Shown here piece by piece: positions 1 through 64,000 of a stretch of 64,000 bases of DNA. The stretch comes from Halofilum ochraceum. Its GTDB lineage: Bacteria; Pseudomonadota; Gammaproteobacteria; XJ16; Halofilaceae. Location of the stretch: contig NZ_LVEG02000004.1 in NCBI RefSeq assembly GCF_001614315.2, positions 124,001-188,000 of the forward strand. Reading direction: 5' to 3'. Position numbers and translations under genes: made by a program. Positions within the stretch are counted from its first letter, which is position 1. Every line of letters begins with the position of its first letter. Under the pieces are notes generated by a model. The model was not told where the DNA came from, made no database searches, and saw only the letters and a list, made by a program, of their open reading frames with translations.

Positions 1-2416
1 CGAGCAGCACCAGCGGCAGCATGACCCGCGTGATCACCACCATCAGCATCGGATGGCGGTCCGCCGACTTGGTCATGTCGAGCTGCCACGCCCCGAGCCG
101 GCGATAGAGCTCGCCCCGGGTCATGGCATGCAGCAGGGCGAAGATCGTCAAACCGGCGATGCCGAGCACGATGATCTCGCCGAAGGTATCGAAACCGCGG
201 AAGTCCACGAGGATGACGTTGACGACGTTATCGCCGCCACCGAGATCGTGGGCGTTCTCCAGATAGAAGCTCGACAGGCTGGTGAAGTCGCGCGTCATCA
301 CCGCCCACGCCAGGCCCCCGGTACCCAGGCCCGTCAGGCCGGCCAGCAGCGCGTCGCGGCGCCGCCGGAGAGGGCTGCTCTCCACCGGCGTTTCCTTGGG
401 CAGGAAATAGAGTGCCAGCAGGATCAGGATGGTCGTCACCACCTCGACCGAGATCTGCGTCATCGCGAGATCGGGCGCGGAGAAGTAGACGAACATCGCG
501 GCCACGATCAGGCCGACGACGCCGACGCCGATGACCGCGAGCAGCCGGTCGCGCTGATAGCGGATGACCATCGCGCAGGCGGCGAGCAGGACCAGCCAGA
601 TGATCACGGCCACGGGCGACGCGGACAGGAGCGCGCGCTCACCACTGTCGTGCGTCGCGCCGAAGAAGCCGGTGAACCCGAGCACCAGGGCGGCGCTGAT
701 CAGCAGCGCGAGATAGCGCTGCAGGGAGCCATTGTGCAGACCGAGCACCAGGCGTTTGCTGCCGGCGACCGCGGCCGCGACCACGCGATCGAACAGTGCC
801 TTGGCCTCGGGGTGTGGGCCGGCGTACCACCAGGCGCGCACGCGGTCATAACGCCAGAGCGCGATCGCGCCGCCGGCGACGGCGATGACCGACATCAGCA
901 GCGCCGGCGTAAAACCGTGCCACAGGTAGAGGTGCACATCGGGCGCGCCGCCCTGTGTGACCGCGCCCGTGGTGGCGCGCACGAGATCGCCCGCGATGAC
1001 GTCCGGGAACAGACCGATCAGCACCACCAGGCCCACCAGGAACGCCGGGGGCAGCCACAGACCGGCCGGCGGATCGTGCGGCTTGCGCGGGTAGTCGTCG
1101 CGCTGAGGACCAAAGAAGACATGGACGACATAGCGGAAGGAGTAGGCCACCGACAGCAGGGCCCCGGCGGTGACCGCCAAAGGCAGCAGCCAGCCCTGGC
1201 CGAGCCATGCCGTGTGGCTGACCTCTTCCAGCATCATCTCCTTCGAGAGGAAGCCGTTGAGCGGGGGTATGCCGGCCATGGACGCGCCGGCGATCACGGC
1301 CAGGGTCGCCGTGATGGGCATCAGCAGGAGCAGACCGCCGAGCCGTTTGGTGTCGCGCGTACCGGTCTCGTGGTCGATGATGCCGGCGTTGAGGAACAGC
1401 GCTGCCTTGAAGGTGGCGTGATTGATGATGTGGAACACGGCGACCGCCGCCGCCATCGGCGTGGCGAAACCGAGCAGCATCGTCATCATGCCGAGATGGC
1501 TCACCGTCGAGAACGCCAGCAGGCCCTTCAGGTCATCCTTGAACAGCGCGATGTAGGCCCCGACGACCATCGTGATCAGACCGGTGGTGGCCACGAGGTA
1601 GAACCAGATGTCCGGACCCGACAGCACCGGCCACAGGCGGGCCAGCAGGAATACGCCCGCCTTCACCATGGTCGCCGAGTGCAGGTAGGCGGAGACCGGT
1701 GTCGGCGCCGCCATGGCGTGCGGCAGCCAGAAATGGAACGGGAACTGGGCGCTCTTGGTGAAGCAGCCGATCAGGATCAGCAGCAGCGCCGGTACGTACA
1801 GCGGTGAATTGTGGATCTCGTACGGATCGTGCTGGAGGATGTCGGTCAGATCGTAGGAGCCGACGATATTCCCCAGCAGCAGCATGCCGGCGATCAGCGC
1901 AAGACCCCCGCTGCCGGTGACGATCAGCGCCATGCGCGCACCCTGGCGCCCTTCGGGCAGGTGGCGCCAGTAGCCGATCAGCAGGAACGAGGTCAGGCTG
2001 GTCAGTTCCCAGAAGATCAGCAGCAGCAGGATGTTGTCCGACAGCACGATCCCGACCATCGCCCCCTGGAACAGGAGGAGATAGGTGTAGAAGTTGCCCA
2101 TCGGATCCTCTTTCGCCAGGTAGAACCGGGCGTAGATCATGATGAGCAGGCCGATACCCAGGATCAGGCCGGCGAACAGGAGGCCGAGGCCGTCCAGGAA
2201 GAAATTGACGTTGAGGCCCAGCGCCGGGATCCATTCCCAGCCGATCTGGATGACCTCGCCGCGCATGACGGCGGGGACGTGGGTGAGCAGGAGACCGAGC
2301 GCAAGGATCGTCACCCAGGCGGCGGACAGCGCACAGGCGGCGCGCCCGGACCGGATCATCAGCGCCGGCAGGACGGCGCCGAGGAACGGCAGCATGACGA
2401 TGAGCGCGAGACTCAC
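1..2416 (-). CDS. mrpA: Na+/H+ antiporter subunit MrpA (MrpA-MrpB fusion type), 3' end outside window
   Basis: Large membrane subunit of a Mrp (Mnh/Pha) cation/proton antiporter, related to NuoL of complex I. The GTG start at 2416 gives 805 codons before the window edge. Near residue 219 lies KSAQFPFHFWLP, followed by a run with HSATMVKAG; near residue 330 lies HIINHATFKAALF; both are NuoL/MrpA channel motifs. Near residue 733 the MbhE-like segment NVILVDFRGFDTFGEI appears. At about residue 787 the sequence enters HPMLMVVITRVMLPLVLL, which looks like the start of an MrpB-like domain. The protein therefore appears to be the fused MrpAB form of group 2 Mrp systems. It is divergent from the Mrp/Mbh operon starting at 2661. 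The remaining genes of its own operon, if any, lie beyond the left edge. Family identity is firm; the fusion is inferred from the last visible residues. Confidence 0.88.
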   Translation of the reverse strand, partial: MSLALIVMLPFLGAVLPALMIRSGRAACALSAAWVTILALGLLLTHVPAVMRGEVIQIGWEWIPALGLNVNFFLDGLGLLFAGLILGIGLLIMIYARFYLAKEDPMGNFYTYLLLFQGAMVGIVLSDNILLLLIFWELTSLTSFLLIGYWRHLPEGRQGARMALIVTGSGGLALIAGMLLLGNIVGSYDLTDILQHDPYEIHNSPLYVPALLLILIGCFTKSAQFPFHFWLPHAMAAPTPVSAYLHSATMVKAGVFLLARLWPVLSGPDIWFYLVATTGLITMVVGAYIALFKDDLKGLLAFSTVSHLGMMTMLLGFATPMAAAVAVFHIINHATFKAALFLNAGIIDHETGTRDTKRLGGLLLLMPITATLAVIAGASMAGIPPLNGFLSKEMMLEEVSHTAWLGQGWLLPLAVTAGALLSVAYSFRYVVHVFFGPQRDDYPRKPHDPPAGLWLPPAFLVGLVVLIGLFPDVIAGDLVRATTGAVTQGGAPDVHLYLWHGFTPALLMSVIAVAGGAIALWRYDRVRAWWYAGPHPEAKALFDRVVAAAVAGSKRLVLGLHNGSLQRYLALLISAALVLGFTGFFGATHDSGERALLSASPVAVIIWLVLLAACAMVIRYQRDRLLAVIGVGVVGLIVAAMFVYFSAPDLAMTQISVEVVTTILILLALYFLPKETPVESSPLRRRRDALLAGLTGLGTGGLAWAVMTRDFTSLSSFYLENAHDLGGGDNVVNVILVDFRGFDTFGEIIVLGIAGLTIFALLHAMTRGELYRRLGAWQLDMTKSADRHPMLMVVITRVMLPLVLL

Positions 2417-2553
2417 GGCCGCGCGATCCCTTTGCCATCGGCCGCGCCGGGGACCAAGCACCGCGCGCTCATCGTGCCGATCCCGCCGGGCCGGAGGGGT
2501 ATAGCGAGCCGTCGGAGGCTGCCGTCAGTGAACGGGGAGGACGAACGAAACAG

Positions 2554-2574
2554 GATAACGAGTCCTCATTATTC
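2554..2574. promoter_or_regulatory. imperfect palindrome in the divergent mrp promoter region
   Basis: In the 244-bp gap between mrpA (minus) and mrpE (plus) an AT-rich patch holds GATAACGA and TCATTATTC as inverted arms around a 4-bp centre. It is loosely similar to a Fur-type operator and is placed where it could control both directions. Binding by any named regulator is not established. Confidence 0.25.
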
Positions 2575-2660
2575 TTAGTTGCGACTGGAGTATCCCGTCT
2601 GCCCGGTAGTCGGTCAAGCGACCTGTCAGTCCTTGACCACTGTTGGTAGACTCCGCCGCC

Positions 2661-3155
2661 ATGCGATACGCCGCCTCTCTCGCCACAGTCCTCGCCCTGC
2701 TCTGGCTGGGCATCTCCGGGGTCTATAAGCCACTGATCCTTGGGCTCGGTGCGGGGTCCGTCGCCTTGGTGGTCTGGATCTCGCGCCGCATGGATGTGGT
2801 CGGCGTGGAGCACAACCCCGTGCTCTATTCGTGGCGACTCCCGGTGTACTGGCTATGGTTGCTCTGGCAGATCATTCTCGCCAATTTCCAGGTCGCGGCC
2901 TGCGCGCTGCAGCCGTCGCGCGTCAATCCCCGGGTCGTGCGTGTTCCGGTCCCGCAGAAGACCGCGCTCGGCAAAGTCACGTACGGCAATTCGATCACCC
3001 TGACACCGGGCACGGTCACTTTGTTGCTGGAACGCGATGAAGTGACGGTCCACGCACTGACTCCGGCCAGCGCGGAGGATCTCGAAAGCGGCGCGATGGC
3101 CGAGCGGATTCTCTGGCTCGAGGGTGCGCGCTCAGCCGGTGGAGGCCGCCCGTGA
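2661..3155 (+). CDS. mrpE: Na+/H+ antiporter subunit E (MnhE/MrpE/MbhA family)
   Basis: Small accessory subunit of the Mrp antiporter. The protein has 164 residues if translated from the ATG at 2661, which places the hydrophobic stretch ATVLALLWLGISGVY at the N terminus. An ATG-less upstream start at 2643 would only add six residues. Two or three membrane segments lie in the first half. A soluble C-terminal part carries the family signature region GNSITLTPGTVTLLLERDE. It is the first gene of the plus-strand operon and overlaps mrpF by 4 nt. The order E-F-G-(D/E-like)-B-C-D is the one found in archaeal and bacterial Mbh/Mrp modules rather than the usual Mrp A-G order. Confidence 0.9.
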   Translation: MRYAASLATVLALLWLGISGVYKPLILGLGAGSVALVVWISRRMDVVGVEHNPVLYSWRLPVYWLWLLWQIILANFQVAACALQPSRVNPRVVRVPVPQKTALGKVTYGNSITLTPGTVTLLLERDEVTVHALTPASAEDLESGAMAERILWLEGARSAGGGRP

Positions 3156-3445
3156 ACACGGTGCTGGTGATCACCACGCTGGCCGTGCTGCTCACGATGG
3201 CGCTGGCCCTGGTGCGCGCCCTGCTGGGGCCGACCGTGTATGACCGGATCGTGGCCGTGAACGTATTCGGCACGAAAACCGTCCTGGTTGTGGCGTTGAT
3301 TACGTACATCACGGGCCATTCGGACCTGATCGACGTCGCCCTGGTCTACGCACTGATCAACTTCATCGCCATCGTTACGGTGCTCAAGCTCGTGAAGATG
3401 GGCAATCTGGCCGAGGCCGGAGAGAAGGACATCACCGATGGCTGA
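3152..3445 (+). CDS. mrpF: Na+/H+ antiporter subunit F (MnhF/MrpF/MbhB family)
   Basis: A 97-residue, three-helix membrane subunit of the antiporter complex. It starts with GTG inside the end of mrpE and ends inside the start of mrpG, so translation is probably coupled on both sides. The conserved segment RALLGPTVYDRIVAVN follows the first helix and the second helix contains TKTVLVVALI. Both length and motif order are normal for the family. The role is structural, next to the MrpE and MrpG subunits. Confidence 0.92.
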   Translation: MNTVLVITTLAVLLTMALALVRALLGPTVYDRIVAVNVFGTKTVLVVALITYITGHSDLIDVALVYALINFIAIVTVLKLVKMGNLAEAGEKDITDG

Positions 3446-3776
3446 GCTGGTGAATGTCCTGTCGTGGTTCCTGCTGCTGGCCGGCGGTGCCTTCGCCGTC
3501 GCGGGTGGTGTCGGGCTGGTCCGTTTCCCGGATTTCTACACCCGGCTCCACGCGGGCGGGATCACCGATACGCTCACCGCGCTGCTGATCGTCGGCGGGT
3601 TGATCCTCCAGTCGGGGTTCAGTCTGTTGACGATCAAGCTGCTGCTGATCCTGCTGTTTCTGCTGTTTACGACACCGACCGCGACCCACGCGCTGGCCCG
3701 AGCCGCGATCGCGGACGGCCTGCATCCCGAGGGCGATGCGGAGAAGCGCGACGGAGCAGAGTCATCCAATACCTGA
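3438..3776 (+). CDS. mrpG: Na+/H+ antiporter subunit G (MnhG/MrpG/MbhC family)
   Basis: Monovalent cation/H+ antiporter subunit G, 112 residues with three predicted helices. The family motif VGLVRFPDFYTRLHAGGITD lies at about residues 25-44, followed by TATHALARAA near the C terminus. The ATG at 3438 overlaps the end of mrpF by 8 nt. The last codons overlap the apparent start of the next gene, whose ribosome-binding site lies inside mrpG. Normal length, no anomalies. Confidence 0.92.
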   Translation: MAELVNVLSWFLLLAGGAFAVAGGVGLVRFPDFYTRLHAGGITDTLTALLIVGGLILQSGFSLLTIKLLLILLFLLFTTPTATHALARAAIADGLHPEGDAEKRDGAESSNT

Positions 3777-4327
3777 TCGACATCGTGCTGCTGGTCTTCC
3801 TCGTGGTGGTGGCGGTCGCCGTCATCCGCGTCCGTGACCTGTTCGCGGCGGCCATGCTCTTCGCGATCTATTCGTTGCTGACCGCCGCGCTGTTCACCGT
3901 GCTGGACGCCGGCGACGTGGCATTGACGGAGGCGGCGGTCGGCGCCGGCATCAGCACCATCCTGGTGCTGGCCGTGCTGACCCTGGCGCAGCGCCAGGAG
4001 CATCCCGCGCCGGGCCACAACCTGCTTGCCCTGGCGGTGGTCCTCGTGACCGGTGCGGGGCTGTTGTACGCGACCCTGGATCTGCCGGAGTTCGGTAACC
4101 CGAACAACCCGGTGCACGGCCATGTGGGGAGCTACTACACCGAGCACACCTATGAAGATATGGGCATACCGAACATGGTGGCCGCGGTGCTCGCCAGTTA
4201 TCGTTCGATCGATACCCTGGGTGAGGCGTTCGTGATCTTCACCGCCGCCCTCGGCGTGTTCGCCCTGCTGTCGGTGCGCCCGCCTGGCCGGCGCGCGCGT
4301 GAGCGCGATGGGGAGGACGATCCGTGA
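3764..4327 (+). CDS. MbhD/MbhE-like (DUF4040) antiporter subunit with apparent ATC start
   Basis: Membrane protein matching the region that in standard MrpA lies behind the NuoL-like channel. RDLFAAAMLFAIYSLL and LTEAAVGAGISTILVLAVL form the MbhD-like half (about residues 20-80). SIDTLGEAFVIFTAALGVFALL forms the MbhE-like half (about residues 150-172). Having these as a separate gene is typical of Mbh-type modules. Homologues as I remember them begin just before a YLID-like segment, which fits the residues read here from ATC at 3764. No in-frame ATG, GTG or TTG lies nearby upstream. A GGAG at 3753-3756 is spaced 7 nt from that ATC. The first conventional start is GTG at 3785, which would cut into the first helix. 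The gene ends in a GTGA overlap with mrpB. Confidence 0.85.
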   Translation: MQYLIDIVLLVFLVVVAVAVIRVRDLFAAAMLFAIYSLLTAALFTVLDAGDVALTEAAVGAGISTILVLAVLTLAQRQEHPAPGHNLLALAVVLVTGAGLLYATLDLPEFGNPNNPVHGHVGSYYTEHTYEDMGIPNMVAAVLASYRSIDTLGEAFVIFTAALGVFALLSVRPPGRRARERDGEDDP

Positions 4328-4782
4328 GAGAGAACGGCATCCTTCGCGTCGTCGCGCGTTTCGTTATTCCGCTGATCCTGCTGTTCGCCCTGTACGTCCA
4401 GTTCCATGGCGAGTATTCGCCGGGCGGCGGCTTCCAGGCCGGTGTCCTGTTTGCCGCGGGCTGGATTCTCTTCGTCCTGATCTATGGCCTGGACGCGGCG
4501 CTGCGCGTGATCCCCGAGCGGCTCATGTACGTCCTGTCGGCGCTCGGCGTGCTGCTGTACTGCCTGGTCGGGCTCGCCGGTGTCGCCCTCGGCGGGCATT
4601 TCCTGGATTTCTATCCATTGTTGTCCGATCCCCATGCCGCTCAGCAGGCGGGCATCATCCTGGTGGAGCTCGGTGTGGGCATCACGGTGGCCTCGGTGAT
4701 CATGCTCGTGTTCACGCTCTTCGCCCGTCGCCGCAGCTGGTGGGACCAGGTGGATGCCGCGGAAGAAGAGGAGGGCAGGTGA
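4324..4782 (+). CDS. mrpB: Na+/H+ antiporter subunit B (MnhB/MrpB/MbhF family)
   Basis: A 152-residue MnhB-domain membrane subunit with about four helices. The family hallmark HGEYSPGGGFQAGVLFAAGW sits at about residues 28-47, between the first two helices. Translation starts with GTG in a GTGA overlap and ends in a TGATG overlap with mrpC. The truncated gene at the left edge also appears to enter an MrpB-like domain, so this segment seems to encode two MrpB modules in opposite orientations. Confidence 0.92.
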   Translation: MRENGILRVVARFVIPLILLFALYVQFHGEYSPGGGFQAGVLFAAGWILFVLIYGLDAALRVIPERLMYVLSALGVLLYCLVGLAGVALGGHFLDFYPLLSDPHAAQQAGIILVELGVGITVASVIMLVFTLFARRRSWWDQVDAAEEEEGR

Positions 4783-5162
4783 TGGAGTGGCTGGGCTACT
4801 TCAACTACTGGGTCGTGGTCGCGCTGATGATGATCGGCTTCTACGGCGTGATCGCGCGCGGGAACATGGTCAAGAAGCTCATGGGCCTGGGCATCTTCCA
4901 GACCTCCGTCTTCATCCTTTTCATATCCGCCGGCAAGATCATCGGCGGGTCGACACCGATCCTGCGTGAAGGCGTGACGGTGTACTCGAACCCGTTACCC
5001 CATGTCCTGATCCTCACGGCGATCGTCGTCGGCGTGGCCACCGTGGCCATGGGCCTCGCCCTGGCGATCCGCATCCGCGAGGCCTACGGCACCATCGAAG
5101 ACGATCACATCGCCATGCAGGAGGCCGCCGAGGACGGGCGCCAAAGCGAGTCGGCCCGATGA
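4782..5162 (+). CDS. mrpC: Na+/H+ antiporter subunit C (NuoK-like, MnhC/MrpC/MbhG family)
   Basis: NuoK homologue of the antiporter, 126 residues and three helices. The segments VIARGNMVKKLMGLGIFQTS and LPHVLILTAIVVGVATVA are the expected NuoK/MrpC helices, including the acidic and histidine positions of the family. The ATG at 4782 was chosen because it overlaps the mrpB stop and puts the first helix at the N terminus; longer readings only add residues from mrpB in another frame. The acidic C-terminal tail ends in an ATGA overlap with mrpD. Confidence 0.92.
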   Translation: MEWLGYFNYWVVVALMMIGFYGVIARGNMVKKLMGLGIFQTSVFILFISAGKIIGGSTPILREGVTVYSNPLPHVLILTAIVVGVATVAMGLALAIRIREAYGTIEDDHIAMQEAAEDGRQSESAR

Positions 5163-6646
5163 CGATCGTCGAACTGAGTCCGTTCAGCATGCTCGTGCCG
5201 CTGATCGCATCGCCGCTGTGCGCGCTGCTGCCGGGGCGGCTGTGGCCCTGGCTGCTGACCTTCGCCGCCGCGGTCGCGAGCGCGGTGATCGCTGCGATCA
5301 CCTTGCCGGCGGCCATGGATGGGACCCTGTCCTATGCCTTCGGCGACTGGCGACCGCCCATCGGGATCGAGTACCGGATCGATGCCGCCAATGCCTTCGT
5401 GGCGCTGCTGGTGTCCGCGGTCGCGGCGGTGATCCTGCCCTGGGCCAAGACCAGCGTCGATCGGGAGGTCCCGGAGCGGCAGGGGCCTTTCTATGCGCTG
5501 TTCCTGCTGGCGCTGGCCGGATTGATGGGGATCACGCTGACCGGCGACGCGTTCAACGTATTCGTCTTCCTCGAGATCTCCTCGCTGGCCACGTATGCCC
5601 TGATCGCCCACGGCCAGGACCGGCGGGCCCTGCTGGCGGCGTTCCGCTACCTGATCATGGGGACCGTGGGCGCGACCTTCCTGCTGATCGGTATCGGTTT
5701 CCTCTACATGATGACCGGCACCCTCAACATGGCCGATCTCGCCCAGCGCCTGCCGGAGCTGCGTGACACGGCCACGGTCCGGGTGGCGCTGGCGTTCATC
5801 GTGGTGGGCATGGGGCTGAAACTGGCCCTGCTGCCGCTGCACCTGTGGCTGCCGAACGCCTACACGTATGCCCCGAGCTTCATCTCCGTTTTCCTCGCCG
5901 CGACCGCCACCAAGGTCGCCCTCTATGTACTGCTGCGGTTCACCTTCACCGTGTTCGCGCCGGACTACAGTTTCGTCGCGCTGCCGCTCGCGGTCGTACT
6001 GATGGCGCTCGCGGTCGCCGGCATGGTGGTCGGCTCCTGGGTGGCCATCTACCAGTCGAATATCAAGCGCATGCTCGCGTACTCATCGGTGGCGCAGGTC
6101 GGTTACATGGTGCTCGGCGTCAGTCTGGTGTCGGTGACCGGGCTGACCGCGGCGCTGCTCCATGTGTTCAATCACGCCCTCATGAAGGCCGCGTTGTTCA
6201 TGGCGCTCGGCACGATCGCCTACCAGGTGGGCAGCGTGCGGATCGAGGCCTTCCGCGGGCTGGGCAAAAGCATGCCCTGGACCCTTACGGCTTTTGCTCT
6301 GGCGGGCGTGAGCCTCATCGGTCTACCGCCCACCGCCGGGTTCATCAGCAAGTGGTATCTCATCAGCGCCGCCGTCGAGGCCGGCCATGCGTGGCTGGTG
6401 GCGCTGATCGTGATTACTTCGATGATGGCGCTGATCTACATCTGGCGCGTCGTCGAGGCCGCCTGGTTCCAGCGCCCCGCCGAGGATGCCCCCGCCGTCT
6501 CCGAGGCCCCATTGCGCCTGCTGCTCCCGGTCTGGGTGCTGGTGGCCGCGAATTTTTATTTCGGCATTGATACCCGCCTCAACGTGGGCGCGGCGACGGC
6601 CGCCGCCGAGGCCCTGATGAGCGGCATCCCCGGGGGCACGCCGTGA
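5159..6646 (+). CDS. mrpD: Na+/H+ antiporter subunit D (MnhD/MrpD, NuoN-like)
   Basis: A 495-residue, roughly 14-helix channel subunit of the NuoL/M/N family. Diagnostic stretches are FVFLEISSLATYALIAHG (helix with the conserved glutamate), LKLALLPLHLWLPNAYTYAP, IKRMLAYSSVAQVGYM and LHVFNHALMKAALFM. These carry the charged residues of the proton path. It has normal length for MrpD, is coupled to mrpC by ATGA, and overlaps the next D-type gene by 4 nt. It probably forms one of several transport channels in the encoded complex. Confidence 0.93.
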   Translation: MTIVELSPFSMLVPLIASPLCALLPGRLWPWLLTFAAAVASAVIAAITLPAAMDGTLSYAFGDWRPPIGIEYRIDAANAFVALLVSAVAAVILPWAKTSVDREVPERQGPFYALFLLALAGLMGITLTGDAFNVFVFLEISSLATYALIAHGQDRRALLAAFRYLIMGTVGATFLLIGIGFLYMMTGTLNMADLAQRLPELRDTATVRVALAFIVVGMGLKLALLPLHLWLPNAYTYAPSFISVFLAATATKVALYVLLRFTFTVFAPDYSFVALPLAVVLMALAVAGMVVGSWVAIYQSNIKRMLAYSSVAQVGYMVLGVSLVSVTGLTAALLHVFNHALMKAALFMALGTIAYQVGSVRIEAFRGLGKSMPWTLTAFALAGVSLIGLPPTAGFISKWYLISAAVEAGHAWLVALIVITSMMALIYIWRVVEAAWFQRPAEDAPAVSEAPLRLLLPVWVLVAANFYFGIDTRLNVGAATAAAEALMSGIPGGTP

Positions 6647-8106
6647 CGCTCGTGCCGCAATTCAGTCCCTTTACGGTCGTGCTGATCCCCTTCATCGGGG
6701 CGCTCGCCATTGCCCTGGCGGCGCGCGCGCCGCGCCTGCGCGATGCCTTCTGCTGGCTGGTCCCCATCCCGTTTTTCATCGGCGTGCTTGGTCTGATCGA
6801 TCCGGTTCTCGGCGGCGGCGTTCCCCCGCAGACACTCGTCGAGATACTGCCCGGTCTGGGCATTACGCTCTCGGTGCAGCCGCTCGGCCTCACCTTCGCG
6901 CTCCTCGCCTCCAGCCTCTGGATCCTGGCGACGCCGTACGCGATCGGCTACATGCGCGGCGAGGGGTACGGCAACCTCGCGCGCTTCTTCGCCTGTTATG
7001 CCATCGCCCTCGGGGCCGCCGCCGGCATCGCCTTCGCCGACAACCTGCTGACGCTGTATCTGTTCTACGAGCTCCTGTCGGTATCCACGTATCCGCTGGT
7101 GGCCCATACCGGCACCGACAAGGCCCGTGAGGGCGGGCGCACCTACATCGCGCTGCTGCTCGTCACCAGCGTCTGCTTCATGCTGCCGGCGATGATCTGG
7201 ACCTGGCATGCGGCCGGCACGCTGGACCTGCGCCCCGGCGGCATCCTGGGCGGGGCGGTGGACCCCGGCACGGGGGCCGTGCTGCTCCTGCTGTTCATGT
7301 TCGGCATCGGCAAGGCGGCCCTCATGCCGTTCCACCGCTGGCTGCCGGCGGCGATGGTGGCGCCCACGCCGGTCTCGGCGCTGCTGCATGCCGTGGCGGT
7401 CGTCAAGGCCGGCGTGTTCGTGGCCCTGACCGTGGCGCTGTACGTGTTCGGGCTGGATTACCTCGCGGAGCTGGCGACGCGTGATTTCGTGCTCTATGTG
7501 GCGACCTTCACCATGCTCGCCGCGTCCTTGGTCGCGCTGCACCGCGACAATCTCAAGTCGCGGCTCGCCTATTCCACGGTCAGCCAGCTGTCGTACATCG
7601 TCGTCGGCGCCATGCTGGCGAGCGACTGGTCGGCGATCGGTGGCGGCATGCACATGCTCATGCACGGCTACGGCAAGATCACGCTGTTCTTCTGCGCCGG
7701 CGCCATTTTCCTGGCGACCCACAAATCCAATGTGAGCGAGCTGGACGGTGTCGGCCGGCGGATGCCGTTCACCATGCTGGCGTTCTTCATCGGCGCGCTG
7801 TGCGTGATCGGCCTGCCGCCGACCGGCGGGATCTGGAGCAAGATGCACCTGATCATGGGCGCGCTCGATACCGGCGAGACCCTGGTGGTGGCCGCCTTCG
7901 TGCTCAGCACGCTGCTGAATATCGGTTATCTCCTGCCGCCGGTCATGCGGGCCTTCCTGCGCCCGCTGCCCGAGGGCGAGCCCGACGGCGTGCGCGAGGC
8001 GCCGATGCTGTGTGTCGTGCCGCTGTGTCTGACCGCCATCGGGACGCTGGTCCTGTTCTTCCTCGCCGGGCACGCCTACGGGCTACTGTCCCTGGGCATC
8101 AATTGA
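6643..8106 (+). CDS. second D-type (NuoL/M/N family) antiporter subunit
   Basis: A 487-residue proton-translocating membrane subunit of the same family as the preceding MrpD but clearly divergent from it. It shows FYELLSVSTYPLVAHTG, KAALMPFHRWLPAAMVAPTP, VSALLHAVAVVKAGVF, LKSRLAYSTVSQLSYIVVGA and MHMLMHGYGKITLFF. The histidines in the last motif resemble MrpA/NuoL more than MrpD. It may supply the channel that MrpA supplies in ordinary Mrp complexes, since this operon has a separate MbhD/E-like gene but no MrpA. GTG start in a GTGA overlap; 25 nt separate it from the following small gene. Confidence 0.88.
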   Translation: MTLVPQFSPFTVVLIPFIGALAIALAARAPRLRDAFCWLVPIPFFIGVLGLIDPVLGGGVPPQTLVEILPGLGITLSVQPLGLTFALLASSLWILATPYAIGYMRGEGYGNLARFFACYAIALGAAAGIAFADNLLTLYLFYELLSVSTYPLVAHTGTDKAREGGRTYIALLLVTSVCFMLPAMIWTWHAAGTLDLRPGGILGGAVDPGTGAVLLLLFMFGIGKAALMPFHRWLPAAMVAPTPVSALLHAVAVVKAGVFVALTVALYVFGLDYLAELATRDFVLYVATFTMLAASLVALHRDNLKSRLAYSTVSQLSYIVVGAMLASDWSAIGGGMHMLMHGYGKITLFFCAGAIFLATHKSNVSELDGVGRRMPFTMLAFFIGALCVIGLPPTGGIWSKMHLIMGALDTGETLVVAAFVLSTLLNIGYLLPPVMRAFLRPLPEGEPDGVREAPMLCVVPLCLTAIGTLVLFFLAGHAYGLLSLGIN

Positions 8107-8131
8107 TCGGCGAACCGGAATCGGAGTGATC

Positions 8132-8413
8132 GTGAGCGCAAGCACTCGCACAGGCAGGATTCTCGAGGCCCTGGTCGCCCGGCGGCGACCGCTGCGCAAC
8201 GCGGTGCTGGTGATCATGGCACTGCTGGTCATCGTCGACGTGTTCAAGGAACCGGCCTACGAACGCTTTGCGTGGGACGGCATCGGCGGTTTCGCCGCCT
8301 TCTACGGCTTCATCTCCTGCGTGCTGATCATCGTCGTGTCCAAGGCCCTCGGCTACGCCTTCCTGTATCGCAAGGAGGACTACTACGGCGAGTCGGAGGA
8401 CCACGATGATTGA
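8132..8413 (+). CDS. small two-helix membrane protein of the antiporter operon, function unknown
   Basis: A 93-residue protein set between two large antiporter subunits and overlapping the next one by 8 nt, so it is almost certainly made with the complex. The start is GTG at 8132, five nt after GGAG at 8123-8126; GTG at 8126 is possible but overlaps that site. One helix (about 20-38, AVLVIMALLVIVDVF) and another (about 55-75, FYGFISCVLIIVVSKALGYAF) flank a short loop. The tail is strongly acidic (KEDYYGESEDHDD). I recognise no named family. An accessory or assembly subunit is inferred from position only. Confidence 0.8.
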   Translation: MSASTRTGRILEALVARRRPLRNAVLVIMALLVIVDVFKEPAYERFAWDGIGGFAAFYGFISCVLIIVVSKALGYAFLYRKEDYYGESEDHDD

Positions 8414-10088
8414 TTTCATTCATCCCTCACTGGTCCTGATCGCGGGATCGCTGCTGCTGGCGGTCCTCAAGGGGCGGGCGCGGCAGGTGTGGCAGATCGC
8501 ATTGCCGGCCTTCGTGCTGCTGATCATCCTCGGGCTGGAACCCGGCCTGTACGGTCAGCTGCAACTGGGTGCGCTGGAACTGGTGCCGGGGCGGGTGGAC
8601 AAGCTCGCGCTCGTGTTCGCCTACGTCTTCGGCATCATCCTGATCATCGGCAATATCTACGCGCTGCACGTGGAGGATCGCGTGCAGCACGTGGCCGCCA
8701 TGGTGTACGCATCGGGTGCACTGGGCGTCGTGCTCGCGGGCGATCTCGTCAGCCTCTACGTGTTCTGGGAGTTGATGGTCATCTCCTCCGTGTGGCTCAT
8801 CTGGCAGCGCCGGACCGACGTGTCCTGGCGCGCCGGCATGCGCTATATGCTGGTGCACGCGTTCGGCGGGATGCTGCTGCTCGCGGGCCTGCTGGCCCAC
8901 TATCAGGCCACCGGTTCCATCGCCTTCGACGCCTTCGAGACGCGCGGCTGGTCGTTCTACCTGATCCTCGTCGCGTTCATGATCAACGCTGCCGTGCCGC
9001 CCCTGCATGCGTGGCTCACCGATGCCTATCCCGAGGCGACGGTCACCGGCACCATTTTCCTCAGCGCACTGACCACGAAGACCGCCGTGTATACCCTGGT
9101 CCGCGGCTTCCCGGGCACGGAGATCCTGGTGTGGCTGGGCGTGATCATGGCGCTGTACGGGGTGGTCTACGCGGTGCTGGCGAACGACATCCGGCGCCTG
9201 CTCGCGTATCACATCATCAGCCAGGTCGGGTACATGGTCGCCGGCGTGGGCATGGGTACGTCACTGGCCCTCAGCGGCGTCTCCGCCCATGCCTTCACGC
9301 ATATCCTGTACAAGGCGCTGCTGCTCATGGGCGCGGGTGCCGTCCTGCACATGACCGGGCGCAGCAAACTGACCGAGCTCGGCGGCCTGTACCGCTGGAT
9401 GCCCGTCACCTTCGTGCTGTACATGGTGGGCGGCCTGTCGATCTCCGCCTTCCCGCTGTTCAGCGGGTTCGTGAGCAAGACCATGATCGTCGAGGCCGCC
9501 GCGGTCGATTACCGGGGCTGGGTGTTCCTGCTGCTCACCATGGCCTCGGCCGGCACGTTCCTGCATACCGGCCTGAAGCTGCCGTATTTCACGTTCATGG
9601 GCAAGGATTCCGGTCTGCGCCCGCGCGAGGCGCCGCCGAACATGCTGATCGCCATGGGTATCGCCGCGGCGTTCTGTTTCCTGATCGGTATCTTCCCGGG
9701 TGCCCTGTACGCGCTGCTCCCGCACGAAGTGGACTACCATGCCTATACGGCGGGACACCTCCTCAAAGAGATGCAGCTGCTGCTGTTCACCGGGCTCGGT
9801 TTCTTCCTGCTGCTGAAGCATGTCGGCGGGGACCCGAAGATCAGCCTCGACACCGACTGGTTCTATCGTCGTCTCGGCCCGGCGCTCGTGATAAGCGCGC
9901 GCGATCTCGTGACCTCGGCGGATCGCGCTCTCCGCGCCCGTTCCATGGCGCTCCTGCAATCGGCGCTGACGCTCAGTCATGACCGCTTCGGCCACGAGGG
10001 GCAGCTTGCACGGAGCTGGCCCACGGGCTCCATGGCGCTGTGGACCATGATCGTGCTGGCGGTGCTGCTGGTCCTGTTCGCGCTCTGA
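8406..10088 (+). CDS. third D-type (NuoN/MrpD-like) antiporter subunit
   Basis: A 560-residue channel subunit of the NuoL/M/N family and the last gene of the operon. Seen motifs include YVFWELMVISSVWLIWQR, AVPPLHAWLTDAYPEATVTG, IRRLLAYHIISQVGYMVAGV and AHAFTHILYKALLLMGAGAV. The lysine and histidine positions expected for proton transfer are present. The C-terminal region after about residue 430 has an amphipathic soluble stretch and a final helix, longer than in typical MrpD. With the two preceding genes, the operon encodes three antiporter-like channels. Confidence 0.88.
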   Translation: MIDFIHPSLVLIAGSLLLAVLKGRARQVWQIALPAFVLLIILGLEPGLYGQLQLGALELVPGRVDKLALVFAYVFGIILIIGNIYALHVEDRVQHVAAMVYASGALGVVLAGDLVSLYVFWELMVISSVWLIWQRRTDVSWRAGMRYMLVHAFGGMLLLAGLLAHYQATGSIAFDAFETRGWSFYLILVAFMINAAVPPLHAWLTDAYPEATVTGTIFLSALTTKTAVYTLVRGFPGTEILVWLGVIMALYGVVYAVLANDIRRLLAYHIISQVGYMVAGVGMGTSLALSGVSAHAFTHILYKALLLMGAGAVLHMTGRSKLTELGGLYRWMPVTFVLYMVGGLSISAFPLFSGFVSKTMIVEAAAVDYRGWVFLLLTMASAGTFLHTGLKLPYFTFMGKDSGLRPREAPPNMLIAMGIAAAFCFLIGIFPGALYALLPHEVDYHAYTAGHLLKEMQLLLFTGLGFFLLLKHVGGDPKISLDTDWFYRRLGPALVISARDLVTSADRALRARSMALLQSALTLSHDRFGHEGQLARSWPTGSMALWTMIVLAVLLVLFAL

Positions 10089-10174
10089 GGGGCCCCGAGG
10101 CGCTGCCGGACCGTTGTGCCGTACAATCGTCCGGTCGCATGTGCGGATGCCCCTCAGGAACCGGAGACGGTTGG

Positions 10175-10507
10175 ATGATCGAATTCGAGGACTTTCAGCG
10201 CGTCGAGATGGCGACAGGCACCATCATTGATGCGAAACCGAACGAAAAAGCCCGCGTACCCGCCTATATTCTGCGTATCGATTTCGGCGAGTCCTGGGGC
10301 GAAAAGACCAGTTCGGCGCAGCTCACCGCCAATTACGCGACCGCCGATCTGGTGGGGCGGCAGATCGTCGCCGTGATGAACTTTCCCCCGCGCCGGATCG
10401 CCGGCGTGAAATCCGAGGTGCTGGTCCTCGGCGCGGTCTCCGATGAGCACGGCGTGGTGCTGCTGCGCCCCGACTTCGGCGTCGAGGACGGCGCCGCGAT
10501 CGGCTGA
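10175..10507 (+). CDS. csaA: CsaA-type tRNA-binding-domain protein
   Basis: A 110-residue single-domain OB-fold protein of the CsaA group of tRNA-binding (EMAP/Arc1p-like) proteins, described in Bacillus as having chaperone-like, secretion-related activity. The family signature is clear: KARVPAYILRIDFG, SSAQLTANY and the run AVMNFPPRRIAGVKSEVLVL, in the usual order and at the usual length. The ATG at 10175 is preceded by GGAG-like bases. A TACAAT hexamer at 10122-10127 may be its -10 element. It stands between the antiporter operon and phoB with no overlap to either. The cellular role in gammaproteobacteria is not settled. Confidence 0.9.
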   Translation: MIEFEDFQRVEMATGTIIDAKPNEKARVPAYILRIDFGESWGEKTSSAQLTANYATADLVGRQIVAVMNFPPRRIAGVKSEVLVLGAVSDEHGVVLLRPDFGVEDGAAIG

Positions 10508-10536
10508 ACCGCAACATCCCGGCTGGCGGGTAGCTG

Positions 10537-10570
10537 CCTTGTCATTCGGCCGTCATCTTCCTGTCACTTG
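10537..10570 (+). promoter_or_regulatory. Pho box upstream of phoB
   Basis: Three PhoB half-sites repeat with an exact 11-bp period: TTGTCAT, CCGTCAT and CTGTCAC, with the GTCA cores starting at 10541, 10552 and 10563. This matches the known PhoB binding pattern and sits 18 bp before the phoB start, implying autoregulation. Confidence 0.85.
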
Positions 10571-10587
10571 ACTGCGGTGGAATAGCG

Positions 10588-11298
10588 ATGCCCAACCCGA
10601 AGGTGACGAAGATGCAGGCGACGATCCTGTTGGTGGAAGACGAGGCCGAGGTGCGCGAGATGGTGACCCGCGTGCTCGCGCGCGAGGGCTTCGACATGCT
10701 CACGGCGGCCGATGCCGACGAGGGGTATCACCGCATCTCCGAGCAGGTGCCGGACCTGATGCTGGTCGACTGGATGCTGCCAAGCGTCAGCGGCGTGGAA
10801 TTCGTGCGCCGCTGCCGGCGCGATGAATTGACCGAAGACGTGCCCGTGATCATGCTGACCGCCCGCGCGGAGGAGAACGACCGCGTGCACGGGCTCGAGA
10901 GCGGTGCCGACGACTACGTCACCAAGCCGTTCTCGCCGCGCGAACTGGCCGCCCGCATCCGGGCGGTCCTGCGACGCACTTCCGGCCAGGATGCCGAGGG
11001 CACGCTGACCGCCGGCCCGCTGACGCTGTCGACGGTCTCCCACCGGGTGTTCGTCAACGATGAGCCGCTGGAGATCGGTCCGACCGAGTTCCGCCTGCTG
11101 CGTTTCCTGATGGGCCACCCCGAGCGCGTGTACAGCCGCGCCCAGCTGCTCGATCATGTATGGAGCCGCGAGGTATTTGTCGAGGAACGCACGGTTGATG
11201 TGCATATCCTGCGGCTGCGCAAACTGCTCAAGCCCCACGGTCTCGACCAGGCCGTGCAGACCGTGCGCGGTGTGGGGTATCGTTTCTCGCTGGACTGA
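10588..11298 (+). CDS. phoB: phosphate regulon response regulator PhoB
   Basis: OmpR-family transcription factor that activates phosphate-starvation genes when phosphorylated by PhoR. The receiver domain is at about residues 10-125, with the acidic pair E17/D18, phospho-acceptor D61 in VDWMLP, T91 and K113 in TKPF. A winged-helix DNA-binding domain follows at about 140-234, with GPTEFRLLRFLM, YSRAQLLDHVW and DVHILRLRKLL typical of PhoB. The length of 236 is slightly long because of an eight-residue N-terminal lead; ATG at 10612 would give the standard start. A Pho box lies immediately upstream, and phoR follows after 95 nt. Confidence 0.96.
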   Translation: MPNPKVTKMQATILLVEDEAEVREMVTRVLAREGFDMLTAADADEGYHRISEQVPDLMLVDWMLPSVSGVEFVRRCRRDELTEDVPVIMLTARAEENDRVHGLESGADDYVTKPFSPRELAARIRAVLRRTSGQDAEGTLTAGPLTLSTVSHRVFVNDEPLEIGPTEFRLLRFLMGHPERVYSRAQLLDHVWSREVFVEERTVDVHILRLRKLLKPHGLDQAVQTVRGVGYRFSLD

Positions 11299-11393
11299 AT
11301 GGGCCGTATCATCTTCCGCGATGGGGAGTCGTCCCGCATGACAGAGTGCAGTGCCGGAACGGTCACCCGCCGGTTGTCGGGAGGTATCGGGCG

Positions 11394-12731
11394 ATGATGT
11401 CGGACGCATGGCGCACCGAGCTCTGGCGCCTTGCGGGCACGCTGGGCGCTGCGCTCGCGACCGCGTTGCTCACGGGCCACTGGTCGCTGGCCTTCCTCGG
11501 TGCCCTGATCCTGTACGTCGCCTGGCACCTGCGGCAGATGTACCTCGTCGAGCGCTGGCTCATGACCGGCGGTTCGCTCAAGCATGCGCCCGATTCCAGC
11601 GGCATCTGGGATCAGATCGTTCACCATATCTACCGGCTGCAGCAGCACAACCGGCGCCGGAAGAAGCGCCTCACCAATATGCTCAACCGCTTCCACCGCT
11701 CGACGGAGGCGATGCCGGACGCCGCGGTGGTGCTGGGGGAGCAGCGCGAGATCGAGTGGTCCAACCGCGCCGCCGCCACCCTGCTGGGCATCCGCAACCC
11801 CCAGGATCACGGCCAGCGGATCGACAACCTCCTGCGGGACCCGGCCTTCCACGACTACCTCACGCTGGGCGACTTCGATGAGCCGATCGATATCCCGTCG
11901 CCGATCAGCGATAACGTCGAACTCAATATCCGCATCGTCGCGTATGGTGATGGTCAGTATCTGCTGATGGCGCGCGATACCAGCTCGCTGCGCCGTCTCG
12001 AGGCCGTGCGGCGCGATTTCGTCGCCAACGTCAGCCATGAACTGCGGACCCCGCTGACGGTGATCACCGGGTATATCGAGTCTTTCGAGGGCGAGCAGGT
12101 ATCGGACTATGTGCGCGATGGCGTCGCCGCGATCGACCGCCAGACCCGGCGCATGCTGTCCATCGTCCAGGATCTGCTGACGCTCTCGCGGCTCGAGATG
12201 GAGCCGCCGGATCCGGCGGCCGCTGAACTGGTCCCCGCTGCCGAGATGATTACCGGGCTCGCCCGTGACGCCGAAGGCGTCGCCGGTGAGCGGGGCCACC
12301 GGATCGTGACCGACCTGGATGCCGATCTCGGCGTGCGGGGCGTCCCGGGCGAGCTGTCGAGCGCGTTCGGCAATCTCATCAACAATGCGGTGCAGCATAC
12401 GCCCGACGGCACGACCATTACCGTCGAGTGGAAGATGGACGCGGGCGCGGCCGTCTTCGCCGTGCACGATGAGGGGCACGGAATCGACAGCCGCCATCTC
12501 GCGCGCCTCACCGAGCGCTTCTACCGGGTCGATACCAGCCGGTCGCGCGCGCGCGGCGGCACCGGCCTCGGCCTCTCGGTGGTCAAACACGCGGTCGCCC
12601 GCAATGGGGGCGAACTGGATATCGAATCAACGCCCGGCCGCGGGAGCACCTTCCGGTGCACATTCGCGGCCGAGCGGGTTGAACGGCTCGGGCGCGATAC
12701 ACGCGCGCTGAGCGGGAGTGGGCACGCATGA
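11394..12731 (+). CDS. phoR: phosphate regulon sensor histidine kinase PhoR
   Basis: Membrane-bound histidine kinase that acts on PhoB. From the ATG at 11394 (GGGAGG nine nt upstream) it has 445 residues. Two adjacent helices occupy about residues 13-47 with almost no periplasmic loop, as usual for PhoR, which senses through the Pst/PhoU complex rather than an external ligand. A PAS-like domain covers about 100-195. The dimerisation/H-box is SHELRTPL with H215, followed by N, G1 (DEGHGI) and G2 (GGTGLGLS) boxes. It is coupled to phoU by an ATGA overlap. A longer GTG start at 11346 is less likely. Confidence 0.95.
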   Translation: MMSDAWRTELWRLAGTLGAALATALLTGHWSLAFLGALILYVAWHLRQMYLVERWLMTGGSLKHAPDSSGIWDQIVHHIYRLQQHNRRRKKRLTNMLNRFHRSTEAMPDAAVVLGEQREIEWSNRAAATLLGIRNPQDHGQRIDNLLRDPAFHDYLTLGDFDEPIDIPSPISDNVELNIRIVAYGDGQYLLMARDTSSLRRLEAVRRDFVANVSHELRTPLTVITGYIESFEGEQVSDYVRDGVAAIDRQTRRMLSIVQDLLTLSRLEMEPPDPAAAELVPAAEMITGLARDAEGVAGERGHRIVTDLDADLGVRGVPGELSSAFGNLINNAVQHTPDGTTITVEWKMDAGAAVFAVHDEGHGIDSRHLARLTERFYRVDTSRSRARGGTGLGLSVVKHAVARNGGELDIESTPGRGSTFRCTFAAERVERLGRDTRALSGSGHA

Positions 12732-13447
12732 CGGAAAAACGGCATATTCACAGCGAATACGATCAGGAGCTCGACACCCTGCGCGGTCTCCTGCTGGAGA
12801 TGGGTGGCCTCGTCGAGCGGCAACTGGCCGACGGGCTCGAGGCCCTGATTACGCGTGATGCCGAACTCGGCGATCGGGTCTGTACGGCCGATTACCGGAT
12901 CAACTCCCTCGAAGTCCGGATCGACGAAGAGGCGACGATGATCATCGCCCGCCGGCAGCCGACGGGCTCGGACCTGCGCCTGCTGATGGCCGCGATCCGT
13001 ACGGGAACAGATCTCGAGCGCATCGGTGACGAGGCCGAAAAACTCGGCCGCTTCGCGGTCGAGTTCGCCGCCGGGAATACACCCGAGCCCTCCCTGCTGC
13101 AGGGCATGGAACGCCTGGGAGATACCGTTCGCCAGGTCCTGCGCGAATCGCTGGACGCATTCGCCCGCTCGGATGTGGCCGCGGCGACCGCCGTGCTGGA
13201 TGGGACCGATCGAGTCGGGGGGCATTACGACGCCGTCATGCGTGAACTCATCACCTACATGATGGAGGATCCCCGGACCATGCAGCGGGCGCTGCACGCC
13301 CTGTGGTGCGCCCGCGCGCTGGAACGGATTTCCGACCATGCGCGCAACGTCTGCGAATCGGTCGTCTACGTCGAGGAAGGCCGGAATATCCGCCATCGGC
13401 CGGCAGGGGCCGGGCCGGATGCCACGGAGGAAGCTCCGGAGCCGTAA
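12728..13447 (+). CDS. phoU: phosphate signalling protein PhoU (first copy)
   Basis: A 239-residue PhoU-family protein that links the Pst transporter to PhoR and restrains phosphate uptake and signalling. Two three-helix PhoU repeats are visible. Each carries the metal-binding type signature, seen as IGDEAEKLGRFAVE near residue 98 and ARALERISDHARNVCE near 195. Encoded directly behind phoR with a 4-nt overlap. A second phoU follows pstB at 19491. The two share the motif pattern but differ in their tails; this one ends in a proline- and alanine-rich segment. Confidence 0.94.
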   Translation: MTEKRHIHSEYDQELDTLRGLLLEMGGLVERQLADGLEALITRDAELGDRVCTADYRINSLEVRIDEEATMIIARRQPTGSDLRLLMAAIRTGTDLERIGDEAEKLGRFAVEFAAGNTPEPSLLQGMERLGDTVRQVLRESLDAFARSDVAAATAVLDGTDRVGGHYDAVMRELITYMMEDPRTMQRALHALWCARALERISDHARNVCESVVYVEEGRNIRHRPAGAGPDATEEAPEP

Positions 13448-13542
13448 CCCGGCCCGCCCACGGTGGTTCGCGTCGGCCGCGGGTGCCCGGCAACGGCGGC
13501 AACCTGCAGATCTCCGGGGGCGAGGCCGCCGGTGTGCTCTCC

Positions 13543-13575
13543 CCGTAATACGCCTGTAACATTTCCGTCATACGA
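13543..13575 (+). promoter_or_regulatory. Pho box upstream of pstS1
   Basis: Three half-sites with an 11-bp period: CCGTAAT, CTGTAAC and CCGTCAT, with GT cores starting at 13545, 13556 and 13567. They lie about 60-95 bp before the first pstS gene, suiting PhoB activation of the pst genes. Confidence 0.8.
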
Positions 13576-13636
13576 TCCATGGCTGTCCGGAACCGCCGGT
13601 GCACGCAGCCGATCCATGTTGCAGGGGTACATCACG

Positions 13637-14695
13637 ATGCGACGCACGACTTTCTTTCTGATTCCACTGACCATTGCCGCGGTCGCCGCGGGCTGTACCG
13701 AAGGCGGGGGCGGCAATGGCGGCGACGACGGCGATGCGGCCGAGACCAGCAGCCGCAGCCAGGTCCGCGTCGTGGGCTCGAGCACCGTCTACCCGTTCTC
13801 CAGCTACGTCGCCGAAGAGTTCGGCGCCACCACCGAGCATCCGACACCCGTGATCGAATCCACGGGGTCCGGCGGTGGCATCAAGATCTTCTGTGAGGGC
13901 GACGGGCTCGACACGGCCGACATCACCAACGCCTCGCGGCGCATGAAGGCGAGCGAGTTCGAGCGCTGCGCCGGCAACGGCGTGACCGAGATCACGGAGA
14001 TCGCGATCGGCGCCGACGGGATCACGATCGCCCAGGCCAAGGACAAGCCTGCGCTGGACCTGACCCTGGAGCAGCTCACGCTGGCCGTGATCGCGAAGGT
14101 GCCGCAGGACGGGGAACTGGTGGACAATCCCTACGAGCGCTGGAACGAGATCGACGAGTCGTTGCCGGATCGCGAGATCACCGTGTACGGACCGCCGTCG
14201 ACCTCGGGCACGCGCGACGCGTTCGAGGAACTCGTGCTGGAGGCCGCGACGGAGAACATGGAGGGGTATGACGAACCCGTCTCATCGGTCCGGGACGATG
14301 GTCCGTACGTGAGTTCGGGCGAGAACGACAACCTGATCGTGCAAAAGATCGAGAACGACCGCGAGGCCGTCGGCATCTTCGGGTACAGCTTCCTGGAGGA
14401 GAATCGCGACGTCATCGCGGCGGTGACGATCGATGGGGTCAACCCCACGCCGGAGGCGATCTCTTCGGGCGAATACCCGGTCGCGCGGAGCCTGTTTTTC
14501 TACACCAAGAACAGCCACCTCGGGCGCGTTCCCGGCATGACGGAATACGTAGAGTTGTTCATCAGCGATCAGATGATCGGCGATCAGGGTTTGCTGCGCA
14601 GAGAGGGGTTGATCCCGCTGCCCGCCGAGCGGCGCGAGGCTATCCGCGAGCGCTTCGCGGAGCGCGAGACGCTGGAGGCCGGCGACCTCGAGTAA
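13637..14695 (+). CDS. pstS: phosphate-binding protein PstS, lipoprotein form
   Basis: High-affinity phosphate-binding component of the Pst ABC transporter, 352 residues from ATG 13637. The N terminus is a lipoprotein signal with the lipobox VAAGC, so the mature protein should be anchored to the membrane. An acidic, glycine-rich linker follows. Ligand-binding segments VVGSSTVYPF, ESTGSGGGIKIF and GPPSTSGTRDAFEE are the usual PstS phosphate-contact loops. The next gene is a close paralogue without lipobox. A Pho box precedes it. Much of the core is identical between the two copies, which suggests a fairly recent tandem duplication. Confidence 0.94.
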   Translation: MRRTTFFLIPLTIAAVAAGCTEGGGGNGGDDGDAAETSSRSQVRVVGSSTVYPFSSYVAEEFGATTEHPTPVIESTGSGGGIKIFCEGDGLDTADITNASRRMKASEFERCAGNGVTEITEIAIGADGITIAQAKDKPALDLTLEQLTLAVIAKVPQDGELVDNPYERWNEIDESLPDREITVYGPPSTSGTRDAFEELVLEAATENMEGYDEPVSSVRDDGPYVSSGENDNLIVQKIENDREAVGIFGYSFLEENRDVIAAVTIDGVNPTPEAISSGEYPVARSLFFYTKNSHLGRVPGMTEYVELFISDQMIGDQGLLRREGLIPLPAERREAIRERFAERETLEAGDLE

Positions 14696-14707
14696 GGCGG
14701 CCGGGTG

Positions 14708-14740
14708 GCCGTCACGGGAATGTCATCAATGGTTCATCAC
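14708..14740 (+). promoter_or_regulatory. Pho box between the two pstS genes
   Basis: Repeats GTCAC, GTCAT and TTCAT begin at 14711, 14722 and 14733, again an exact 11-bp period, shortly after the pstS1 stop and about 120 bp before pstS2. It suggests pstS2 has its own PhoB-controlled promoter. Confidence 0.75.
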
Positions 14741-14862
14741 CGCGCAATCTGCTACGGCGAGGATGCGCCCCGTGGATGCACCGCCGCAGGGCAACGGCCC
14801 GCCGCGGCGGCTGCAGTTCCGCGCAATCGACTGCAGACAGTCAAACCACGGGATGAAACAGG

Positions 14863-15882
14863 ATGATGAACAAACGCGCATTGATGACCAGCGTCCTCGC
14901 CGGCGCCGTCGTTGCCGGCGGCGCTGCCCAGGCCGCGGATCGCGATCAGCTTCGGATCGTCGGCTCCAGCACCGTCTATCCGTTCGCCAGTTACGTGGCC
15001 GAGGAGTTCGGCGCCACGACCGAACACCCCACGCCGGTCATCGAGTCGACCGGCTCGGGTGGCGGGCTGAAAATCTTCTGCGAAGGGGATGGTCTGGATA
15101 CGCCGGACATCACCAACGCCTCGCGGCGGATGAAGCCGAGTGAATTCGAGCGCTGCGCCGAGAACGGCGTCACCGACATCACCGAGTTCGTGATCGGTGC
15201 CGACGGCATCGTGATTGCGCAGACGACTGCGAATGAAGCGCTGAATCTGTCCCGGGAGCAGCTCACGCTCGCCGTGGCCGCCAAGGTGCCGCAGGACGGC
15301 GAACTGGTCGACAATCCGTACGACAACTGGAGTCAGATCGACTCGTCGCTGCCGGATCGCGAGATCACCGTCTACGGCCCGCCCTCGACCTCGGGCACGC
15401 GTGACGCCTTCGAGGAACTCGTCATGGAGACGGCCACCGAGGAAATGGACGGCTATGACGAGCCGTATACCACGGTCCGCAATGATGGTCCCTACGTCGA
15501 TTCGGGTGAGAACGACAACCTGATCGTCCAGAAGATCCAGAACGATACCGAGGCGGTGGGCGTCTTCGGTTACAGCTTCCTCGAAGAGAACCGCGACGTC
15601 ATCGAGGCGGTGACGATCGACGGGGTCGAGCCGACACCGGAGAAGATCTCCGCCGAGGCGTATCCGATCGCGCGCAGCCTGTTCTTCTACACCAAGAACA
15701 GTCACTTCGACCGCGTGGCCGGCATGGAGGATTACGTCGGCATGTTCCTGAGCGAGCAGATGGTCGGTGACCAGGGGCTGCTGAAGGGCCAGGGCCTGAT
15801 CCCGCTGCCCCAGGCGATGCGTGCAGAGGCGCGCGCCCGCTTCGAGCAACGAGGCAAGCTGAAGCTGGCCGACCTCAAGTAA
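14863..15882 (+). CDS. pstS: phosphate-binding protein PstS, soluble periplasmic form
   Basis: Second phosphate-binding protein, 339 residues. It has an ordinary Sec signal peptide ending in AAQAAD (cleavage near residue 25) and no lipobox, so it should be free in the periplasm. The loops VGSSTVYPFASYV, ESTGSGGGLKIF and GPPSTSGTRDAFEE match those of the first copy almost exactly. The C terminus (KLKLADLK) is basic where copy 1 is acidic. It has its own Pho box and is followed by a strong terminator, so it can be produced in excess of the membrane components. Confidence 0.94.
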   Translation: MMNKRALMTSVLAGAVVAGGAAQAADRDQLRIVGSSTVYPFASYVAEEFGATTEHPTPVIESTGSGGGLKIFCEGDGLDTPDITNASRRMKPSEFERCAENGVTDITEFVIGADGIVIAQTTANEALNLSREQLTLAVAAKVPQDGELVDNPYDNWSQIDSSLPDREITVYGPPSTSGTRDAFEELVMETATEEMDGYDEPYTTVRNDGPYVDSGENDNLIVQKIQNDTEAVGVFGYSFLEENRDVIEAVTIDGVEPTPEKISAEAYPIARSLFFYTKNSHFDRVAGMEDYVGMFLSEQMVGDQGLLKGQGLIPLPQAMRAEARARFEQRGKLKLADLK

Positions 15883-15931
15883 CGGTCGGCCGTGGGCGGG
15901 GACGCGTTCCCGCCCGCAAGCAGGAACGGCC

Positions 15932-15958
15932 GGGCCGGCACTGCCGGCCCGGTCTTTT
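15932..15958 (+). terminator. intrinsic terminator after pstS2
   Basis: An 8-bp GC-only stem, GGGCCGGC paired with GCCGGCCC around ACT, is followed by GGTCTTTT. It lies between pstS2 and pstC and would make pstCAB expression lower than, or separate from, that of pstS. Confidence 0.75.
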
Positions 15959-16036
15959 GCGATTACGAGGTCCGGATGGAGTGCCCGTCGCGTGGCGGGT
16001 ATGATCGCGGGCCTGGAACCAGGAGACGGTGCGGAC

Positions 16037-17284
16037 GTGGATACCGGCGACACCATTTTCACGTTGCTTGCCGGGACGATAGCGCTCGGTTACGTGGGCT
16101 ACCATCTCGGCCGTCGCTGGGCCCTGGCGGCCCAGGGCGGCGGCGCGACGCTGCATTCTCGCCCGCATCAATACGGCTGGTATGTCACCTCCTGGGGGGT
16201 CGTGCCGGCCCTGTTGGTCGCGGTGGGCGCCGCATTCATCCAGCTGTTCGGCTGGGTCAACTTCGTCGAGGTGTCGATCGTCGCGACCGCGGGCGCCGTG
16301 GCCGGCGTGGGTATCTGGTGGGGCCGGCGGACACTGCGGCCCGGCCTGCGCGCACGCAACGCGCTCGATCTGCTCGTGCGCCGCTTCCTGCTGTGCGCGG
16401 CCCTCATATCGATCCTGACCACGCTCGGGATCATCCTCTCGATTCTGTTCGAGTCGATCCGTTTCTTCGGCACGGTCAGTATCTGGGAGTTCATTACCGG
16501 CACCACCTGGGCGCCGGGATCGGCCTTCCTCGAGAGTGCCGGGCGTGGCGCCGAGAGCGCCTCGGAGGCGAGCTTCGGTGCGGTGCCGTTGTTCGCCGGC
16601 ACCTTCATGATCACCATCATCGCGATGCTGGTTGCGCTGCCGATCGGACTGCTGTCCGCGATCTACATGGCGGAGTACGCCACCTCGAGGATCCGCGGCA
16701 TCGCCAAGCCGACGCTCGAGGTGCTCGCCGGTATACCGACGGTCGTCTACGGTTTCTTCGCGGCGATCTATGTCGCCCCGTTCGTGGTCGATTCCGCTGG
16801 CCTGTTCGGGCTGGAGGCGTCTTACAACAGCGCCCTGGCGGCGGGCCTCGTGATGGGCGTGATGATCATCCCGTTCATCTCCTCGCTGTCCGACGACGTC
16901 ATCAACTCCGTGCCGGACGCGATGCGCGAGGGCTCGTACGCGCTCGGCACCACGCGCGCCGAGACCATCCGCCAGGTGCTCCTGCCGGCGGCGGCGCCAG
17001 GGATCATCTCCGCGTTCCTGCTCGCGGTCTCGCGGGCACTCGGCGAGACCATGATCGTGGTCATGGCGGCCGGCATGCGGGCGAATATGACCTGGAACCC
17101 GCTTGAGGGCATGACCACGGTGACCGTGCGCATCGTCGCCGCGCTCACCGGCGATACCTCGTTCGACAGCGCCGAGACCCTCTCGGCATTCGCCCTCGGC
17201 CTCGCGCTGTTCATCATCACGCTCGGCCTGAATCTGGTATCGACCATCATGATCCGGCGTTTCAAGCAGAAGTACGGCGGGTGA
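16037..17284 (+). CDS. pstC: phosphate ABC transporter permease PstC
   Basis: Inner-membrane permease of the Pst phosphate importer, 415 residues from GTG 16037, chosen because AGGAGA lies ten nt upstream; ATG at 16001 is an alternative. The N-terminal third has three or four extra helices before the standard permease core, an extension seen in several gammaproteobacterial PstC proteins. The core shows ISAIYMAEYA-like and IAKPTLEVLAGIPTVVYG segments. The EAA loop region is EGSYALGTTRAETIRQVLLP, which contacts PstB. A 10-nt gap leads to pstA. Confidence 0.93.
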   Translation: MDTGDTIFTLLAGTIALGYVGYHLGRRWALAAQGGGATLHSRPHQYGWYVTSWGVVPALLVAVGAAFIQLFGWVNFVEVSIVATAGAVAGVGIWWGRRTLRPGLRARNALDLLVRRFLLCAALISILTTLGIILSILFESIRFFGTVSIWEFITGTTWAPGSAFLESAGRGAESASEASFGAVPLFAGTFMITIIAMLVALPIGLLSAIYMAEYATSRIRGIAKPTLEVLAGIPTVVYGFFAAIYVAPFVVDSAGLFGLEASYNSALAAGLVMGVMIIPFISSLSDDVINSVPDAMREGSYALGTTRAETIRQVLLPAAAPGIISAFLLAVSRALGETMIVVMAAGMRANMTWNPLEGMTTVTVRIVAALTGDTSFDSAETLSAFALGLALFIITLGLNLVSTIMIRRFKQKYGG

Positions 17285-17294
17285 GGGGAGTCGC

Positions 17295-18479
17295 ATGAGC
17301 GAAGAAAATACGGACACCGCGGGCGCCGGCGGCAAACTGGCCGCCAATGCCCGCCTGCGCCGGCGCCACCGGGCTGAACGCCGGTTCCGCGGTATCTGCA
17401 TCGCGGCACTGGGTCTGGCCGGCGCCTTCCTTGTGCTGTTCCTGTCGAGCATGGTGGCAGCGGCCTGGCCGGCTTTCACGCAGACCGAGGTCAAGGTCGA
17501 GATCGATTTCTCGGATCCGGATCAGGCCTGGCAGGCGATCGATCCCGAACTGAACTCGATCGTCAGCCGGGGCGTGACCCGGGTGCTGCCCCAACGCCTT
17601 GAGAACAATCCCGAACTTGCTGGCGAAAGCTTCCAGGAGTGGGTGCTCGCCAAGGCCGAGATCGACCAGTACCGGAAGGGTACGGGATCGCTCGATGCCG
17701 AGGTGCGGGAGCGTGTCGAGCGCCTCGAGGAGCAGGGGCGGTTCCGCGATTCCTTCAACCATTGGCTGTTCACGGAGGGCGACTCGAAGCTGCCCGAAAT
17801 GGCCGGCCTTAAGGCCGCGATCGTCGGCAGCATCTATGTGCTCGCGCTGACGCTGGCGTTCGCGTTCCCGATCGGGGTGCTGAGCGCGATCTACCTGGAG
17901 GAATTCGCGCCGGACAACCGCTTCACGCAGGCGGTGGAAATCAACATCAACAATCTCGCGGCCGTGCCCTCGATCCTGTTCGGGCTGCTCGGCCTCGCGA
18001 TCATGATCAATTTCTTCGGCGTGCCGCGATCGTCGGCCATTGCCGGTGGTCTGACCCTGGGCCTGATGACCCTGCCGATCGTGATCATCAGCACGCGGGC
18101 GGCCCTGCGCGCCGTGCCGCACTCGATCCGCGAGGGTGCGCTGGCCATGGGCGCGACCCGCTGGCAGACGGTGCGCGATCACGTGCTGCCGATGTCGTTG
18201 CCCGGCATCCTGACGGGCACGATCATCGGTCTCGCCCAGGCGATGGGCGAGACGGCGCCGCTGCTGCTGATCGGCATGGTGGCGTATATCCCCGACGTTC
18301 CTGGCAGCGTGACCGATGCGGCCACGGTGATGCCGGCCCAGATCTACAGCTGGGCGAGCATGCCGCAGCAAGCCTTCATGGAGCGCGCGGCCGCGGCGAT
18401 TCTCGTACTGCTGACGGTCCTGATCGCCCTGAATGCGACCGCGGTGTACCTGCGCCGGCGGTTCGAACGGCGCTGGTGA
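17295..18479 (+). CDS. pstA: phosphate ABC transporter permease PstA
   Basis: Second permease of the Pst importer, 394 residues. After a basic N terminus and one helix (about 35-57) comes a periplasmic domain of about 110 residues, then the five-helix permease core from about residue 175. Visible signatures are [30 protein letters not shown] and the EAA loop [20 protein letters not shown]. The long periplasmic insert fits the larger PstA type paired with an extended PstC. Thirty-four nt separate it from pstB. Confidence 0.94.
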
Positions 18480-18513
18480 AGTCCGCGACGCTGTTGCGGC
18501 GAGGAGATATCCG

Positions 18514-19395
18514 ATGAACACTTCGAGCAACGCAGCCCCGCATGCCGCGGAGGAGAACGACACCGTGACACGACACGACAGCGCAAACCCGGAAACCGCG
18601 CCGGAGGTCGCTGCATCCGCGCAGAAGGCCGGCGGCAAAGCGATCAAGGGTCGCGCCGAGAACCTCTCCCTGTGGTACGGCGAGACGCAGGCCCTGTTCG
18701 ATGTCAGTCTGCAACTGGTCGAACGCCAGGTCACGGCGTTGATCGGGCCATCAGGCTGTGGCAAGTCGAGTTTCCTGCGTTGCCTCAACCGGATGAACGA
18801 TCTGATCCCATCGGTGCGCGTGAACGGGCGGGTGGAGATCGACGGTCAGGACATCTACGACCGCTCGGTCGACGTCGTCCAGCTGCGCTCGCGAATCGGC
18901 ATGGTGTTCCAGAAGCCGAACCCGTTTCCCAAGTCGATCTACGAGAACATCGCCTATGCGCCCCGGATCCACGGGCTCGCGCGCAACCGCTCGGAGATGG
19001 ACGAGCTCGTCGAGCATTCGCTGCGGCGCGCCGGGCTGTGGAAAGAGGTCGCGGATCGTCTCGACACGCCGGGGACGGCGCTCTCGGGCGGGCAGCAACA
19101 GCGCCTTTGCATCGCCCGTGCGATCGCAGTGAATCCCGAGCTGATCCTGATGGACGAGCCGGCCTCCGCGCTCGACCCCGTGGCCACGGCGACGATCGAG
19201 GAACTGATCGCGGAACTGCGCAGCAATTACACGATCGTGATCGTCACCCACAACCTCCAGCAGGCGGCGCGCGTCGCGAATTACACGGCGTTTTTCCACA
19301 TGGGCGAGATCATCGAATACGGCGAGACCGAGACGATGTTCGTCAAGCCGCGCGAGAAGAAGACCGAGGATTACATCACCGGCCGGTTCGGCTGA
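18514..19395 (+). CDS. pstB: phosphate ABC transporter ATP-binding protein PstB
   Basis: ATPase of the Pst importer, 293 residues from ATG 18514 with GAGGAG upstream. The first 45 residues form an acidic/alanine-rich extension that most PstB proteins lack. The ATPase then shows Walker [11 protein letters not shown]-loop [12 protein letters not shown], signature [14 protein letters not shown], Walker [14 protein letters not shown] and the H-loop histidine in [12 protein letters not shown]. All catalytic positions are present. It is followed by the second phoU, the usual pstB-phoU order. Confidence 0.96.
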
Positions 19396-19490
19396 CGCCG
19401 CGCCGATCGCGTACAATCTAACGGACAGAAACGAACCATTTCCGGAAACGGGCCGGTGCGGCGGCCCCGCGATGATCGGAGGACAGTGTC

Positions 19491-20231
19491 ATCGACAGCC
19501 TCAAGCTGGGCCAGCACATCTCACAGGAGTTCGACGAAGAACTCGACGATATCCGCAACAAGGTCATGACCATGGGTGGCCTCGTCGAGAAGCAGCTCGG
19601 TGACGGGCTGCGCGCGCTGATCAACAGCGACAGCGCGCTCGGCCAGCAGGTGATCGACGGCGATTTCCGCGTCAATTCGCTGGAAGTCGAGATCGACGAG
19701 GAATGCACCCGCGTGATCGCACGGCGTCAGCCGACCGCGAGCGATCTGCGCATCGTGGTGACCATCATCAAGACCATCACCGACCTGGAACGCATCGGTG
19801 ACGAAGGCGAGAAACTCGGCCGCTTCGCGGTCGAGATCGCCGAGTCCGGTGGCTACTCCGACAGCGCCATGCTGTTCGGCATCCAGCACCTCGGCGAGCA
19901 CGTCAAACGCATGCTGCACGATACGCTCGACGTGTTCGCGCGCATGGACGCCGAGGCGGCCCTGCGCGTCGCCGGCGAGGAATCGAAGATCGACCAGGAG
20001 TACGACGCCGTCGTGCGCCAGTTGATCACCCACATGATGGAAGACCCGCGCTCGATCCGCAGCGTCCTCTCCGTCCTGTGGTGCGCCCGCGCCCTCGAAC
20101 GCGTCGCCGACCACGCCCGCAACATCTGCGAGTACGTCGTCTACATGGTCGAAGGCAAGGACATTCGCCACACCAGCCTCGAGAAGGCCACCCGCGACCT
20201 GCAGGGCGGTGACGACAGCGACGAGTCCTGA
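19491..20231 (+). CDS. phoU: phosphate signalling protein PhoU (second copy), apparent ATC start
   Basis: PhoU-family regulator of Pst/PhoR with two three-helix repeats and metal-site signatures (IGDEGEKLGRFAVE; ARALERVADHARNICE). From my memory of PhoU proteins, they begin with a residue run like DSLKLGQHIS, which here directly follows an ATC at 19491. In this frame a stop codon at 19473-19475 excludes any earlier start, and the first ATG is at 19566, which would delete about 25 conserved residues. GGAGG at 19478-19482 is eight nt before the ATC. I therefore annotate ATC as start (246 residues). A TACAAT at 19412-19417 may be a promoter -10. The C terminus is acidic. Confidence 0.9.
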   Translation: MDSLKLGQHISQEFDEELDDIRNKVMTMGGLVEKQLGDGLRALINSDSALGQQVIDGDFRVNSLEVEIDEECTRVIARRQPTASDLRIVVTIIKTITDLERIGDEGEKLGRFAVEIAESGGYSDSAMLFGIQHLGEHVKRMLHDTLDVFARMDAEAALRVAGEESKIDQEYDAVVRQLITHMMEDPRSIRSVLSVLWCARALERVADHARNICEYVVYMVEGKDIRHTSLEKATRDLQGGDDSDES

Positions 20232-20281
20232 GTGCCATTGGGAGGTGGGCTGGATTCGATTCTTCGGATCCAGCCGGCTTC

Positions 20282-20616
20282 GTCACTGCCTCTCGCCAAG
20301 GCGCGAAGGGCGGCAAGGGTCGCAAAGGAAAGAGAAAGGCGTCCTCACGCAGAGCCGCGGAGATCGCGGAGATCGCGGAGAAAAGCGAGTAATAGCGGCA
20401 TCGAACTGGCGTAGGTCGGACTTCCAGTCCGACAGATCGAAGGCTTCGGCGTGTCGGACTGGAAGTCCGACCTACACCGGTTAAACGCCACCGTTGCCGA
20501 TCCTCTCCTGGACCGTTTTCACTTTCTTCATAACTCCGCGATCCCTGCGCCTCCGCGAGGGCTCGCTTTTCTTCGCGACCCTTGGCGCCCTTCGCGCCTT
20601 GGCGAGAGGCAATGAC
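20282..20616. repeat. composite inverted extragenic repeat A (phoU2-argF interval)
   Basis: The 452-bp convergent gap between phoU2 and argF contains no gene. Outer arms of about 45 bp, 20282-20325 and 20571-20616, are near-perfect inverted copies containing CTCGCCAAGGCGCGAAGGGC. Inside the left arm follows a short run of GGAGATCGC repeats. The centre holds a second inverted pair, 20411-20434 and 20452-20475, each itself a hairpin of the GTCGGACT-TCC-AGTCCGAC type. This is the layout of a non-coding, possibly mobile or structured repeat element. Confidence 0.8.
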
Positions 20617-20683
20617 AGCGTAAAAAGCAGCGTCACCGTGTCGGTGCGGCGCGGACGGCCGAACGTTGGAGGAGCCGCCGTAC

Positions 20684-21589
20684 TCACCGGGCCAACAACA
20701 TCTCCAGCAACGCCTTCTGCGCATGCAGGCGATTCTCGGCCTCGCGCCAGACGACGCTCTGCGGGCCGTCGATGACCTCGGCCGCGACTTCCTCGCCGCG
20801 ATGCGCGGGCAGGCAGTGCATGAAAACGGCGTCCTCGTTGGCGCGAGCCATCAGCATTCCATCGACCTGGAAGTCCCGGAACGCGGCGCTGCGGTGATCC
20901 TGTTCCGATTCCTGTCCCATGCTGGCCCAGACATCGGTAACGAGGACATCGGCACCGTCCGCCGCTTCGGCCGGTGAGTCGACCAGCCGGGCCGCGTCGC
21001 CCGCGCGAGTCAGGATGTCGTTATCGGGCTCGAAGTCACCGGGGCAGGCGATGCGGAGTTCGAATCCGAGCAGGCGGGCGGCGTTGATCCACGAGTGGCA
21101 CATGTTGTTGCCGTCGCCGATCCAGGCGGCGGTGCGCCCGGCGATGTCGCCGTGCAGCTCAAAAAACGTCTGCATGTCGGCCAACAGCTGGCACGGGTGA
21201 CAGCGGTCGGTGAGGGCGTTGATGACCGGGACGCCGGCGTACTCGGCGAAGCGTTCGACGTTCCCGTGGGGGCCGGTGCGGAGCATGACGGCATCGCACA
21301 TGCGGCCGATCACGCGGGCGGTGTCCTCGATCGGTTCGCCGCGCCCGAGCTGGGTGTCGCGTGGCGAGAGGAAGATCGCGTCGCCGCCGAGCTGGCACAT
21401 GCCCGCCTCGAACGAGAGCCGGGTCCGCGTCGACGATTTCTCGAAGATCATCGCCAGTACGCGGCCGACCAGGGGCTGGTGGACCGTGCCGGCGCGATGC
21501 ATCTCGCCGAGTTCGATGGCGCGCGCGATCAGGGCCCGGAACTCGTCCGGTGTCAGATCGTCGAGCGTGAGGAAGTGGCGTACGGTCAT
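20684..21589 (-). CDS. argF: ornithine carbamoyltransferase
   Basis: Cytoplasmic enzyme converting ornithine and carbamoyl phosphate to citrulline in arginine synthesis. It has 301 residues from ATG 21589; a longer reading adds only upstream argD bases. The carbamoyl-phosphate motif SSTRTR is at residues 52-57, HCLPAHRG lies near the C terminus, and DVWASMGQE is the ornithine-loop motif. All are intact. The start is four nt after the argD stop, forming an argD-argF unit on the minus strand. The 3' end borders the extragenic repeat. Confidence 0.95.
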
Positions 21590-21593
21590 GGCG

Positions 21594-22772
21594 TCAGCCC
21601 TCCGCGAGGAAATCGCGCACGATAGTGGCAACGCCGTCGACGATGCGGTCCGCCTCGTCGTCGGTGATGATCAGTGGCGGCAGCAGGCGCACGGTGCTGC
21701 CGGCGGTGACGTTGATCAGCAGGCCGGCATCGAGTGCGCGGCGCATGAGTTCGCCGCAATCGCGGTCGAGTTCGATGCCGATCATGAGGCCGCGGCCGCG
21801 GATCTCGCGCACGCCGTCGAGGCCGCCCAGGGCCTGGTGGAAGGCGCGCACCATGCGCTCGCCAAGCACGGCTGCGCGTTCGACGAGGCCGTCCTGCTCG
21901 ATGGCGTCGAGCACGGCGAGGCCGGCGCGGCAGGCGAGCGGATTGCCGCCGAAGGTGGTGCCGTGGCTCCCGGGAACCAGCGTCTCCCCGGCATCGCCGC
22001 GGGCGAGGCAGGCACCGATTGGTACGCCATTGCCGAGTGCCTTGGCCACGGTAGTCACGTCGGCGGTCACGCTCTCATGCTGCTGGGCGAACCATGCGCC
22101 CGTGCGGCCCATGCCGCTCTGGATCTCGTCGCAGATGAGCAGCCAACCCTTTTCATCACAGAGCGCGCGCAGTTCCGCCAGGCGCCCGGGAGGCAGCGGG
22201 CGGATGCCCCCCTCGCCCTGGACGGGCTCGATCATGACCGCGACGATGCCGTCCTGGTCCCCGGCGAGTGCGCGGATGGCGTCGACGTCGCCAAACGGGA
22301 CGCGGTCGAAGCCTTCGAGCATTGGGCCGAAGCCCGCCTGCGCCTTCGGATTGCCGGTCGCCGTCAGGGTCGCAAGGGTGCGCCCGTGAAATGCCTGCTC
22401 GCAGACGACGATACGCGGTGTCTCGATACCGCGATCATGGCCGTAACGGCGCGCGATCTTGATCGCCGTCTCATTCGCCTCGGCGCCGGAGTTGCAGAAG
22501 AACACCCGCTCCTGGCGGGCGTGTTCGGCGATCCGCCGTCCGAGTTCCTGCTGGGCCGGGATGTGGTAATTGTTGGAGACATGCACGAGGGTCCGCGCCT
22601 GATCCGCCAGCGCATCGGCGACCGCCGGATGGGCGTGGCCCAGGCCGCAGACGGCGATGCCGGCGAGCGCGTCGAGATATTCGCGGCCTCCGTCGTCCCA
22701 TACGCGCGCGCCCTCGCCACGCACGAGCGTCACGGGCAGGCGGCCATAGGTGTTCATCAGGGCGTCGGACAT
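21594..22772 (-). CDS. argD: acetylornithine/succinyldiaminopimelate aminotransferase
   Basis: PLP-dependent class III aminotransferase of arginine (and possibly lysine) synthesis, 392 residues from ATG 22772. The PLP-binding lysine is K244 in [26 protein letters not shown] binds the cofactor phosphate, and [13 protein letters not shown] carries the conserved aspartate. The gene is first in the argD-argF pair and divergent from grxD across a 242-bp gap that holds a strong hairpin in the argD leader. Length and motifs are normal. Confidence 0.95.
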
Positions 22773-22803
22773 CGTTTCAGCCTCGCGGGTCCGTAAACGC
22801 AAA

Positions 22804-22825
22804 GCGGCCGCACGCGGGCGGCCGC
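22804..22825 (-). other. GC-rich hairpin in the argD leader
   Basis: GCGGCCGC and its inverted copy flank a 6-nt loop 32 bp before the argD start. Read on the minus strand it is followed by TTTGCGTTT, so it could act as a weak terminator or attenuator. No leader peptide rich in arginine codons was identified. Confidence 0.35.
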
Positions 22826-23014
22826 CGTTCTTCGCCTCTCGGGCCGGGCACCTCGGGGCTGGAGGTCGCGCCGGGCCTGTCAAGGGCGGAAACGATGGAT
22901 TATACGGGGGCGCGCGCGGGTTGCAAAAAACCGGTTGCGCCGCAATGACGAACCCGGGAGCAGGTGCTACGATGATCGCCCGGATAACCCACTTTTTAAC
23001 GTATCGAGGTCTTG

Positions 23015-23338
23015 ATGGACGTCCAGGAACGCATCCGCGAACACATCGCATCCCAGCCGGTCGTGATCTTCATGAAGGGCTCGCCGGACACGCCCATGTG
23101 CGGTTTCTCCGCGCGCACGGCGGAGGCGCTGAAGTCCTGCGGCCGCGCATTCGCGTGGGTTGACGTGCTGTCCGATCCGGAGATTCGCAGCGAGTTGCCG
23201 AAGTATGCCGATTGGCCGACGTTCCCGCAGATCTACATCAACGGTGAACTGGTCGGTGGCTGCGATATCACCATGCAGCTCCACGAGCAGGGCGAGCTGG
23301 AGAAGATGGTCCAGCAGGCGGCCGATACCGCCGCCTGA
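23015..23338 (+). CDS. grxD: monothiol glutaredoxin (Grx4 family)
   Basis: A 107-residue CGFS-type glutaredoxin that carries or transfers [2Fe-2S] clusters. The active site MCGFS places the single cysteine at residue 29, and the glutathione-site segments WPTFPQIYINGELVGGCD are intact. ATG 23015 was chosen; the TTG just before it is the alternative, and GAGG lies upstream. The gene is divergent from argD and convergent with the response-regulator gene, 18 bp away. Normal length. Confidence 0.95.
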   Translation: MDVQERIREHIASQPVVIFMKGSPDTPMCGFSARTAEALKSCGRAFAWVDVLSDPEIRSELPKYADWPTFPQIYINGELVGGCDITMQLHEQGELEKMVQQAADTAA

Positions 23339-23356
23339 GCCGCTCCGCCGCGCGGG

Positions 23357-24280
23357 TCAGTGGCGCAGCATGCGCTCGGCCCGCGAGGTCAGTTCGGCCG
23401 GGGACAGCGGCGTCCCCGGTCCCTCCCAGATGGCGTGCCCGATCCGCAGTTCAATGTCCGGTTCGCTCCCGCGTGGGCGCCCGATCGGGCGGCCCGCCAC
23501 TTCGCGTTCGATCCGGGCGAACACGGCATCCCGGAAGCCTGCGGCGCCGGGCGCGGACATGACCAGCCCGAAGCGTTGATCGCCGATCCGGCAGACGGCA
23601 TCGGTCGGGCGCACCGCGCGCACGATACGCCGGCCGATCCGGCTGAGCGCCACCGCCGGATTGTCGGTATCCGTGCCAGGCCCTGATACGTCGACCAGGG
23701 TCGCGCAGACCGCGCCGCCGCGCATGGCGCTCTCCATCAGGTGGGTCGTGAGCTGGGCCTCGAAGTAATCCGCGCCGCCGAGGCCGGTGACGTTGTCCGA
23801 AGCCCAGTGCTCGCTGCGCGCCTCGCGGTTCCGGGCCAGTGTCTCCGTCGTCTCGAGCAGCATGTTCTGCGCGTTTGCGTGGCTGCCCGCCGCGAACACG
23901 CGGGCGATCAGTTCCTCGGCGTCGAAGGGTTTGTGGAGGAAGTCGTCCACGCCGCTGCGGAACGCGGTCACCAGTGCCTGCACGCCCTCGCGCGCCGTCG
24001 ACAGGATGACCGCCGTGTAGCGCCCCGCCTCCTCGTCGCGTTCGCGGATCCGTTGCGTGAGCTGCAGTCCGTCCATGCCCGGCATCAGCCAATCGGCGAT
24101 GACGACGTCGGCCGGCCGCTCCGCTAGCAGTTCCAGTGCACGGCTCGCCGATTCGGCGATGCGAACGTCATCGTAGCCGGCCTGCTCCAGCGCCCGCAGG
24201 AAGTAGATGCGCCCGGTCCGGGCGTCGTCGACGACGACGAGCGCGAGGTCTTCGTGGCGGAGGTCCCGTAACGCGTTCAT
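23357..24280 (-). CDS. response regulator with degenerate GGDEF domain
   Basis: A 307-residue protein. Residues 1-130 form a receiver domain with D19/D63 and K117 (HKPF), so it is probably phosphorylated. Residues 165-300 resemble a GGDEF domain: DNVTGLGG stands for the DxLTGL entry motif and IGDQRFG (residues 232-238) stands where catalytic proteins have GGDEF. With GDQRF the loop should not make cyclic di-GMP; it may bind nucleotide or act as a scaffold. The start overlaps the RNase T stop as ATGA, so the two are translated together. No partner kinase is adjacent. Confidence 0.82.
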
Positions 24281-24933
24281 TGCTCTTCTTCCGTCGAGAC
24301 GTATCGGTTGGCGTCCGCATGCAGCGCCTCCCAGCGATTGACGACCTCGCAGAACAGCCGCGCGGTCATCTGTGTATCGTATACCGCGGAATGCGCCTCC
24401 GACTGTTCCCATTCCAGACCGGCCGCACGCGAAGCGCGGGCGAGAACCGTCTGGCCATAGGCGAGGGCGCCCAGCGTGACCGTGTCCAGGTAGGAAAACG
24501 GATGGAACGGGTTGCGCCGGATGCCGCTGCGCTCGACCGCCGCGTTGACGAAGCTGAGGTCGAACGACGCGTTGTGGCCGACCAGAATGGCGCGCGTGCA
24601 GCTGTTGTCCTTGACCGCCCGGCGCACGGGCTGGAACACGTACGACAAAGCATCGTGCTCGTTGCGCGCGGCCCGCAGCGGGTGCCATGGATCGATGCCG
24701 GTCACTTCCAGCGATTTCGGCTCCAGGTTCGCGCCCTCGAACGGCTGGACGTGCGTTGAGACCGTTTCGTCGGGTTCCAGCTCGCCCGTGTCCGTCATGC
24801 GCAGGGTCACGGCCGCGATCTCGAGCAGGGCGTCCGTGCGCGGATTGAAACCACCGGTCTCGACATCGACGACCACTGGCAGGAAACCGCGGAATCGCTG
24901 GGCCATCGGCGTGACCTTGCCCGGTTCGTACAT
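24277..24933 (-). CDS. rnt: ribonuclease T
   Basis: DEDDh 3'-5' exoribonuclease that trims tRNA and other stable RNA 3' ends. It has 218 residues from ATG 24933; ATG 24906 is nearly as plausible. Exo motif I is [10 protein letters not shown], Exo II lies around [15 protein letters not shown], and the Exo III region [16 protein letters not shown] supplies the catalytic histidine and aspartate. The protein matches RNase T in length and in the [14 protein letters not shown] opening. It is translationally coupled to the downstream response-regulator gene. Confidence 0.93.
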
Positions 24934-25056
24934 ACGTGATTTCCGGTCCCGTGGTTGGTGAACGGCGATCGCCTTCAGGGGCCGTCGCGTTCGGGTGAGT
25001 GCGTCCGCGCATGAGTCTGCTGGTAAGCCTGTCAAAAGGCAATTCGGCAGCCCGAT

Positions 25057-26268
25057 TCAGCGGTCGTTCCTGCTCGTCTGACCGCGGTGTCCACCGGTCT
25101 GTCGTCGCGTGGCGTGGACGATGCGTCGACCCTGCGCGAAGCGGGCGGCCAGTGCCTCGATCCGCGCCCAGAAACGTTCCCGCAGACGTGCGATGAAAGA
25201 CCTGCGACGCCAGTCTTCGAGCCGCAGTTCACGGGCGAGCGCGAAGTCGCCCTCGAGCATCCCGGCGGTCTGCCCGGCGACGATGCCCGACTGCAGGGCC
25301 TGGTCGGCCTCGAGATGCCAGCGCAGGCCCCAGCGGTCGAAGTTGGCCGAGCCGATCAGCACGCGTTCGTCGGTGAGCAGGAGTTTCTGGTGCGAGACCC
25401 GAGCGTGGTACTCGAATATGCGCACGCCGCGCCTCAGGAACCACTCGTACCAGCGCTGCCCGGCGGCCTGTACCGCGGGGAGATCGCAGTGCTCGCCGGA
25501 GGGAATCAGCAGACGGACATCGGCGCCGCGGCGGTGCGCACGGACCAGTGCCTGACGGAGTCTGACCGGTGGCAGGAAGTACGGCGTGACCAGCCACACG
25601 CGCCGGCGTGCCTCGTTGATACCGCGGATCGCGGTGTGTTCCAGCGGGCGGCGCCCCACGCGCCCGGGGCCCGCTAAGACCCGTCCGCGCATAGCGCCCG
25701 CCGGCACGGGCTGCGGCGGCGGGCAGGCGCGCTCGGACCAGCGCTGCCAGTTGTTCGCGAACAGGGTCCACCAGTCGGCCACGCACTCCCCCTCCACGCG
25801 GAGCATGTTCTCGCGCCAGCCGTCAGGGCCATCGAACGCATCACTGATACCGGCGCCACCGACAAACGCGTAGCGGTCATCGATGAGCAGCAGTTTGCGG
25901 TGATCGCGGGCGAGGTTGCCCCAGCCTCGCCGTAACCGCAGCGGGTTGTAGCGGGCGAGATGCACGCCGGCGGCGGTCAGGCGACGGCGGTCGCGCGCAT
26001 CGAGATCGGAGCTGCCGAAATCATCGATCAGCACGAACACCGCGACGCCGCGGCCGGCCGCCGCGCTCAGCGCGTTGATAAAGCGGGTGGCGATCGAGCC
26101 GGTCTCGATCCAGTAGATTTCCAGCGCGATCCGTTCGCGCGCGCCCGCGATCGCCTCGATCATGGCGGGGAAGAATCGGTGGCCCTGGATGAACAGCCCG
26201 AAGCGGTTGCGCGCCCGCCAGGGACCGGTCGAGGGCGGGACTGCACTGACCACGCTGCGTTCTCTCAT
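25057..26268 (-). CDS. phospholipase D / cardiolipin synthase B-like protein
   Basis: PLD-superfamily enzyme, 403 residues, resembling ClsB in length and domain order. It probably condenses phospholipids to cardiolipin at the inner membrane. The two HKD half-sites are DHRKLLLIDDRYAFVGGAG at about residues 120-138 and SHQKLLLTDERVLIGSANFD at about 300-319. Both histidines, lysines and aspartates are present. There is no N-terminal membrane helix. The start at 26268 was chosen for AGGAA six nt upstream; ATG at 26292 is an alternative. It is divergent from the membrane-protein gene at 26401. The C-terminal 40 residues are strongly basic. Confidence 0.88.
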   Translation of the reverse strand: MRERSVVSAVPPSTGPWRARNRFGLFIQGHRFFPAMIEAIAGARERIALEIYWIETGSIATRFINALSAAAGRGVAVFVLIDDFGSSDLDARDRRRLTAAGVHLARYNPLRLRRGWGNLARDHRKLLLIDDRYAFVGGAGISDAFDGPDGWRENMLRVEGECVADWWTLFANNWQRWSERACPPPQPVPAGAMRGRVLAGPGRVGRRPLEHTAIRGINEARRRVWLVTPYFLPPVRLRQALVRAHRRGADVRLLIPSGEHCDLPAVQAAGQRWYEWFLRRGVRIFEYHARVSHQKLLLTDERVLIGSANFDRWGLRWHLEADQALQSGIVAGQTAGMLEGDFALARELRLEDWRRRSFIARLRERFWARIEALAARFAQGRRIVHATRRQTGGHRGQTSRNDR

Positions 26269-26400
26269 CCGTTCCTGTCGGCACGGGTACATCCTCGGCC
26301 CGTGGCTCATGGCGCGGAGGTTCCTTACACTGGCGCCTTCGCCGCCCTCAGGGCGGTTACCTTGCGTCGCCACGCGGATCCAGCCGGAGCCCCGAAGCCT

Positions 26401-26925
26401 GTGTCGAGTGTACTGCAACTGTTCGTAGATCTGGTGCGGTTGCGCGCGCGTCCCCAGGATCTGCCCGCATCGGATGGGCTCCTGCTGCTCTGCGTGCTTG
26501 CCCTCGCACTGACGACGACCCTGGCGCTGCAGCCGTTTTATCCCCTGACCACCGGGAGTGCGCGGGTCGGTCTCGATCTGCTGCTGCAACTCGTGATCGT
26601 ACAGGGGGCGCTGCGCGTGATCGGCCACACGGAGCGTTTCCGCCAGACCTTCACCGCGATCTGCGGCACCGGCGTGATCTTCACGCTGCTCGCTTGGCCG
26701 CTCTACACCATCCTGGTCGATCGCGATCCCTCGCATCCGCTCGCGGGGGCCTCCGTGCTGCTGGTGCTGGGGATCTACGTCTGGGCGGTGGCCGTGCTCG
26801 GTCACATCCTGCGTCATGCGCTCGAAGTCCGTATGAGCGCGGCCCTCGCGTTCGCATTGCTGTACGTCGTGGTGACCACCGCGATCGGGGAGATGCTGTT
26901 GCCGCCGCCAAAGGAGATCAACTGA
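26401..26925 (+). CDS. multi-pass membrane protein of unknown function, coupled to mpl
   Basis: A 174-residue protein with about five hydrophobic helices (roughly 27-45, 60-75, 88-105, 118-138, 145-165). The start GTG 26401 is the best in-frame choice but its ribosome-binding site is weak. The stop overlaps the mpl ATG by one base (TGATG), which suggests co-translation with the peptidoglycan-recycling ligase. No catalytic motif was seen. A role in envelope metabolism is suggested by position only. Confidence 0.75.
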   Translation: MSSVLQLFVDLVRLRARPQDLPASDGLLLLCVLALALTTTLALQPFYPLTTGSARVGLDLLLQLVIVQGALRVIGHTERFRQTFTAICGTGVIFTLLAWPLYTILVDRDPSHPLAGASVLLVLGIYVWAVAVLGHILRHALEVRMSAALAFALLYVVVTTAIGEMLLPPPKEIN

Positions 26926-28319
26926 TGCACGTCCATGTCCTCGGCATCTGCGGCACCTTCATGGGCGGGCTCGCGCAGCTCGCCGCGGCCCGCGGGGATC
27001 GCGTGACCGGTGCCGACAGCGGCGTGTACCCGCCGATGAGCGACCAGCTCGAGGCCGCGGGGATCGATCTGGTCGAGGGCTGGGATCCCGCCCAGCTGTC
27101 GCCGGCGCCCGATCTCGTCGTGGTCGGTAACGCGCTGAGCCGGGGCAACCCGGCCGTGGAGGCGGTGCTCGAGCGCGGACTCCCGTACACCTCGGGCCCG
27201 GCCTGGCTGCGCGAGCACGTGCTGCGCGATCGCCATGTGGTTGCCGTCGCGGGCACCCACGGCAAGACGACGACGGCGAGCATGGTGGCCCATGTCCTCG
27301 CCGAAGCGGGCCTGGAGCCGGGATTCCTCATTGGCGGCGTGCCCGCCGGTTTCGGTGTCTCGGCCCGCCTCGGGGAGGGGCGGCCGTTCGTGGTCGAGGC
27401 GGACGAGTACGACAGCGCCTTCTTCGACAAGCGCTCGAAATTCGTCCACTACGGGCCGCGAACCCTCGTACTCAATAATCTCGAGTTCGATCACGCGGAT
27501 ATCTTCGACGATCTGGCCGCGATCCAGCGTCAGTTCCATCATCTCGTGCGGACCGTGCCGGGCAACGGGCGGATCCTGAGCCATGCGGGCGATGCGGCCC
27601 TCGAAGCGGTGCTCGACCAGGGGTGCTGGACACCGGTCGAGCGGTTCGCGCCGGACACCTTCGAAGGGAGCGCTGACTGGCGGGCAGCGGACGTTACGGC
27701 CGACGGCAGTGGCTTTGATGTGCGCGGCCCCGATGGCGCGCGGGGGCGCGTCGAATGGTCCCTGCTTGGTCGCCACAATGTGGCCAACGGCCTCGCCGCC
27801 GTGGCGGCCGCGCGGCATGCGGGCGCGGACGTGGGTGCGGCATGCGCCGCATTGTCGGCTTTCGGCGGTGTGCGACGGCGTCTGGAAGTGCGGGGCACCC
27901 CGAACGGCATAACGGTCTATGACGATTTCGCGCACCACCCGACCGCGATCGCCACGACCCTGTCGGGGCTGCGGGCCCGGGTGGGCGGGGCGCGCATTAT
28001 CGCCGCCCTGGATCTCGCTTCGAATTCGATGCGAATGGGTGTCCATAGCGCCGGTCTGGCGGACGCGCTCGGGGCAGCCGACCGTGTCTATCTGCTGGCC
28101 TCGCGCCCGCTGGACTGGGATCCGCGCACCCTGGTGGAGAGCGATTCCGAGCGGGTCTCGATCTTCGAGTCCGCCGCGGCGCTGGCGGCGCGTATCGCCG
28201 CGGAGGCTTGTCCCGGTGATCATGTTCTGCTGATGAGCAACTCGGGCTTCGGGGGGCTGCCCGCGGCACTGCCGGAACAACTGGCAGGGCACGCGCGGGA
28301 AGGGGCCGATGGAGCCTGA
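26925..28319 (+). CDS. mpl: UDP-N-acetylmuramate:tripeptide ligase (murein recycling)
   Basis: Mur-ligase family enzyme that attaches recycled L-Ala-D-Glu-mDAP tripeptide to UDP-MurNAc in the cytoplasm. It has 464 residues. The N-terminal Rossmann part opens with GICGTFMGGLAQLA. The ATP loop is AGTHGKTTTASMV, a mid-domain VVEADEYDSAFFDKRSKFVH follows, and the C-terminal domain contains YDDFAHHPTAI. FFDKRSKF is typical of Mpl rather than MurC. It ties in with the murein enzymes elsewhere in the window (mltF, ampD). Confidence 0.94.
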   Translation: MHVHVLGICGTFMGGLAQLAAARGDRVTGADSGVYPPMSDQLEAAGIDLVEGWDPAQLSPAPDLVVVGNALSRGNPAVEAVLERGLPYTSGPAWLREHVLRDRHVVAVAGTHGKTTTASMVAHVLAEAGLEPGFLIGGVPAGFGVSARLGEGRPFVVEADEYDSAFFDKRSKFVHYGPRTLVLNNLEFDHADIFDDLAAIQRQFHHLVRTVPGNGRILSHAGDAALEAVLDQGCWTPVERFAPDTFEGSADWRAADVTADGSGFDVRGPDGARGRVEWSLLGRHNVANGLAAVAAARHAGADVGAACAALSAFGGVRRRLEVRGTPNGITVYDDFAHHPTAIATTLSGLRARVGGARIIAALDLASNSMRMGVHSAGLADALGAADRVYLLASRPLDWDPRTLVESDSERVSIFESAAALAARIAAEACPGDHVLLMSNSGFGGLPAALPEQLAGHAREGADGA

Positions 28320-28513
28320 AAACGCCGGGCAACCGGACCGATGCATGGCCCGGTTCGCTGCTACAGTACGCAGGCGGTCGCGCTCGCGGTACGTGAAGCG
28401 TTGATCGATCCCGCGCCCATGGAGACGCCATTGCCGTATTGCCGCATGCCTTCCCCGACGCCGTTGTCCCGGCCTGGTCCGCCCGCGATCCGGCGTGCCG
28501 CCAGGCGGAACGC

Positions 28514-29131
28514 ATGAGTGCGCCGCCCCGCATCGCCCTCGCGCTGACCGGCGCCTCCGGCGTGCAGTACGCCCTGCGCCTGCTGGGCTGTCTGCTCGAT
28601 GCCGGCTGCCACGTGTACCTGCTGGTATCGCGCCCGGCGCATGTCGTGATCGGCATGGATACCGATCTGAGCGTGCCCGGCCGCGCGGCCGACATGCAGC
28701 GATTTTTCGAGCAGCGCCATGCCGATGCCCCGGGCACGCTCGAGGTGCTCGGCATGGAGCAGTGGACCGCCCCGATCGCCTCCGGCTCCGGTGCGCCCAA
28801 TGCCATGGTGATCTGCCCCTGTACGACGGGGACGCTCGCCTCGGTGGCCGGCGGCCTGTGCACCAGCCTGCTCGAGCGGGCCGCGGACGTCGTGCTCAAG
28901 GAACGCCGGCGCCTGATCGTCATGCCGCGCGAGATGCCCTTCTCGGAGATCCATCTCGAGAACATGCTGCGCCTGGCGCGCATGGGTGCGGTCATCATGC
29001 CGCCCAATCCGGGGTTTTATAATCACCCGCAGAGCGTCGACGATCTCGTCGATTTCGTCGTCGCCCGTATCCTCGATCACCTGGACATCGAACAGACGTT
29101 GACGCCGCGCTGGGGCCTCGAACATGAGTGA
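28514..29131 (+). CDS. ubiX: flavin prenyltransferase UbiX
   Basis: Makes the prenylated FMN cofactor used by the decarboxylase UbiD in ubiquinone synthesis. It has 205 residues from ATG 28514 with GGCGGA upstream. The opening ALTGASGVQYALRLL binds flavin phosphate. CPCTTGTLASVAGGL and KERRRLIVMPREMPFSEIHL are the conserved substrate-site segments, and MPPNPGFYNHPQSVDDLVDF is the typical C-terminal stretch. It overlaps the LON-domain gene by 8 nt. Confidence 0.94.
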   Translation: MSAPPRIALALTGASGVQYALRLLGCLLDAGCHVYLLVSRPAHVVIGMDTDLSVPGRAADMQRFFEQRHADAPGTLEVLGMEQWTAPIASGSGAPNAMVICPCTTGTLASVAGGLCTSLLERAADVVLKERRRLIVMPREMPFSEIHLENMLRLARMGAVIMPPNPGFYNHPQSVDDLVDFVVARILDHLDIEQTLTPRWGLEHE

Positions 29132-29708
29132 CAACGCAATGATCGAGCGCCTGCCGCTGTTCCCGCTGTCCACCCCCGCGTTGCCGGGCGGGCGTCTGGC
29201 ACTGCGCGTGTTCGAGGCGCGCTATCTCGACATGATCAGTGAGTGCATGCGCAACGACAGCGGTTTCGGCATCTGCCTCATCCGCCGCGGCGGCGAGGCC
29301 GGCGAACCGGCCCTCCCGTACGGCACCGGTACCGAAGTGCGCATCATCGACTGGGATCGCCAGCCCGACGGCCTGCTCGGTATCACCGTCGAGGGCGTCC
29401 ACAAGATCCGCGTGCATGAACTCGCGGTGGAGCAGAATCAGCTGGTGGTCGGGCGCGCCGAACGCCTCCCGCCCGAGCCCGCCGAGCCGGTACCGGAGCG
29501 CTTCGCGCCGCTGGTGCAGATCCTCGGCCAGCTCCTGCGCCAGCTCGAAGGCATCATCCAGTACGACGATCCTCAGTGGGACGACGCCGCCTGGGTGGGC
29601 GGGCGCCTGACGGAGTTGCTGCCGCTCAACGACCGGGTGCGCCAGTATCTGATCGAACTCGACAACCCGACCGCGCGGCTGGAGGAGTTGCGGCAGGCGC
29701 TGAAGTAG
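29124..29708 (+). CDS. LON N-terminal substrate-binding-domain protein
   Basis: A 194-residue stand-alone homologue of the N-terminal (PUA-like) domain of Lon protease, without ATPase or protease parts. The start LPLFPLSTPALPGGRLALRV and FEARYLDMISECMRNDSGFG are family hallmarks, and the last 50 residues form a helical tail. Such proteins are common near ubiX-like and metabolic genes in proteobacteria but their function is unclear. It overlaps ubiX by 8 nt and is followed by a large extragenic repeat. Confidence 0.88.
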   Translation: MSDNAMIERLPLFPLSTPALPGGRLALRVFEARYLDMISECMRNDSGFGICLIRRGGEAGEPALPYGTGTEVRIIDWDRQPDGLLGITVEGVHKIRVHELAVEQNQLVVGRAERLPPEPAEPVPERFAPLVQILGQLLRQLEGIIQYDDPQWDDAAWVGGRLTELLPLNDRVRQYLIELDNPTARLEELRQALK

Positions 29709-29725
29709 GTGCCACGTCTGACGCA

Positions 29726-30000
29726 CGTCCGATGGTTCTCGCCAAGGCGCGGAGGTCGCCAAGGGGCGCAAAGAGAAACCAGGACTGTAGGAGCGGGCTT
29801 GGCCGCGAACCGCCCGGCATGTGTACCGAGCATGTCTGCGGCCCGCGCGTCCCGGGGAGGGATGTGTATGTTGCCCCGAGGGTCCGATCGGACGACCGGT
29901 GGCGTGGACAGCGGTTCGCGGGCAAGCCCGCTCCTACAGGCGCCGTGTTTTCTTCGCGTCCCCTGGCGAGCCTGACGTCCCGGCGAGAACCAGACGGACG
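29726..30000. repeat. composite inverted extragenic repeat B (LON-trx interval)
   Basis: The 393-bp gap holds no gene but a long imperfect inverted repeat with arms 29726-29812 and about 29912-30000. The outer part of each arm carries CTCGCCAAGG-like sequence related to repeat A. The inner part is TGTAGGAGCGGGCTTG followed by a CCGCGAA-like end, which resembles the REP-type palindromes known from pseudomonads. The two arms flank about 100 bp of unrelated sequence. Confidence 0.8.
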
Positions 30001-30056
30001 GGCGTCGGATCGGAAGGGGTTGAACTCGGGCGGCTTGCCCTTATCTAAGGGGCAGA

Positions 30057-30077
30057 GGCGCCCGGGGGCGCCATTTT
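30057..30077 (+). terminator. intrinsic terminator upstream of the thioredoxin gene
   Basis: A perfect stem, GGCGCCC with GGGCGCC around GG, is followed by ATTTTT. It lies 25 bp before the thioredoxin start and should stop transcripts from ubiX and the LON-domain gene, unless it is part of the thioredoxin leader. Confidence 0.65.
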
Positions 30078-30101
30078 TGTCATCGCATACCGGAGCCCGC
30101 A

Positions 30102-30494
30102 ATGGCCGTCGTCGATCTCACGCAGGACAATTTCGAAGCCACCATCAACGACAACGACATCGTACTGCTCGATTTCTGGGCCGAATGGTGTGGCCCCTGC
30201 AAACAGTTCGGGCCGGTCTACGAGAAGGTCGCCGAGAACCACCCCGACATCGTGTTCGGCAAGGTCGACATCCAGCAGGAGGAATCGATCGCCCAGATGT
30301 TCGGCATCCGCTCGATCCCGACGCTCGCGATCTTCCGTGAACAGCAACTGATCATGCTCGAAGCCGGCGCCATGCCCGAGTCCACCCTCGAACAGGCCAT
30401 CGACACCGTCCGCAATCTCGACATGGACGAAGTCCGCGCCGACCTGAAGAAGCGCGCCGAGGAAGCCAGGGAGCAGGAGCAGGCGAACGGGTAA
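30102..30494 (+). CDS. thioredoxin-family protein
   Basis: A cytoplasmic 130-residue thioredoxin. The active site EWCGPCK places the redox cysteines at 30 and 33. FGIRSIPTLAIF supplies the cis-proline. The last 30 residues, rich in E, K, R and A, form a charged helix beyond the usual 108-residue fold. The N terminus has no signal peptide. It is monocistronic: an intrinsic terminator precedes it and repeat D plus convergent argA follow. It resembles the variant thioredoxins (TrxA-like, about 125-145 residues) more than the main TrxA. Confidence 0.88.
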   Translation: MAVVDLTQDNFEATINDNDIVLLDFWAEWCGPCKQFGPVYEKVAENHPDIVFGKVDIQQEESIAQMFGIRSIPTLAIFREQQLIMLEAGAMPESTLEQAIDTVRNLDMDEVRADLKKRAEEAREQEQANG

Positions 30495-30510
30495 GGCCCC
30501 GGCTACATAG

Positions 30511-30634
30511 GCCGGCTTTGCGCGGTCCGCGGCGTCGTCACTACCCCGGGATCTGTCACCGCGCAATGCCGGCATTCCCCGGCGGCGAATGCCGGTGTAC
30601 ATCTGAAGTTTCAGGGGCGCCGGGCAAAGCCGGC
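30511..30634. repeat. inverted extragenic repeat D (trx-argA interval)
   Basis: GCCGGCTTTGC at 30511-30521 is inverted at 30624-30634 as GCAAAGCCGGC. A smaller nested pair with an ATGCCGGCATT-like core lies around 30570-30595. It has the same outer-arm/inner-hairpin plan as repeats A to C but a different sequence. Confidence 0.55.
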
Positions 30635-30646
30635 CCACACTGCCAT

Positions 30647-30674
30647 CTTGGCCCTTGGCCCTTGGCCCTTGGCC
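30647..30674. repeat. tandem heptamer repeat, 4 copies of CTTGGCC
   Basis: Four perfect copies of CTTGGCC, then a degenerate fifth (CTCAGCC) that includes the argA stop codon complement at 30676-30678. A simple-sequence tract of this kind can change copy number by slippage, here without touching the argA reading frame. Confidence 0.8.
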
Positions 30675-30675
30675 C

Positions 30676-31995
30676 TCAGCCCAGCGTTTTCACGAACACC
30701 TTCGAGTTCCGCTGCCAGTTGTAGAGCGCCTGGCGTTCGTCCGGCAGCGTGTCGACATCGCCCGGTTCGTAGCCGCGTTCGCGGAACCAGTGCATGGTGC
30801 GCGTCGACAGCACGAACACCCGCTGCAGGCCCCGCTCGGCGGCGTGCTGCTCGATCCAGTCGAGGACCTGGCGGCCGCGCCCGCCGCCCCGGTAGTCGTC
30901 GTGCACGGCGACGCAGGCGACTTCGGCGCTGACGCCGTCGGGCTGCGGGTAGAGCGCGGCGCAGGCGATGATGGTGCCGTCGCGTTCGATGACGATGAAA
31001 TGATCGATCTCGAGCTCCAGCTGCTCGCGTGAACGGCGCACGAGCGCGCCCTCGGCCTCGAGCGGTTCGATCAGGTCGAGGATGCCGCCGACGTCTTCCA
31101 CGCGGGCCTGACGCAGGCCCTCGTAGGTCTCCGCGGTGACCAGCGTGCCGGTGCCATCGCGGGTATAGAGCTCGGCGAGCAGGGCGCCGTCGCCGCGCGC
31201 GACCAGGTGGACGCGCCGTACGCCGCGGCGCACCGCCGTCGCGGCGCTGGCCAGGTGACGGCCGACCTCGGCCGACAGCGCATCGTCGGCGAAGTAGCTG
31301 TCGGCCCCGGCCGGTGTCAGGCGCGAGACCACATCACCGTGTTCGTCGGTTACGCCGGCCTCCTCCATCAGGAACAGCAGCTTCTCCGCGCGCAGCGCCA
31401 CCGCGACTTCGGTGGCGATGTCCTCGGCGTGCAGGTTGAAGATCTCGCCGGTGGCGGAGTAGCCCAGCGGCGAGAGCAGGACGATCTCGCCGCGATCGAG
31501 GGCGCCCGTGATCGCCTCGCCGTCGACCCGCCGGACGACGCCCGTGTGCTGATGATCCACGCCCTCATGCACGCCCCACGGGCGTGCCGTCACGTAGTTG
31601 CCGCCGGTGACGCGGATACCGGCCCCCGCCATGGGCGTGTTCGGCAGCCCGGTCGACAGGGTGGCCTCGATCTCGTAACGCACCCGGCCGGTCGCCTCGC
31701 ACACGAGTGGCAGGTCGGCCTCGGCCGTGATGCGCAGACCGCCATGATAGTGCGGCTCGATACCCGCGGTCGCGAGACGGCGCTCGATCTGCGGGCGGGC
31801 ACCGTGGACCAGCACCAGGCGCACGCCAAGCCGGGCCAGCAGCGCGATGTCGTGGATCAGGGCGGTAAAGTCGGTTTCCTCGACCGCCTCGCCGCCGAAG
31901 GCGAGCACGAAGGTACGTCCACGGTGGGCATGGATGTACGGGGAGGCGTTGCGGAACCACGCGAGGTGGCCGTTGGGGTCGGCGCTGTCGTTCAT
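30676..31995 (-). CDS. argA: amino-acid N-acetyltransferase (N-acetylglutamate synthase)
   Basis: First enzyme of arginine synthesis, acetylating glutamate with acetyl-CoA. It has 439 residues from ATG 31995. The N-terminal amino-acid-kinase-like domain (about 25-275), which binds the feedback inhibitor arginine, contains VLVHGARPQIE and VTGGNYVTARPWG. The C-terminal GNAT domain (about 295-435) has CVAVHDDYRGGGRGRQVLDW as the acetyl-CoA loop. Normal two-domain ArgA of gammaproteobacteria. The start overlaps the stop of the upstream periplasmic-protein gene (ATGA). Confidence 0.95.
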   Translation of the reverse strand: MNDSADPNGHLAWFRNASPYIHAHRGRTFVLAFGGEAVEETDFTALIHDIALLARLGVRLVLVHGARPQIERRLATAGIEPHYHGGLRITAEADLPLVCEATGRVRYEIEATLSTGLPNTPMAGAGIRVTGGNYVTARPWGVHEGVDHQHTGVVRRVDGEAITGALDRGEIVLLSPLGYSATGEIFNLHAEDIATEVAVALRAEKLLFLMEEAGVTDEHGDVVSRLTPAGADSYFADDALSAEVGRHLASAATAVRRGVRRVHLVARGDGALLAELYTRDGTGTLVTAETYEGLRQARVEDVGGILDLIEPLEAEGALVRRSREQLELEIDHFIVIERDGTIIACAALYPQPDGVSAEVACVAVHDDYRGGGRGRQVLDWIEQHAAERGLQRVFVLSTRTMHWFRERGYEPGDVDTLPDERQALYNWQRNSKVFVKTLG

Positions 31996-33203
31996 TGCTC
32001 GGGCTGGCCCTGGTGGTCGGCCGGCGCATTGTAACCGATCGCCGGGGCCGGCTCCGTTGCCGGGTCGGCGTGATCGAGCCGCGCTTCGATGAAGGTCCGG
32101 CAGCCGTCGAGCAGGTGCTCGCGTGGAGGCTGTGCAGCGGGAGACGCGAGCAGCCGCTCCAGCGTGGCCAGCCGCTCCGTCCCGGCCTCGCCGGACCAGC
32201 GCAGGGCGCAGAACTGGAGCGCCCGGTCCTTGAAAGCGGGCAGGGTGTTGTAGTCGGCGCCGGGCGGGCCATCGCGGCCGGGGAGCAGGCGCGATGCACC
32301 GAGCTGGCCCTGGAAGCGGTAGAACGGGTCGGTCTGCGGGAGGAAATGCAGTGCGTAATCGACTTCCCGCCCGCCAGTGACGACGTCGTGGCTGGCCGTC
32401 CACGGGGCATCGCCGTTGCCGCTCGCCAGCCAGCGCAGATTGTCCGGTTCGAGGAAGCGCACGACCCGGTGGCGCGTTGGCTCGGCACGCCAGGGATACA
32501 GTTCGTTTGACCGCCGCGCGGCTGCGATGCGCGGGCGGCCGTACTCGGGGGCATCCAGGTCGCGGCCGTACCAGTACGCCCGCACGGTGTTGTGCTGTTG
32601 GAGGATCAGGCCAAGCGGTATCTGCCCGGGACCGAGCACGAGGGTCGCCGCGGTGTAGTGATCGAGCTGATGCCAGTCGTCCGGATCGCCGACCGCGTGT
32701 GCGAGCAGGGACTGCCAGAACGGGATCTCGGCCGGCAGGCCGGACGTCCGGAACACGAAGTGCCAGGTGAGGAAAACCAGTTCGCCGATCGGTTCCAGTC
32801 GTGCCCGGTCGATACGTCCATACGCCACCGGACGCGGGTCCGGGTTTGCCGGCGGATCATGCGTAAAACGGGCCCGCGGATCGTTGGCATGCCGCGCCAG
32901 CAGGGCCCGATCGACGGCCTGCCATTGCCGCTCACCGACGGTCAGCGTCCCGTGAGTGACGTAATCGCGATAGAAATCGATCGGCCCCGGATGGTCCGCC
33001 GGGACCTTCAGTACCGGGCGATACCGCTGCAACAGCCTTCGCTCGGCCGGCCCCGGGCGCTGCGGGTCGGGCGGATTCGCCTCGAACCAGGTCTGGAAGC
33101 CCGGGCGCTGCGCGAAGGACTCGGCGTGCGCGCTGGCCGCTGACAACAGGCTCATGATGAGCAGGATCCATGCGCTCCGGAGGCAGTGTCCGGGCACAGG
33201 CAT
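31992..33203 (-). CDS. secreted protein of unknown function, translationally coupled to argA
   Basis: A 403-residue protein with a Sec signal peptide (residues 1-28, ending SAASAHAES), so probably periplasmic. The start ATG 33203 has GGAGG directly upstream; ATG 33233 is an alternative. The body contains HPGPIDFYRDYVTHG, FLTWHFVFRTSGLPAEIPFW, DWHQLDHYTAATLVL and LILQQHNTVRAYWYGRDL, with many aromatic and histidine residues that could bind metal or sugar. I recognise no family. It sits between argE and argA and overlaps argA by 4 nt, an odd place for an exported protein. Confidence 0.8.
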   Translation of the reverse strand: MPVPGHCLRSAWILLIMSLLSAASAHAESFAQRPGFQTWFEANPPDPQRPGPAERRLLQRYRPVLKVPADHPGPIDFYRDYVTHGTLTVGERQWQAVDRALLARHANDPRARFTHDPPANPDPRPVAYGRIDRARLEPIGELVFLTWHFVFRTSGLPAEIPFWQSLLAHAVGDPDDWHQLDHYTAATLVLGPGQIPLGLILQQHNTVRAYWYGRDLDAPEYGRPRIAAARRSNELYPWRAEPTRHRVVRFLEPDNLRWLASGNGDAPWTASHDVVTGGREVDYALHFLPQTDPFYRFQGQLGASRLLPGRDGPPGADYNTLPAFKDRALQFCALRWSGEAGTERLATLERLLASPAAQPPREHLLDGCRTFIEARLDHADPATEPAPAIGYNAPADHQGQPEQ

Positions 33204-33288
33204 CCCGCCTCCGTCTATATGCTGGTGGGCCATACGGGTTTCACGCACCGCCTGCGGGGCATGCTGGCCACTTCCGCGGACCGCGGGT

Positions 33289-34482
33289 TCAGCCCGCTTG
33301 CCGGGTTCTGGTCGTGTCGGCATCCCCGCAGAAGCGGCCGATCAGCCCGCCGAGCAGTTCCACGCCCGCGTCGAGCTGTTCAAGCGCGACGAACTCGTCC
33401 GGCTGGTGGGCCTGGGCGATGCTCCCGGGCCCGAGGATCACCACGTCCATGCCGGCCCGCTGGTAGAACGCGGCCTCGGTCCCGAAGGCCACGGCGCGCG
33501 CGGTCTCGCCCGTCAGGTCCTCCGCCGCGCGCACGATCGGCGCGTCCGCTGCCGTCTCGGCCGGCGGTGTGCCGGTGAACAGGGTTTCGAAGTGGACGTC
33601 GAGCCCTGTGTCGGCGACGGCCGCGCGGATGCGGTCGCGGACGGCCTGACGCTGCTCATCGAGATCCATGTCCGGCAGGATGCGCAGATCGTAGGACAGC
33701 GCGCATTCGCCGCAGATCCGGTTCGGGTTGTCGCCGCCGTGTATGGCGCCGAGGTTGAGTGTCGGGCCGGGGACCCGGAACGCGTCGTTGCGATGCTTCG
33801 CGGCGAGTTCCGCGCGCAGTTCGTACAGCGCGCTCATGACCGTGTGCATGCCGTCGATCGCGCTGTTGCCGTAAGCCGGATCACTCGAGTGGCCGGCACA
33901 CCCGACCAGGCGGACCCGGTCGAAGAAAATGCCTTTGTGCATGCGGACCGGTTTGAGCATCGTGGGCTCACCGATCACGGCCGCCTCGGCCTCCAGTACG
34001 CCGCCGGCCGCCAGCGCGCGGGCGCCGGACATGGTGGTCTCCTCGTCCGCGGTCACCACCAGGTGCAGCGGCCGCGCCGGTTGCGATGGCGCGAACCGGC
34101 GCGCCGCCTCCACCGACAGCGCGAGGAAGGATTTCATGTCGCAACTGCCCAGACCGTAAAGCCGACCATCGCGCTCGGTGGCGCGGAACGGGTCGATGGT
34201 CCAGCGATGCGCATCCCACGGCACCGTATCGGCATGGCCGCCCAGGACCAGCCCGCCCGGCCCTTCACCGAGGGTCGCGACGAGGTTGTATTTGTCCTTC
34301 TCGCCCCGGACCTCGAACAGCTCCGTGCGGAAACCGAGGCCCTCCGCCCACTCGGCGATCAGGTCGATGACCGGCCGGTTGCTGTGATCGAGGTTCGGGT
34401 CGGCCGAACTGCTGACGGTGTCGCAGGCGATCAGCCGCTCGATCATCGAGCGCAGCGACGGACAGTTGCCGTTCGCGGTCAT
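33289..34482 (-). CDS. argE: acetylornithine deacetylase
   Basis: Zinc-dependent M20-family amidohydrolase removing acetate from N-acetylornithine to give ornithine, 397 residues from ATG 34482. [10 protein letters not shown] provides the first metal histidine and aspartate. [27 protein letters not shown] (with the catalytic and metal glutamates) and the C-terminal [14 protein letters not shown] are the expected ArgE motifs. The gene is coupled to ilvD by an ATGA overlap. Together with argA, argD and argF the window covers most of the linear arginine route. Confidence 0.94.
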
Positions 34483-36188
34483 TCGTCGGCGTCCGTGACC
34501 GCGCCGAGCGAGGCCGAGTTGACCAGCTTGGCGTACTTCGCCAGTACACCGCGCCGGTACTTCGGCCGCGGCGGCGTCCACTCCTTCAGGCGCGCCTTGA
34601 GTTCCTTCTGCGTGATGTGGAGCTTTATCTCGTTGGTCTCGGCATCGATCGTGATCGTGTCGCCGTTTTTTACCGCCGCGATGGGGCCGCCGACTGCCGC
34701 TTCCGGCGTGATGTGGCCGACCACGAAGCCGTGACTGCCGCCGGAGAAGCGCCCGTCGGTGATCAGGGCAACGTCGTTGCCGAGGCCGCGGCCCATGATG
34801 GCCGAGGTCGGCGAGAGCATCTCGCGCATGCCCGGGCCGCCGACCGGCCCCTCGTCGCGGATGACGACGACGTCGCCGGCTTTCACCTTGCCGTCGAGGA
34901 TGCCGCGCAGCGCCTTCTCCTCGGAGCGATAGACCTTCGCCCGGCCGGAGAAACGCGTGCCCTCCTTGCCGGTGATTTTCGCGACCGCGCCGTCGGGTGC
35001 CAAGTTGCCGTACAGGATGCGCAGGTGGCTGTCCTTCTTGTGCGGATGGTCGAAGTCGGCGATCACTTCCTGGCCTTCCGGATACGGCTGCACGTCCGCG
35101 AGATTTTCCGCGAGCGTTTTTCCGGTCACGGTCAGGCAGTCGCCGTGCAGCAGGCCGCGGTCGAGAAGCATCTTCATCAGTGGCTGGATGCCGCCGATGC
35201 GGATCAGGTCGGTCATCATGAAACGGCCGCTCGGGCGCAGGTCGGCCAGCACCGGCACCTTCTTGCCGATCCGTGTGAACTCGTCGATCTTGAGGTTCAC
35301 GCCCGCCGCGTGCGCCATCGCCAGCAGGTGCAGCACGGCGTTGGTGGAACCGCCGAGCGCGATCACGACGGTGATCGCGTTGCGGAACGCGTTCTTCGTC
35401 ATGATGTCGCGCGGGCGGATATCGTTTTTGATGAGCTCAAGCACGGCCGCGCCGGCGCGCCGGCAGTCCGCTTTCTTGTCCTCGGAGATCGCCGCCTGCG
35501 CGGAGCTCTCGGGCAGGGACATGCCCAGCGCCTCGATCGCCGAGGCCATGGTGTTCGCGGTGTACATGCCGCCGCAGGAGCCGGCGCCCGGAATGGCGCA
35601 CTTCTCGACCTCGAGGCGCTCGTCCGAGGTGATCTGGCCCTTGGCCTCCTGGCCGACCGACTCGAACACCGAGACGACGTCCACGTCCTTGTTCTTGTAA
35701 CAGCCCGGCATGATGGTGCCGCCGTAGACGAAGATAGCCGGCCGGTTCATGCGCGCCAGGCCGATCATGCAGCCGGGCATGTTCTTGTCGCAGCCGCCGA
35801 TGGCGACCAGGCCGTCGAAGCCCTCGCAGCCGGTGACGGTCTCGATCGAGTCGGCGATCACCTCGCGCGAGACGAGCGAGTACTTCATGCCCTCGGTGCC
35901 CATCGAGATGCCGTCGGACACGGAGATCGTGTTGAACAGTACGCCCTTCGCACCGGCCTCGTCGGCGCCTTCGACCGCGGCATCCGCCAGGCCGTCGATA
36001 TGCATGTTGCACGGCGTCATCATGCCCCAGGTGGAGGCGATGCCGATCTGCGGTTTCTCGAAATCGTCCTCGCTGAACCCGACGGCGCGCAGCATGGCGC
36101 GGCTGGCGGCCCGCTCGGGGCCATCGACCACGATCGACGAAAAACGCCTCGGATCGGCGTTGCGGCGCGTTTTTTTCTGCTGAGCCAT
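34479..36188 (-). CDS. ilvD: dihydroxy-acid dehydratase
   Basis: Iron-sulfur dehydratase of isoleucine and valine synthesis, acting on 2,3-dihydroxy acids in the cytoplasm. It has 569 residues from ATG 36188; longer readings run into non-coding sequence. Cluster cysteines lie in [17 protein letters not shown] and [14 protein letters not shown], as in the 2Fe-2S type. The C-terminal [19 protein letters not shown] and [13 protein letters not shown] are intact. First gene of the ilvD-argE minus-strand unit; divergent from livG across 219 bp. Confidence 0.95.
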
Positions 36189-36407
36189 CGGTACTCCCGG
36201 GAACCTGGCGAAGGGGGAACGGAAAAACCCGTCAAGGGTAGTGGGGGGCTTTCGCGCGCGCAAGGATATCCCATCGGCCGCGCCGCCGGGGTGGTGGCAG
36301 GGGGATGAGGACCGGGGAACCATTTAGTATGATGATCCCGCACCCGATTGCCGGGGTCGGTGGGCACGGTCTATGCCCGTCGGACTGACTCGGGGGAGGT
36401 GTTGTTC

Positions 36408-37214
36408 TTGGACGCCGACCGGGACCGCGACAGCGACAGCCTGCTGGAGATTCAGGGCCTGACGAAGGACTTCGGCGGCCTGCGGGCGATCAATGGCTGC
36501 TCGCTCGGCGTACGCCAGGGCACCATCACCGGCCTCATCGGCCCGAATGGCGCCGGCAAGACGACGCTGTTCAACATCATCACCGGCTTTATCCGCCCCG
36601 ATGTTGGCCGCGTTCATTTCCGCGGCCGGGACATCACCAACCTGCCGCCATATCGCATCTTCGAACGCGGGCTTGCCCGTACCTTCCAGATCCCGCGTGA
36701 ACACCAGAGCATGAGCGTGCTCGAGAACCTGATGCTGGTGCCGTACGGCCAGTCCGGTGAGCACATCTGGAATGCCTGGCTGCGGCCGGGGACCGTGCGT
36801 GATCAGGAAGCCCGCAATCGGGACAAGGCCTACGAGGTGCTCGAATTCTGCGACCTGACGCATATGGCGCAGGAACCGGCCGGGCGCATGTCCGGTGGCC
36901 AGAAGAAACTGCTCGAGCTCGCCCGGACGCTGATGGCGGACCCGGCCTGTGTACTGCTCGATGAGCCGGCGGCCGGCATCAACCGGACGCTGATGCAGCG
37001 CCTGACGGACAATATCGAATACCTGCGCCGTGAGCGCGGGATCACTTTCCTGGTGATCGAGCACGACATGGACCTCGTGATGAGCCTCTGCGACCCGGTC
37101 ATCGTCATGAGCGAGGGCCGCTATCTCATGGAGGGCGCGCCGGAGGAGGTGCGTAGCGACCAGCGCGTGCTCGAAGCGTACCTGGGTGGTCAATATGCCG
37201 CTGCTGAAGGCTGA
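36408..37214 (+). CDS. livG: branched-chain amino acid-type ABC transporter ATPase LivG
   Basis: One of two ATPases of a LivGFHM-type (HAAT family) importer. The chosen start is TTG 36408, nine nt behind GGGGGAGG, giving 268 residues; an upstream reading from 36348 lacks a binding site. Walker A is GPNGAGKTT, the signature RMSGGQKKLLELAR and Walker B CVLLDEPAAGIN. The LivG-specific insertion between Walker A and signature (GLARTFQIPREHQSMSVLEN) is present. The N terminus is a run of D/R residues. It overlaps livF by 20 nt. The substrate is uncertain: branched-chain amino acids, amides and urea are all carried by such systems. Confidence 0.9.
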   Translation: MDADRDRDSDSLLEIQGLTKDFGGLRAINGCSLGVRQGTITGLIGPNGAGKTTLFNIITGFIRPDVGRVHFRGRDITNLPPYRIFERGLARTFQIPREHQSMSVLENLMLVPYGQSGEHIWNAWLRPGTVRDQEARNRDKAYEVLEFCDLTHMAQEPAGRMSGGQKKLLELARTLMADPACVLLDEPAAGINRTLMQRLTDNIEYLRRERGITFLVIEHDMDLVMSLCDPVIVMSEGRYLMEGAPEEVRSDQRVLEAYLGGQYAAAEG

Positions 37215-37902
37215 AGGCGTCACCTGCGGTTACGGCGACGTCGAGGTGCTCACCGACGTCTCCGCGCACATCGAGCCGGGCGAGATCGTCTCGATCATCG
37301 GCCCGAATGGCGCGGGCAAGTCGACCCTGATGAAGTGCGTCTTCGGCCAGATCCATCCGTGGCGGGGCTCGGTCACCTTCCGGGACACCGACATCAGCCA
37401 CATGGAGCCCTACGAGATCGTCCGGCTCCGCATGTGCTACGTGCCGCAGGTGGCGAACGTGTTCACGGAGCTCACGGTGGAGGACAACCTGGAGATGGGG
37501 GCCTACGTGCTCAGCGATGGCGGTCTCGCCGAGCGCAAGGAGCGGATTTTCGAACTGTTCCCGCGCCTGGCCGAACGCCGCCATCAGCCCGCCGGCAAGA
37601 TGTCCGGTGGCGAGCGCCAGATGGTGGCGATGGGCAGCGCCCTGATGCTGGACCCCGAACTGCTGCTGCTCGATGAGCCCTCCGCGGGGCTCTCGCCGAA
37701 GATGGTCGACGTCATCTTCGATCGGATCGTGCGGATCAATGGCGAGGGCATCGCGATCCTGATGGTCGAGCAGAACGCGAAGGCGTCGCTGCGGATGGCC
37801 CACCGCGGCTACGTGATGGCGAATGGAGAGAACCGCATCGATGGCCCCGGTCAGGACCTGCTGAACGATCCCGAGATCGGACGACTCTACCTTGGAGGGT
37901 GA
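37195..37902 (+). CDS. livF: branched-chain amino acid-type ABC transporter ATPase LivF
   Basis: Second ATPase of the importer, 235 residues from ATG 37195 inside the end of livG. Walker A GPNGAGKST, Q-loop YVPQVANVFTELTV, signature KMSGGERQMVAMG and Walker B LLLLDEPSAGLSP are all complete. MVEQNAKASLRMAHRGYVM is the LivF H-loop region. Five nt separate it from livH, so translation is likely coupled. Confidence 0.93.
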   Translation: MPLLKAEGVTCGYGDVEVLTDVSAHIEPGEIVSIIGPNGAGKSTLMKCVFGQIHPWRGSVTFRDTDISHMEPYEIVRLRMCYVPQVANVFTELTVEDNLEMGAYVLSDGGLAERKERIFELFPRLAERRHQPAGKMSGGERQMVAMGSALMLDPELLLLDEPSAGLSPKMVDVIFDRIVRINGEGIAILMVEQNAKASLRMAHRGYVMANGENRIDGPGQDLLNDPEIGRLYLGG

Positions 37903-37907
37903 AGGCA

Positions 37908-39014
37908 ATGCCGCAGTCCGACAAGGATACCGAGGCGGCCCTCGCGGACGAGGCCGCGCATGAGCATGTAAAGACCCGCTGGAGCGAGCTGCGTACCGGC
38001 GAGCGCATCCAGGCGGCATTGCGTACGCGCGCCGCCATGGTCGGCGCCATCGTGCTCGTACTCCTGCTGATCTGGATCGCGGCGGTGGTGCAGGACGTGA
38101 GTTACCAGCGCCTGGTGTCGCTCACGGCATGGGGGGTGATGCTCGGCGGCGTGATCGCGCTCGGCGCGATCGGGCTGACCCTGATCTACGGCGTGGTGCG
38201 CTTCCCGAATTTCTCGCACGGGGCGCTCGTCAGCCTCGGCGCCTATATCGCGCTGACCGTGGTCTGGATCTGGCCGGGTCAGTCGCCGAAACTCGGGCCT
38301 TTTTCATTCGGCTGGGATCTGGTCCTCGGCCTGCTGATCGCCATGCCCCTGGTCGGTCTGGTCGCGCTGGCGCTCGATCGTGCCGTGTATCGTCGTCTGC
38401 GGATGAAAAAGTCCTCGCTGGTGCTGTTCGCCATGGCCTCGCTGGCCATGGCGTTCTTCGTGCGCAGCATGATCTATCTGATCTGGGGTTCTGATTTCCA
38501 TTTCTATTACCAGGGGCGCTCCCATCCCGCCCTCGAGTTGTGGTTCGGCATGCGGATCCAGCCGGATCAGATGTTCATTCTCGGATTCGCGCTCGTGCTC
38601 GTGGGCGGTCTCTACGTGCTGCTGGGGCGTACCAAACTGGGCAAGGCCATGCGCGCCACCGCGAACAATCCCGAACTCGCGCAGGTGCGCGGCATCAACA
38701 CCGAGCGGGTGATCGCGTGGAGCTGGGTCATGAGCGGTGCGATGGCGGCCGCCGGCGGCGTGATGTACGGGCTCGCCTCGCAGCTGCGCCCCGAAATGGG
38801 GTTCTATCTTCTGCTGCCGATGTTCGCCGCGGTGATCATGGGCACGATCGGCAATCCGCGCGGCGCGCTCGTCGGCTCTCTGGTGATCGGCGTGACGATG
38901 CAGGTGTCGACGGCATTCATGAACCCGGCCTACGGGCCCGCGGTGGCGTTCCTGTTGATGATCATCACGCTGCTGCTGCGGCCACAGGGGCTGTTCGGGG
39001 GCTCGGGGAGCTGA
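37908..39014 (+). CDS. livH: branched-chain amino acid-type ABC transporter permease LivH
   Basis: Inner-membrane permease, 368 residues from ATG 37908 (GAAGG just upstream; GTG 37899 possible). A soluble acidic N-terminal tail of about 45 residues precedes the first helix and is longer than in standard LivH. About eight helices follow. The conserved LTLIYGVVRFPNFSHGALVSLG and AMRATANNPELAQVRGINTERV regions are clear. Three nt separate it from livM. Confidence 0.92.
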   Translation: MPQSDKDTEAALADEAAHEHVKTRWSELRTGERIQAALRTRAAMVGAIVLVLLLIWIAAVVQDVSYQRLVSLTAWGVMLGGVIALGAIGLTLIYGVVRFPNFSHGALVSLGAYIALTVVWIWPGQSPKLGPFSFGWDLVLGLLIAMPLVGLVALALDRAVYRRLRMKKSSLVLFAMASLAMAFFVRSMIYLIWGSDFHFYYQGRSHPALELWFGMRIQPDQMFILGFALVLVGGLYVLLGRTKLGKAMRATANNPELAQVRGINTERVIAWSWVMSGAMAAAGGVMYGLASQLRPEMGFYLLLPMFAAVIMGTIGNPRGALVGSLVIGVTMQVSTAFMNPAYGPAVAFLLMIITLLLRPQGLFGGSGS

Positions 39015-39017
39015 ATC

Positions 39018-40289
39018 ATGGACCATGAAACGCTGCTCAAGGCCGGTTTCGTCGCTTTCCCGCTGGTCATCCTCGGCCTGTGGCTGATCCCGCTGCGGCC
39101 GGCTTTGCGTGTGGCGGCGGCGCTCGCGCTCGGCGCGGCGCTGGCGCTGCTGCTGTCCGTCAGTCTGACGCCGGGCAATCTGGCATATCTGACCTCCTTC
39201 GCGACCATGGCCGGGATCTACGCGATCCTGACCCTCGGCCTGAATATCCAGTGGGGCTATACGGGCCACCTCAATTTCGGCATCGCCGGCTTCTTCGCCG
39301 TCGGGGCGTTCACGACGGCCCTTTTCACCACGAGTGCACCGACCGGCACCATGGCGCAGTACACCCAGCAGGCGTTCGGGCTGGAAATGCCGTTTCTGGT
39401 CGGGATCGCGGCCGCCGCCGTCATCAGTGGTGTGGTGGCCCTCCTGATCGCTGTGCCCGTACTGCGTCTGCGCATGGATTTCCTGGCGATCGCCACGATC
39501 GGGATCGCGGAGATCATTCGCCGCATCTTCCAGAACGAGCGCTGGCTCGCCAACGGCCCGCAGCCCCTGCGCGGCATCCCCCAGCCCGGGCGGTGCCTGT
39601 TCGAGGACGGCTGCGGCTGGTCACCGGAATGGCTGATCTGGCTGCTCGGGCCGCTCGAGCAGCGTGACTACAATTTCTTTTATCTGATCATTGTCACACT
39701 GTTCGTCGTCGCGATTTACTGGCTGGCCGAGCGCGCCGTGCGTTCGCCCTGGGGCCGGATGCTGCGCGCCACCCGGGACGAGGAATCCTCGACCGCCATG
39801 AGCGGCAAGAACGTGCCGTGGGTGCGGATCCAGTCGTTCGTGTTCGGCGCGATCATCATGGGCATCGGCGGTGCCATCTATGCCCATTACGTCATCACGA
39901 TCGACTACAGCCACTTCCGCCCGCTGTTTGCCACCTTCCTGGTCTGGGTGATGCTCATGCTCGGCGGCAGCGGCAACAACCGCGGCGCATTGCTGGGTGC
40001 GTTCGTCGTCTGGGGCGTATGGAGCGGCACGGCCTTCCTCGCCGGGGCGCTGGAACCGGTGCTCGCGGCCATCCACTCCGAGCTCCCGGAACGGGCCAAC
40101 TACCTGCGCTGGCTGTTCGTCGCCCTGCTGCTCGCGGGCATCGTGCTGTTCCGCCCGCAGGGCATCCTGGCCGAAGAGACCGTCGTGTCCCGCTACGCAT
40201 TCGGCTCCCGCCGCCGCGGCCGCATCCACGCGCGGAATCCGTCCCCGGACGAAACCGCCGACAGCCCACCCGGGCGGAGCGGACAGTAG
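39018..40289 (+). CDS. livM: branched-chain amino acid-type ABC transporter permease LivM
   Basis: Second permease of the importer, 423 residues, about ten helices. Family hallmarks: LTLGLNIQWGYTGHLNFGIA near residue 73, LRMDFLAIATIGIAEIIRR near 152, and GRMLRATRDEESSTAMSGKN near 250. A periplasmic insertion with two cysteines (QPGRCLFEDGCGW) could be disulfide-linked. The C-terminal 30 residues are hydrophilic and R/P-rich. Last gene of the operon; followed by repeat C and the convergent binding-protein gene. Confidence 0.92.
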   Translation: MDHETLLKAGFVAFPLVILGLWLIPLRPALRVAAALALGAALALLLSVSLTPGNLAYLTSFATMAGIYAILTLGLNIQWGYTGHLNFGIAGFFAVGAFTTALFTTSAPTGTMAQYTQQAFGLEMPFLVGIAAAAVISGVVALLIAVPVLRLRMDFLAIATIGIAEIIRRIFQNERWLANGPQPLRGIPQPGRCLFEDGCGWSPEWLIWLLGPLEQRDYNFFYLIIVTLFVVAIYWLAERAVRSPWGRMLRATRDEESSTAMSGKNVPWVRIQSFVFGAIIMGIGGAIYAHYVITIDYSHFRPLFATFLVWVMLMLGGSGNNRGALLGAFVVWGVWSGTAFLAGALEPVLAAIHSELPERANYLRWLFVALLLAGIVLFRPQGILAEETVVSRYAFGSRRRGRIHARNPSPDETADSPPGRSGQ

Positions 40290-40358
40290 CCCCGACCGGG
40301 GGCAAACCGCGAATGGTCGAGACGATCGGTGGATCATCCGCGGGGATTGGGGGAGCTG

Positions 40359-40665
40359 CGCTGATGCCGTGTAGCCAGCTTAGATTCCGAGAGCGGAACC
40401 ACGAATGAACACGAATGCACACGAATGGTTTTCGGGGCGTGCACCGTTCCGGGGAGCTTCGCTGGAACCGTGATAGCGCCGGACTCTCTGAAAGCAGAAA
40501 CCGCCTGCAGTCAGGGTTTTTTGTCGTCAGGCGGCGTCTGAGCGCCACATCGTTTCAGCGGAGCTCCGACGAGCTTTGCGAACCACAAACAACATTCGTG
40601 TTCATTCGTGTTCATTCGTGGTTCCGACTTTTCCCTTTTCGGGGTCCTCACGCCATCAGCGCCAG
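40359..40665. repeat. composite inverted extragenic repeat C (livM to binding-protein interval)
   Basis: The 520-bp convergent gap contains no gene. Outer arms (from about 40359 and ending about 40665) are inverted copies built on repeats of GAACACGAATG/CACGAATG at 40395-40428 and ATTCGTGTTC at 40592-40626. An inner hairpin, CCGCCTG with CAGGCGG, lies at 40501-40534. The nonamer CACGAATGA type of extragenic repeat occurs in many bacterial genomes. Confidence 0.8.
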
Positions 40666-40751
40666 CTGCACAAACGTGCGCTCTCCCTGAAGCGCCATTC
40701 GTGGTTCAGGCGTTTCACTGCGTAACGGTGATTCTCGGGCAGGGTGGCCAC

Positions 40752-40785
40752 AAAAAAGGACGGGGTCGCGGCGCGACCCCGTCCC
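40752..40785 (-). terminator. intrinsic terminator after the binding-protein gene
   Basis: On the minus strand a 13-bp GC-rich stem, GGACGGGGTCGCG with its inverted copy (40758-40785), is followed by TTTTTT, 25 bp after the stop of the binding-protein gene. Confidence 0.85.
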
Positions 40786-40809
40786 GTGCAGTCAGCCTCG
40801 ATCGAGGCC

Positions 40810-42162
40810 TTATTCGGCGGGTATGTCTTCCGGGCTGCGCAGATCGATCGTCTCGATCTCGCCCGCGTCGGTGAACTCCCAGATCTCCACGGGCGTCTTC
40901 ACGTCACCCGCATCGTTGTAGTCCACCGCACCGGCGGCGCCCGAGTAGTCCACGTCGGTGCCGTCCTTGATCATCTGCATGCCCTTGGCCAGGCCATCGG
41001 CATTGCCGCCAATGACCTGGTCACCCGGCGGGTTCGACACGGGGCGCAGATGGTCGCGGATGACCGGGCCGGTGAGGTCGGTATCCCCGTTGGCGACGGC
41101 CCGTGCCACCGCGAGACCGATCGTGACGGCCGCGTCGTAGGCCGAGGCGGTGAACGGCGGCACGCGTGTGCGGCCGTATTCCTTCTCGTACGACGCCTCG
41201 AAGTTCTTGTAGGCCGGGATGGAAGGATCCGAGCCCGGTGCGGTGCCGAGCTTGCCCGCGAGGGTGTCGGCGCCGACGGCCTCGATCACCTTCGTGGACT
41301 TGTTGCCGTCGCAGAACAGCCAGCTCGTGTAGTCGAAGGTGTCACGCGACTCCTTGCAGAACGTCGCCGTGTGGCCCGGATAACTGGCACAGAACAGGAT
41401 ATCCGGGTCGTCCTTGAGCGCTGCCGCGAGCTGGGATTTGTATGTCGGCTGCACCTGTTCGGGGTGCGGGATCTGCGCATGGACGGTGCCGCCGCGCAGC
41501 TGGAAAGAGCGCGCGAACGCGTTCGACAGCCCCTGCCCGTACGGGTTGTTCACGTAGATGGTCGAGGCGGTCTTGAACTTGAAGTCGTCCATGATCTCGC
41601 CCGACGCGAGCTGTGCCACGACGACGCCCTGGAAGGTATCGGGTGACGTCGTGCGGAACAGCAGATCCTTGCCCTCGTCCTCGGGCAGTACCGAGATCAG
41701 CGGCGATGTCGAGCCGTTGGAGATCTGCAGCACGTTGTTCGGGATCGCCACGGAGGTCGCGGTCGCCGTGGTCACGCCGCTCGACCAGGCACCGACATAG
41801 GCCGGAACGCCGTCGGACTCGACCAGCTTGCGGGCCGACTCGATGGCCGGCGTCGGCTGCGTGTTCGTGTCTTCCGTGATGATCTCGGAGATCAACGGCC
41901 CGCCGAACACCTTCTCCGCCGCGGCGTTGATGTGTTTCACGCCGAGATGGGCGGCGTCGCGGTAGAACGGACCGAATTCGGCGGCCGAGCCCGTCATCGG
42001 CGCGATCTGGCCGAGCTTGATCGTGGGCGGTGCCGCCAGCACGCGGATGGAGGCCGTACCTCCGACCGCGAGCACGCCGCCGGTGATGGCGGTGGTCTGC
42101 AGGAAACGCCGGCGACTGATGGATGCCTGCCGGGTATCGGGATTCTTGCGTTGGTTGGTCAT
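40810..42162 (-). CDS. Tat-exported ABC transporter substrate-binding protein (LivK-like)
   Basis: A 450-residue periplasmic type I binding protein of the Leu/Ile/Val family. The N terminus carries a twin-arginine signal, SRRRFLQTTAITGG, cleaved after about residue 44 (VLAAPP). The Peripla_BP_6 fold begins with IKLGQIAPMTGSAAEFGPFY and includes YVGAWSSGVTTATATSVAIP and ASTIYVNNPYGQGLSNAF. Tat export is unusual for LivK but common in this subfamily. It is convergent with livGFHM and has its own promoter and terminator. Pairing with that transporter is inferred from proximity. Confidence 0.88.
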   Translation of the reverse strand: MTNQRKNPDTRQASISRRRFLQTTAITGGVLAVGGTASIRVLAAPPTIKLGQIAPMTGSAAEFGPFYRDAAHLGVKHINAAAEKVFGGPLISEIITEDTNTQPTPAIESARKLVESDGVPAYVGAWSSGVTTATATSVAIPNNVLQISNGSTSPLISVLPEDEGKDLLFRTTSPDTFQGVVVAQLASGEIMDDFKFKTASTIYVNNPYGQGLSNAFARSFQLRGGTVHAQIPHPEQVQPTYKSQLAAALKDDPDILFCASYPGHTATFCKESRDTFDYTSWLFCDGNKSTKVIEAVGADTLAGKLGTAPGSDPSIPAYKNFEASYEKEYGRTRVPPFTASAYDAAVTIGLAVARAVANGDTDLTGPVIRDHLRPVSNPPGDQVIGGNADGLAKGMQMIKDGTDVDYSGAAGAVDYNDAGDVKTPVEIWEFTDAGEIETIDLRSPEDIPAE

Positions 42163-42267
42163 GATTCCGCCCCCCGGTTTGCAGTTGGTTGCGGAACCGG
42201 ATGCACGCGGACTGCCGATTGCCGGGCCGCGGTGCACCCGGGTGGTTTCGACGAACTTCGCACTTCG

Positions 42268-42295
42268 ACTATAGCAAAGGCTGCCTGTACGGCAA
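42268..42295 (-). promoter_or_regulatory. sigma-70-like promoter of the binding-protein gene
   Basis: Minus strand: TTGCCG (42295-42290), 16-bp spacer, TATAGT (42273-42268), about 105 bp before the start codon. Good match to both hexamers in a GC-rich context. Confidence 0.55.
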
Positions 42296-42433
42296 CCGGC
42301 CGGACCGGCTACCCCTGTCCCCATGTTCATGGGCGCGCCGGTTCCGGCCCGGGCACCGTCTGCCCCGCCAGCACGCGCACGCCGCTGGCCCGGATCGGGG
42401 CGACGGATCGGGCGGGCATTGACCGGAGCAATA

Positions 42434-42469
42434 TAGTTGCGCACAATCTAAACAGGTTGCGCGCAACCT
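42434..42469. promoter_or_regulatory. double operator-like palindrome between the binding-protein and MHYT genes
   Basis: Within the 404-bp divergent gap, AGGTTGCGCGCAACCT (42454-42469) is a perfect 16-bp palindrome. A related imperfect one, TAGTTGCGCACAATCTA, lies at 42434-42450. The GTTGCGC cores are exactly 20 bp apart, two helical turns, as for two bound dimers. No regulator is encoded next to it. Apart from this site and the minus-strand promoter, I see nothing else in the gap. Confidence 0.5.
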
Positions 42470-42566
42470 TTGCTGGCAATGCCCGACGCTTCAGGTGCGG
42501 GCCGTGGGCATTGCCCGACCGCTGCCGTGTTTCATCGCGGCGCGTCATTTACCGGGGGATAACTCG

Positions 42567-43304
42567 ATGACGAACACATTCGACGACTACAGCCTGTTGC
42601 TGATCGTGGTGTCGTATCTCGTATCAGCTCTGGGCGCTTTCACGGGGCTTATGATTTCGCGGCATATCCGGACCGAAGAGGGCGAGATCCGCTTCGGCTG
42701 GCTCACGCTCGCGGCGCTGGTGATGGGGGGATGCGCGATCTGGGCCATGCATTTCATCGGCATGCTCGCGTGGCGCCCCGAAGTAGCCTTGACCTATGAC
42801 ACCAACCTGACCGCGCTGTCACTGGTGTTGTCGATCGGTTTCACGATGGCGGGGTTGTATGTCGTGCACCGGTTCCACGGGACAACAGCATGGCTGGGGG
42901 CCGGTCTGGTCATGGGACTCGGCGTCGCCGCGATGCACTACACCGGCATGGCCGCCGTGCGGATCGCGGCCGAGATGAGCCACGATCAGGCGCTCGTGGC
43001 CGTGTCGATCGGCATCGCCGTCGCCGCCTCGATCGCCGCGCTGCGCATCGCGGTGCACTGGCGCGGCGCGCTGCGCCATGCGAGTTCACTGGTGATGGCC
43101 TTCGCCGTCTGCGGCATGCACTACACCGGCATGGCGGCGATGCGGCTCCAGCCCTCCGGTAGTGCACCGGATTATTTCAGCGGTGCGTTGACCCGACCGG
43201 TCATGAGTATCGCCGTGACGCTGGCGGTGGTCTGCGTGACGATGGTCGCGATCATCAGTCTGTTCGGTCGCCAGCTCGAGGAAGTGCCCGGGTCCGGCGT
43301 CTGA
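42567..43304 (+). CDS. stand-alone MHYT-domain membrane sensor
   Basis: A 245-residue seven-helix membrane protein. Three copies of the MHYT motif are seen as MHFIGM (about residue 60), MHYTGM (about 123) and MHYTGM (about 189). In this family the histidines and methionines are thought to bind copper or another metal and sense oxygen, CO or NO. Most MHYT proteins continue into GGDEF, EAL or kinase domains; this one ends after the last helix with a 12-residue tail, so it must signal through a partner or act as a metal-binding membrane protein. ATG 42567 follows GGGG. The upstream operator-like palindrome may control it. Confidence 0.88.
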   Translation: MTNTFDDYSLLLIVVSYLVSALGAFTGLMISRHIRTEEGEIRFGWLTLAALVMGGCAIWAMHFIGMLAWRPEVALTYDTNLTALSLVLSIGFTMAGLYVVHRFHGTTAWLGAGLVMGLGVAAMHYTGMAAVRIAAEMSHDQALVAVSIGIAVAASIAALRIAVHWRGALRHASSLVMAFAVCGMHYTGMAAMRLQPSGSAPDYFSGALTRPVMSIAVTLAVVCVTMVAIISLFGRQLEEVPGSGV

Positions 43305-43451
43305 TCGCGCCGGGACGGGTGCACTGAAACCGGGGCGACGGATGCGCCGAAACCGTAAATGGATCCGATGCAGCCCTGCCCGCCGCCGCTGAGCGCGGGC
43401 GTGCACCGTATCCTGATGGTCCCTCCCGCAGGCGGTTGCAAACCGCCGTTC

Positions 43452-43477
43452 CGCCCGGCACTGCCGGGCGTTTTTTT
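43452..43477 (+). terminator. intrinsic terminator after the MHYT gene or an upstream small RNA
   Basis: CGCCCGGC-ACT-GCCGGGCG followed by seven T. It lies 148 bp after the MHYT stop and just behind another hairpin (GGCGGTT-GCA-AACCGCC, 43431-43447). The distance leaves room for a short independent transcript. Confidence 0.85.
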
Positions 43478-43579
43478 AGCGGACAGGGCGCGGGCGGCAG
43501 TCCAATGCCCCCTGGCCGGAAGTCCGGTATACTGACCATCGGCTCGAATCGATCCACACCCCGAGGGGAGGGGGGATCG

Positions 43580-43864
43580 ATGAACAAGTCCGACATCGTC
43601 ACGCACATCGCCGGCCAGCTGGGCTACAGCAAGGCCGAGACCCATCGACTGCTCGATGCGTGGATCGAAGCGATCTCGCATCACCTGGCGGTCGGCGACC
43701 GGGTCGTATTCCGTGGACTCGGCTCATTCGGGACGCGCGAAGTCCCGGGGCATCGCGGTCACCGGCCCGCGGACGGCCAGAGTATCGAGATCCCCCCTGC
43801 CCGCCAGGTCACTTTCCGCCCCGCCGAGGGGCTACGTGCAGCCATCCGTGAGCGGTCTGAATGA
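43580..43864 (+). CDS. HU/IHF-family DNA-binding protein
   Basis: A 94-residue nucleoid-associated protein of the HU/IHF fold. MNKSDIVTHIAGQLGYSKAE forms the helical base. VVFRGLGSFGTREVPGHRG begins the beta-arm, PADGQSIEIPPARQVTFRPA completes it, and the C-terminal helix follows. The arm tip has RPADG where HU usually has NPxTG, so DNA bending may differ. An exceptionally strong ribosome-binding site, GGGGAGGGGGG, precedes ATG 43580. It overlaps the following HU-LysM gene by 4 nt (ATGA). It is probably not the main HU, given its divergence and coupling. Confidence 0.9.
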   Translation: MNKSDIVTHIAGQLGYSKAETHRLLDAWIEAISHHLAVGDRVVFRGLGSFGTREVPGHRGHRPADGQSIEIPPARQVTFRPAEGLRAAIRERSE

Positions 43865-45813
43865 GCGGCCGGGTCTTTGACGGCCGCATCGCCGAGGGGA
43901 TCGCGCCTGACGACCGCGCGCGACAGGAGCGTCTGAAGGCCACGGCACGCGCGCTCGTGACGGCGGTCCGCGATGGTCTCGTGCGCGATGGTGCCGTGCG
44001 CCTGCATGGTTTCGGGACCTTCCGTCTGCGCCCGGTCGCCGCGCGCCGCGGCCGCCATCCGCGCACCGGCGAGCCGATCGACATCCCGGCCGGCTGGCGC
44101 GTCATGTTTCGGCCGGCCAAGGCGCTGCGCGAACGGATCGAACCGGATCGGGCGCCGGCGCTCCCCATCGGAGAGCCCCACGCCTCGCGGGAAGCGATGC
44201 TTGCCGCCAGTGCCGCCGACGCGGCACGGAACATCCGGAGCGGAGCGGGCAGGATCCCGGCGCAAGGCATTGCAGCGCCGCCACCGATGGCGCCTGATCG
44301 GGTCGCCGCGGCGGCAATGCCGGAACGGAAGTTCACCGCCCAGGGCCCGGTCCCCCAGGTGCCGGCCGATCTGGAATGGGATTCTCGCGTCACCCGGTCC
44401 CCGGCGGCGCTCATGCGCGCCCCGACAGCGAATGAGCCGCCGGCGGCGGAAGAGGTTCGCACTACGGAGTCTGCCCCGACGGAGCCGCCGTCCGCCCCGG
44501 TAACCGCGCGCCGTCGGATCGGTTACCGCTACGCGCTTGTGCTTCTGCTGGTGTTACTGGTCGCTGGTCTCGCCTGGCTGTTGCGACCTTTTGATTCGCC
44601 CGTTCCCCGCGTGGCCGAAGAGCCCGAGCCAGTCGCTTCCGGGCAGATGGCCGGTAACACGGGAAGCGCGACGCCGGATCCGGCCGCCATGTCCGGCGGC
44701 GCCGGTTCCCGGGAACCGGAGTCCGCAGCGACCGCCACGGAGCAGACCGATGGCCCGGGCGCGGTCGAAGGGGACGCCGGGGCGGCGAAGGAGATGGCGG
44801 AGGCGGACCCGACGGCAAGCGCTGACGGGGATGCGCCGGCAGCGTCCGGCGATACGGGCGCGACCGATGGGGACGGAGCGACTGTCGGCGGAACCGTGGC
44901 CGAGGCGAAGCCGGCCGTTGATCCGGGCGGCAGCGACGCCGCCACCGCCGCGACACCGGAGATGGCGAAAGCGACCTCGACGGCAACCACCGATCGGGAT
45001 GACCCGGAATCCCCCGGTGATGCCGGTGCGGTCGATGAAGGCGGCGCCGTAGCCCGGGAAACCGTGGCGGCGGGTACGGGGCCGACCAGCGGCCAGGCGG
45101 GTGCTGACGCCGAAGTCAGGGCTACCTCGTCCGAGGCAGCTGAAGAGACCGCGGCGCCCCCCTCTGACCCCGCGAAAGCCGCTGGCGGGATGGCCAGGGA
45201 TGGGGATCCGGGCGGCGAAGCCGCTCGGGATGCCGGTGCCACGCCCGACGCGGGTGATAGCCCCGCGGCCGGCACCGAAGCCGCGCAAACCGCGACGGTG
45301 GCCGGGGATGGGGCAACCGGCCCAGCAGCGGAAGCGCCCAGCCAGGGTCAGGCCGTGTCCGGAACGCGTGCCGCTGACGAAGGCGCCGCCGAAAGCGGGC
45401 CGTATTTCCAGGGGCGTGATTACACCGTGCGCAGCGGTGATACTTTGTGGGACCTGGCCGACCGTCAGTACGTGAATCCGTACTACTGGCCGCACATCTG
45501 GAACCACAACACCGATATCGAAAACCCCGACCGGCTCGAGGTACGCCAGGGGCTCTGGCTGCCGACGCTCGAAGGCGAACCACGATCGCTGACCGAGGCC
45601 GATCGCCGCAGCATCGCCGAGGGCTACCTGCTCCTGTACCGGTTCTTCCGCGAGCAGGGGGACGCGAACCCGCAGTACGCCCTCGTCGGCGTGCGTTATT
45701 TCGATGCATCGGTCCTGCCCGAGCGGCTGCGCGGTACTGCCGCGGGGTATCCGGGTGATACCCTGGCGGCAGTCTTTCAGGCTCGGCTCGAAGCCGAATT
45801 CCCGCTCGACTGA
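43861..45813 (+). CDS. membrane-spanning HU-domain/LysM fusion protein
   Basis: A 650-residue protein. Residues about 15-100 are a second HU/IHF-type domain: RLHGFGTFRLRPVAARRGRH, then PRTGEPIDIPAGWRVMFRPA, with the HU arm motif (HPRTGEP) better kept than in the preceding gene. Residues 100-220 are a proline/alanine linker. One helix spans about 225-242 and is preceded by RRRIGYRY, implying N-in, C-out topology. Residues 243-515 are A/G/D/E/T-rich, with an internal duplication of about 56 residues (311-366 and 367-422). A LysM domain follows at 521-569 (YTVRSGDTLWDLADRQYVNP), then an 80-residue tail. DNA binding inside and peptidoglycan binding outside would tether nucleoid to wall. The architecture is seen; the function is inferred. 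Confidence 0.88.
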   Translation: MSGRVFDGRIAEGIAPDDRARQERLKATARALVTAVRDGLVRDGAVRLHGFGTFRLRPVAARRGRHPRTGEPIDIPAGWRVMFRPAKALRERIEPDRAPALPIGEPHASREAMLAASAADAARNIRSGAGRIPAQGIAAPPPMAPDRVAAAAMPERKFTAQGPVPQVPADLEWDSRVTRSPAALMRAPTANEPPAAEEVRTTESAPTEPPSAPVTARRRIGYRYALVLLLVLLVAGLAWLLRPFDSPVPRVAEEPEPVASGQMAGNTGSATPDPAAMSGGAGSREPESAATATEQTDGPGAVEGDAGAAKEMAEADPTASADGDAPAASGDTGATDGDGATVGGTVAEAKPAVDPGGSDAATAATPEMAKATSTATTDRDDPESPGDAGAVDEGGAVARETVAAGTGPTSGQAGADAEVRATSSEAAEETAAPPSDPAKAAGGMARDGDPGGEAARDAGATPDAGDSPAAGTEAAQTATVAGDGATGPAAEAPSQGQAVSGTRAADEGAAESGPYFQGRDYTVRSGDTLWDLADRQYVNPYYWPHIWNHNTDIENPDRLEVRQGLWLPTLEGEPRSLTEADRRSIAEGYLLLYRFFREQGDANPQYALVGVRYFDASVLPERLRGTAAGYPGDTLAAVFQARLEAEFPLD

Positions 45814-45915
45814 ATACCGCCGGGCAGTCAGGCCGGCGGTGCAATCCGTCGCGGCCGGCTATGCGAACCCGCTCGCATGGAACGACGACCTATAACTGAA
45901 TCGGGAGGACCGTCG

Positions 45916-47286
45916 ATGCGCCGCCGTCACTGGATTATCGCCGCCGCTCTGCCCCTGGTGCTGAGCGCCTGCGACCGCTCCGGAACGAATGCCGAGCAGG
46001 CACCATCGCGCTCGCTCGAGGAAATCCGCGAAGTGGGTACGCTGAGCGTCATTACGCGCAATGCCCCGACGACGTGGTACATCGACCGCGACGGCGAGCC
46101 CACCGGGCCTGAGCACGATCTGGTGGAATCGTTCGCCGAGTCGATCGGCGTGACGGTGGAATACAAACGCCGGGACACGGTCGCCGCGGCGCTGGATGCG
46201 GTCGAGAACGGCGAGGGGGACCTGGCGGCCGCCGGGCTCACGCGGACGGAGGCCCGCCGCGACCGGTTCCGCTTCGGACCGGCCTATCAGCCGGTGACGC
46301 AGCAGGTGGTCTGCCGGCGCGATAACGTCCAGCCGGAGTCCGTGGAGGATCTGATCGGCCTCGACATCGAGGTCATCGCCGACAGCAGCTATGTAGAGCG
46401 GCTGGAGGCACTCAAGGCCGACGGACACCCGGATCTGGCATGGCGGACCAACGCCGAGGTGGACACCGAGCGATTGCTGCGCAAAGTCTGGGAACGCGAG
46501 ATCGACTGCACGGTCGCCGACTCCACGATCGTCGATATCAACCGGCGCTATTTCCCGGAACTGATCGCCCCGTTCAATCTGTCCAGCGAACAGCAGCTCG
46601 GCTGGGTCATGCCCCAGGCACGGGACGATCTCGCCAGTGCCGTCGAGGACTGGCTTGCCGAATTCCGCGACAGCGGGCAACTGGAGGATCTGCGCGAGCG
46701 CTACTATGGCTTCTTCGCGCTGTTCGACTACGTCGACACCTCGGTCTACATCCGGCGGATCCGGGAGCGTTTCCCGCAATACGATGCCTTCTTTCGGGAG
46801 GCGGCCGAGCAATACGATTTGCCCTACATGCTGCTCGCGGCCCAGGGCTATCAGGAATCCCACTGGAACGCGGCCGCACGGAGCCCGACCGGGGTGCGCG
46901 GGATCATGATGCTGACGCAGAACACGGCGCGCGCGATGGGCGTGGAGAATCGCCTTGACGCCCGCCAGAGCATCTTCGGTGGCGCCAAATACCTCGCCCG
47001 CATGAAGCAGCGGTTCGTGCCGGAGGTGACCGAACCCGACCGGACCTGGCTCGCGTTGGCCGCCTACAACGTCGGGCGCGCGCACATGCACGATGCACAG
47101 ACGCTGGCGCGCAAGCAGGGCCTCGACCCGCACCGTTGGGGGGATATCAAGAAGGTGCTCCCGCTGCTGGCCGATCCCGCGTACTACAATGATCTGAAAT
47201 ACGGGTATGCGCGTGGCACGGAGCCCGTGCGCTATGTGCGGCGGATCCGCGAGTATCAGCACATCCTGGCCAATCAGGTCGATTGA
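45916..47286 (+). CDS. mltF: membrane-bound lytic transglycosylase F
   Basis: Outer-membrane lipoprotein that cleaves peptidoglycan. It has 456 residues from ATG 45916 (GGGAGG upstream) with lipobox LSAC. Residues about 35-270 are an SBP_bac_3-like regulatory domain beginning GTLSVITRNAPTTWYIDRDG. Residues about 285-450 are the SLT catalytic domain, with the catalytic glutamate in QGYQESHWNAAARSPTG, then GIMMLTQNTARAMGV and LALAAYNVGRAHMHDA. All features of MltF are intact. It follows the HU-LysM gene after 102 bp. Confidence 0.95.
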   Translation: MRRRHWIIAAALPLVLSACDRSGTNAEQAPSRSLEEIREVGTLSVITRNAPTTWYIDRDGEPTGPEHDLVESFAESIGVTVEYKRRDTVAAALDAVENGEGDLAAAGLTRTEARRDRFRFGPAYQPVTQQVVCRRDNVQPESVEDLIGLDIEVIADSSYVERLEALKADGHPDLAWRTNAEVDTERLLRKVWEREIDCTVADSTIVDINRRYFPELIAPFNLSSEQQLGWVMPQARDDLASAVEDWLAEFRDSGQLEDLRERYYGFFALFDYVDTSVYIRRIRERFPQYDAFFREAAEQYDLPYMLLAAQGYQESHWNAAARSPTGVRGIMMLTQNTARAMGVENRLDARQSIFGGAKYLARMKQRFVPEVTEPDRTWLALAAYNVGRAHMHDAQTLARKQGLDPHRWGDIKKVLPLLADPAYYNDLKYGYARGTEPVRYVRRIREYQHILANQVD

Positions 47287-47343
47287 AACGGGGGCGGGTG
47301 CGGTCTAGCATCCGCGTTCCCTGAACCGCCGGCAGACCGCGCC

Positions 47344-48732
47344 ATGAACGCCGCCCAGCGCTTTGTCGAACTGCCGTATCGGCCGGATCCGGCCGCGGCC
47401 TTCGAATGCATCGTGGACGAGCCCTGGCCAGTGCTGCTGGACAGCGGGGCGCATGGCGGTGCGCGCGCGCGCTTCGACATCCTTGCGGCGGACCCGTCGG
47501 TGACCCTCGAAACCCGGGGCGGTGAGACCCGGCTGGTGCGGCGTGACGGCAGCATCATGGACTCGCCCGCCGATCCGTTCGCACTCGTGCGCGCCGAACT
47601 CGGCGCCGTGGAGTACCGCCCACCGGACGGCCTCCCGTTCGCCGGCGGTGCCATCGGCTGGTTCGCCTATGACCTCGCGCGCCGGCTCGAGCAATTGCCG
47701 GCACGGGCCATCGATGCCGAGCAGATTCCGGAGATGGCGGTCGGTATCTACGACTGGGCCTTCGTCACCGACCATGTCGAGCAGCGGAGCTGGATGGTCG
47801 CCGCCGGCCGCGATACCCGCACGGCGGAGCGCTGGTCCGAGCTCGAGAGCGCGTTCCGGGCGCCCGGGGTGCCCGTGGATCGCGGACGCCTGCGGGTTCA
47901 GGGAGCGGCGCGGGCGAATCTCGACGAGGCGGCCTACCGGGAGGCATTCGCGCGCGTGCAGCGCTACCTGCGGGCCGGCGACTGCTACCAGGTCAACCTC
48001 GCACAGCGTTTCGAAGTCGCCGCGAGCGGCCCCTCCTGGCCCGCGTTCCGCCAGCTCCGGCATGCGGCGCGGGCACCGTTCGCTGCGTACATGAGCACCC
48101 CGGCGGCGGACATCCTCTCGGTCTCGCCCGAGCGCTTCCTCCAGGTCGGCGCCGATGGCCGCGTCGAGACGCGCCCCATCAAGGGCACACGCCCGCGTGA
48201 CTCCGACCCCGCCCGTGACCGCGAACTGGGCGAGTCGCTGGTCGCCAGTGCCAAGGACCGGGCCGAGAACGTCATGATCGTCGATCTGCTGCGCAACGAC
48301 CTCGGGCGGGTCTGCGCGACCGGCAGCGTGCGCGTGCCACGCCTGTTTGAACTCGAGAGCTTCCCCGGCGTGCACCATCTGGTCAGTACCGTGACCGGCC
48401 GGTTGGCTCCGGAACGCCACGCACTCGATCTGCTGCGGGCGTCGTTCCCCGGCGGGTCGATCACCGGCGCCCCCAAGATCCGGGCGATGGAGATCATCGA
48501 GGAACTCGAACCGCACCGGCGCGGCGTCTACTGCGGCGCGATCGGGTATATCGGCTTCGATGGCGCGATGGATACGAACATCGCCATCCGCACGCTGGTG
48601 TACTCGGACGGGCGCGTGCGCTGCTGGGCCGGTGGCGGCCTCGTGATCGATTCGGAGGCGGCGGCCGAATACCAGGAGACCTTCGACAAGGCGGCCGGTA
48701 TGCTGCGGCTGCTGCGCGAGGCCGCCGATTGA
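47344..48732 (+). CDS. pabB: aminodeoxychorismate synthase component I
   Basis: Chorismate-using enzyme of folate synthesis, 462 residues. The C-terminal chorismate-binding domain contains RPIKGTRPRD. The lysine in PIKGT separates PabB from anthranilate synthase TrpE, which has PIAGT. DRAENVMIVDLLRNDLGRVC and GGSITGAPKIRAMEIIEELE complete the site. The N-terminal domain is of standard length. The glutaminase partner PabA is not in the window. Confidence 0.93.
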   Translation: MNAAQRFVELPYRPDPAAAFECIVDEPWPVLLDSGAHGGARARFDILAADPSVTLETRGGETRLVRRDGSIMDSPADPFALVRAELGAVEYRPPDGLPFAGGAIGWFAYDLARRLEQLPARAIDAEQIPEMAVGIYDWAFVTDHVEQRSWMVAAGRDTRTAERWSELESAFRAPGVPVDRGRLRVQGAARANLDEAAYREAFARVQRYLRAGDCYQVNLAQRFEVAASGPSWPAFRQLRHAARAPFAAYMSTPAADILSVSPERFLQVGADGRVETRPIKGTRPRDSDPARDRELGESLVASAKDRAENVMIVDLLRNDLGRVCATGSVRVPRLFELESFPGVHHLVSTVTGRLAPERHALDLLRASFPGGSITGAPKIRAMEIIEELEPHRRGVYCGAIGYIGFDGAMDTNIAIRTLVYSDGRVRCWAGGGLVIDSEAAAEYQETFDKAAGMLRLLREAAD

Positions 48733-48742
48733 TACAAGTTCG

Positions 48743-48769
48743 TTACATTTTCCGCCGCTGCGGTACAAT
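48743..48769 (+). promoter_or_regulatory. candidate promoter of the PilZ gene
   Basis: TTACAT (48743-48748) and TACAAT (48764-48769) are 15 bp apart, 25 bp before the PilZ start. The spacer is shorter than ideal, so the -35 assignment is weak. Confidence 0.4.
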
Positions 48770-48793
48770 CGCCGCGGCAACCGGGGGAGAATC

Positions 48794-49135
48794 ATGGAAC
48801 GACGCGAAGTGCCGCGGCGTCACCTCATGTTCCTGCTGCGCGTGTTCGATGCGGAAACCGGCGCCCAGCTGGGCTGCATCACCGATATCTCCAGCGCGGG
48901 GCTGATGGTCACCGGTGAGCGCCCGCTCAGCGTTGACCGCACCTACCGATTGCAGATGCGGATGCCGCCGGGCGTCGACGGTGGCCGCGAGTTCGAGTTC
49001 CCCGCGACGGTCGCCTGGGTGGCCGATGACGTGCATCCGGATTTCTGTGATATCGGGTTCCGTGACCTCGAACTCACCGCGGAGCAGCGAACCGCGCTGA
49101 CCGATCTGATCGAAGCGTTCGAGCTGCGCGACTGA
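48794..49135 (+). CDS. PilZ-domain protein (cyclic di-GMP receptor)
   Basis: A 113-residue single PilZ domain. The binding motif appears as RREVPRRH at residues 3-10 (RxxxR form), followed by DISSAGLMVTGE at about 30-41 (the D/NxSxxG motif). Both halves are kept, so cyclic di-GMP binding is likely. There is no fused domain; it may act on pili, flagella or polysaccharide machinery elsewhere. It has its own promoter-like sequence and is convergent with rep. The 193 bp between them contain a CCGGATGG hairpin (49148-49166) without a T-run. Confidence 0.9.
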   Translation: MERREVPRRHLMFLLRVFDAETGAQLGCITDISSAGLMVTGERPLSVDRTYRLQMRMPPGVDGGREFEFPATVAWVADDVHPDFCDIGFRDLELTAEQRTALTDLIEAFELRD

Positions 49136-49328
49136 GCGGCTGACCGCCCGGATGGAATCCATCCGGAGTGAAACCAGGCGACATACCATCGCAACGGGCT
49201 TCGGGCCCTGGCGCTGGACCGGAACAGCGCAGCCTGTGGACCCGCCTGGTCTAGGATTACGATCTTCGCATCGACGGGGAGCCCGTTCCGGTGACCTGAA
49301 ACCCTGGGGCCGCGCGCCGGCCTGACGA

Positions 49329-51341
49329 CTACTCGCCGAGCAGTGCCCGCAGATTCGCCATCTGCTCGCGCCCGGCGGCCCGGCGGGACTCGGGGTCGCT
49401 CGGAGCCTGCGTACCTTCCCACACCAGATCATCGTTCGGCAGTTCTTCAAGGAACCGGCTCGGCTCACAATCGATATCCTCGCCCCAGCGCCGGCGCTTC
49501 TCGGCATAGGTGAGGGTGAGCGAACGCTGGGCCCGGGTCACGCCGACGTAGGCCAGTCGACGTTCCTCGTCGAGCCGGTCCTCGGCCAGGCTGGCACGGT
49601 GTGGCAGGACTTCCTCCTCCATGCCGGTGATGAACACGTGCGGGAACTCCAGCCCCTTGGCGGCGTGCAGCGTCATCAGGCTGACGGCGTCGCCGCCCTC
49701 GTCATCGCTCTGGCGGTCGAGCATGTCCATCAGCGTGAGGCGCGCGACCAGCGCGGGCAGGTCGCGTTCCTGGCCATCCTCGTCGGTCGCCATGCGCCCG
49801 ATCCAGGCGAGCAGCTCCTCGACGTTGCCCGCGCGCTTCTCCGCCGTCTTGAGGTCGCTGGAGATCTCGTCGAGCCAGTCGCGGTAGCCGATCTCGTCGA
49901 TCGTCTGGCGCAGCACCGCCAGCGGATCGCCGCGCTGGGCGTTGTCGCCCATGTAGACGATCCACTCGCCGAACTGCTGCAGGCGCCGCAGCGGCGTACC
50001 CGATACATGCTCGCCGAGGCCCATCTCGAAGCTCGCGTTGAGCATCGACGTGCCCCGGTTGCGGGCATAGTGGCCGAGCTTCTCCAGCGTGGCGGCACCG
50101 ATCTGTCGGCGCGGGGTATTCACCACGCGCAGGAAGGCGGTGTCGTCATCCGGGTTCGCCATCAGGCGCGCGTAGGCGAGGATGTCCTTGACCTCCGCGC
50201 GATCGAAGAATGACGCCGAGCCGCTGACCTGGTAGGGGATATTGCGCTCGCGCAGCGCCTTCTCGAACGGGCGCGCCTGGAAGTTACCCCGGTAGAGGAT
50301 CGCGAAATCGCTCCACTTGAGGCCGTGGCGCAGGCGTCGGGAGAGGATGTCCGCGGCCACCCGATCGCACTCGTCCTCGCCGGAGGGGCAGGCGATCACG
50401 CGGATCGGGTCGCCGAGACCGAGATCGCTCCACAGCCGCTTCTCGAACACGTGCGGGTTGTAGCCGATGAGATGGTTCGCCGCGCGCAGGATGCGGGCGC
50501 TGGAGCGGTAGTTCTGCTCCAGTTTGACGATCTTCAGCCCGCGGAAGTCGTTCTCCAGCCGCGCCAGATTCTCCGGCCGCGCGCCGCGCCAGGCGTAGAC
50601 GGACTGGTCGTCGTCGCCCACCGCCGTCAGGCCGCCGCCGACGCCGACGAGCTGTTTCACCAGCTCGTACTGCGCGTTGTTCGTGTCCTGGTACTCGTCC
50701 ACCAGCAGATGGCGCACGCGGTTGTCCCAGCGTTCACGGATCTCCGGGTGTTCGTTGAGCATGCGCACCGGCTGCACGATCAGGTCATCGAAATCGACCG
50801 CGTTATAGGCGTGCAACAGCTTCTCGTACTGCCCGTACACCCGCGCCGCGCGGGCCTCCTGCTCGTCCTCGGCGATCGCCAGCGCGCGGTCGCTGCTGAC
50901 GAAGTCGTTCTTCCAGCGGCTGATGATTCCGCGCAGCTCGTCTTCCTCGTTCAGGTTGCCCGAGGTCTCGCCGCGCACGAGTTCCTTGATCGCCGTCAGG
51001 CTGTCGGTCGAGTCCATGATCGTGAACCCGCGTCGATAGCCCATCGCGTTGCCGTCCGTGCGCAGCAGGTACAGGCCGAGCGTATGGAAGGTGGACACCG
51101 ACAGGCCGCGCGACTCTTCCTTCTTGAGCGTCTGCGACGCGCGCTCCTTCATCTCGCGGGCGGCCTTGTTGGTGAACGTGACCGCGAACACGCCCTTCGC
51201 CGGCAGGCCCGCCTCGCGCACCAGCCACGCGATCTTGTGCGTGATCACGCGCGTCTTGCCGCTGCCGGCGCCCGCGAGCACCAGCATTGGCGTACCCATA
51301 TGGCGCACCGCGGCGCGCTGCTGTGGATTCAGATCGGCCAT
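49329..51341 (-). CDS. rep: ATP-dependent DNA helicase Rep
   Basis: Superfamily 1A 3'-5' helicase that helps replication forks past protein blocks, 670 residues, the usual Rep length. Motif I AGAGSGKTRVITHKI, Ia TFTNKAAREMKERA, II LLVDEYQDTNNAQYELV, III VGDDDQSVYAWRGA, V SLMTLHAAKGLEFPHVFI and VI YVGVTRAQRSLTLTYA are all present. MTLHAAKGLEFPHVF with the 670-residue length fits Rep better than UvrD (about 720). Single gene convergent with the PilZ gene. Confidence 0.93.
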   Translation of the reverse strand: MADLNPQQRAAVRHMGTPMLVLAGAGSGKTRVITHKIAWLVREAGLPAKGVFAVTFTNKAAREMKERASQTLKKEESRGLSVSTFHTLGLYLLRTDGNAMGYRRGFTIMDSTDSLTAIKELVRGETSGNLNEEDELRGIISRWKNDFVSSDRALAIAEDEQEARAARVYGQYEKLLHAYNAVDFDDLIVQPVRMLNEHPEIRERWDNRVRHLLVDEYQDTNNAQYELVKQLVGVGGGLTAVGDDDQSVYAWRGARPENLARLENDFRGLKIVKLEQNYRSSARILRAANHLIGYNPHVFEKRLWSDLGLGDPIRVIACPSGEDECDRVAADILSRRLRHGLKWSDFAILYRGNFQARPFEKALRERNIPYQVSGSASFFDRAEVKDILAYARLMANPDDDTAFLRVVNTPRRQIGAATLEKLGHYARNRGTSMLNASFEMGLGEHVSGTPLRRLQQFGEWIVYMGDNAQRGDPLAVLRQTIDEIGYRDWLDEISSDLKTAEKRAGNVEELLAWIGRMATDEDGQERDLPALVARLTLMDMLDRQSDDEGGDAVSLMTLHAAKGLEFPHVFITGMEEEVLPHRASLAEDRLDEERRLAYVGVTRAQRSLTLTYAEKRRRWGEDIDCEPSRFLEELPNDDLVWEGTQAPSDPESRRAAGREQMANLRALLGE

Positions 51342-51509
51342 GCATTCCCGAGCGGGAGGCGAGGAGGAGACGCCATTCTACGCGCGCCCTGGTAACCGGT
51401 CACGGCTTGACGCGCGGCCATTGTCACAATCACGCAACGCCCGCGAGAGTCACGACCGTAGGCGCGTTTTCAGCGTAGCCGAACGCACGTATCTTCGGCT
51501 GGGCGTCCC

Positions 51510-52853
51510 TCAACCGCCGAACAGCGACCGCCCGTTGATCCTGATCGCGCCGCGGTCGTAGCTGGCGCTGGCTTCGAGCTGGCCATTGTCGAGGGTGAGA
51601 AGGCCCTGTGCGGCCAGGGTGCGCAGCGTGTTGGTGGCGTCGCGCTTTGCCCGGGCGGGGTCCGTGTCGCCACGCATCTCGATGCTGCGTGCCACCGCGT
51701 CGATCACCATGGGTTCTGGCGCGACGGCGCTGATCTCGCCCTGCGCGAGGCCGATGAGGTCGTCCATGCCGATCGCTTGGCGGCCCTCGCCGGGCTCCGC
51801 GAGGCCCGCCTGGGCGGAGATCTCGAGGCGGCCGTCGGCCGTGTGCGCCTCGAACGTGTCGAGTCGGATTTGCGGTTCATGGGCGGCGATCTCGCCCCAG
51901 GGCGCGGCCCGCAGGCGGGCCATGATGTCATCGGTATCGATGGGCTGATCGCCGTCGGTGAAGGTCTGCTGCACGTGCTGCAGGAATGACGGGGCAATCC
52001 CCTCGCCGCTCAGATTCAGGCGCAGTCTCGACAATTGATACTCCGGGCTTTCGAGGGCCGCCGCTGATACCTTGAGGGCGAAGCCGAGCAGGTCATCGCG
52101 CAGGCCCGCCTCGTCGGAGAAGCGCAGGTCGGAGAGCACGAAACCGCCGCCGTTCGGGGTATCGAGTTCGATCCGTTCGACCCCGCCGGAGGCGCCACCG
52201 CTCCAGACGTGCTCGAATGCCGTTTCCTCGTAGCGGCCGCTCGCCTCGACCGCGTTGATCCGCAGACCGGTGAATTCGCCGTCGCCGGGCTGCAGGTGCA
52301 GGCCGGGCATGTCGACCTGGTAGGCGAGGTCGCGATCGCCGCGGCCGACCGTCACGGTGGCATCGAGGCCGCCCCAGCTGACCTGGCCGCCGTCGATCTC
52401 GCGCATGCCGTCGGTGGCCGGGGAGTGCATGTGGATCGTCCGGGTCCCGAACCAGTCGATGCGCGTGTTGACCCGCAGCGGTTTGCGGTCGTCGCCATAC
52501 AGCGCGCGCACGGTTTCCCGGACCCGGCCTTCCGGGATGCGCGGTTCGGTGACGATGCGGGCGAGATCGGTGCCGACCGTCGGGGCATGCTGGATGCGGT
52601 GATCGAGGACGATGGTCAGGCGCTCGTCCGTGTCCGGGTCGCCGACCGTGAGTTCACTGGTGGCGGTGGCGCCGAGATAGCCCTGGTCGAATGACGTCAT
52701 CTCCCAACCGTGGACGAAGGGCGAGGCGGCGGTGGCCCGGTCGCGGACATGCGCGAATTCCTGCTGCGTGATCGTGCCGATGATGGGGGGTGCCGCGGCG
52801 GCGCCGATGGCGACCGTGCCTGCCGCGATGCCGATCAGGATGCCTTTGCGCAT
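51510..52853 (-). CDS. YdgA/DUF945-family protein
   Basis: A 447-residue protein of the DUF945 (YdgA) family, anchored by an N-terminal helix (GILIGIAAGTVAIGAAAAPP) with the rest probably periplasmic. Family traits seen are YLGATATSELTV near residue 60, RIDWFGTRTIHMHSP, and the C-terminal part with repeated beta-rich segments. YdgA has been linked to outer-membrane and beta-glucuronidase phenotypes in E. coli; the biochemical role is unknown. Divergent from ampD across 210 bp. Confidence 0.85.
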   Translation of the reverse strand: MRKGILIGIAAGTVAIGAAAAPPIIGTITQQEFAHVRDRATAASPFVHGWEMTSFDQGYLGATATSELTVGDPDTDERLTIVLDHRIQHAPTVGTDLARIVTEPRIPEGRVRETVRALYGDDRKPLRVNTRIDWFGTRTIHMHSPATDGMREIDGGQVSWGGLDATVTVGRGDRDLAYQVDMPGLHLQPGDGEFTGLRINAVEASGRYEETAFEHVWSGGASGGVERIELDTPNGGGFVLSDLRFSDEAGLRDDLLGFALKVSAAALESPEYQLSRLRLNLSGEGIAPSFLQHVQQTFTDGDQPIDTDDIMARLRAAPWGEIAAHEPQIRLDTFEAHTADGRLEISAQAGLAEPGEGRQAIGMDDLIGLAQGEISAVAPEPMVIDAVARSIEMRGDTDPARAKRDATNTLRTLAAQGLLTLDNGQLEASASYDRGAIRINGRSLFGG

Positions 52854-53063
52854 GGAAGTTCCCAGTTTGGTTCGATAACGGTGTGGGCAACGGGCCCGGA
52901 TGGCCGGATGCGGCCCGCGTGCGACGCCGAGGCGACATGGTACAGGTGTCGCGCTCGCCCCGGGACATCCTGGTCGACCCGGCTCGACTTGAGCGAAGTG
53001 ATTCGTTGTCAGGTGCGGGGGATCGGTTCACTATTCCCTTCAATGAATATCCGGAATCCGGCC

Positions 53064-53645
53064 ATGCACGTCGATCCCGCTACCGGGCTGCTCGATGCGG
53101 CCCGTCAATGCCCCTCGCCGAACCGCGATGTCCGGCCCGATTCGCGGGACCTGACGCTGGCGGTCATCCATGGCATCAGCCTGCCGCCGGGGGAATTCGG
53201 GGGCGACGCGATCGATCGCCTGTTCACCAATACGCTGGATCCCGATGCGCATCCGTATTTCCGGGAGATCGCCGACCTTCGGGTCTCCGCGCATATGCTG
53301 ATCCGCCGCGATGGCGAGTTGGTGCAGTATGTGCCGTTCCACGAGCGCGCCTGGCATGCCGGGCGCTCCTGCTGGGGCACGCGGGAGGCCTGCAATGATT
53401 TTGCGATCGGGATTGAACTGGAGGGCACGGATCACCTGGCGTACGAGGCAGTGCAATACGAGCGTCTGGCGGGAGTTGTGACCGCGCTCGCCACCGCTTA
53501 TCCTCGATTCGATCCACGGTGTCTCGCGGGACACTGCGACGTGGCGCCGGGGCGCAAGACGGATCCCGGCCCGGCCTTCGACTGGCGTCGTCTTGATCGG
53601 CTGCTGGGAGCCGAAGGGCGCATTGCGGGGAGTTCTGCGGGATGA
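53064..53645 (+). CDS. ampD: 1,6-anhydro-N-acetylmuramyl-L-alanine amidase AmpD
   Basis: Cytoplasmic zinc amidase of murein recycling that removes the peptide from anhydro-MurNAc and keeps beta-lactamase inducers low. From ATG 53064 it has 193 residues; ATG 53043 would add seven. Zinc ligands sit in VIHGISLPPGEFGGD, AGHCDVAPGRKTDPGPAFDW gives the second histidine and the aspartate, and IGIELEGTDHLAYEA holds the catalytic glutamate. Matches AmpD over its length. It overlaps ampE by ATGA. Confidence 0.95.
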   Translation: MHVDPATGLLDAARQCPSPNRDVRPDSRDLTLAVIHGISLPPGEFGGDAIDRLFTNTLDPDAHPYFREIADLRVSAHMLIRRDGELVQYVPFHERAWHAGRSCWGTREACNDFAIGIELEGTDHLAYEAVQYERLAGVVTALATAYPRFDPRCLAGHCDVAPGRKTDPGPAFDWRRLDRLLGAEGRIAGSSAG

Positions 53646-54547
53646 CGCTGATTACCGTCCTCATAGGTCTGTTTATCGACCGGATCACGGAGATGCACCG
53701 GGAAAGCCGGGCGTCCCGGTGGTTCGGCCCGGTAGCGGAGACCATTGCCACGCGCCTGCCGGCGGATCGGTCCGGCGTGCTCGCCGCGCTTGTGGTCGTC
53801 GTACCGCCGGCGGTGCTGATGCTCGCGGTGCAATGGGCCGTGGGCGGCTGGCTCTATGGCCTCGTCGGTATCGCGCTTGGCGTGGCGGTGCTGCTGTTGA
53901 CGCTGGGGCCGCTCGATGTCTCGGACGTGCTGGAGGACTATATCGAGGCCCGGCGCGCGGACGATACCGAGCGCAGTAACTGGTTCTACGAGCGTTTCAC
54001 CGGCGACCACGTGCCGGATACCGTGCAGGAGGAGGGGCGCTGCATGGTCGAGGCGGTGCTGGTGCGTGCGCACGACCACGTTTTCGCCACGGTGTTCTGG
54101 TTCTGCCTGCTGGGGCCGGCCGGTGCGGTGCTCTACCGGATGGCCGCCGAGGCGGCGCTGCAGCCGGCGCCGGGCATCGTGGCCCGGCCCGCGCTCCATC
54201 GTGCGTTGCGCCACGTGCTTGGCGTTCTGGGCTGGATCCCCGCGCACCTGATGGCGTTCGGTTACGCGATGACGGGCAGTTTCGAGCACGCGCTCGGGCG
54301 CATGCGTGCGACCACGGCGGCGGCCTCCGATCTGCTGACGGCCAACCAGTGGTTGCTGATCAACACCGGCACCGGCGCGCTGCGTGGGGACGATGAACTC
54401 GAGCGGAATGCGCCCGGCAGCGATGGCGAGCGGCGTTCCCAGCACCCGGCGGCAGCTGCCGACGGGGCGCGCCGGCTGGCCTTGCGCACCGGCGTGCTGT
54501 GGCTCGCCGCGCTCGCCCTGCTGACCCTCGCCGGGTGGTTCAGCTGA
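53642..54547 (+). CDS. ampE: regulatory signalling modulator protein AmpE
   Basis: Four-helix inner-membrane protein encoded with ampD, 301 residues. It opens with MTLITVLIGLFIDRITEMHR and contains NWFYERFTGDHVPDTVQEEG and EAVLVRAHDHVFATVFWF, typical of AmpE. In enterobacteria AmpE affects AmpD-linked beta-lactamase regulation but its mechanism is not settled. No ampR or beta-lactamase gene is seen in this window. Convergent with the small secreted-protein gene. Confidence 0.93.
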   Translation: MTLITVLIGLFIDRITEMHRESRASRWFGPVAETIATRLPADRSGVLAALVVVVPPAVLMLAVQWAVGGWLYGLVGIALGVAVLLLTLGPLDVSDVLEDYIEARRADDTERSNWFYERFTGDHVPDTVQEEGRCMVEAVLVRAHDHVFATVFWFCLLGPAGAVLYRMAAEAALQPAPGIVARPALHRALRHVLGVLGWIPAHLMAFGYAMTGSFEHALGRMRATTAAASDLLTANQWLLINTGTGALRGDDELERNAPGSDGERRSQHPAAAADGARRLALRTGVLWLAALALLTLAGWFS

Positions 54548-54568
54548 GGGACACTCCGGCCACGGCGC

Positions 54569-54892
54569 TTACAGCGATCGGGCGATCGCCTTGCGCACGG
54601 TGAAGAACCGGTAGCCGTTGATCTCGAATTCCACGCGTTTGCTCTTGGCATCCCCGTAGTAGCGCACGATCTCGACCTCCAGGCCTTCCCGCAGCTGGAT
54701 GCACTTGCCGTGATTGATCCAGCGGTCGTAGCGCTGGGTACTGCCGTTGTCCTGGAATTCGAGCATAGCCTCGAGCCAGAAGGGCTTGCCGCAGGCGGGG
54801 AATTCGCCGGTGGTCTTGTCCGCGAGGGCGGATCCGACGGGGGCCGTGAGCAGGGCCGTGGCGATGGCCGCGGCGGCGGTGCTGGTCTTCAT
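54569..54892 (-). CDS. small secreted protein of unknown function
   Basis: A 107-residue protein with a Sec signal (residues 1-24, ending GSALAD). The mature part of about 83 residues has two cysteines (FPACGKP and HGKCIQL) that may form a disulfide, and aromatic segments RYDRWINHGK and EFEINGYRFFTVRK. No family recognised. It stands alone between ampE (convergent) and ppc (divergent, 205 bp away). Confidence 0.8.
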   Translation of the reverse strand: MKTSTAAAAIATALLTAPVGSALADKTTGEFPACGKPFWLEAMLEFQDNGSTQRYDRWINHGKCIQLREGLEVEIVRYYGDAKSKRVEFEINGYRFFTVRKAIARSL

Positions 54893-55097
54893 TTTGCCTC
54901 CTGGCCTATGCGGCCCTGGATCGGAAAGACAGGTGCGGGGGCCCGCGCCTCATGCCCGAATGCGACCCATTATGGCAAAGCCGTTGTCTCAGGGCGAAAT
55001 ATGGCCGGGAGCACATTGACAGGCTACAAAACGGTACAGTAAAAGGCCGGGCCTCGCCCCTACGGGCCCCCGCGATTGCATCGCCCAGGAGATTGCC

Positions 55098-57830
55098 GTG
55101 GTAGCCGCACCCGATTCGCGTGACCAACAGGCCGCCGCACCCGAGGACGCGCCCCTGCGCAAGGATGTCCGTCAGTTGGGCAACCTCGTTGGCGAGATCA
55201 TCCACGAACAGTTGGGTGCCGCGTTCTTCGAGAACGTCGAGGCGGTCCGCCGCGCTGCCATCCGTCGCCGCCGCGGCGAAGCCGACGCGGCGGACGATCT
55301 GCGCCAGCGCCTGCACACCCTGTCGGCGGCGGACGCCGGTGAGCTGGTGCGGGCCTTCGCGACCCTCTTCCAGGTCGTCAACCTGGCCGAAGAGGTCCAT
55401 CGTATCCGGCGCCTGCGGGAGCGCCAGGTCCGGGGCGAGTCACCGGAGATCGAGGGGCTGCAGCAGGCCTTCGAGGATCTGCGCGCCGCCGGCTTCGACC
55501 GCGAAGGGCTGCAGAAACTGCTCGATGACGTGCTGATTGAGCCGGTCTTCACGGCGCACCCGACCGAGGCGACGCGCCGGACGATCCTGGAGAAACAGCA
55601 GCGCATCATCCGGGCCCTGACCGATCGCCTCGATCCGTCGATGACGCCGGCGGAAGATCGGGTGGCGCTCAATGTCGTGCGCTCCGAAGTCACCTCGGCC
55701 TTCCAGACCGAGGAACACCCCAGCCTGCGCCCGAGCGTCGCGGACGAGCTCGAGCATGTGCTGTTCTACCTCACGGATATCATCTACCGCATCGTGCCGC
55801 CCTTCTTCGAAGAGGTGGAGAACGCGCTGGAGCATGTGTTCGGCGACGACGCCGAGCAGATCGAACTGCCGACCCTGCTGCGGTTCGCCTCCTGGGTCGG
55901 CGGCGACATGGACGGTAACCCCAACGTCGATGCCGAGACCCTGCGCAACGCCCTGCATCAGCAGCGCACCAGCATCCTCGCGCGCTACCGCAGCGAGTTC
56001 ACGCAGCTGGCCCGGCGCCTGTCGCAGTCGACCTCGCGGATCGGGGTGGATGCCGCCGTCACCGACCGGGTCGCGGATTACATGGAGCGCTTCCCCGCGG
56101 CGGCGAAACGGATCCCGCCGCGCCATCGCAACATGCCCTACCGCGAACTCTGTCACCTGATGTCGGCGCGCCTGCAGGCCACCGTCAATGACGAGGACAA
56201 CGGCTATGCCACGCCGGACGAGTTCATTGGCGATGTCCGCGCGATGGCCGACAGCCTGCGCAACAACCGCGGCGAGCATGCCGGCATGTTCAGCGTGCAG
56301 CGCCTCCTGCGTCGCGCCGAGACCTTTGGGTTCCATCTGGCGACGGTCGATGTCCGCCAGGACGCGCGCGTGCACCGCGCGGTCATGGGCCGCTGTCTCG
56401 GCGACGAGCAGTGGGCGGAACGCGACGCCGCTGAGCGCACGGCCGTGCTCGAGCGTGCGCTGGCCGAGGGCCGCGATCCGGAGCCGGTGACCGACGAACA
56501 GAGCACGAAGACGTTCGACGTCTTCCGTGCCATGGCCGAACTGCGCGAACGCTACGGCCCGCGGGCGATCGGCTGTTACATCATCAGCATGACCCAGGGG
56601 CGGGATGATCTGCTGACGCTGCTGCTGCTCGCGCGCTGGGCCGGATTGACCACGCGGGATGGCCGTGTCGATCTCGATGTCGCCCCGCTGTTCGAGACGG
56701 TCGGCGATCTCGAGGCCGGGCCGGAGATCATGGAGCAGATGCTCGCCGACCCGAATTACCGCGACCATCTGGCCGCGCGTGGTGACCGCCAGGTCGTCAT
56801 GGTCGGTTACTCCGATTCCAGCAAGGACGGCGGCCTGGTCGCCTCGCGCTGGGCGCTGCAGTGCGCGCAGACCGATCTCGTCGATGTGGCCGACCGGTTT
56901 GGTGTTGACCTGACGTTTTTCCACGGCCGCGGCGGGACCACCAGCCGCGGCGGCGGACGCATCCACCGGGCGATCCGCTCGGCGCCGCGCGGTTCCGTGC
57001 GCGGGCGCCTGCGTGTGACTGAGCAGGGCGAGGTCATCCACACCAAGTACGGCGTGCGCTCGACCGCCATGCGGACCCTGGAGACCAGCCTCGCGCCGGT
57101 GCTCCAGGCGACCGGGGCACCGCGCCCGCTCGATTCGCGCGAGGAGGAGTGGACGCGCATGATGACCGAGATCGCCCGCGCCAGTCGCGCGGCCTACCGC
57201 GGTCTGGTCTACGAGGACGAGCGCTTCCTCGAGTACTTCCGCCACGCCACGCCCATCGACGTGATCGAGCGCATGGCGATCGGCTCGCGGCCATCGGCGC
57301 GCAAGGCCGATCAGCGCATCGAGAACCTCCGGGCCATCCCTTGGGTGTTCGCCTGGACCCAGAGCCGCCAGGTCCTGCCGGGCTGGTTCGGCCTCGGCTC
57401 CGGCCTGCAGGCCGCAATCGACCGTTGGGGCGAGGATGCGGTCGCGGAGATGCTCTCGGACTGGCCGTTCCTGGCGAACGTGGTCAACGACACCGAGATG
57501 GTGCTGGCCAAGGTCGATCTGGGCATCGGCGCCTGGTATGCGGAACTCGCGCCGGAGAACAGCCGGGCGGTGTTCGACGAGATCCAGTCCGAGTACAACC
57601 GGAGCGTCGACCTCATCCTGCGCCTGAAGGGCAACAGCCATCTACTCGACGACGAGCCGGCGCTGAAGCGCTCGATCGGCCTGCGCAATCCGTACATGGA
57701 CCCGATGAGCCTGGTCCAGGTCGACCTGCTCGCGCGCTGGCGCGCCGCCGGACGCGAGGACGACGCACTCTTCCGTTCCCTGCTGTCGACGGTCAACGGC
57801 ATTGCCCACGGGCTGCAGCAGTCAGGGTGA
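55098..57830 (+). CDS. ppc: phosphoenolpyruvate carboxylase
   Basis: Cytoplasmic anaplerotic enzyme fixing bicarbonate onto PEP to give oxaloacetate. It has 910 residues from GTG 55098, which has CAGGAG upstream. VFTAHPTEATRRTILEKQ carries the first catalytic histidine. GYSDSSKDGGLVASRWALQ and FHGRGGTTSRGGG are the two standard signatures, with the catalytic histidine and arginines. The C terminus (QQSG) is slightly altered from the usual NTG. The length is in the family range (880-970). Confidence 0.96.
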   Translation: MVAAPDSRDQQAAAPEDAPLRKDVRQLGNLVGEIIHEQLGAAFFENVEAVRRAAIRRRRGEADAADDLRQRLHTLSAADAGELVRAFATLFQVVNLAEEVHRIRRLRERQVRGESPEIEGLQQAFEDLRAAGFDREGLQKLLDDVLIEPVFTAHPTEATRRTILEKQQRIIRALTDRLDPSMTPAEDRVALNVVRSEVTSAFQTEEHPSLRPSVADELEHVLFYLTDIIYRIVPPFFEEVENALEHVFGDDAEQIELPTLLRFASWVGGDMDGNPNVDAETLRNALHQQRTSILARYRSEFTQLARRLSQSTSRIGVDAAVTDRVADYMERFPAAAKRIPPRHRNMPYRELCHLMSARLQATVNDEDNGYATPDEFIGDVRAMADSLRNNRGEHAGMFSVQRLLRRAETFGFHLATVDVRQDARVHRAVMGRCLGDEQWAERDAAERTAVLERALAEGRDPEPVTDEQSTKTFDVFRAMAELRERYGPRAIGCYIISMTQGRDDLLTLLLLARWAGLTTRDGRVDLDVAPLFETVGDLEAGPEIMEQMLADPNYRDHLAARGDRQVVMVGYSDSSKDGGLVASRWALQCAQTDLVDVADRFGVDLTFFHGRGGTTSRGGGRIHRAIRSAPRGSVRGRLRVTEQGEVIHTKYGVRSTAMRTLETSLAPVLQATGAPRPLDSREEEWTRMMTEIARASRAAYRGLVYEDERFLEYFRHATPIDVIERMAIGSRPSARKADQRIENLRAIPWVFAWTQSRQVLPGWFGLGSGLQAAIDRWGEDAVAEMLSDWPFLANVVNDTEMVLAKVDLGIGAWYAELAPENSRAVFDEIQSEYNRSVDLILRLKGNSHLLDDEPALKRSIGLRNPYMDPMSLVQVDLLARWRAAGREDDALFRSLLSTVNGIAHGLQQSG

Positions 57831-57885
57831 TGCGAGCACGGTAAGGGCGCCGGCATTTGCCGCTGCGGCACGCTATGATCGGGGT

Positions 57886-58470
57886 ATGATGCCGTCGTTT
57901 CGTACCCGACCGTCCGCAATCGCCGTGCTGACGGCTTTGCTGGTCGGCGCCGGTTGCGCGTCGCCGGGGACTCCCGGTTCGCGCACGGACACGCCGATCG
58001 CGCCCGGTTCGGTCCTCGTGCTCGAGGAAGGGATGCTGCTGCCCACCGATGACGCACGGGTCCATTTCCAGGCCGGGCGGGTCACGCGTTATCACGATCG
58101 CAATCGCTTCGCTCCCTGGTGCAGCCTGGGTCTGCGCGAAGATGGGGACGAGCCTCTGCAGCAGGCGATCAAGCCTGGGCGCTTCCGGGTGGAAGCAGCC
58201 CGCTCGGGTGCACGTGCCGGAACCTCACCGCTGCGTGGCCTGCGGGTGGCGGGGACAGTCCCGACACTCGCGGGGATGCACCCGGGTGGCGGCGGGCTCG
58301 GTCATCTCACCTGGTATCTTGAACTGCGTTTGCATTCCGAAGAACAGCCCCAGGTCGATGACCTGACCTGTGCGATCGACCGGCCGCCGGACTGGCGCGG
58401 TCGCCTGGGTCTGGAATCGGTGCGCCAGGCGCTGAGCGGTCTCGGGCGGATCGTCCCCGCCGGGGATTGA
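57886..58470 (+). CDS. lipoprotein of unknown function
   Basis: A 194-residue protein from ATG 57886. The lipobox LVGAGC gives a mature N terminus CASPG, so it is likely an outer-membrane lipoprotein. The body contains ARVHFQAGRVTRYHDRNRFA, a CSLGL segment and GLGHLTWYLELRLHSEEQPQ, suggestive of a compact beta fold. No family recognised. Convergent with the sensor kinase gene, 12 bp away. Confidence 0.8.
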   Translation: MMPSFRTRPSAIAVLTALLVGAGCASPGTPGSRTDTPIAPGSVLVLEEGMLLPTDDARVHFQAGRVTRYHDRNRFAPWCSLGLREDGDEPLQQAIKPGRFRVEAARSGARAGTSPLRGLRVAGTVPTLAGMHPGGGGLGHLTWYLELRLHSEEQPQVDDLTCAIDRPPDWRGRLGLESVRQALSGLGRIVPAGD

Positions 58471-58482
58471 CCGGCGGCCGCA

Positions 58483-59856
58483 TCAGGCGGGATCTTCCGT
58501 TCGCAGCGTCATCCGCACCCGCAGTCCCGGCTCATTGTCCTCTAGCAGCAGATCGCCGCTGTGCAGCTTGGCGACAGCCGCCACGAGGCTGAGCCCGAGG
58601 CCACTGCCCGGTGAGCGGCGGTGCGTCTCCAGGCGCACGAAGCGTTCCAGCACGTTTTCGCGCTCCTCCGCCGGCACGCCCGGCCCGCTGTCGGCCACCA
58701 CGAGTTCCGGTCCCGCTTCGGTATCCCGGGCTGCGAGTTCGATGCGACCGCCCGAGGGGGCATATTTCACGGCGTTGTCGACCAGGTTGGTCAGCGCCTG
58801 GAACAGCAGGTCACGGTCCCCCAGAGTCCGGATGTGATCGCCAGGCTCGACCGCGAGCTCCTGCTCATGCGCGGCCGCGACGGGTTCGTAGAGTTCGCCG
58901 ACATCGCTGATCAGATCGCTCAGGTCGATGCGGCCGAAGCGCCGGCGGCTACCGGACTCGACCTCGGCGATCCGCAGCAGCGCGTGGAAGGTGGTCAGCA
59001 GGCTGTCCGCATCAGCGATCGCCTGATCCAGCAGGGTGCCATCGGGGTCGTCGCCCGCCTGCAGGCGCTCCAGGCGCCAGCGTAGCCGCGTGAGCGGCGT
59101 GCGCAGGTCATGCGCAATGTTGTCCGAGACCTGTCGCACGCCGTCCATCAGATCCTGGATCTGGTCCAGCATGCGGTTCAGGTTCAGGCTGAGCCGATCG
59201 AAGGCGTCGTCCGCGCCGCGGATCGGCACCCGCTGCTGGAGCTCGCCGGCCATCACTTCGTGCGCGGTTTGGTTGATCCGCTGCAGCCGCCGCGCGAGCA
59301 TCCGGCTGGTGATGAAGCCGCCGCCGATCGCCAGCGCCACGGCGATGCCGAGTCCCCACGCGGAGGCGCCCGCGATCAGGCGCTGGAAAGAGCGCTGCGC
59401 GACGACATTGCGGCCCACCAGCAGGTGCAGTCCATTGCCGAGCGTGAAGGCGCGCGCGCGGACCGGGTAGGCGGCGCTGGTGCCGGAATCGAGCTGGAAT
59501 TCGAGCCAGCCGGAGGCATCCGGCGCAATCGGGTCCGGCCAGCGGCTGATGTTCCCGGCGATCGGGTTCATTTCGTTGTCGGTCAACAGGTACACCGACT
59601 GGCCGCCGATGTTGGCTGCCGACTTGTTGCTGATCTCGCGCGCCAGCGCGCCGGTGCCGCCGTTGCGGTAGCGGTTGGCGAGTTCCGCCACTTCCGTGGC
59701 GATCGCCGCGTCCGTTTGCCGCGACAGGTAGCCGGCGGTCGCGTAGTGCACGAATCCCAGCAGACCGACGACCGATACCGTAAACAGCAGCGTATACAGT
59801 GCCGCCAGCCGGAAGGTGGCGCTCTTGAGTAGCGGTCTGATCTGCATGCTCATCAT
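58483..59856 (-). CDS. sensor histidine kinase (HAMP-HisKA-HATPase)
   Basis: A 457-residue membrane kinase. Two helices (about 16-38 and 162-184) enclose a periplasmic sensor of about 120 residues with no recognised fold, followed by HAMP at about 185-237. The H-box is NIAHDLRTPLTRLRWRLE with H249. LVDNAVKYAP is the N box, VVADSGPGVPAEE the G1 box and GSGLGLSLVAAVA the G2 box, all intact. Partner of the response regulator 126 bp upstream. The stimulus is unknown. Position next to degP and the boxes shared with the small RNAs suggests envelope stress, which is inference. Confidence 0.92.
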   Translation of the reverse strand: MMSMQIRPLLKSATFRLAALYTLLFTVSVVGLLGFVHYATAGYLSRQTDAAIATEVAELANRYRNGGTGALAREISNKSAANIGGQSVYLLTDNEMNPIAGNISRWPDPIAPDASGWLEFQLDSGTSAAYPVRARAFTLGNGLHLLVGRNVVAQRSFQRLIAGASAWGLGIAVALAIGGGFITSRMLARRLQRINQTAHEVMAGELQQRVPIRGADDAFDRLSLNLNRMLDQIQDLMDGVRQVSDNIAHDLRTPLTRLRWRLERLQAGDDPDGTLLDQAIADADSLLTTFHALLRIAEVESGSRRRFGRIDLSDLISDVGELYEPVAAAHEQELAVEPGDHIRTLGDRDLLFQALTNLVDNAVKYAPSGGRIELAARDTEAGPELVVADSGPGVPAEERENVLERFVRLETHRRSPGSGLGLSLVAAVAKLHSGDLLLEDNEPGLRVRMTLRTEDPA

Positions 59857-59982
59857 GATCCAGGCGCCACGATCCGCGCGCTGTGGCGGCGCATTCCCTG
59901 TCTACTGGCGGGTGAAACGGTTCGGAACGGGTGAGCCTGCGTGGTGCCGCAGGGCCTCGGTACCGCAGCCAGGGCGCGTCGG

Positions 59983-60660
59983 CTAATCAGGGGCCCGCAG
60001 GGTGTAACCCGCGCCGCGCACGGTCTGCAGCATTTCGTGCTCGTATCCGCGGTCGATCTTCTGGCGCAGACGGCTGATATGGACGTCGATCACGTTCGTC
60101 TGTGGATCGAAGTGGTAGTCCCAGACGTGTTCCAGCAGCATGGTCCGGGTGACGACCTGACCGGCGTGACGCATCAGGTACTCCAGCAACGAGAATTCGC
60201 GTGGCTTGAGTTCGATCGTGTCCTGGCCACGATGCACGGTCCGGCCCAGCAGGTCCATCTCGAGCTCGCCCACGACCAGGCGGGTCTGGCTGCCGGCCGG
60301 GGACGGGCGGCGCAGCAGGGCCTCGAGCCGGGCGATCAGTTCGGAGAAGGAAAACGGTTTGACGAGATAGTCGTCGCTGCCTTCGCGCAGGCCGGCGACG
60401 CGATCGTCAACCTGCCCGAGCGCCGACAGGATGAGTACGGGGGTCGAGATATTGGCCTGGCGGACCGAGCGGATGATCGACAGGCCATCGACATTGGGCA
60501 GCATGCGATCGACGATCATCGCGTCGAACTCTTCGTAGAGCGCGAGAAACAGGCCGTCCTTGCCATCGCTGGCCTGTTCGACCGTGTAGCCGTGTTCGCG
60601 CAGCCCCTTGGAGAGGTACGCTGCGACCTCCGCCTCGTCTTCAATTACCAGAATGCGCAT
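59983..60660 (-). CDS. OmpR-family response regulator
   Basis: A 225-residue transcription factor. The receiver domain (1-120) has E7/D8, phospho-acceptor D51 in VDRMLP and a lysine in LVKPFS. The winged helix (about 128-222) contains LKPREFSLLEYLMRHAGQVV, LEHVWDYHFDPQTNVIDVHI and a conserved GAGYTL end. Encoded before its kinase. No copy of the CCTGT-N8-TTAC-N6-TTCA box was seen in its own upstream region, but four lie in the 3.4 kb beyond degP. Best candidate, though unproven, for binding them. Confidence 0.93.
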   Translation of the reverse strand: MRILVIEDEAEVAAYLSKGLREHGYTVEQASDGKDGLFLALYEEFDAMIVDRMLPNVDGLSIIRSVRQANISTPVLILSALGQVDDRVAGLREGSDDYLVKPFSFSELIARLEALLRRPSPAGSQTRLVVGELEMDLLGRTVHRGQDTIELKPREFSLLEYLMRHAGQVVTRTMLLEHVWDYHFDPQTNVIDVHISRLRQKIDRGYEHEMLQTVRGAGYTLRAPD

Positions 60661-60742
60661 CGGTTTCCGCCTGCAAAAGGTATCGCGACAGTGTACTGCA
60701 ACACCGCGGTGGCCGGCGCAACAGCGGCCACCGGCGCGGGAC

Positions 60743-60771
60743 AAAAAAGGCCGTCCGGAGCTCGGACGGCC
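60743..60771 (-). terminator. intrinsic terminator after degP
   Basis: Minus strand: GGCCGTCCGAG with its inverted copy, followed by TTTTTT, 29 bp beyond the degP stop. It separates degP from the two-component operon. Confidence 0.88.
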
Positions 60772-60799
60772 AGGCCCGTGTATGCCACCGCGGGATTCC

Positions 60800-62230
60800 T
60801 CAATCCTTCGTCGGCAGCGTCAGCGACACGAAAAGCGTGTTATCGCCGCGGCGGATCTGCACCGCGACGGGCTGGTCGCGGGGCAGCGACTTGACCGTCT
60901 CCTTGAGCTGCTCGACGCTGGTCAGTTCCTCGCGTCCCAGCCGCAGCAGGATGTCGCCCGGCCGGATGCCGGCCTCGGCGATCGGACCGGCGCCGACGCG
61001 CTGCACCAGCAGACCGCGGCCGCGCAGGCCGAGTTCCTGGCGCTCCTCCTGGGTCAGTTCGCGCACGGCGACATTGAGTGACGATTCTTCCGCACCGTCG
61101 CCGTCGTTACCGGACGGTTCAGCGTCCTCGTCGTACTCCGACAGTTCGCCGAGTTCGACCTCGATGGTCTTACGCTCGCCGTCACGCAGGACGACCACCT
61201 CGACCGTTTCGCCCGCGGGGGTCCGCCCGACCATCGGCGGCAGGTCGGCCGCCTCCGCGACCTCCTGACCGTCGAACTCGAGGATCACGTCGCCGGCCTT
61301 CAGACCGGCCCGGGCGGCGGGGCTATCCGGAACGGTCTCGGAGACCAGCGCCCCGATCGGCTTGTCGAGGCTGAACGACTCGGCGAGGCCGCGATCGATG
61401 GGCTGGATATTCACGCCGAGATAGCCACGCTCGACCCGACCGTGCTCCTTCAACTGCTCGACGACGTCCATCGCCGTGTTGATCGGCACGGCGAAAGAAA
61501 GGCCCATGTAACCACCTGAACGGCTGAAGATCTGCGAGTTGATGCCGATCACCTCGCCCTCGCCGTTGAACAGCGGACCGCCCGAGTTGCCGGGGTTGAC
61601 CGCCACATCGGTCTGGATAAAGGGCGTATAGGTGTCATTGGGCAGATTGCGGTTGAGCGCGCTGACGATCCCCTGCGTGGCCGTGTGCTCGAGGCCGAAG
61701 GGCGAACCGATCGCCAGCACCCATTGCCCGACATTGAGTTCCTCGGAGTCCCCGAGCTCGACCGTATCCAGTCCTTCGGCGTCGATCTTGAGCAGGGCCA
61801 CGTCGCTGGGCTTGTCCACGCCCACGACCTCCGCCTCGTATTCCTGGCGGTCGTCCATTTTTACGATGATCTGGTCGGCCTCGTTGACCACGTGCGCGTT
61901 GGTAAGCACATAGCCGTCTTCGGAGATGACGAAGCCGGAACCGAGCGAACTGCGTTCGCGCTGCTGTTCCGGCCCGCCGCGCTCAAAGCGCTCGAAGAAC
62001 TCGCGGAAAGGGCTGTCCGGAGGCAGACGTTCCATCAGGCCTTCGGGCAGATTGCCCGACCCCCGCTCGACGGTCTGGGTGGTCGCAATGTGCACGACCG
62101 CGCTGCGGTTGGTCTCCACGATCTGCGTGAAATCGGGCACCCGGTCTGCGGCGCTCGCGGGTGCCGTGGCGCCGAGGAGAAGGGCCACACCAAGTATGGC
62201 CGGAGTGAGCATCGGAATTTGCGTCCGCAT
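60800..62230 (-). CDS. degP: periplasmic serine protease DegP/MucD (Do family)
   Basis: Envelope quality-control protease/chaperone of 476 residues. The Sec signal covers residues 1-27. The trypsin-like domain has H113 (LTNAHVV), D143 (PSDVALL) and S216 (GNSGGPL), and two PDZ domains follow (about 262-350 and 385-470). Length and the 95-residue start region fit MucD of pseudomonads. A shared regulatory box lies 79-106 bp upstream and a GACAAT-like -10 at 62283-62288. The gene ends in a strong terminator. Confidence 0.95.
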   Translation of the reverse strand: MRTQIPMLTPAILGVALLLGATAPASAADRVPDFTQIVETNRSAVVHIATTQTVERGSGNLPEGLMERLPPDSPFREFFERFERGGPEQQRERSSLGSGFVISEDGYVLTNAHVVNEADQIIVKMDDRQEYEAEVVGVDKPSDVALLKIDAEGLDTVELGDSEELNVGQWVLAIGSPFGLEHTATQGIVSALNRNLPNDTYTPFIQTDVAVNPGNSGGPLFNGEGEVIGINSQIFSRSGGYMGLSFAVPINTAMDVVEQLKEHGRVERGYLGVNIQPIDRGLAESFSLDKPIGALVSETVPDSPAARAGLKAGDVILEFDGQEVAEAADLPPMVGRTPAGETVEVVVLRDGERKTIEVELGELSEYDEDAEPSGNDGDGAEESSLNVAVRELTQEERQELGLRGRGLLVQRVGAGPIAEAGIRPGDILLRLGREELTSVEQLKETVKSLPRDQPVAVQIRRGDNTLFVSLTLPTKD

Positions 62231-62308
62231 CCTCGAAAATCTCCCGTGTTGTCAGTCAAAAAGGGCGTTTCGCATACAGGCCATTGTCCAGCGTGGCGCT
62301 TTCCGCGG

Positions 62309-62336
62309 CCTGTCCGCGGTATTACCGGTTGTTCAT
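62309..62336 (-). promoter_or_regulatory. shared regulatory box 1, upstream of degP
   Basis: Plus-strand pattern CCTGT-N8-TTAC-N6-TTCAT (on the minus strand ATGAA-N6-GTAA-N8-ACAGG). Twenty bp further on lies the GACAAT -10 candidate of degP. The TGAAC/GTAAT halves, about ten bp apart, look like the tandem half-sites of an OmpR/CpxR-type regulator. Confidence 0.65.
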
Positions 62337-62366
62337 CATGCGCCCTGCATCGCAGCGGCAGAGTAT

Positions 62367-62813
62367 TCAGCGCTCGCGCTCGATCAGCTGTTTGATATTG
62401 GTGACCGCGTTTTCGCTGCCCTCATGGACAGCCTTGCGGATCAGGCGCTCGAATGGCCGCATGTACATCTCCAGCCGCTGCAGCTCGAAGGTGAAGTCGA
62501 GGCGGCAGCGCGCGGGCCCCAGCGGCTCGAACACGTACTCGATGACGAAGGCCGGCCGGTCGACGCCCTCGAAGCGGACACGCCGATACGGTTCCATTTT
62601 CGTGACGCGGAACACGGTTTCGCTGCGCCGGCCGCGGTCCATGCGGACCTGTCGCGCCCGCATGCCCGCTTGTACCGCGTTGCCGTCGAGTGGTTCAAGC
62701 TCGCGCACCTCGGGCGACCAGCGCGGATAGTTGTCGAAGAACTCGACGGCGACGAACTCGAAGACGGTCGTGAGCGGCCGTTCAATCTCCCTGCTGACCT
62801 GCGCCTGCACCAT
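62367..62813 (-). CDS. SRPBCC (START-like) family protein
   Basis: A 148-residue cytoplasmic protein of the helix-grip fold. The start VQAQVSREIERPLTTVFEFV, then YPRWSPEVRELEPLD and a strand-rich middle, match polyketide-cyclase/dehydrase-type SRPBCC domains that bind hydrophobic ligands. A C-terminal helix (FERLIRKAVHEGSENAVTNI) closes the cavity. Start ATG 62813. No neighbour indicates the ligand. The 250 bp between its start and the DUF4168 gene hold only a palindrome. Confidence 0.85.
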   Translation of the reverse strand: MVQAQVSREIERPLTTVFEFVAVEFFDNYPRWSPEVRELEPLDGNAVQAGMRARQVRMDRGRRSETVFRVTKMEPYRRVRFEGVDRPAFVIEYVFEPLGPARCRLDFTFELQRLEMYMRPFERLIRKAVHEGSENAVTNIKQLIERER

Positions 62814-63022
62814 ATCGGTTCCGTTACCCGTGTCGCGCGCGGGTAGCGGCACGCGTGAACGCCGGACACGTTGGCAGGGTGAGCGAGAGGGCGGCCACGG
62901 GCGGCCGCGGGTGGGCGAGCAGAGGTTCCATGATCGACTTCCGGGAACGGATGATCCGGTCGTCATCGTACGGCCTGCGCGGGTGTGCAAGCCAATCCGT
63001 GTGATGAATGCACGCACCCGCC

Positions 63023-63052
63023 GATGGCGCCGCGGGGCCCCGCGGCGCCATC
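63023..63052. repeat. perfect 30-bp palindrome after the DUF4168 gene
   Basis: GATGGCGCCGCGGGG is followed directly by its exact inverted complement, 11 bp beyond the DUF4168 stop. There is no T-run on either side, so it may stabilise the mRNA 3' end rather than terminate on its own. Confidence 0.8.
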
Positions 63053-63063
63053 CCGCCAGCGAT

Positions 63064-63489
63064 TCAGCCGGAGTTGTCGCGCTTCTCCTGCATCATGCTC
63101 TGCAGTTTCGAGCGCAGTTCCTTGTCGTTGTTCAGCTTCTTGCCGATCCGACGGTACTCGGCGATCTCGAGGCCCTCGTCGCGGATCGCGCTGACCATTG
63201 CCTGTTGCCCTTCCTTGCGCAGCTGCTGCTGCTTCGACTTGTCTTCCGCCTGCTGCATCTTCTGGCCGTATTCGGCGCGAACGGTCTGCAGCTGGCCATA
63301 GGCGGCCGCGAACTTCTCGAGATCCGCCTCCGTCACGGGCTCGTTCGAGGCGGCGGCATCGGACTGGCCACTGGCGTTTCCGGACTGGGCGGAGCCCTCG
63401 CTGTCGGCCGCGCTGACCATGGTCGCGGGCGCGAACGCCAGCAGGAGCGCGAGTGCGATGGCGCTGTTGAGCCGAGTCACGTTGTTCAT
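63064..63489 (-). CDS. DUF4168-domain secreted protein
   Basis: A 141-residue protein. The signal peptide covers residues 1-28 (MVSAAD end), then comes an S/A/G-rich linker to about 50. Residues 55-115 are a DUF4168 helical domain with DLEKFAAAYGQLQTVRAEYG and RKEGQQAMVSAIRDEGLEIA. The last 25 residues are basic. DUF4168 proteins are small periplasmic or surface proteins with no assigned function. A shared regulatory box lies 100-127 bp upstream, linking it to degP and the small-RNA units. Confidence 0.88.
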   Translation of the reverse strand: MNNVTRLNSAIALALLLAFAPATMVSAADSEGSAQSGNASGQSDAAASNEPVTEADLEKFAAAYGQLQTVRAEYGQKMQQAEDKSKQQQLRKEGQQAMVSAIRDEGLEIAEYRRIGKKLNNDKELRSKLQSMMQEKRDNSG

Positions 63490-63588
63490 ACGATTTCCCC
63501 TGTGGTTTTCTTCGGTCTGTGCAGTAGTCAGGCGACCCTTGTGACGGTCGCAAGATCGTCCACCCTGAAGGCCATCACCTTTACGGGT

Positions 63589-63616
63589 CCTGTGCGGCGT
63601 ATTACAGGATGTTCAT
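63589..63616 (-). promoter_or_regulatory. shared regulatory box 2, upstream of the DUF4168 gene
   Basis: CCTGT-N8-TTAC-N6-TTCAT on the plus strand, the same spacings as box 1. No convincing -10 is seen at the expected distance on the minus strand. Confidence 0.6.
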
Positions 63617-63650
63617 CCGATCCCGCACGGTGTCACTGCCACGCGGGTAC

Positions 63651-63741
63651 AAAAAAAGAGCCGCAGCGAGTGCGGCTCCAGGGGGGGAGGGACCTACCTG
63701 ATTGCTATCGACCGTACGGGGGGATGGTCCGTCGTTCGATG
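63651..63741 (-). ncRNA. candidate small RNA 1 (tandem pair)
   Basis: Minus-strand unit of about 90 nt. A CATAAT -10 (63753-63748) lies 21 bp downstream of box 3; the transcript would start near 63741 and end at a perfect 8-bp stem GAGCCGCA/TGCGGCTC (63658-63678) followed by seven T (63657-63651). It contains no reading frame of note. Just before the terminator lies CCCTCCCCCC, complementary to Shine-Dalgarno sequences. The body (CATCGAACGACGGAC, GGTCGAT and CAATCAGG) is shared with unit 2. Confidence 0.6.
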
Positions 63742-63774
63742 GCGGGGATTATGCCCGCGCCCGAGTGAACCGGT

Positions 63775-63802
63775 CCTGTCCGTAGCGTTACGTGCAGTTC
63801 AT
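63775..63802 (-). promoter_or_regulatory. shared regulatory box 3, upstream of small RNA 1
   Basis: CCTGT-N8-TTAC-N6-TTCAT on the plus strand. Together with the -10 at 63748-63753 it places the tandem half-sites at about -60 and -50, as expected for an activator. Confidence 0.65.
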
Positions 63803-63824
63803 GGATGGCCATCCATTCCCGGTC

Positions 63825-63911
63825 AAAAAAAGAGCCGCAGGTTATGCGGCTCGAATGGGGGAGGGGATTGCCTGATTGCCATCGACCGCACGGTACGTCC
63901 GTCGTTCGATG
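63825..63911 (-). ncRNA. candidate small RNA 2 (tandem pair)
   Basis: Homologue of unit 1, about 87 nt. -10-like CAGAAT at 63923-63918, 20 bp behind box 4; terminator stem GAGCCGCA/TGCGGCTC at 63832-63852 with seven T (63831-63825). The loop (GGTTA against GCGAG) and flanks differ from unit 1, but CATCGAACGACGGAC, the GGTCGAT segment, CAATCAGG and a CCCCTCCCCC run are kept. That pattern, with stem and box conserved while linkers drift, fits a duplicated functional RNA. Confidence 0.6.
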
Positions 63912-63943
63912 GGAGGCATTCTGCAGGCCACGGGTGAAGTGGT

Positions 63944-63971
63944 CCTGTAGAAGGTGTTACGCGGTGTTCAC
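63944..63971 (-). promoter_or_regulatory. shared regulatory box 4, upstream of small RNA 2
   Basis: CCTGT-N8-TTAC-N6-TTCAC on the plus strand, same spacing as the other three. Only 29 bp of sequence lie beyond it, so further units to the right cannot be excluded. Confidence 0.65.
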
Positions 63972-64000
63972 GAGCAGATGTCGGAGCGGTACGCCGGCGT

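Follow-up and report, generated by a model that had tools for sequence, protein, structure and literature searches.

An overlapping pair of HU-family genes as a candidate nucleoid-to-wall tether in Halofilum ochraceum and a few other gammaproteobacteria

What is the role of a protein that carries a DNA-binding domain of the HU type at one end and a wall-binding domain of the LysM type at the other? The question was raised by one gene in a stretch of 64 000 nucleotides of the Halofilum ochraceum genome (hereafter the window). In proteobacteria, the placement of the nucleoid relative to the envelope is usually attributed to indirect chains such as HubP-ParA-ParB. With both ends on one polypeptide, a direct link between nucleoid and wall becomes testable with two genes in a laboratory strain. 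These are F, which encodes the fusion protein, and S, which encodes a short HU protein. Their positions and those of the neighbouring features are given in Table 1. A terminator-like hairpin forms the boundary between the upstream MHYT gene and the S/F pair (the scan of the region found three such hairpins, against 1.1 expected by chance). A purine-rich run resembling a ribosome-binding site lies just 5' of S, and the stop codon of S overlaps the start codon of F in the tetranucleotide ATGA.

Table 1. Features of the S/F locus (window coordinates; residues are those of F)
Feature	Position	Strand	Description or evidence
MHYT membrane-sensor protein	42567-43304		Stand-alone, no attached output domain; upstream of the S/F pair
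Intrinsic terminator-like hairpin and T run	43452..43477	+	Terminator scan; 8 G-C pairs, 7 T
S, short stand-alone HU/IHF-family protein	43580..43864	+	94 aa; PF00216 E 1.4e-21
F, HU-TM-LysM fusion	43861..45813	+	650 aa, ATG start; one uninterrupted 650-codon frame
HU/IHF domain of F	43900..44139	+	Residues 14-93, arm tip HPRTGEP; PF00216 E 1.3e-18; fold prediction
Cytoplasmic linker of F	44140..44535	+	Residues 94-225; disordered or of low confidence in the model; basic next to the helix
Transmembrane helix of F	44536..44592	+	Single, residues 226-244; hydropathy 2.41; model helix 220-240
Low-complexity spacer of F	44593..45405	+	To residue 515; A/G/T/D/P/E-rich, fast evolving
LysM domain of F	45421..45564	+	Residues 521-568; PF01476 E 4e-6
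Helical tail of F after LysM	45589..45810	+	About residues 577-650; conserved in all members
mltF-like membrane-bound lytic transglycosylase	45877..47286	+	NF008112 543 bits; 63 bp 3' of F

An earlier note on this DNA had read F as one frame with an HU domain, a single helix and a LysM domain. All three parts were recovered from the ATG frame by Pfam searches and hydropathy, together with the arm motif, the basic patch before the helix and the low-complexity spacer (residues 244-515) that the note had listed. Two elements were added, the overlapping short HU gene (43580-43864) and a conserved helical tail after the LysM domain (about residues 577-620), with the motif AEGY..Y.(F/Y)(F/Y)...YALxGxRxFD. 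In Pfam, the N-terminus of F matched Bac_DNA_binding (PF00216) with 67.4 bits (E 1.3e-18) and S matched the same family with 77 bits (E 1.4e-21), both above the cut-off of 22.4. A search of PDB sequences with the N-terminus of F returned IHF/HU at 1e-17. AlphaFold2 was run with eight sequences as input. The monomer models, of moderate quality, contain an HU fold (core pLDDT about 75-86), a TM helix and disordered linkers, and Foldseek matched the HU domain of F to HU/IHF structures at 1e-5. Profile scores above the curated cut-off and the predicted HU fold thus place the domain in the HU/IHF superfamily.

The LysM domain of F scored 27.1 bits (PF01476, E 4e-6, cut-off 20.9), and several F homologues score below the Pfam cut-off. 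The models of the C-terminal part contain a LysM beta-alpha-alpha-beta unit followed by a helical hairpin (model helices 74-93 and 100-113), with a mean pLDDT of 63.6 for LysM and tail. Foldseek matched this piece to LysM folds with weak E-values. Among these matches was Kbp, a potassium-binding LysM protein of E. coli, and a LysM domain is not always a wall binder. The best match of the LysM domain among PDB sequences was TsaP, a secretin-associated pilus protein (E 2e-9), and a role of the pair in DNA uptake or type IV pili was considered on this account. Such a role is very improbable: the match is limited to the LysM domain, the charge distribution around the helix puts the HU domain in the cytoplasm, and pilus or competence genes were not noticed beside any of the loci.

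By hydropathy and charge, F has one hydrophobic segment (residues 226-244); the 15 residues that precede it carry a net charge of about +4 and the 15 that follow one of -3. Its homologues have one dominant TM each, and one of them has a weaker second hydrophobic stretch. The positive-inside bias was found in most members; in two, the 20 residues that precede the helix carry no net positive charge, although the side after it is more negative. The HU domain is therefore predicted to be cytoplasmic and the LysM domain periplasmic, a topology that had been proposed from the window alone.

The same HU-linker-TM-spacer-LysM-helical-tail architecture was found in ten other genomes, giving 11 loci in four families. 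The carriers outside the window family belong to three further families of Gammaproteobacteria (genomes G016 and G103, and eight genomes of one more family, seven of them recorded as MAGs). This recurrence rules out an assembly error or a frameshift fusion, which the earlier note had named among the ways in which its reading could fail. A phage or plasmid origin was also rejected, as the tblastn matches in phages were only partial (those listed covered HU domains) and those in plasmid records were short and lay in LysM. In all 11 loci the S gene lies immediately upstream of F, and its stop codon overlaps or abuts the F start. The S proteins are about 82-101 aa long; three longer frames are upstream-extended choices of the start codon. 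In F, the cytoplasmic part varies from 155 to 355 residues and the spacer between TM and LysM from 73 to 276 residues. In genome G301, a 195-aa TM-LysM-tail protein (L023:3737-4324) lacks an HU domain, and no neighbouring HU gene was seen. The periplasmic module thus exists alone in this genome, and the protein was set aside as a cousin. The LysM match in G040 and others scoring about 50-60 bits have no HU domain and resemble ordinary LysM proteins.

What surrounds the pair differs by family: mltF in the window genus, elsewhere TRAP transporter genes or a gene for a ParA-like ATPase. The MltF homologue of the window (45877-47286) has a lipobox-like LVLSAC near its N-terminus and may for this reason be a lipoprotein. 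At the loci inspected, mltF adjoins the pair in the window genus alone, and it was rejected as a conserved partner. Three genomes, all of one genus, have a gene for a ParA-like ATPase that is convergent with F and within about 15 bp of it (L060:6378-7046, L061:6376-7035, L062:6375-7034).

A maximum-likelihood tree was built from 29 HU domains, those of F and S among them. The F domains form a clade (support 100/99), as do the S domains (91/84), and neither clade falls within HU, IHF-alpha or IHF-beta, so that both genes appear to be old and to have travelled together. Three further HU/IHF genes are carried elsewhere in the genome (L001-L003). E. coli HU/IHF sequences served as reference rows in the tree and in the arm alignment, and the genome's own L001-L003 fall in the same clades. 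In the alignment, the arm tip with its proline (N/H-P-x-T/S-G type) is kept in 11 of 11 F proteins. The NPxTG tip is lost in every S protein (11/11), and in four of them (L039, L050, L051 and L052) the entire beta-arm has been deleted, leaving the dimer core.

Substitutions were compared in the closer pairs as pN against pS only, as dS was saturated in many pairs. pN was 0.05-0.19 in the HU and LysM + tail parts versus 0.33-0.48 in the linkers, and pS was 0.63-0.83 everywhere. The low pN at the two ends shows purifying selection on the HU and LysM + tail parts, and the middle, with its high pN, behaves like a spacer. These data bear on the view that the pair is a membrane-tethered, IHF-like regulator of transcription or chromatin, in which the LysM domain would report the state of the peptidoglycan and alter DNA binding or the proteolytic release of the HU end. 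The same anatomy of F fits such a regulator, and so does the lytic transglycosylase gene that adjoins the pair in the window genus. However, mltF was not a neighbour at the other loci inspected. Being long, fast evolving and by prediction disordered, the spacer and linker are poorly suited to conformational signalling; a flexible strap is more in keeping with a tether. A regulator of this kind is considered unlikely.

Taken with the constant gene order, these results suggest that the S/F pair is probably a dedicated nucleoid-to-wall tether, in which an IHF-like heterodimer would grip DNA and F would cross the membrane and hold the peptidoglycan. S and F would be translationally coupled, and their products would form an IHF-like heterodimer in the cytoplasm. 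The heterodimer is suggested by the overlap of the genes, their joint descent and the complementary retention and loss of the arm. F would supply the intact DNA-intercalating arm and S mainly the dimer fold. F would then cross the inner membrane once and reach out by its flexible spacer (73-276 residues), and its LysM domain and helical hairpin would hold the peptidoglycan. Such a link may position or anchor chromosomal DNA, at a single site or across the nucleoid; candidate purposes are segregation, placement of the nucleoid, clearance of DNA from the septum and osmotic stress, and the earlier note had suggested segregation, positioning or division. Against the tether weigh the LysM scores below the cut-off in several homologues, the existence of LysM domains that do not bind the wall, the rarity of the pair and its apparent loss in a congener. 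The tie between nucleoid and wall proposed in the earlier note thus stands as the natural reading of architecture and topology; its view of a single protein does not, as it overlooked the short HU partner present at all 11 loci. The stricter form of the proposal is a direct mechanical coupling of chromosome and wall by a split IHF-like heterodimer, made of an arm-bearing, wall-anchored subunit and an arm-less adaptor, whose job would be to strap DNA to the peptidoglycan through the inner membrane. This form is put forward tentatively, its chances being a little below even.

Three draws of about 370-380 Gammaproteobacteria genomes each, which overlapped, gave full members in only four families; the family richest in them has the pair in 8 of its 54 genomes. 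The carriers are a few poorly studied gammaproteobacteria, and the pair is rare and patchy. In the congener G001 (L015:1500-1760), homology to the window ends at 43556 and restarts at 45604. An apparent deletion of roughly 2 kb has taken the whole of S there and, from F, the first 581 codons; the upstream region and a 69-codon remnant of F beside mltF remain. The gap is inside the contig and not at its end, so that the pair appears to have been deleted in this sister species, an assembly fault being still possible. In the other congener, G002, no S/F member was found; its mltF is at a contig edge, which places the S/F site outside the view. Being rare, patchy and apparently deleted in a congener, the pair is accessory and cannot be essential for segregation.

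No description of an HU-LysM fusion system was found in the open-licence literature searched. The nearest idea is that of the Bacteroidetes HU-TM-SPOR proteins (Pfam HU-CCDC81_bac families), which combine an HU-type domain, a membrane helix and a peptidoglycan-binding domain. The plan of HU, membrane helix and wall domain is alike, but S/F has a LysM domain on the wall side, and its second HU is encoded by an overlapping gene of its own. With PF18175, F gave no match at E<=1, and the S proteins of the window and of G016 reached 13 and 21.5 bits against a cut-off of 35 bits; at E<=0.001 no match was found in the genome. A SPOR domain was not matched in Pfam at E<=1. Membership in the HU-CCDC81/SPOR group was rejected on the PF18175 and SPOR results.

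HubP is placed at the pole by means of a periplasmic LysM domain and, through ParA1, acts on the origin of chromosome 1 (PMC8789113). FimV/HubP and F have in common a periplasmic LysM, one TM and a long cytoplasmic part, and F might by analogy be a landmark adaptor. Its LysM domain would then direct it to the septum or the poles, while its HU end would recruit a DNA locus or work with a Par-type ATPase. The convergent ParA-like gene fits this reading, but it is restricted to one genus. The order of domains in F is opposite (N-terminal HU, C-terminal LysM), no FimV model matched at E<=1, and an acidic-repeat/TPR domain was not found in F. FimV/HubP membership was rejected on the missing model match and the reversed order, and the adaptor reading is regarded as doubtful. 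It is a special case of the nucleoid-to-wall tether and not its opposite. Direct binding of DNA may be possible in F, which would set it apart from FimV/HubP.

Other known proteins share features with the pair. RocS of Streptococcus pneumoniae has a part in segregation and connects the membrane with chromosomal DNA (PMC13042908, PMC11500499). Its membrane anchor is C-terminal, and the abstracts name no wall domain for it, the comparison being one of descriptions only. The likeness to TsaP, the closest PDB sequence to the LysM domain of F, is confined to that domain. IHF and HU share the HU fold with both proteins, and IHF, like the proposed S-F dimer, consists of two different subunits (IhfA/IhfB). 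The best NCBIfam match of both F and S is IHF-alpha, at 49.3 and 53.9 bits, respectively, against a cut-off of 111. With these scores and their separate clades, F and S were not assigned to the IHF-alpha, IHF-beta or HU equivalogs. They differ from IHF and HU in the membrane anchor of F and the degenerate arm of S, and this asymmetric pair, with the arm kept in F and lost in S, would be an evolutionarily unusual version of the HU/IHF dimer.
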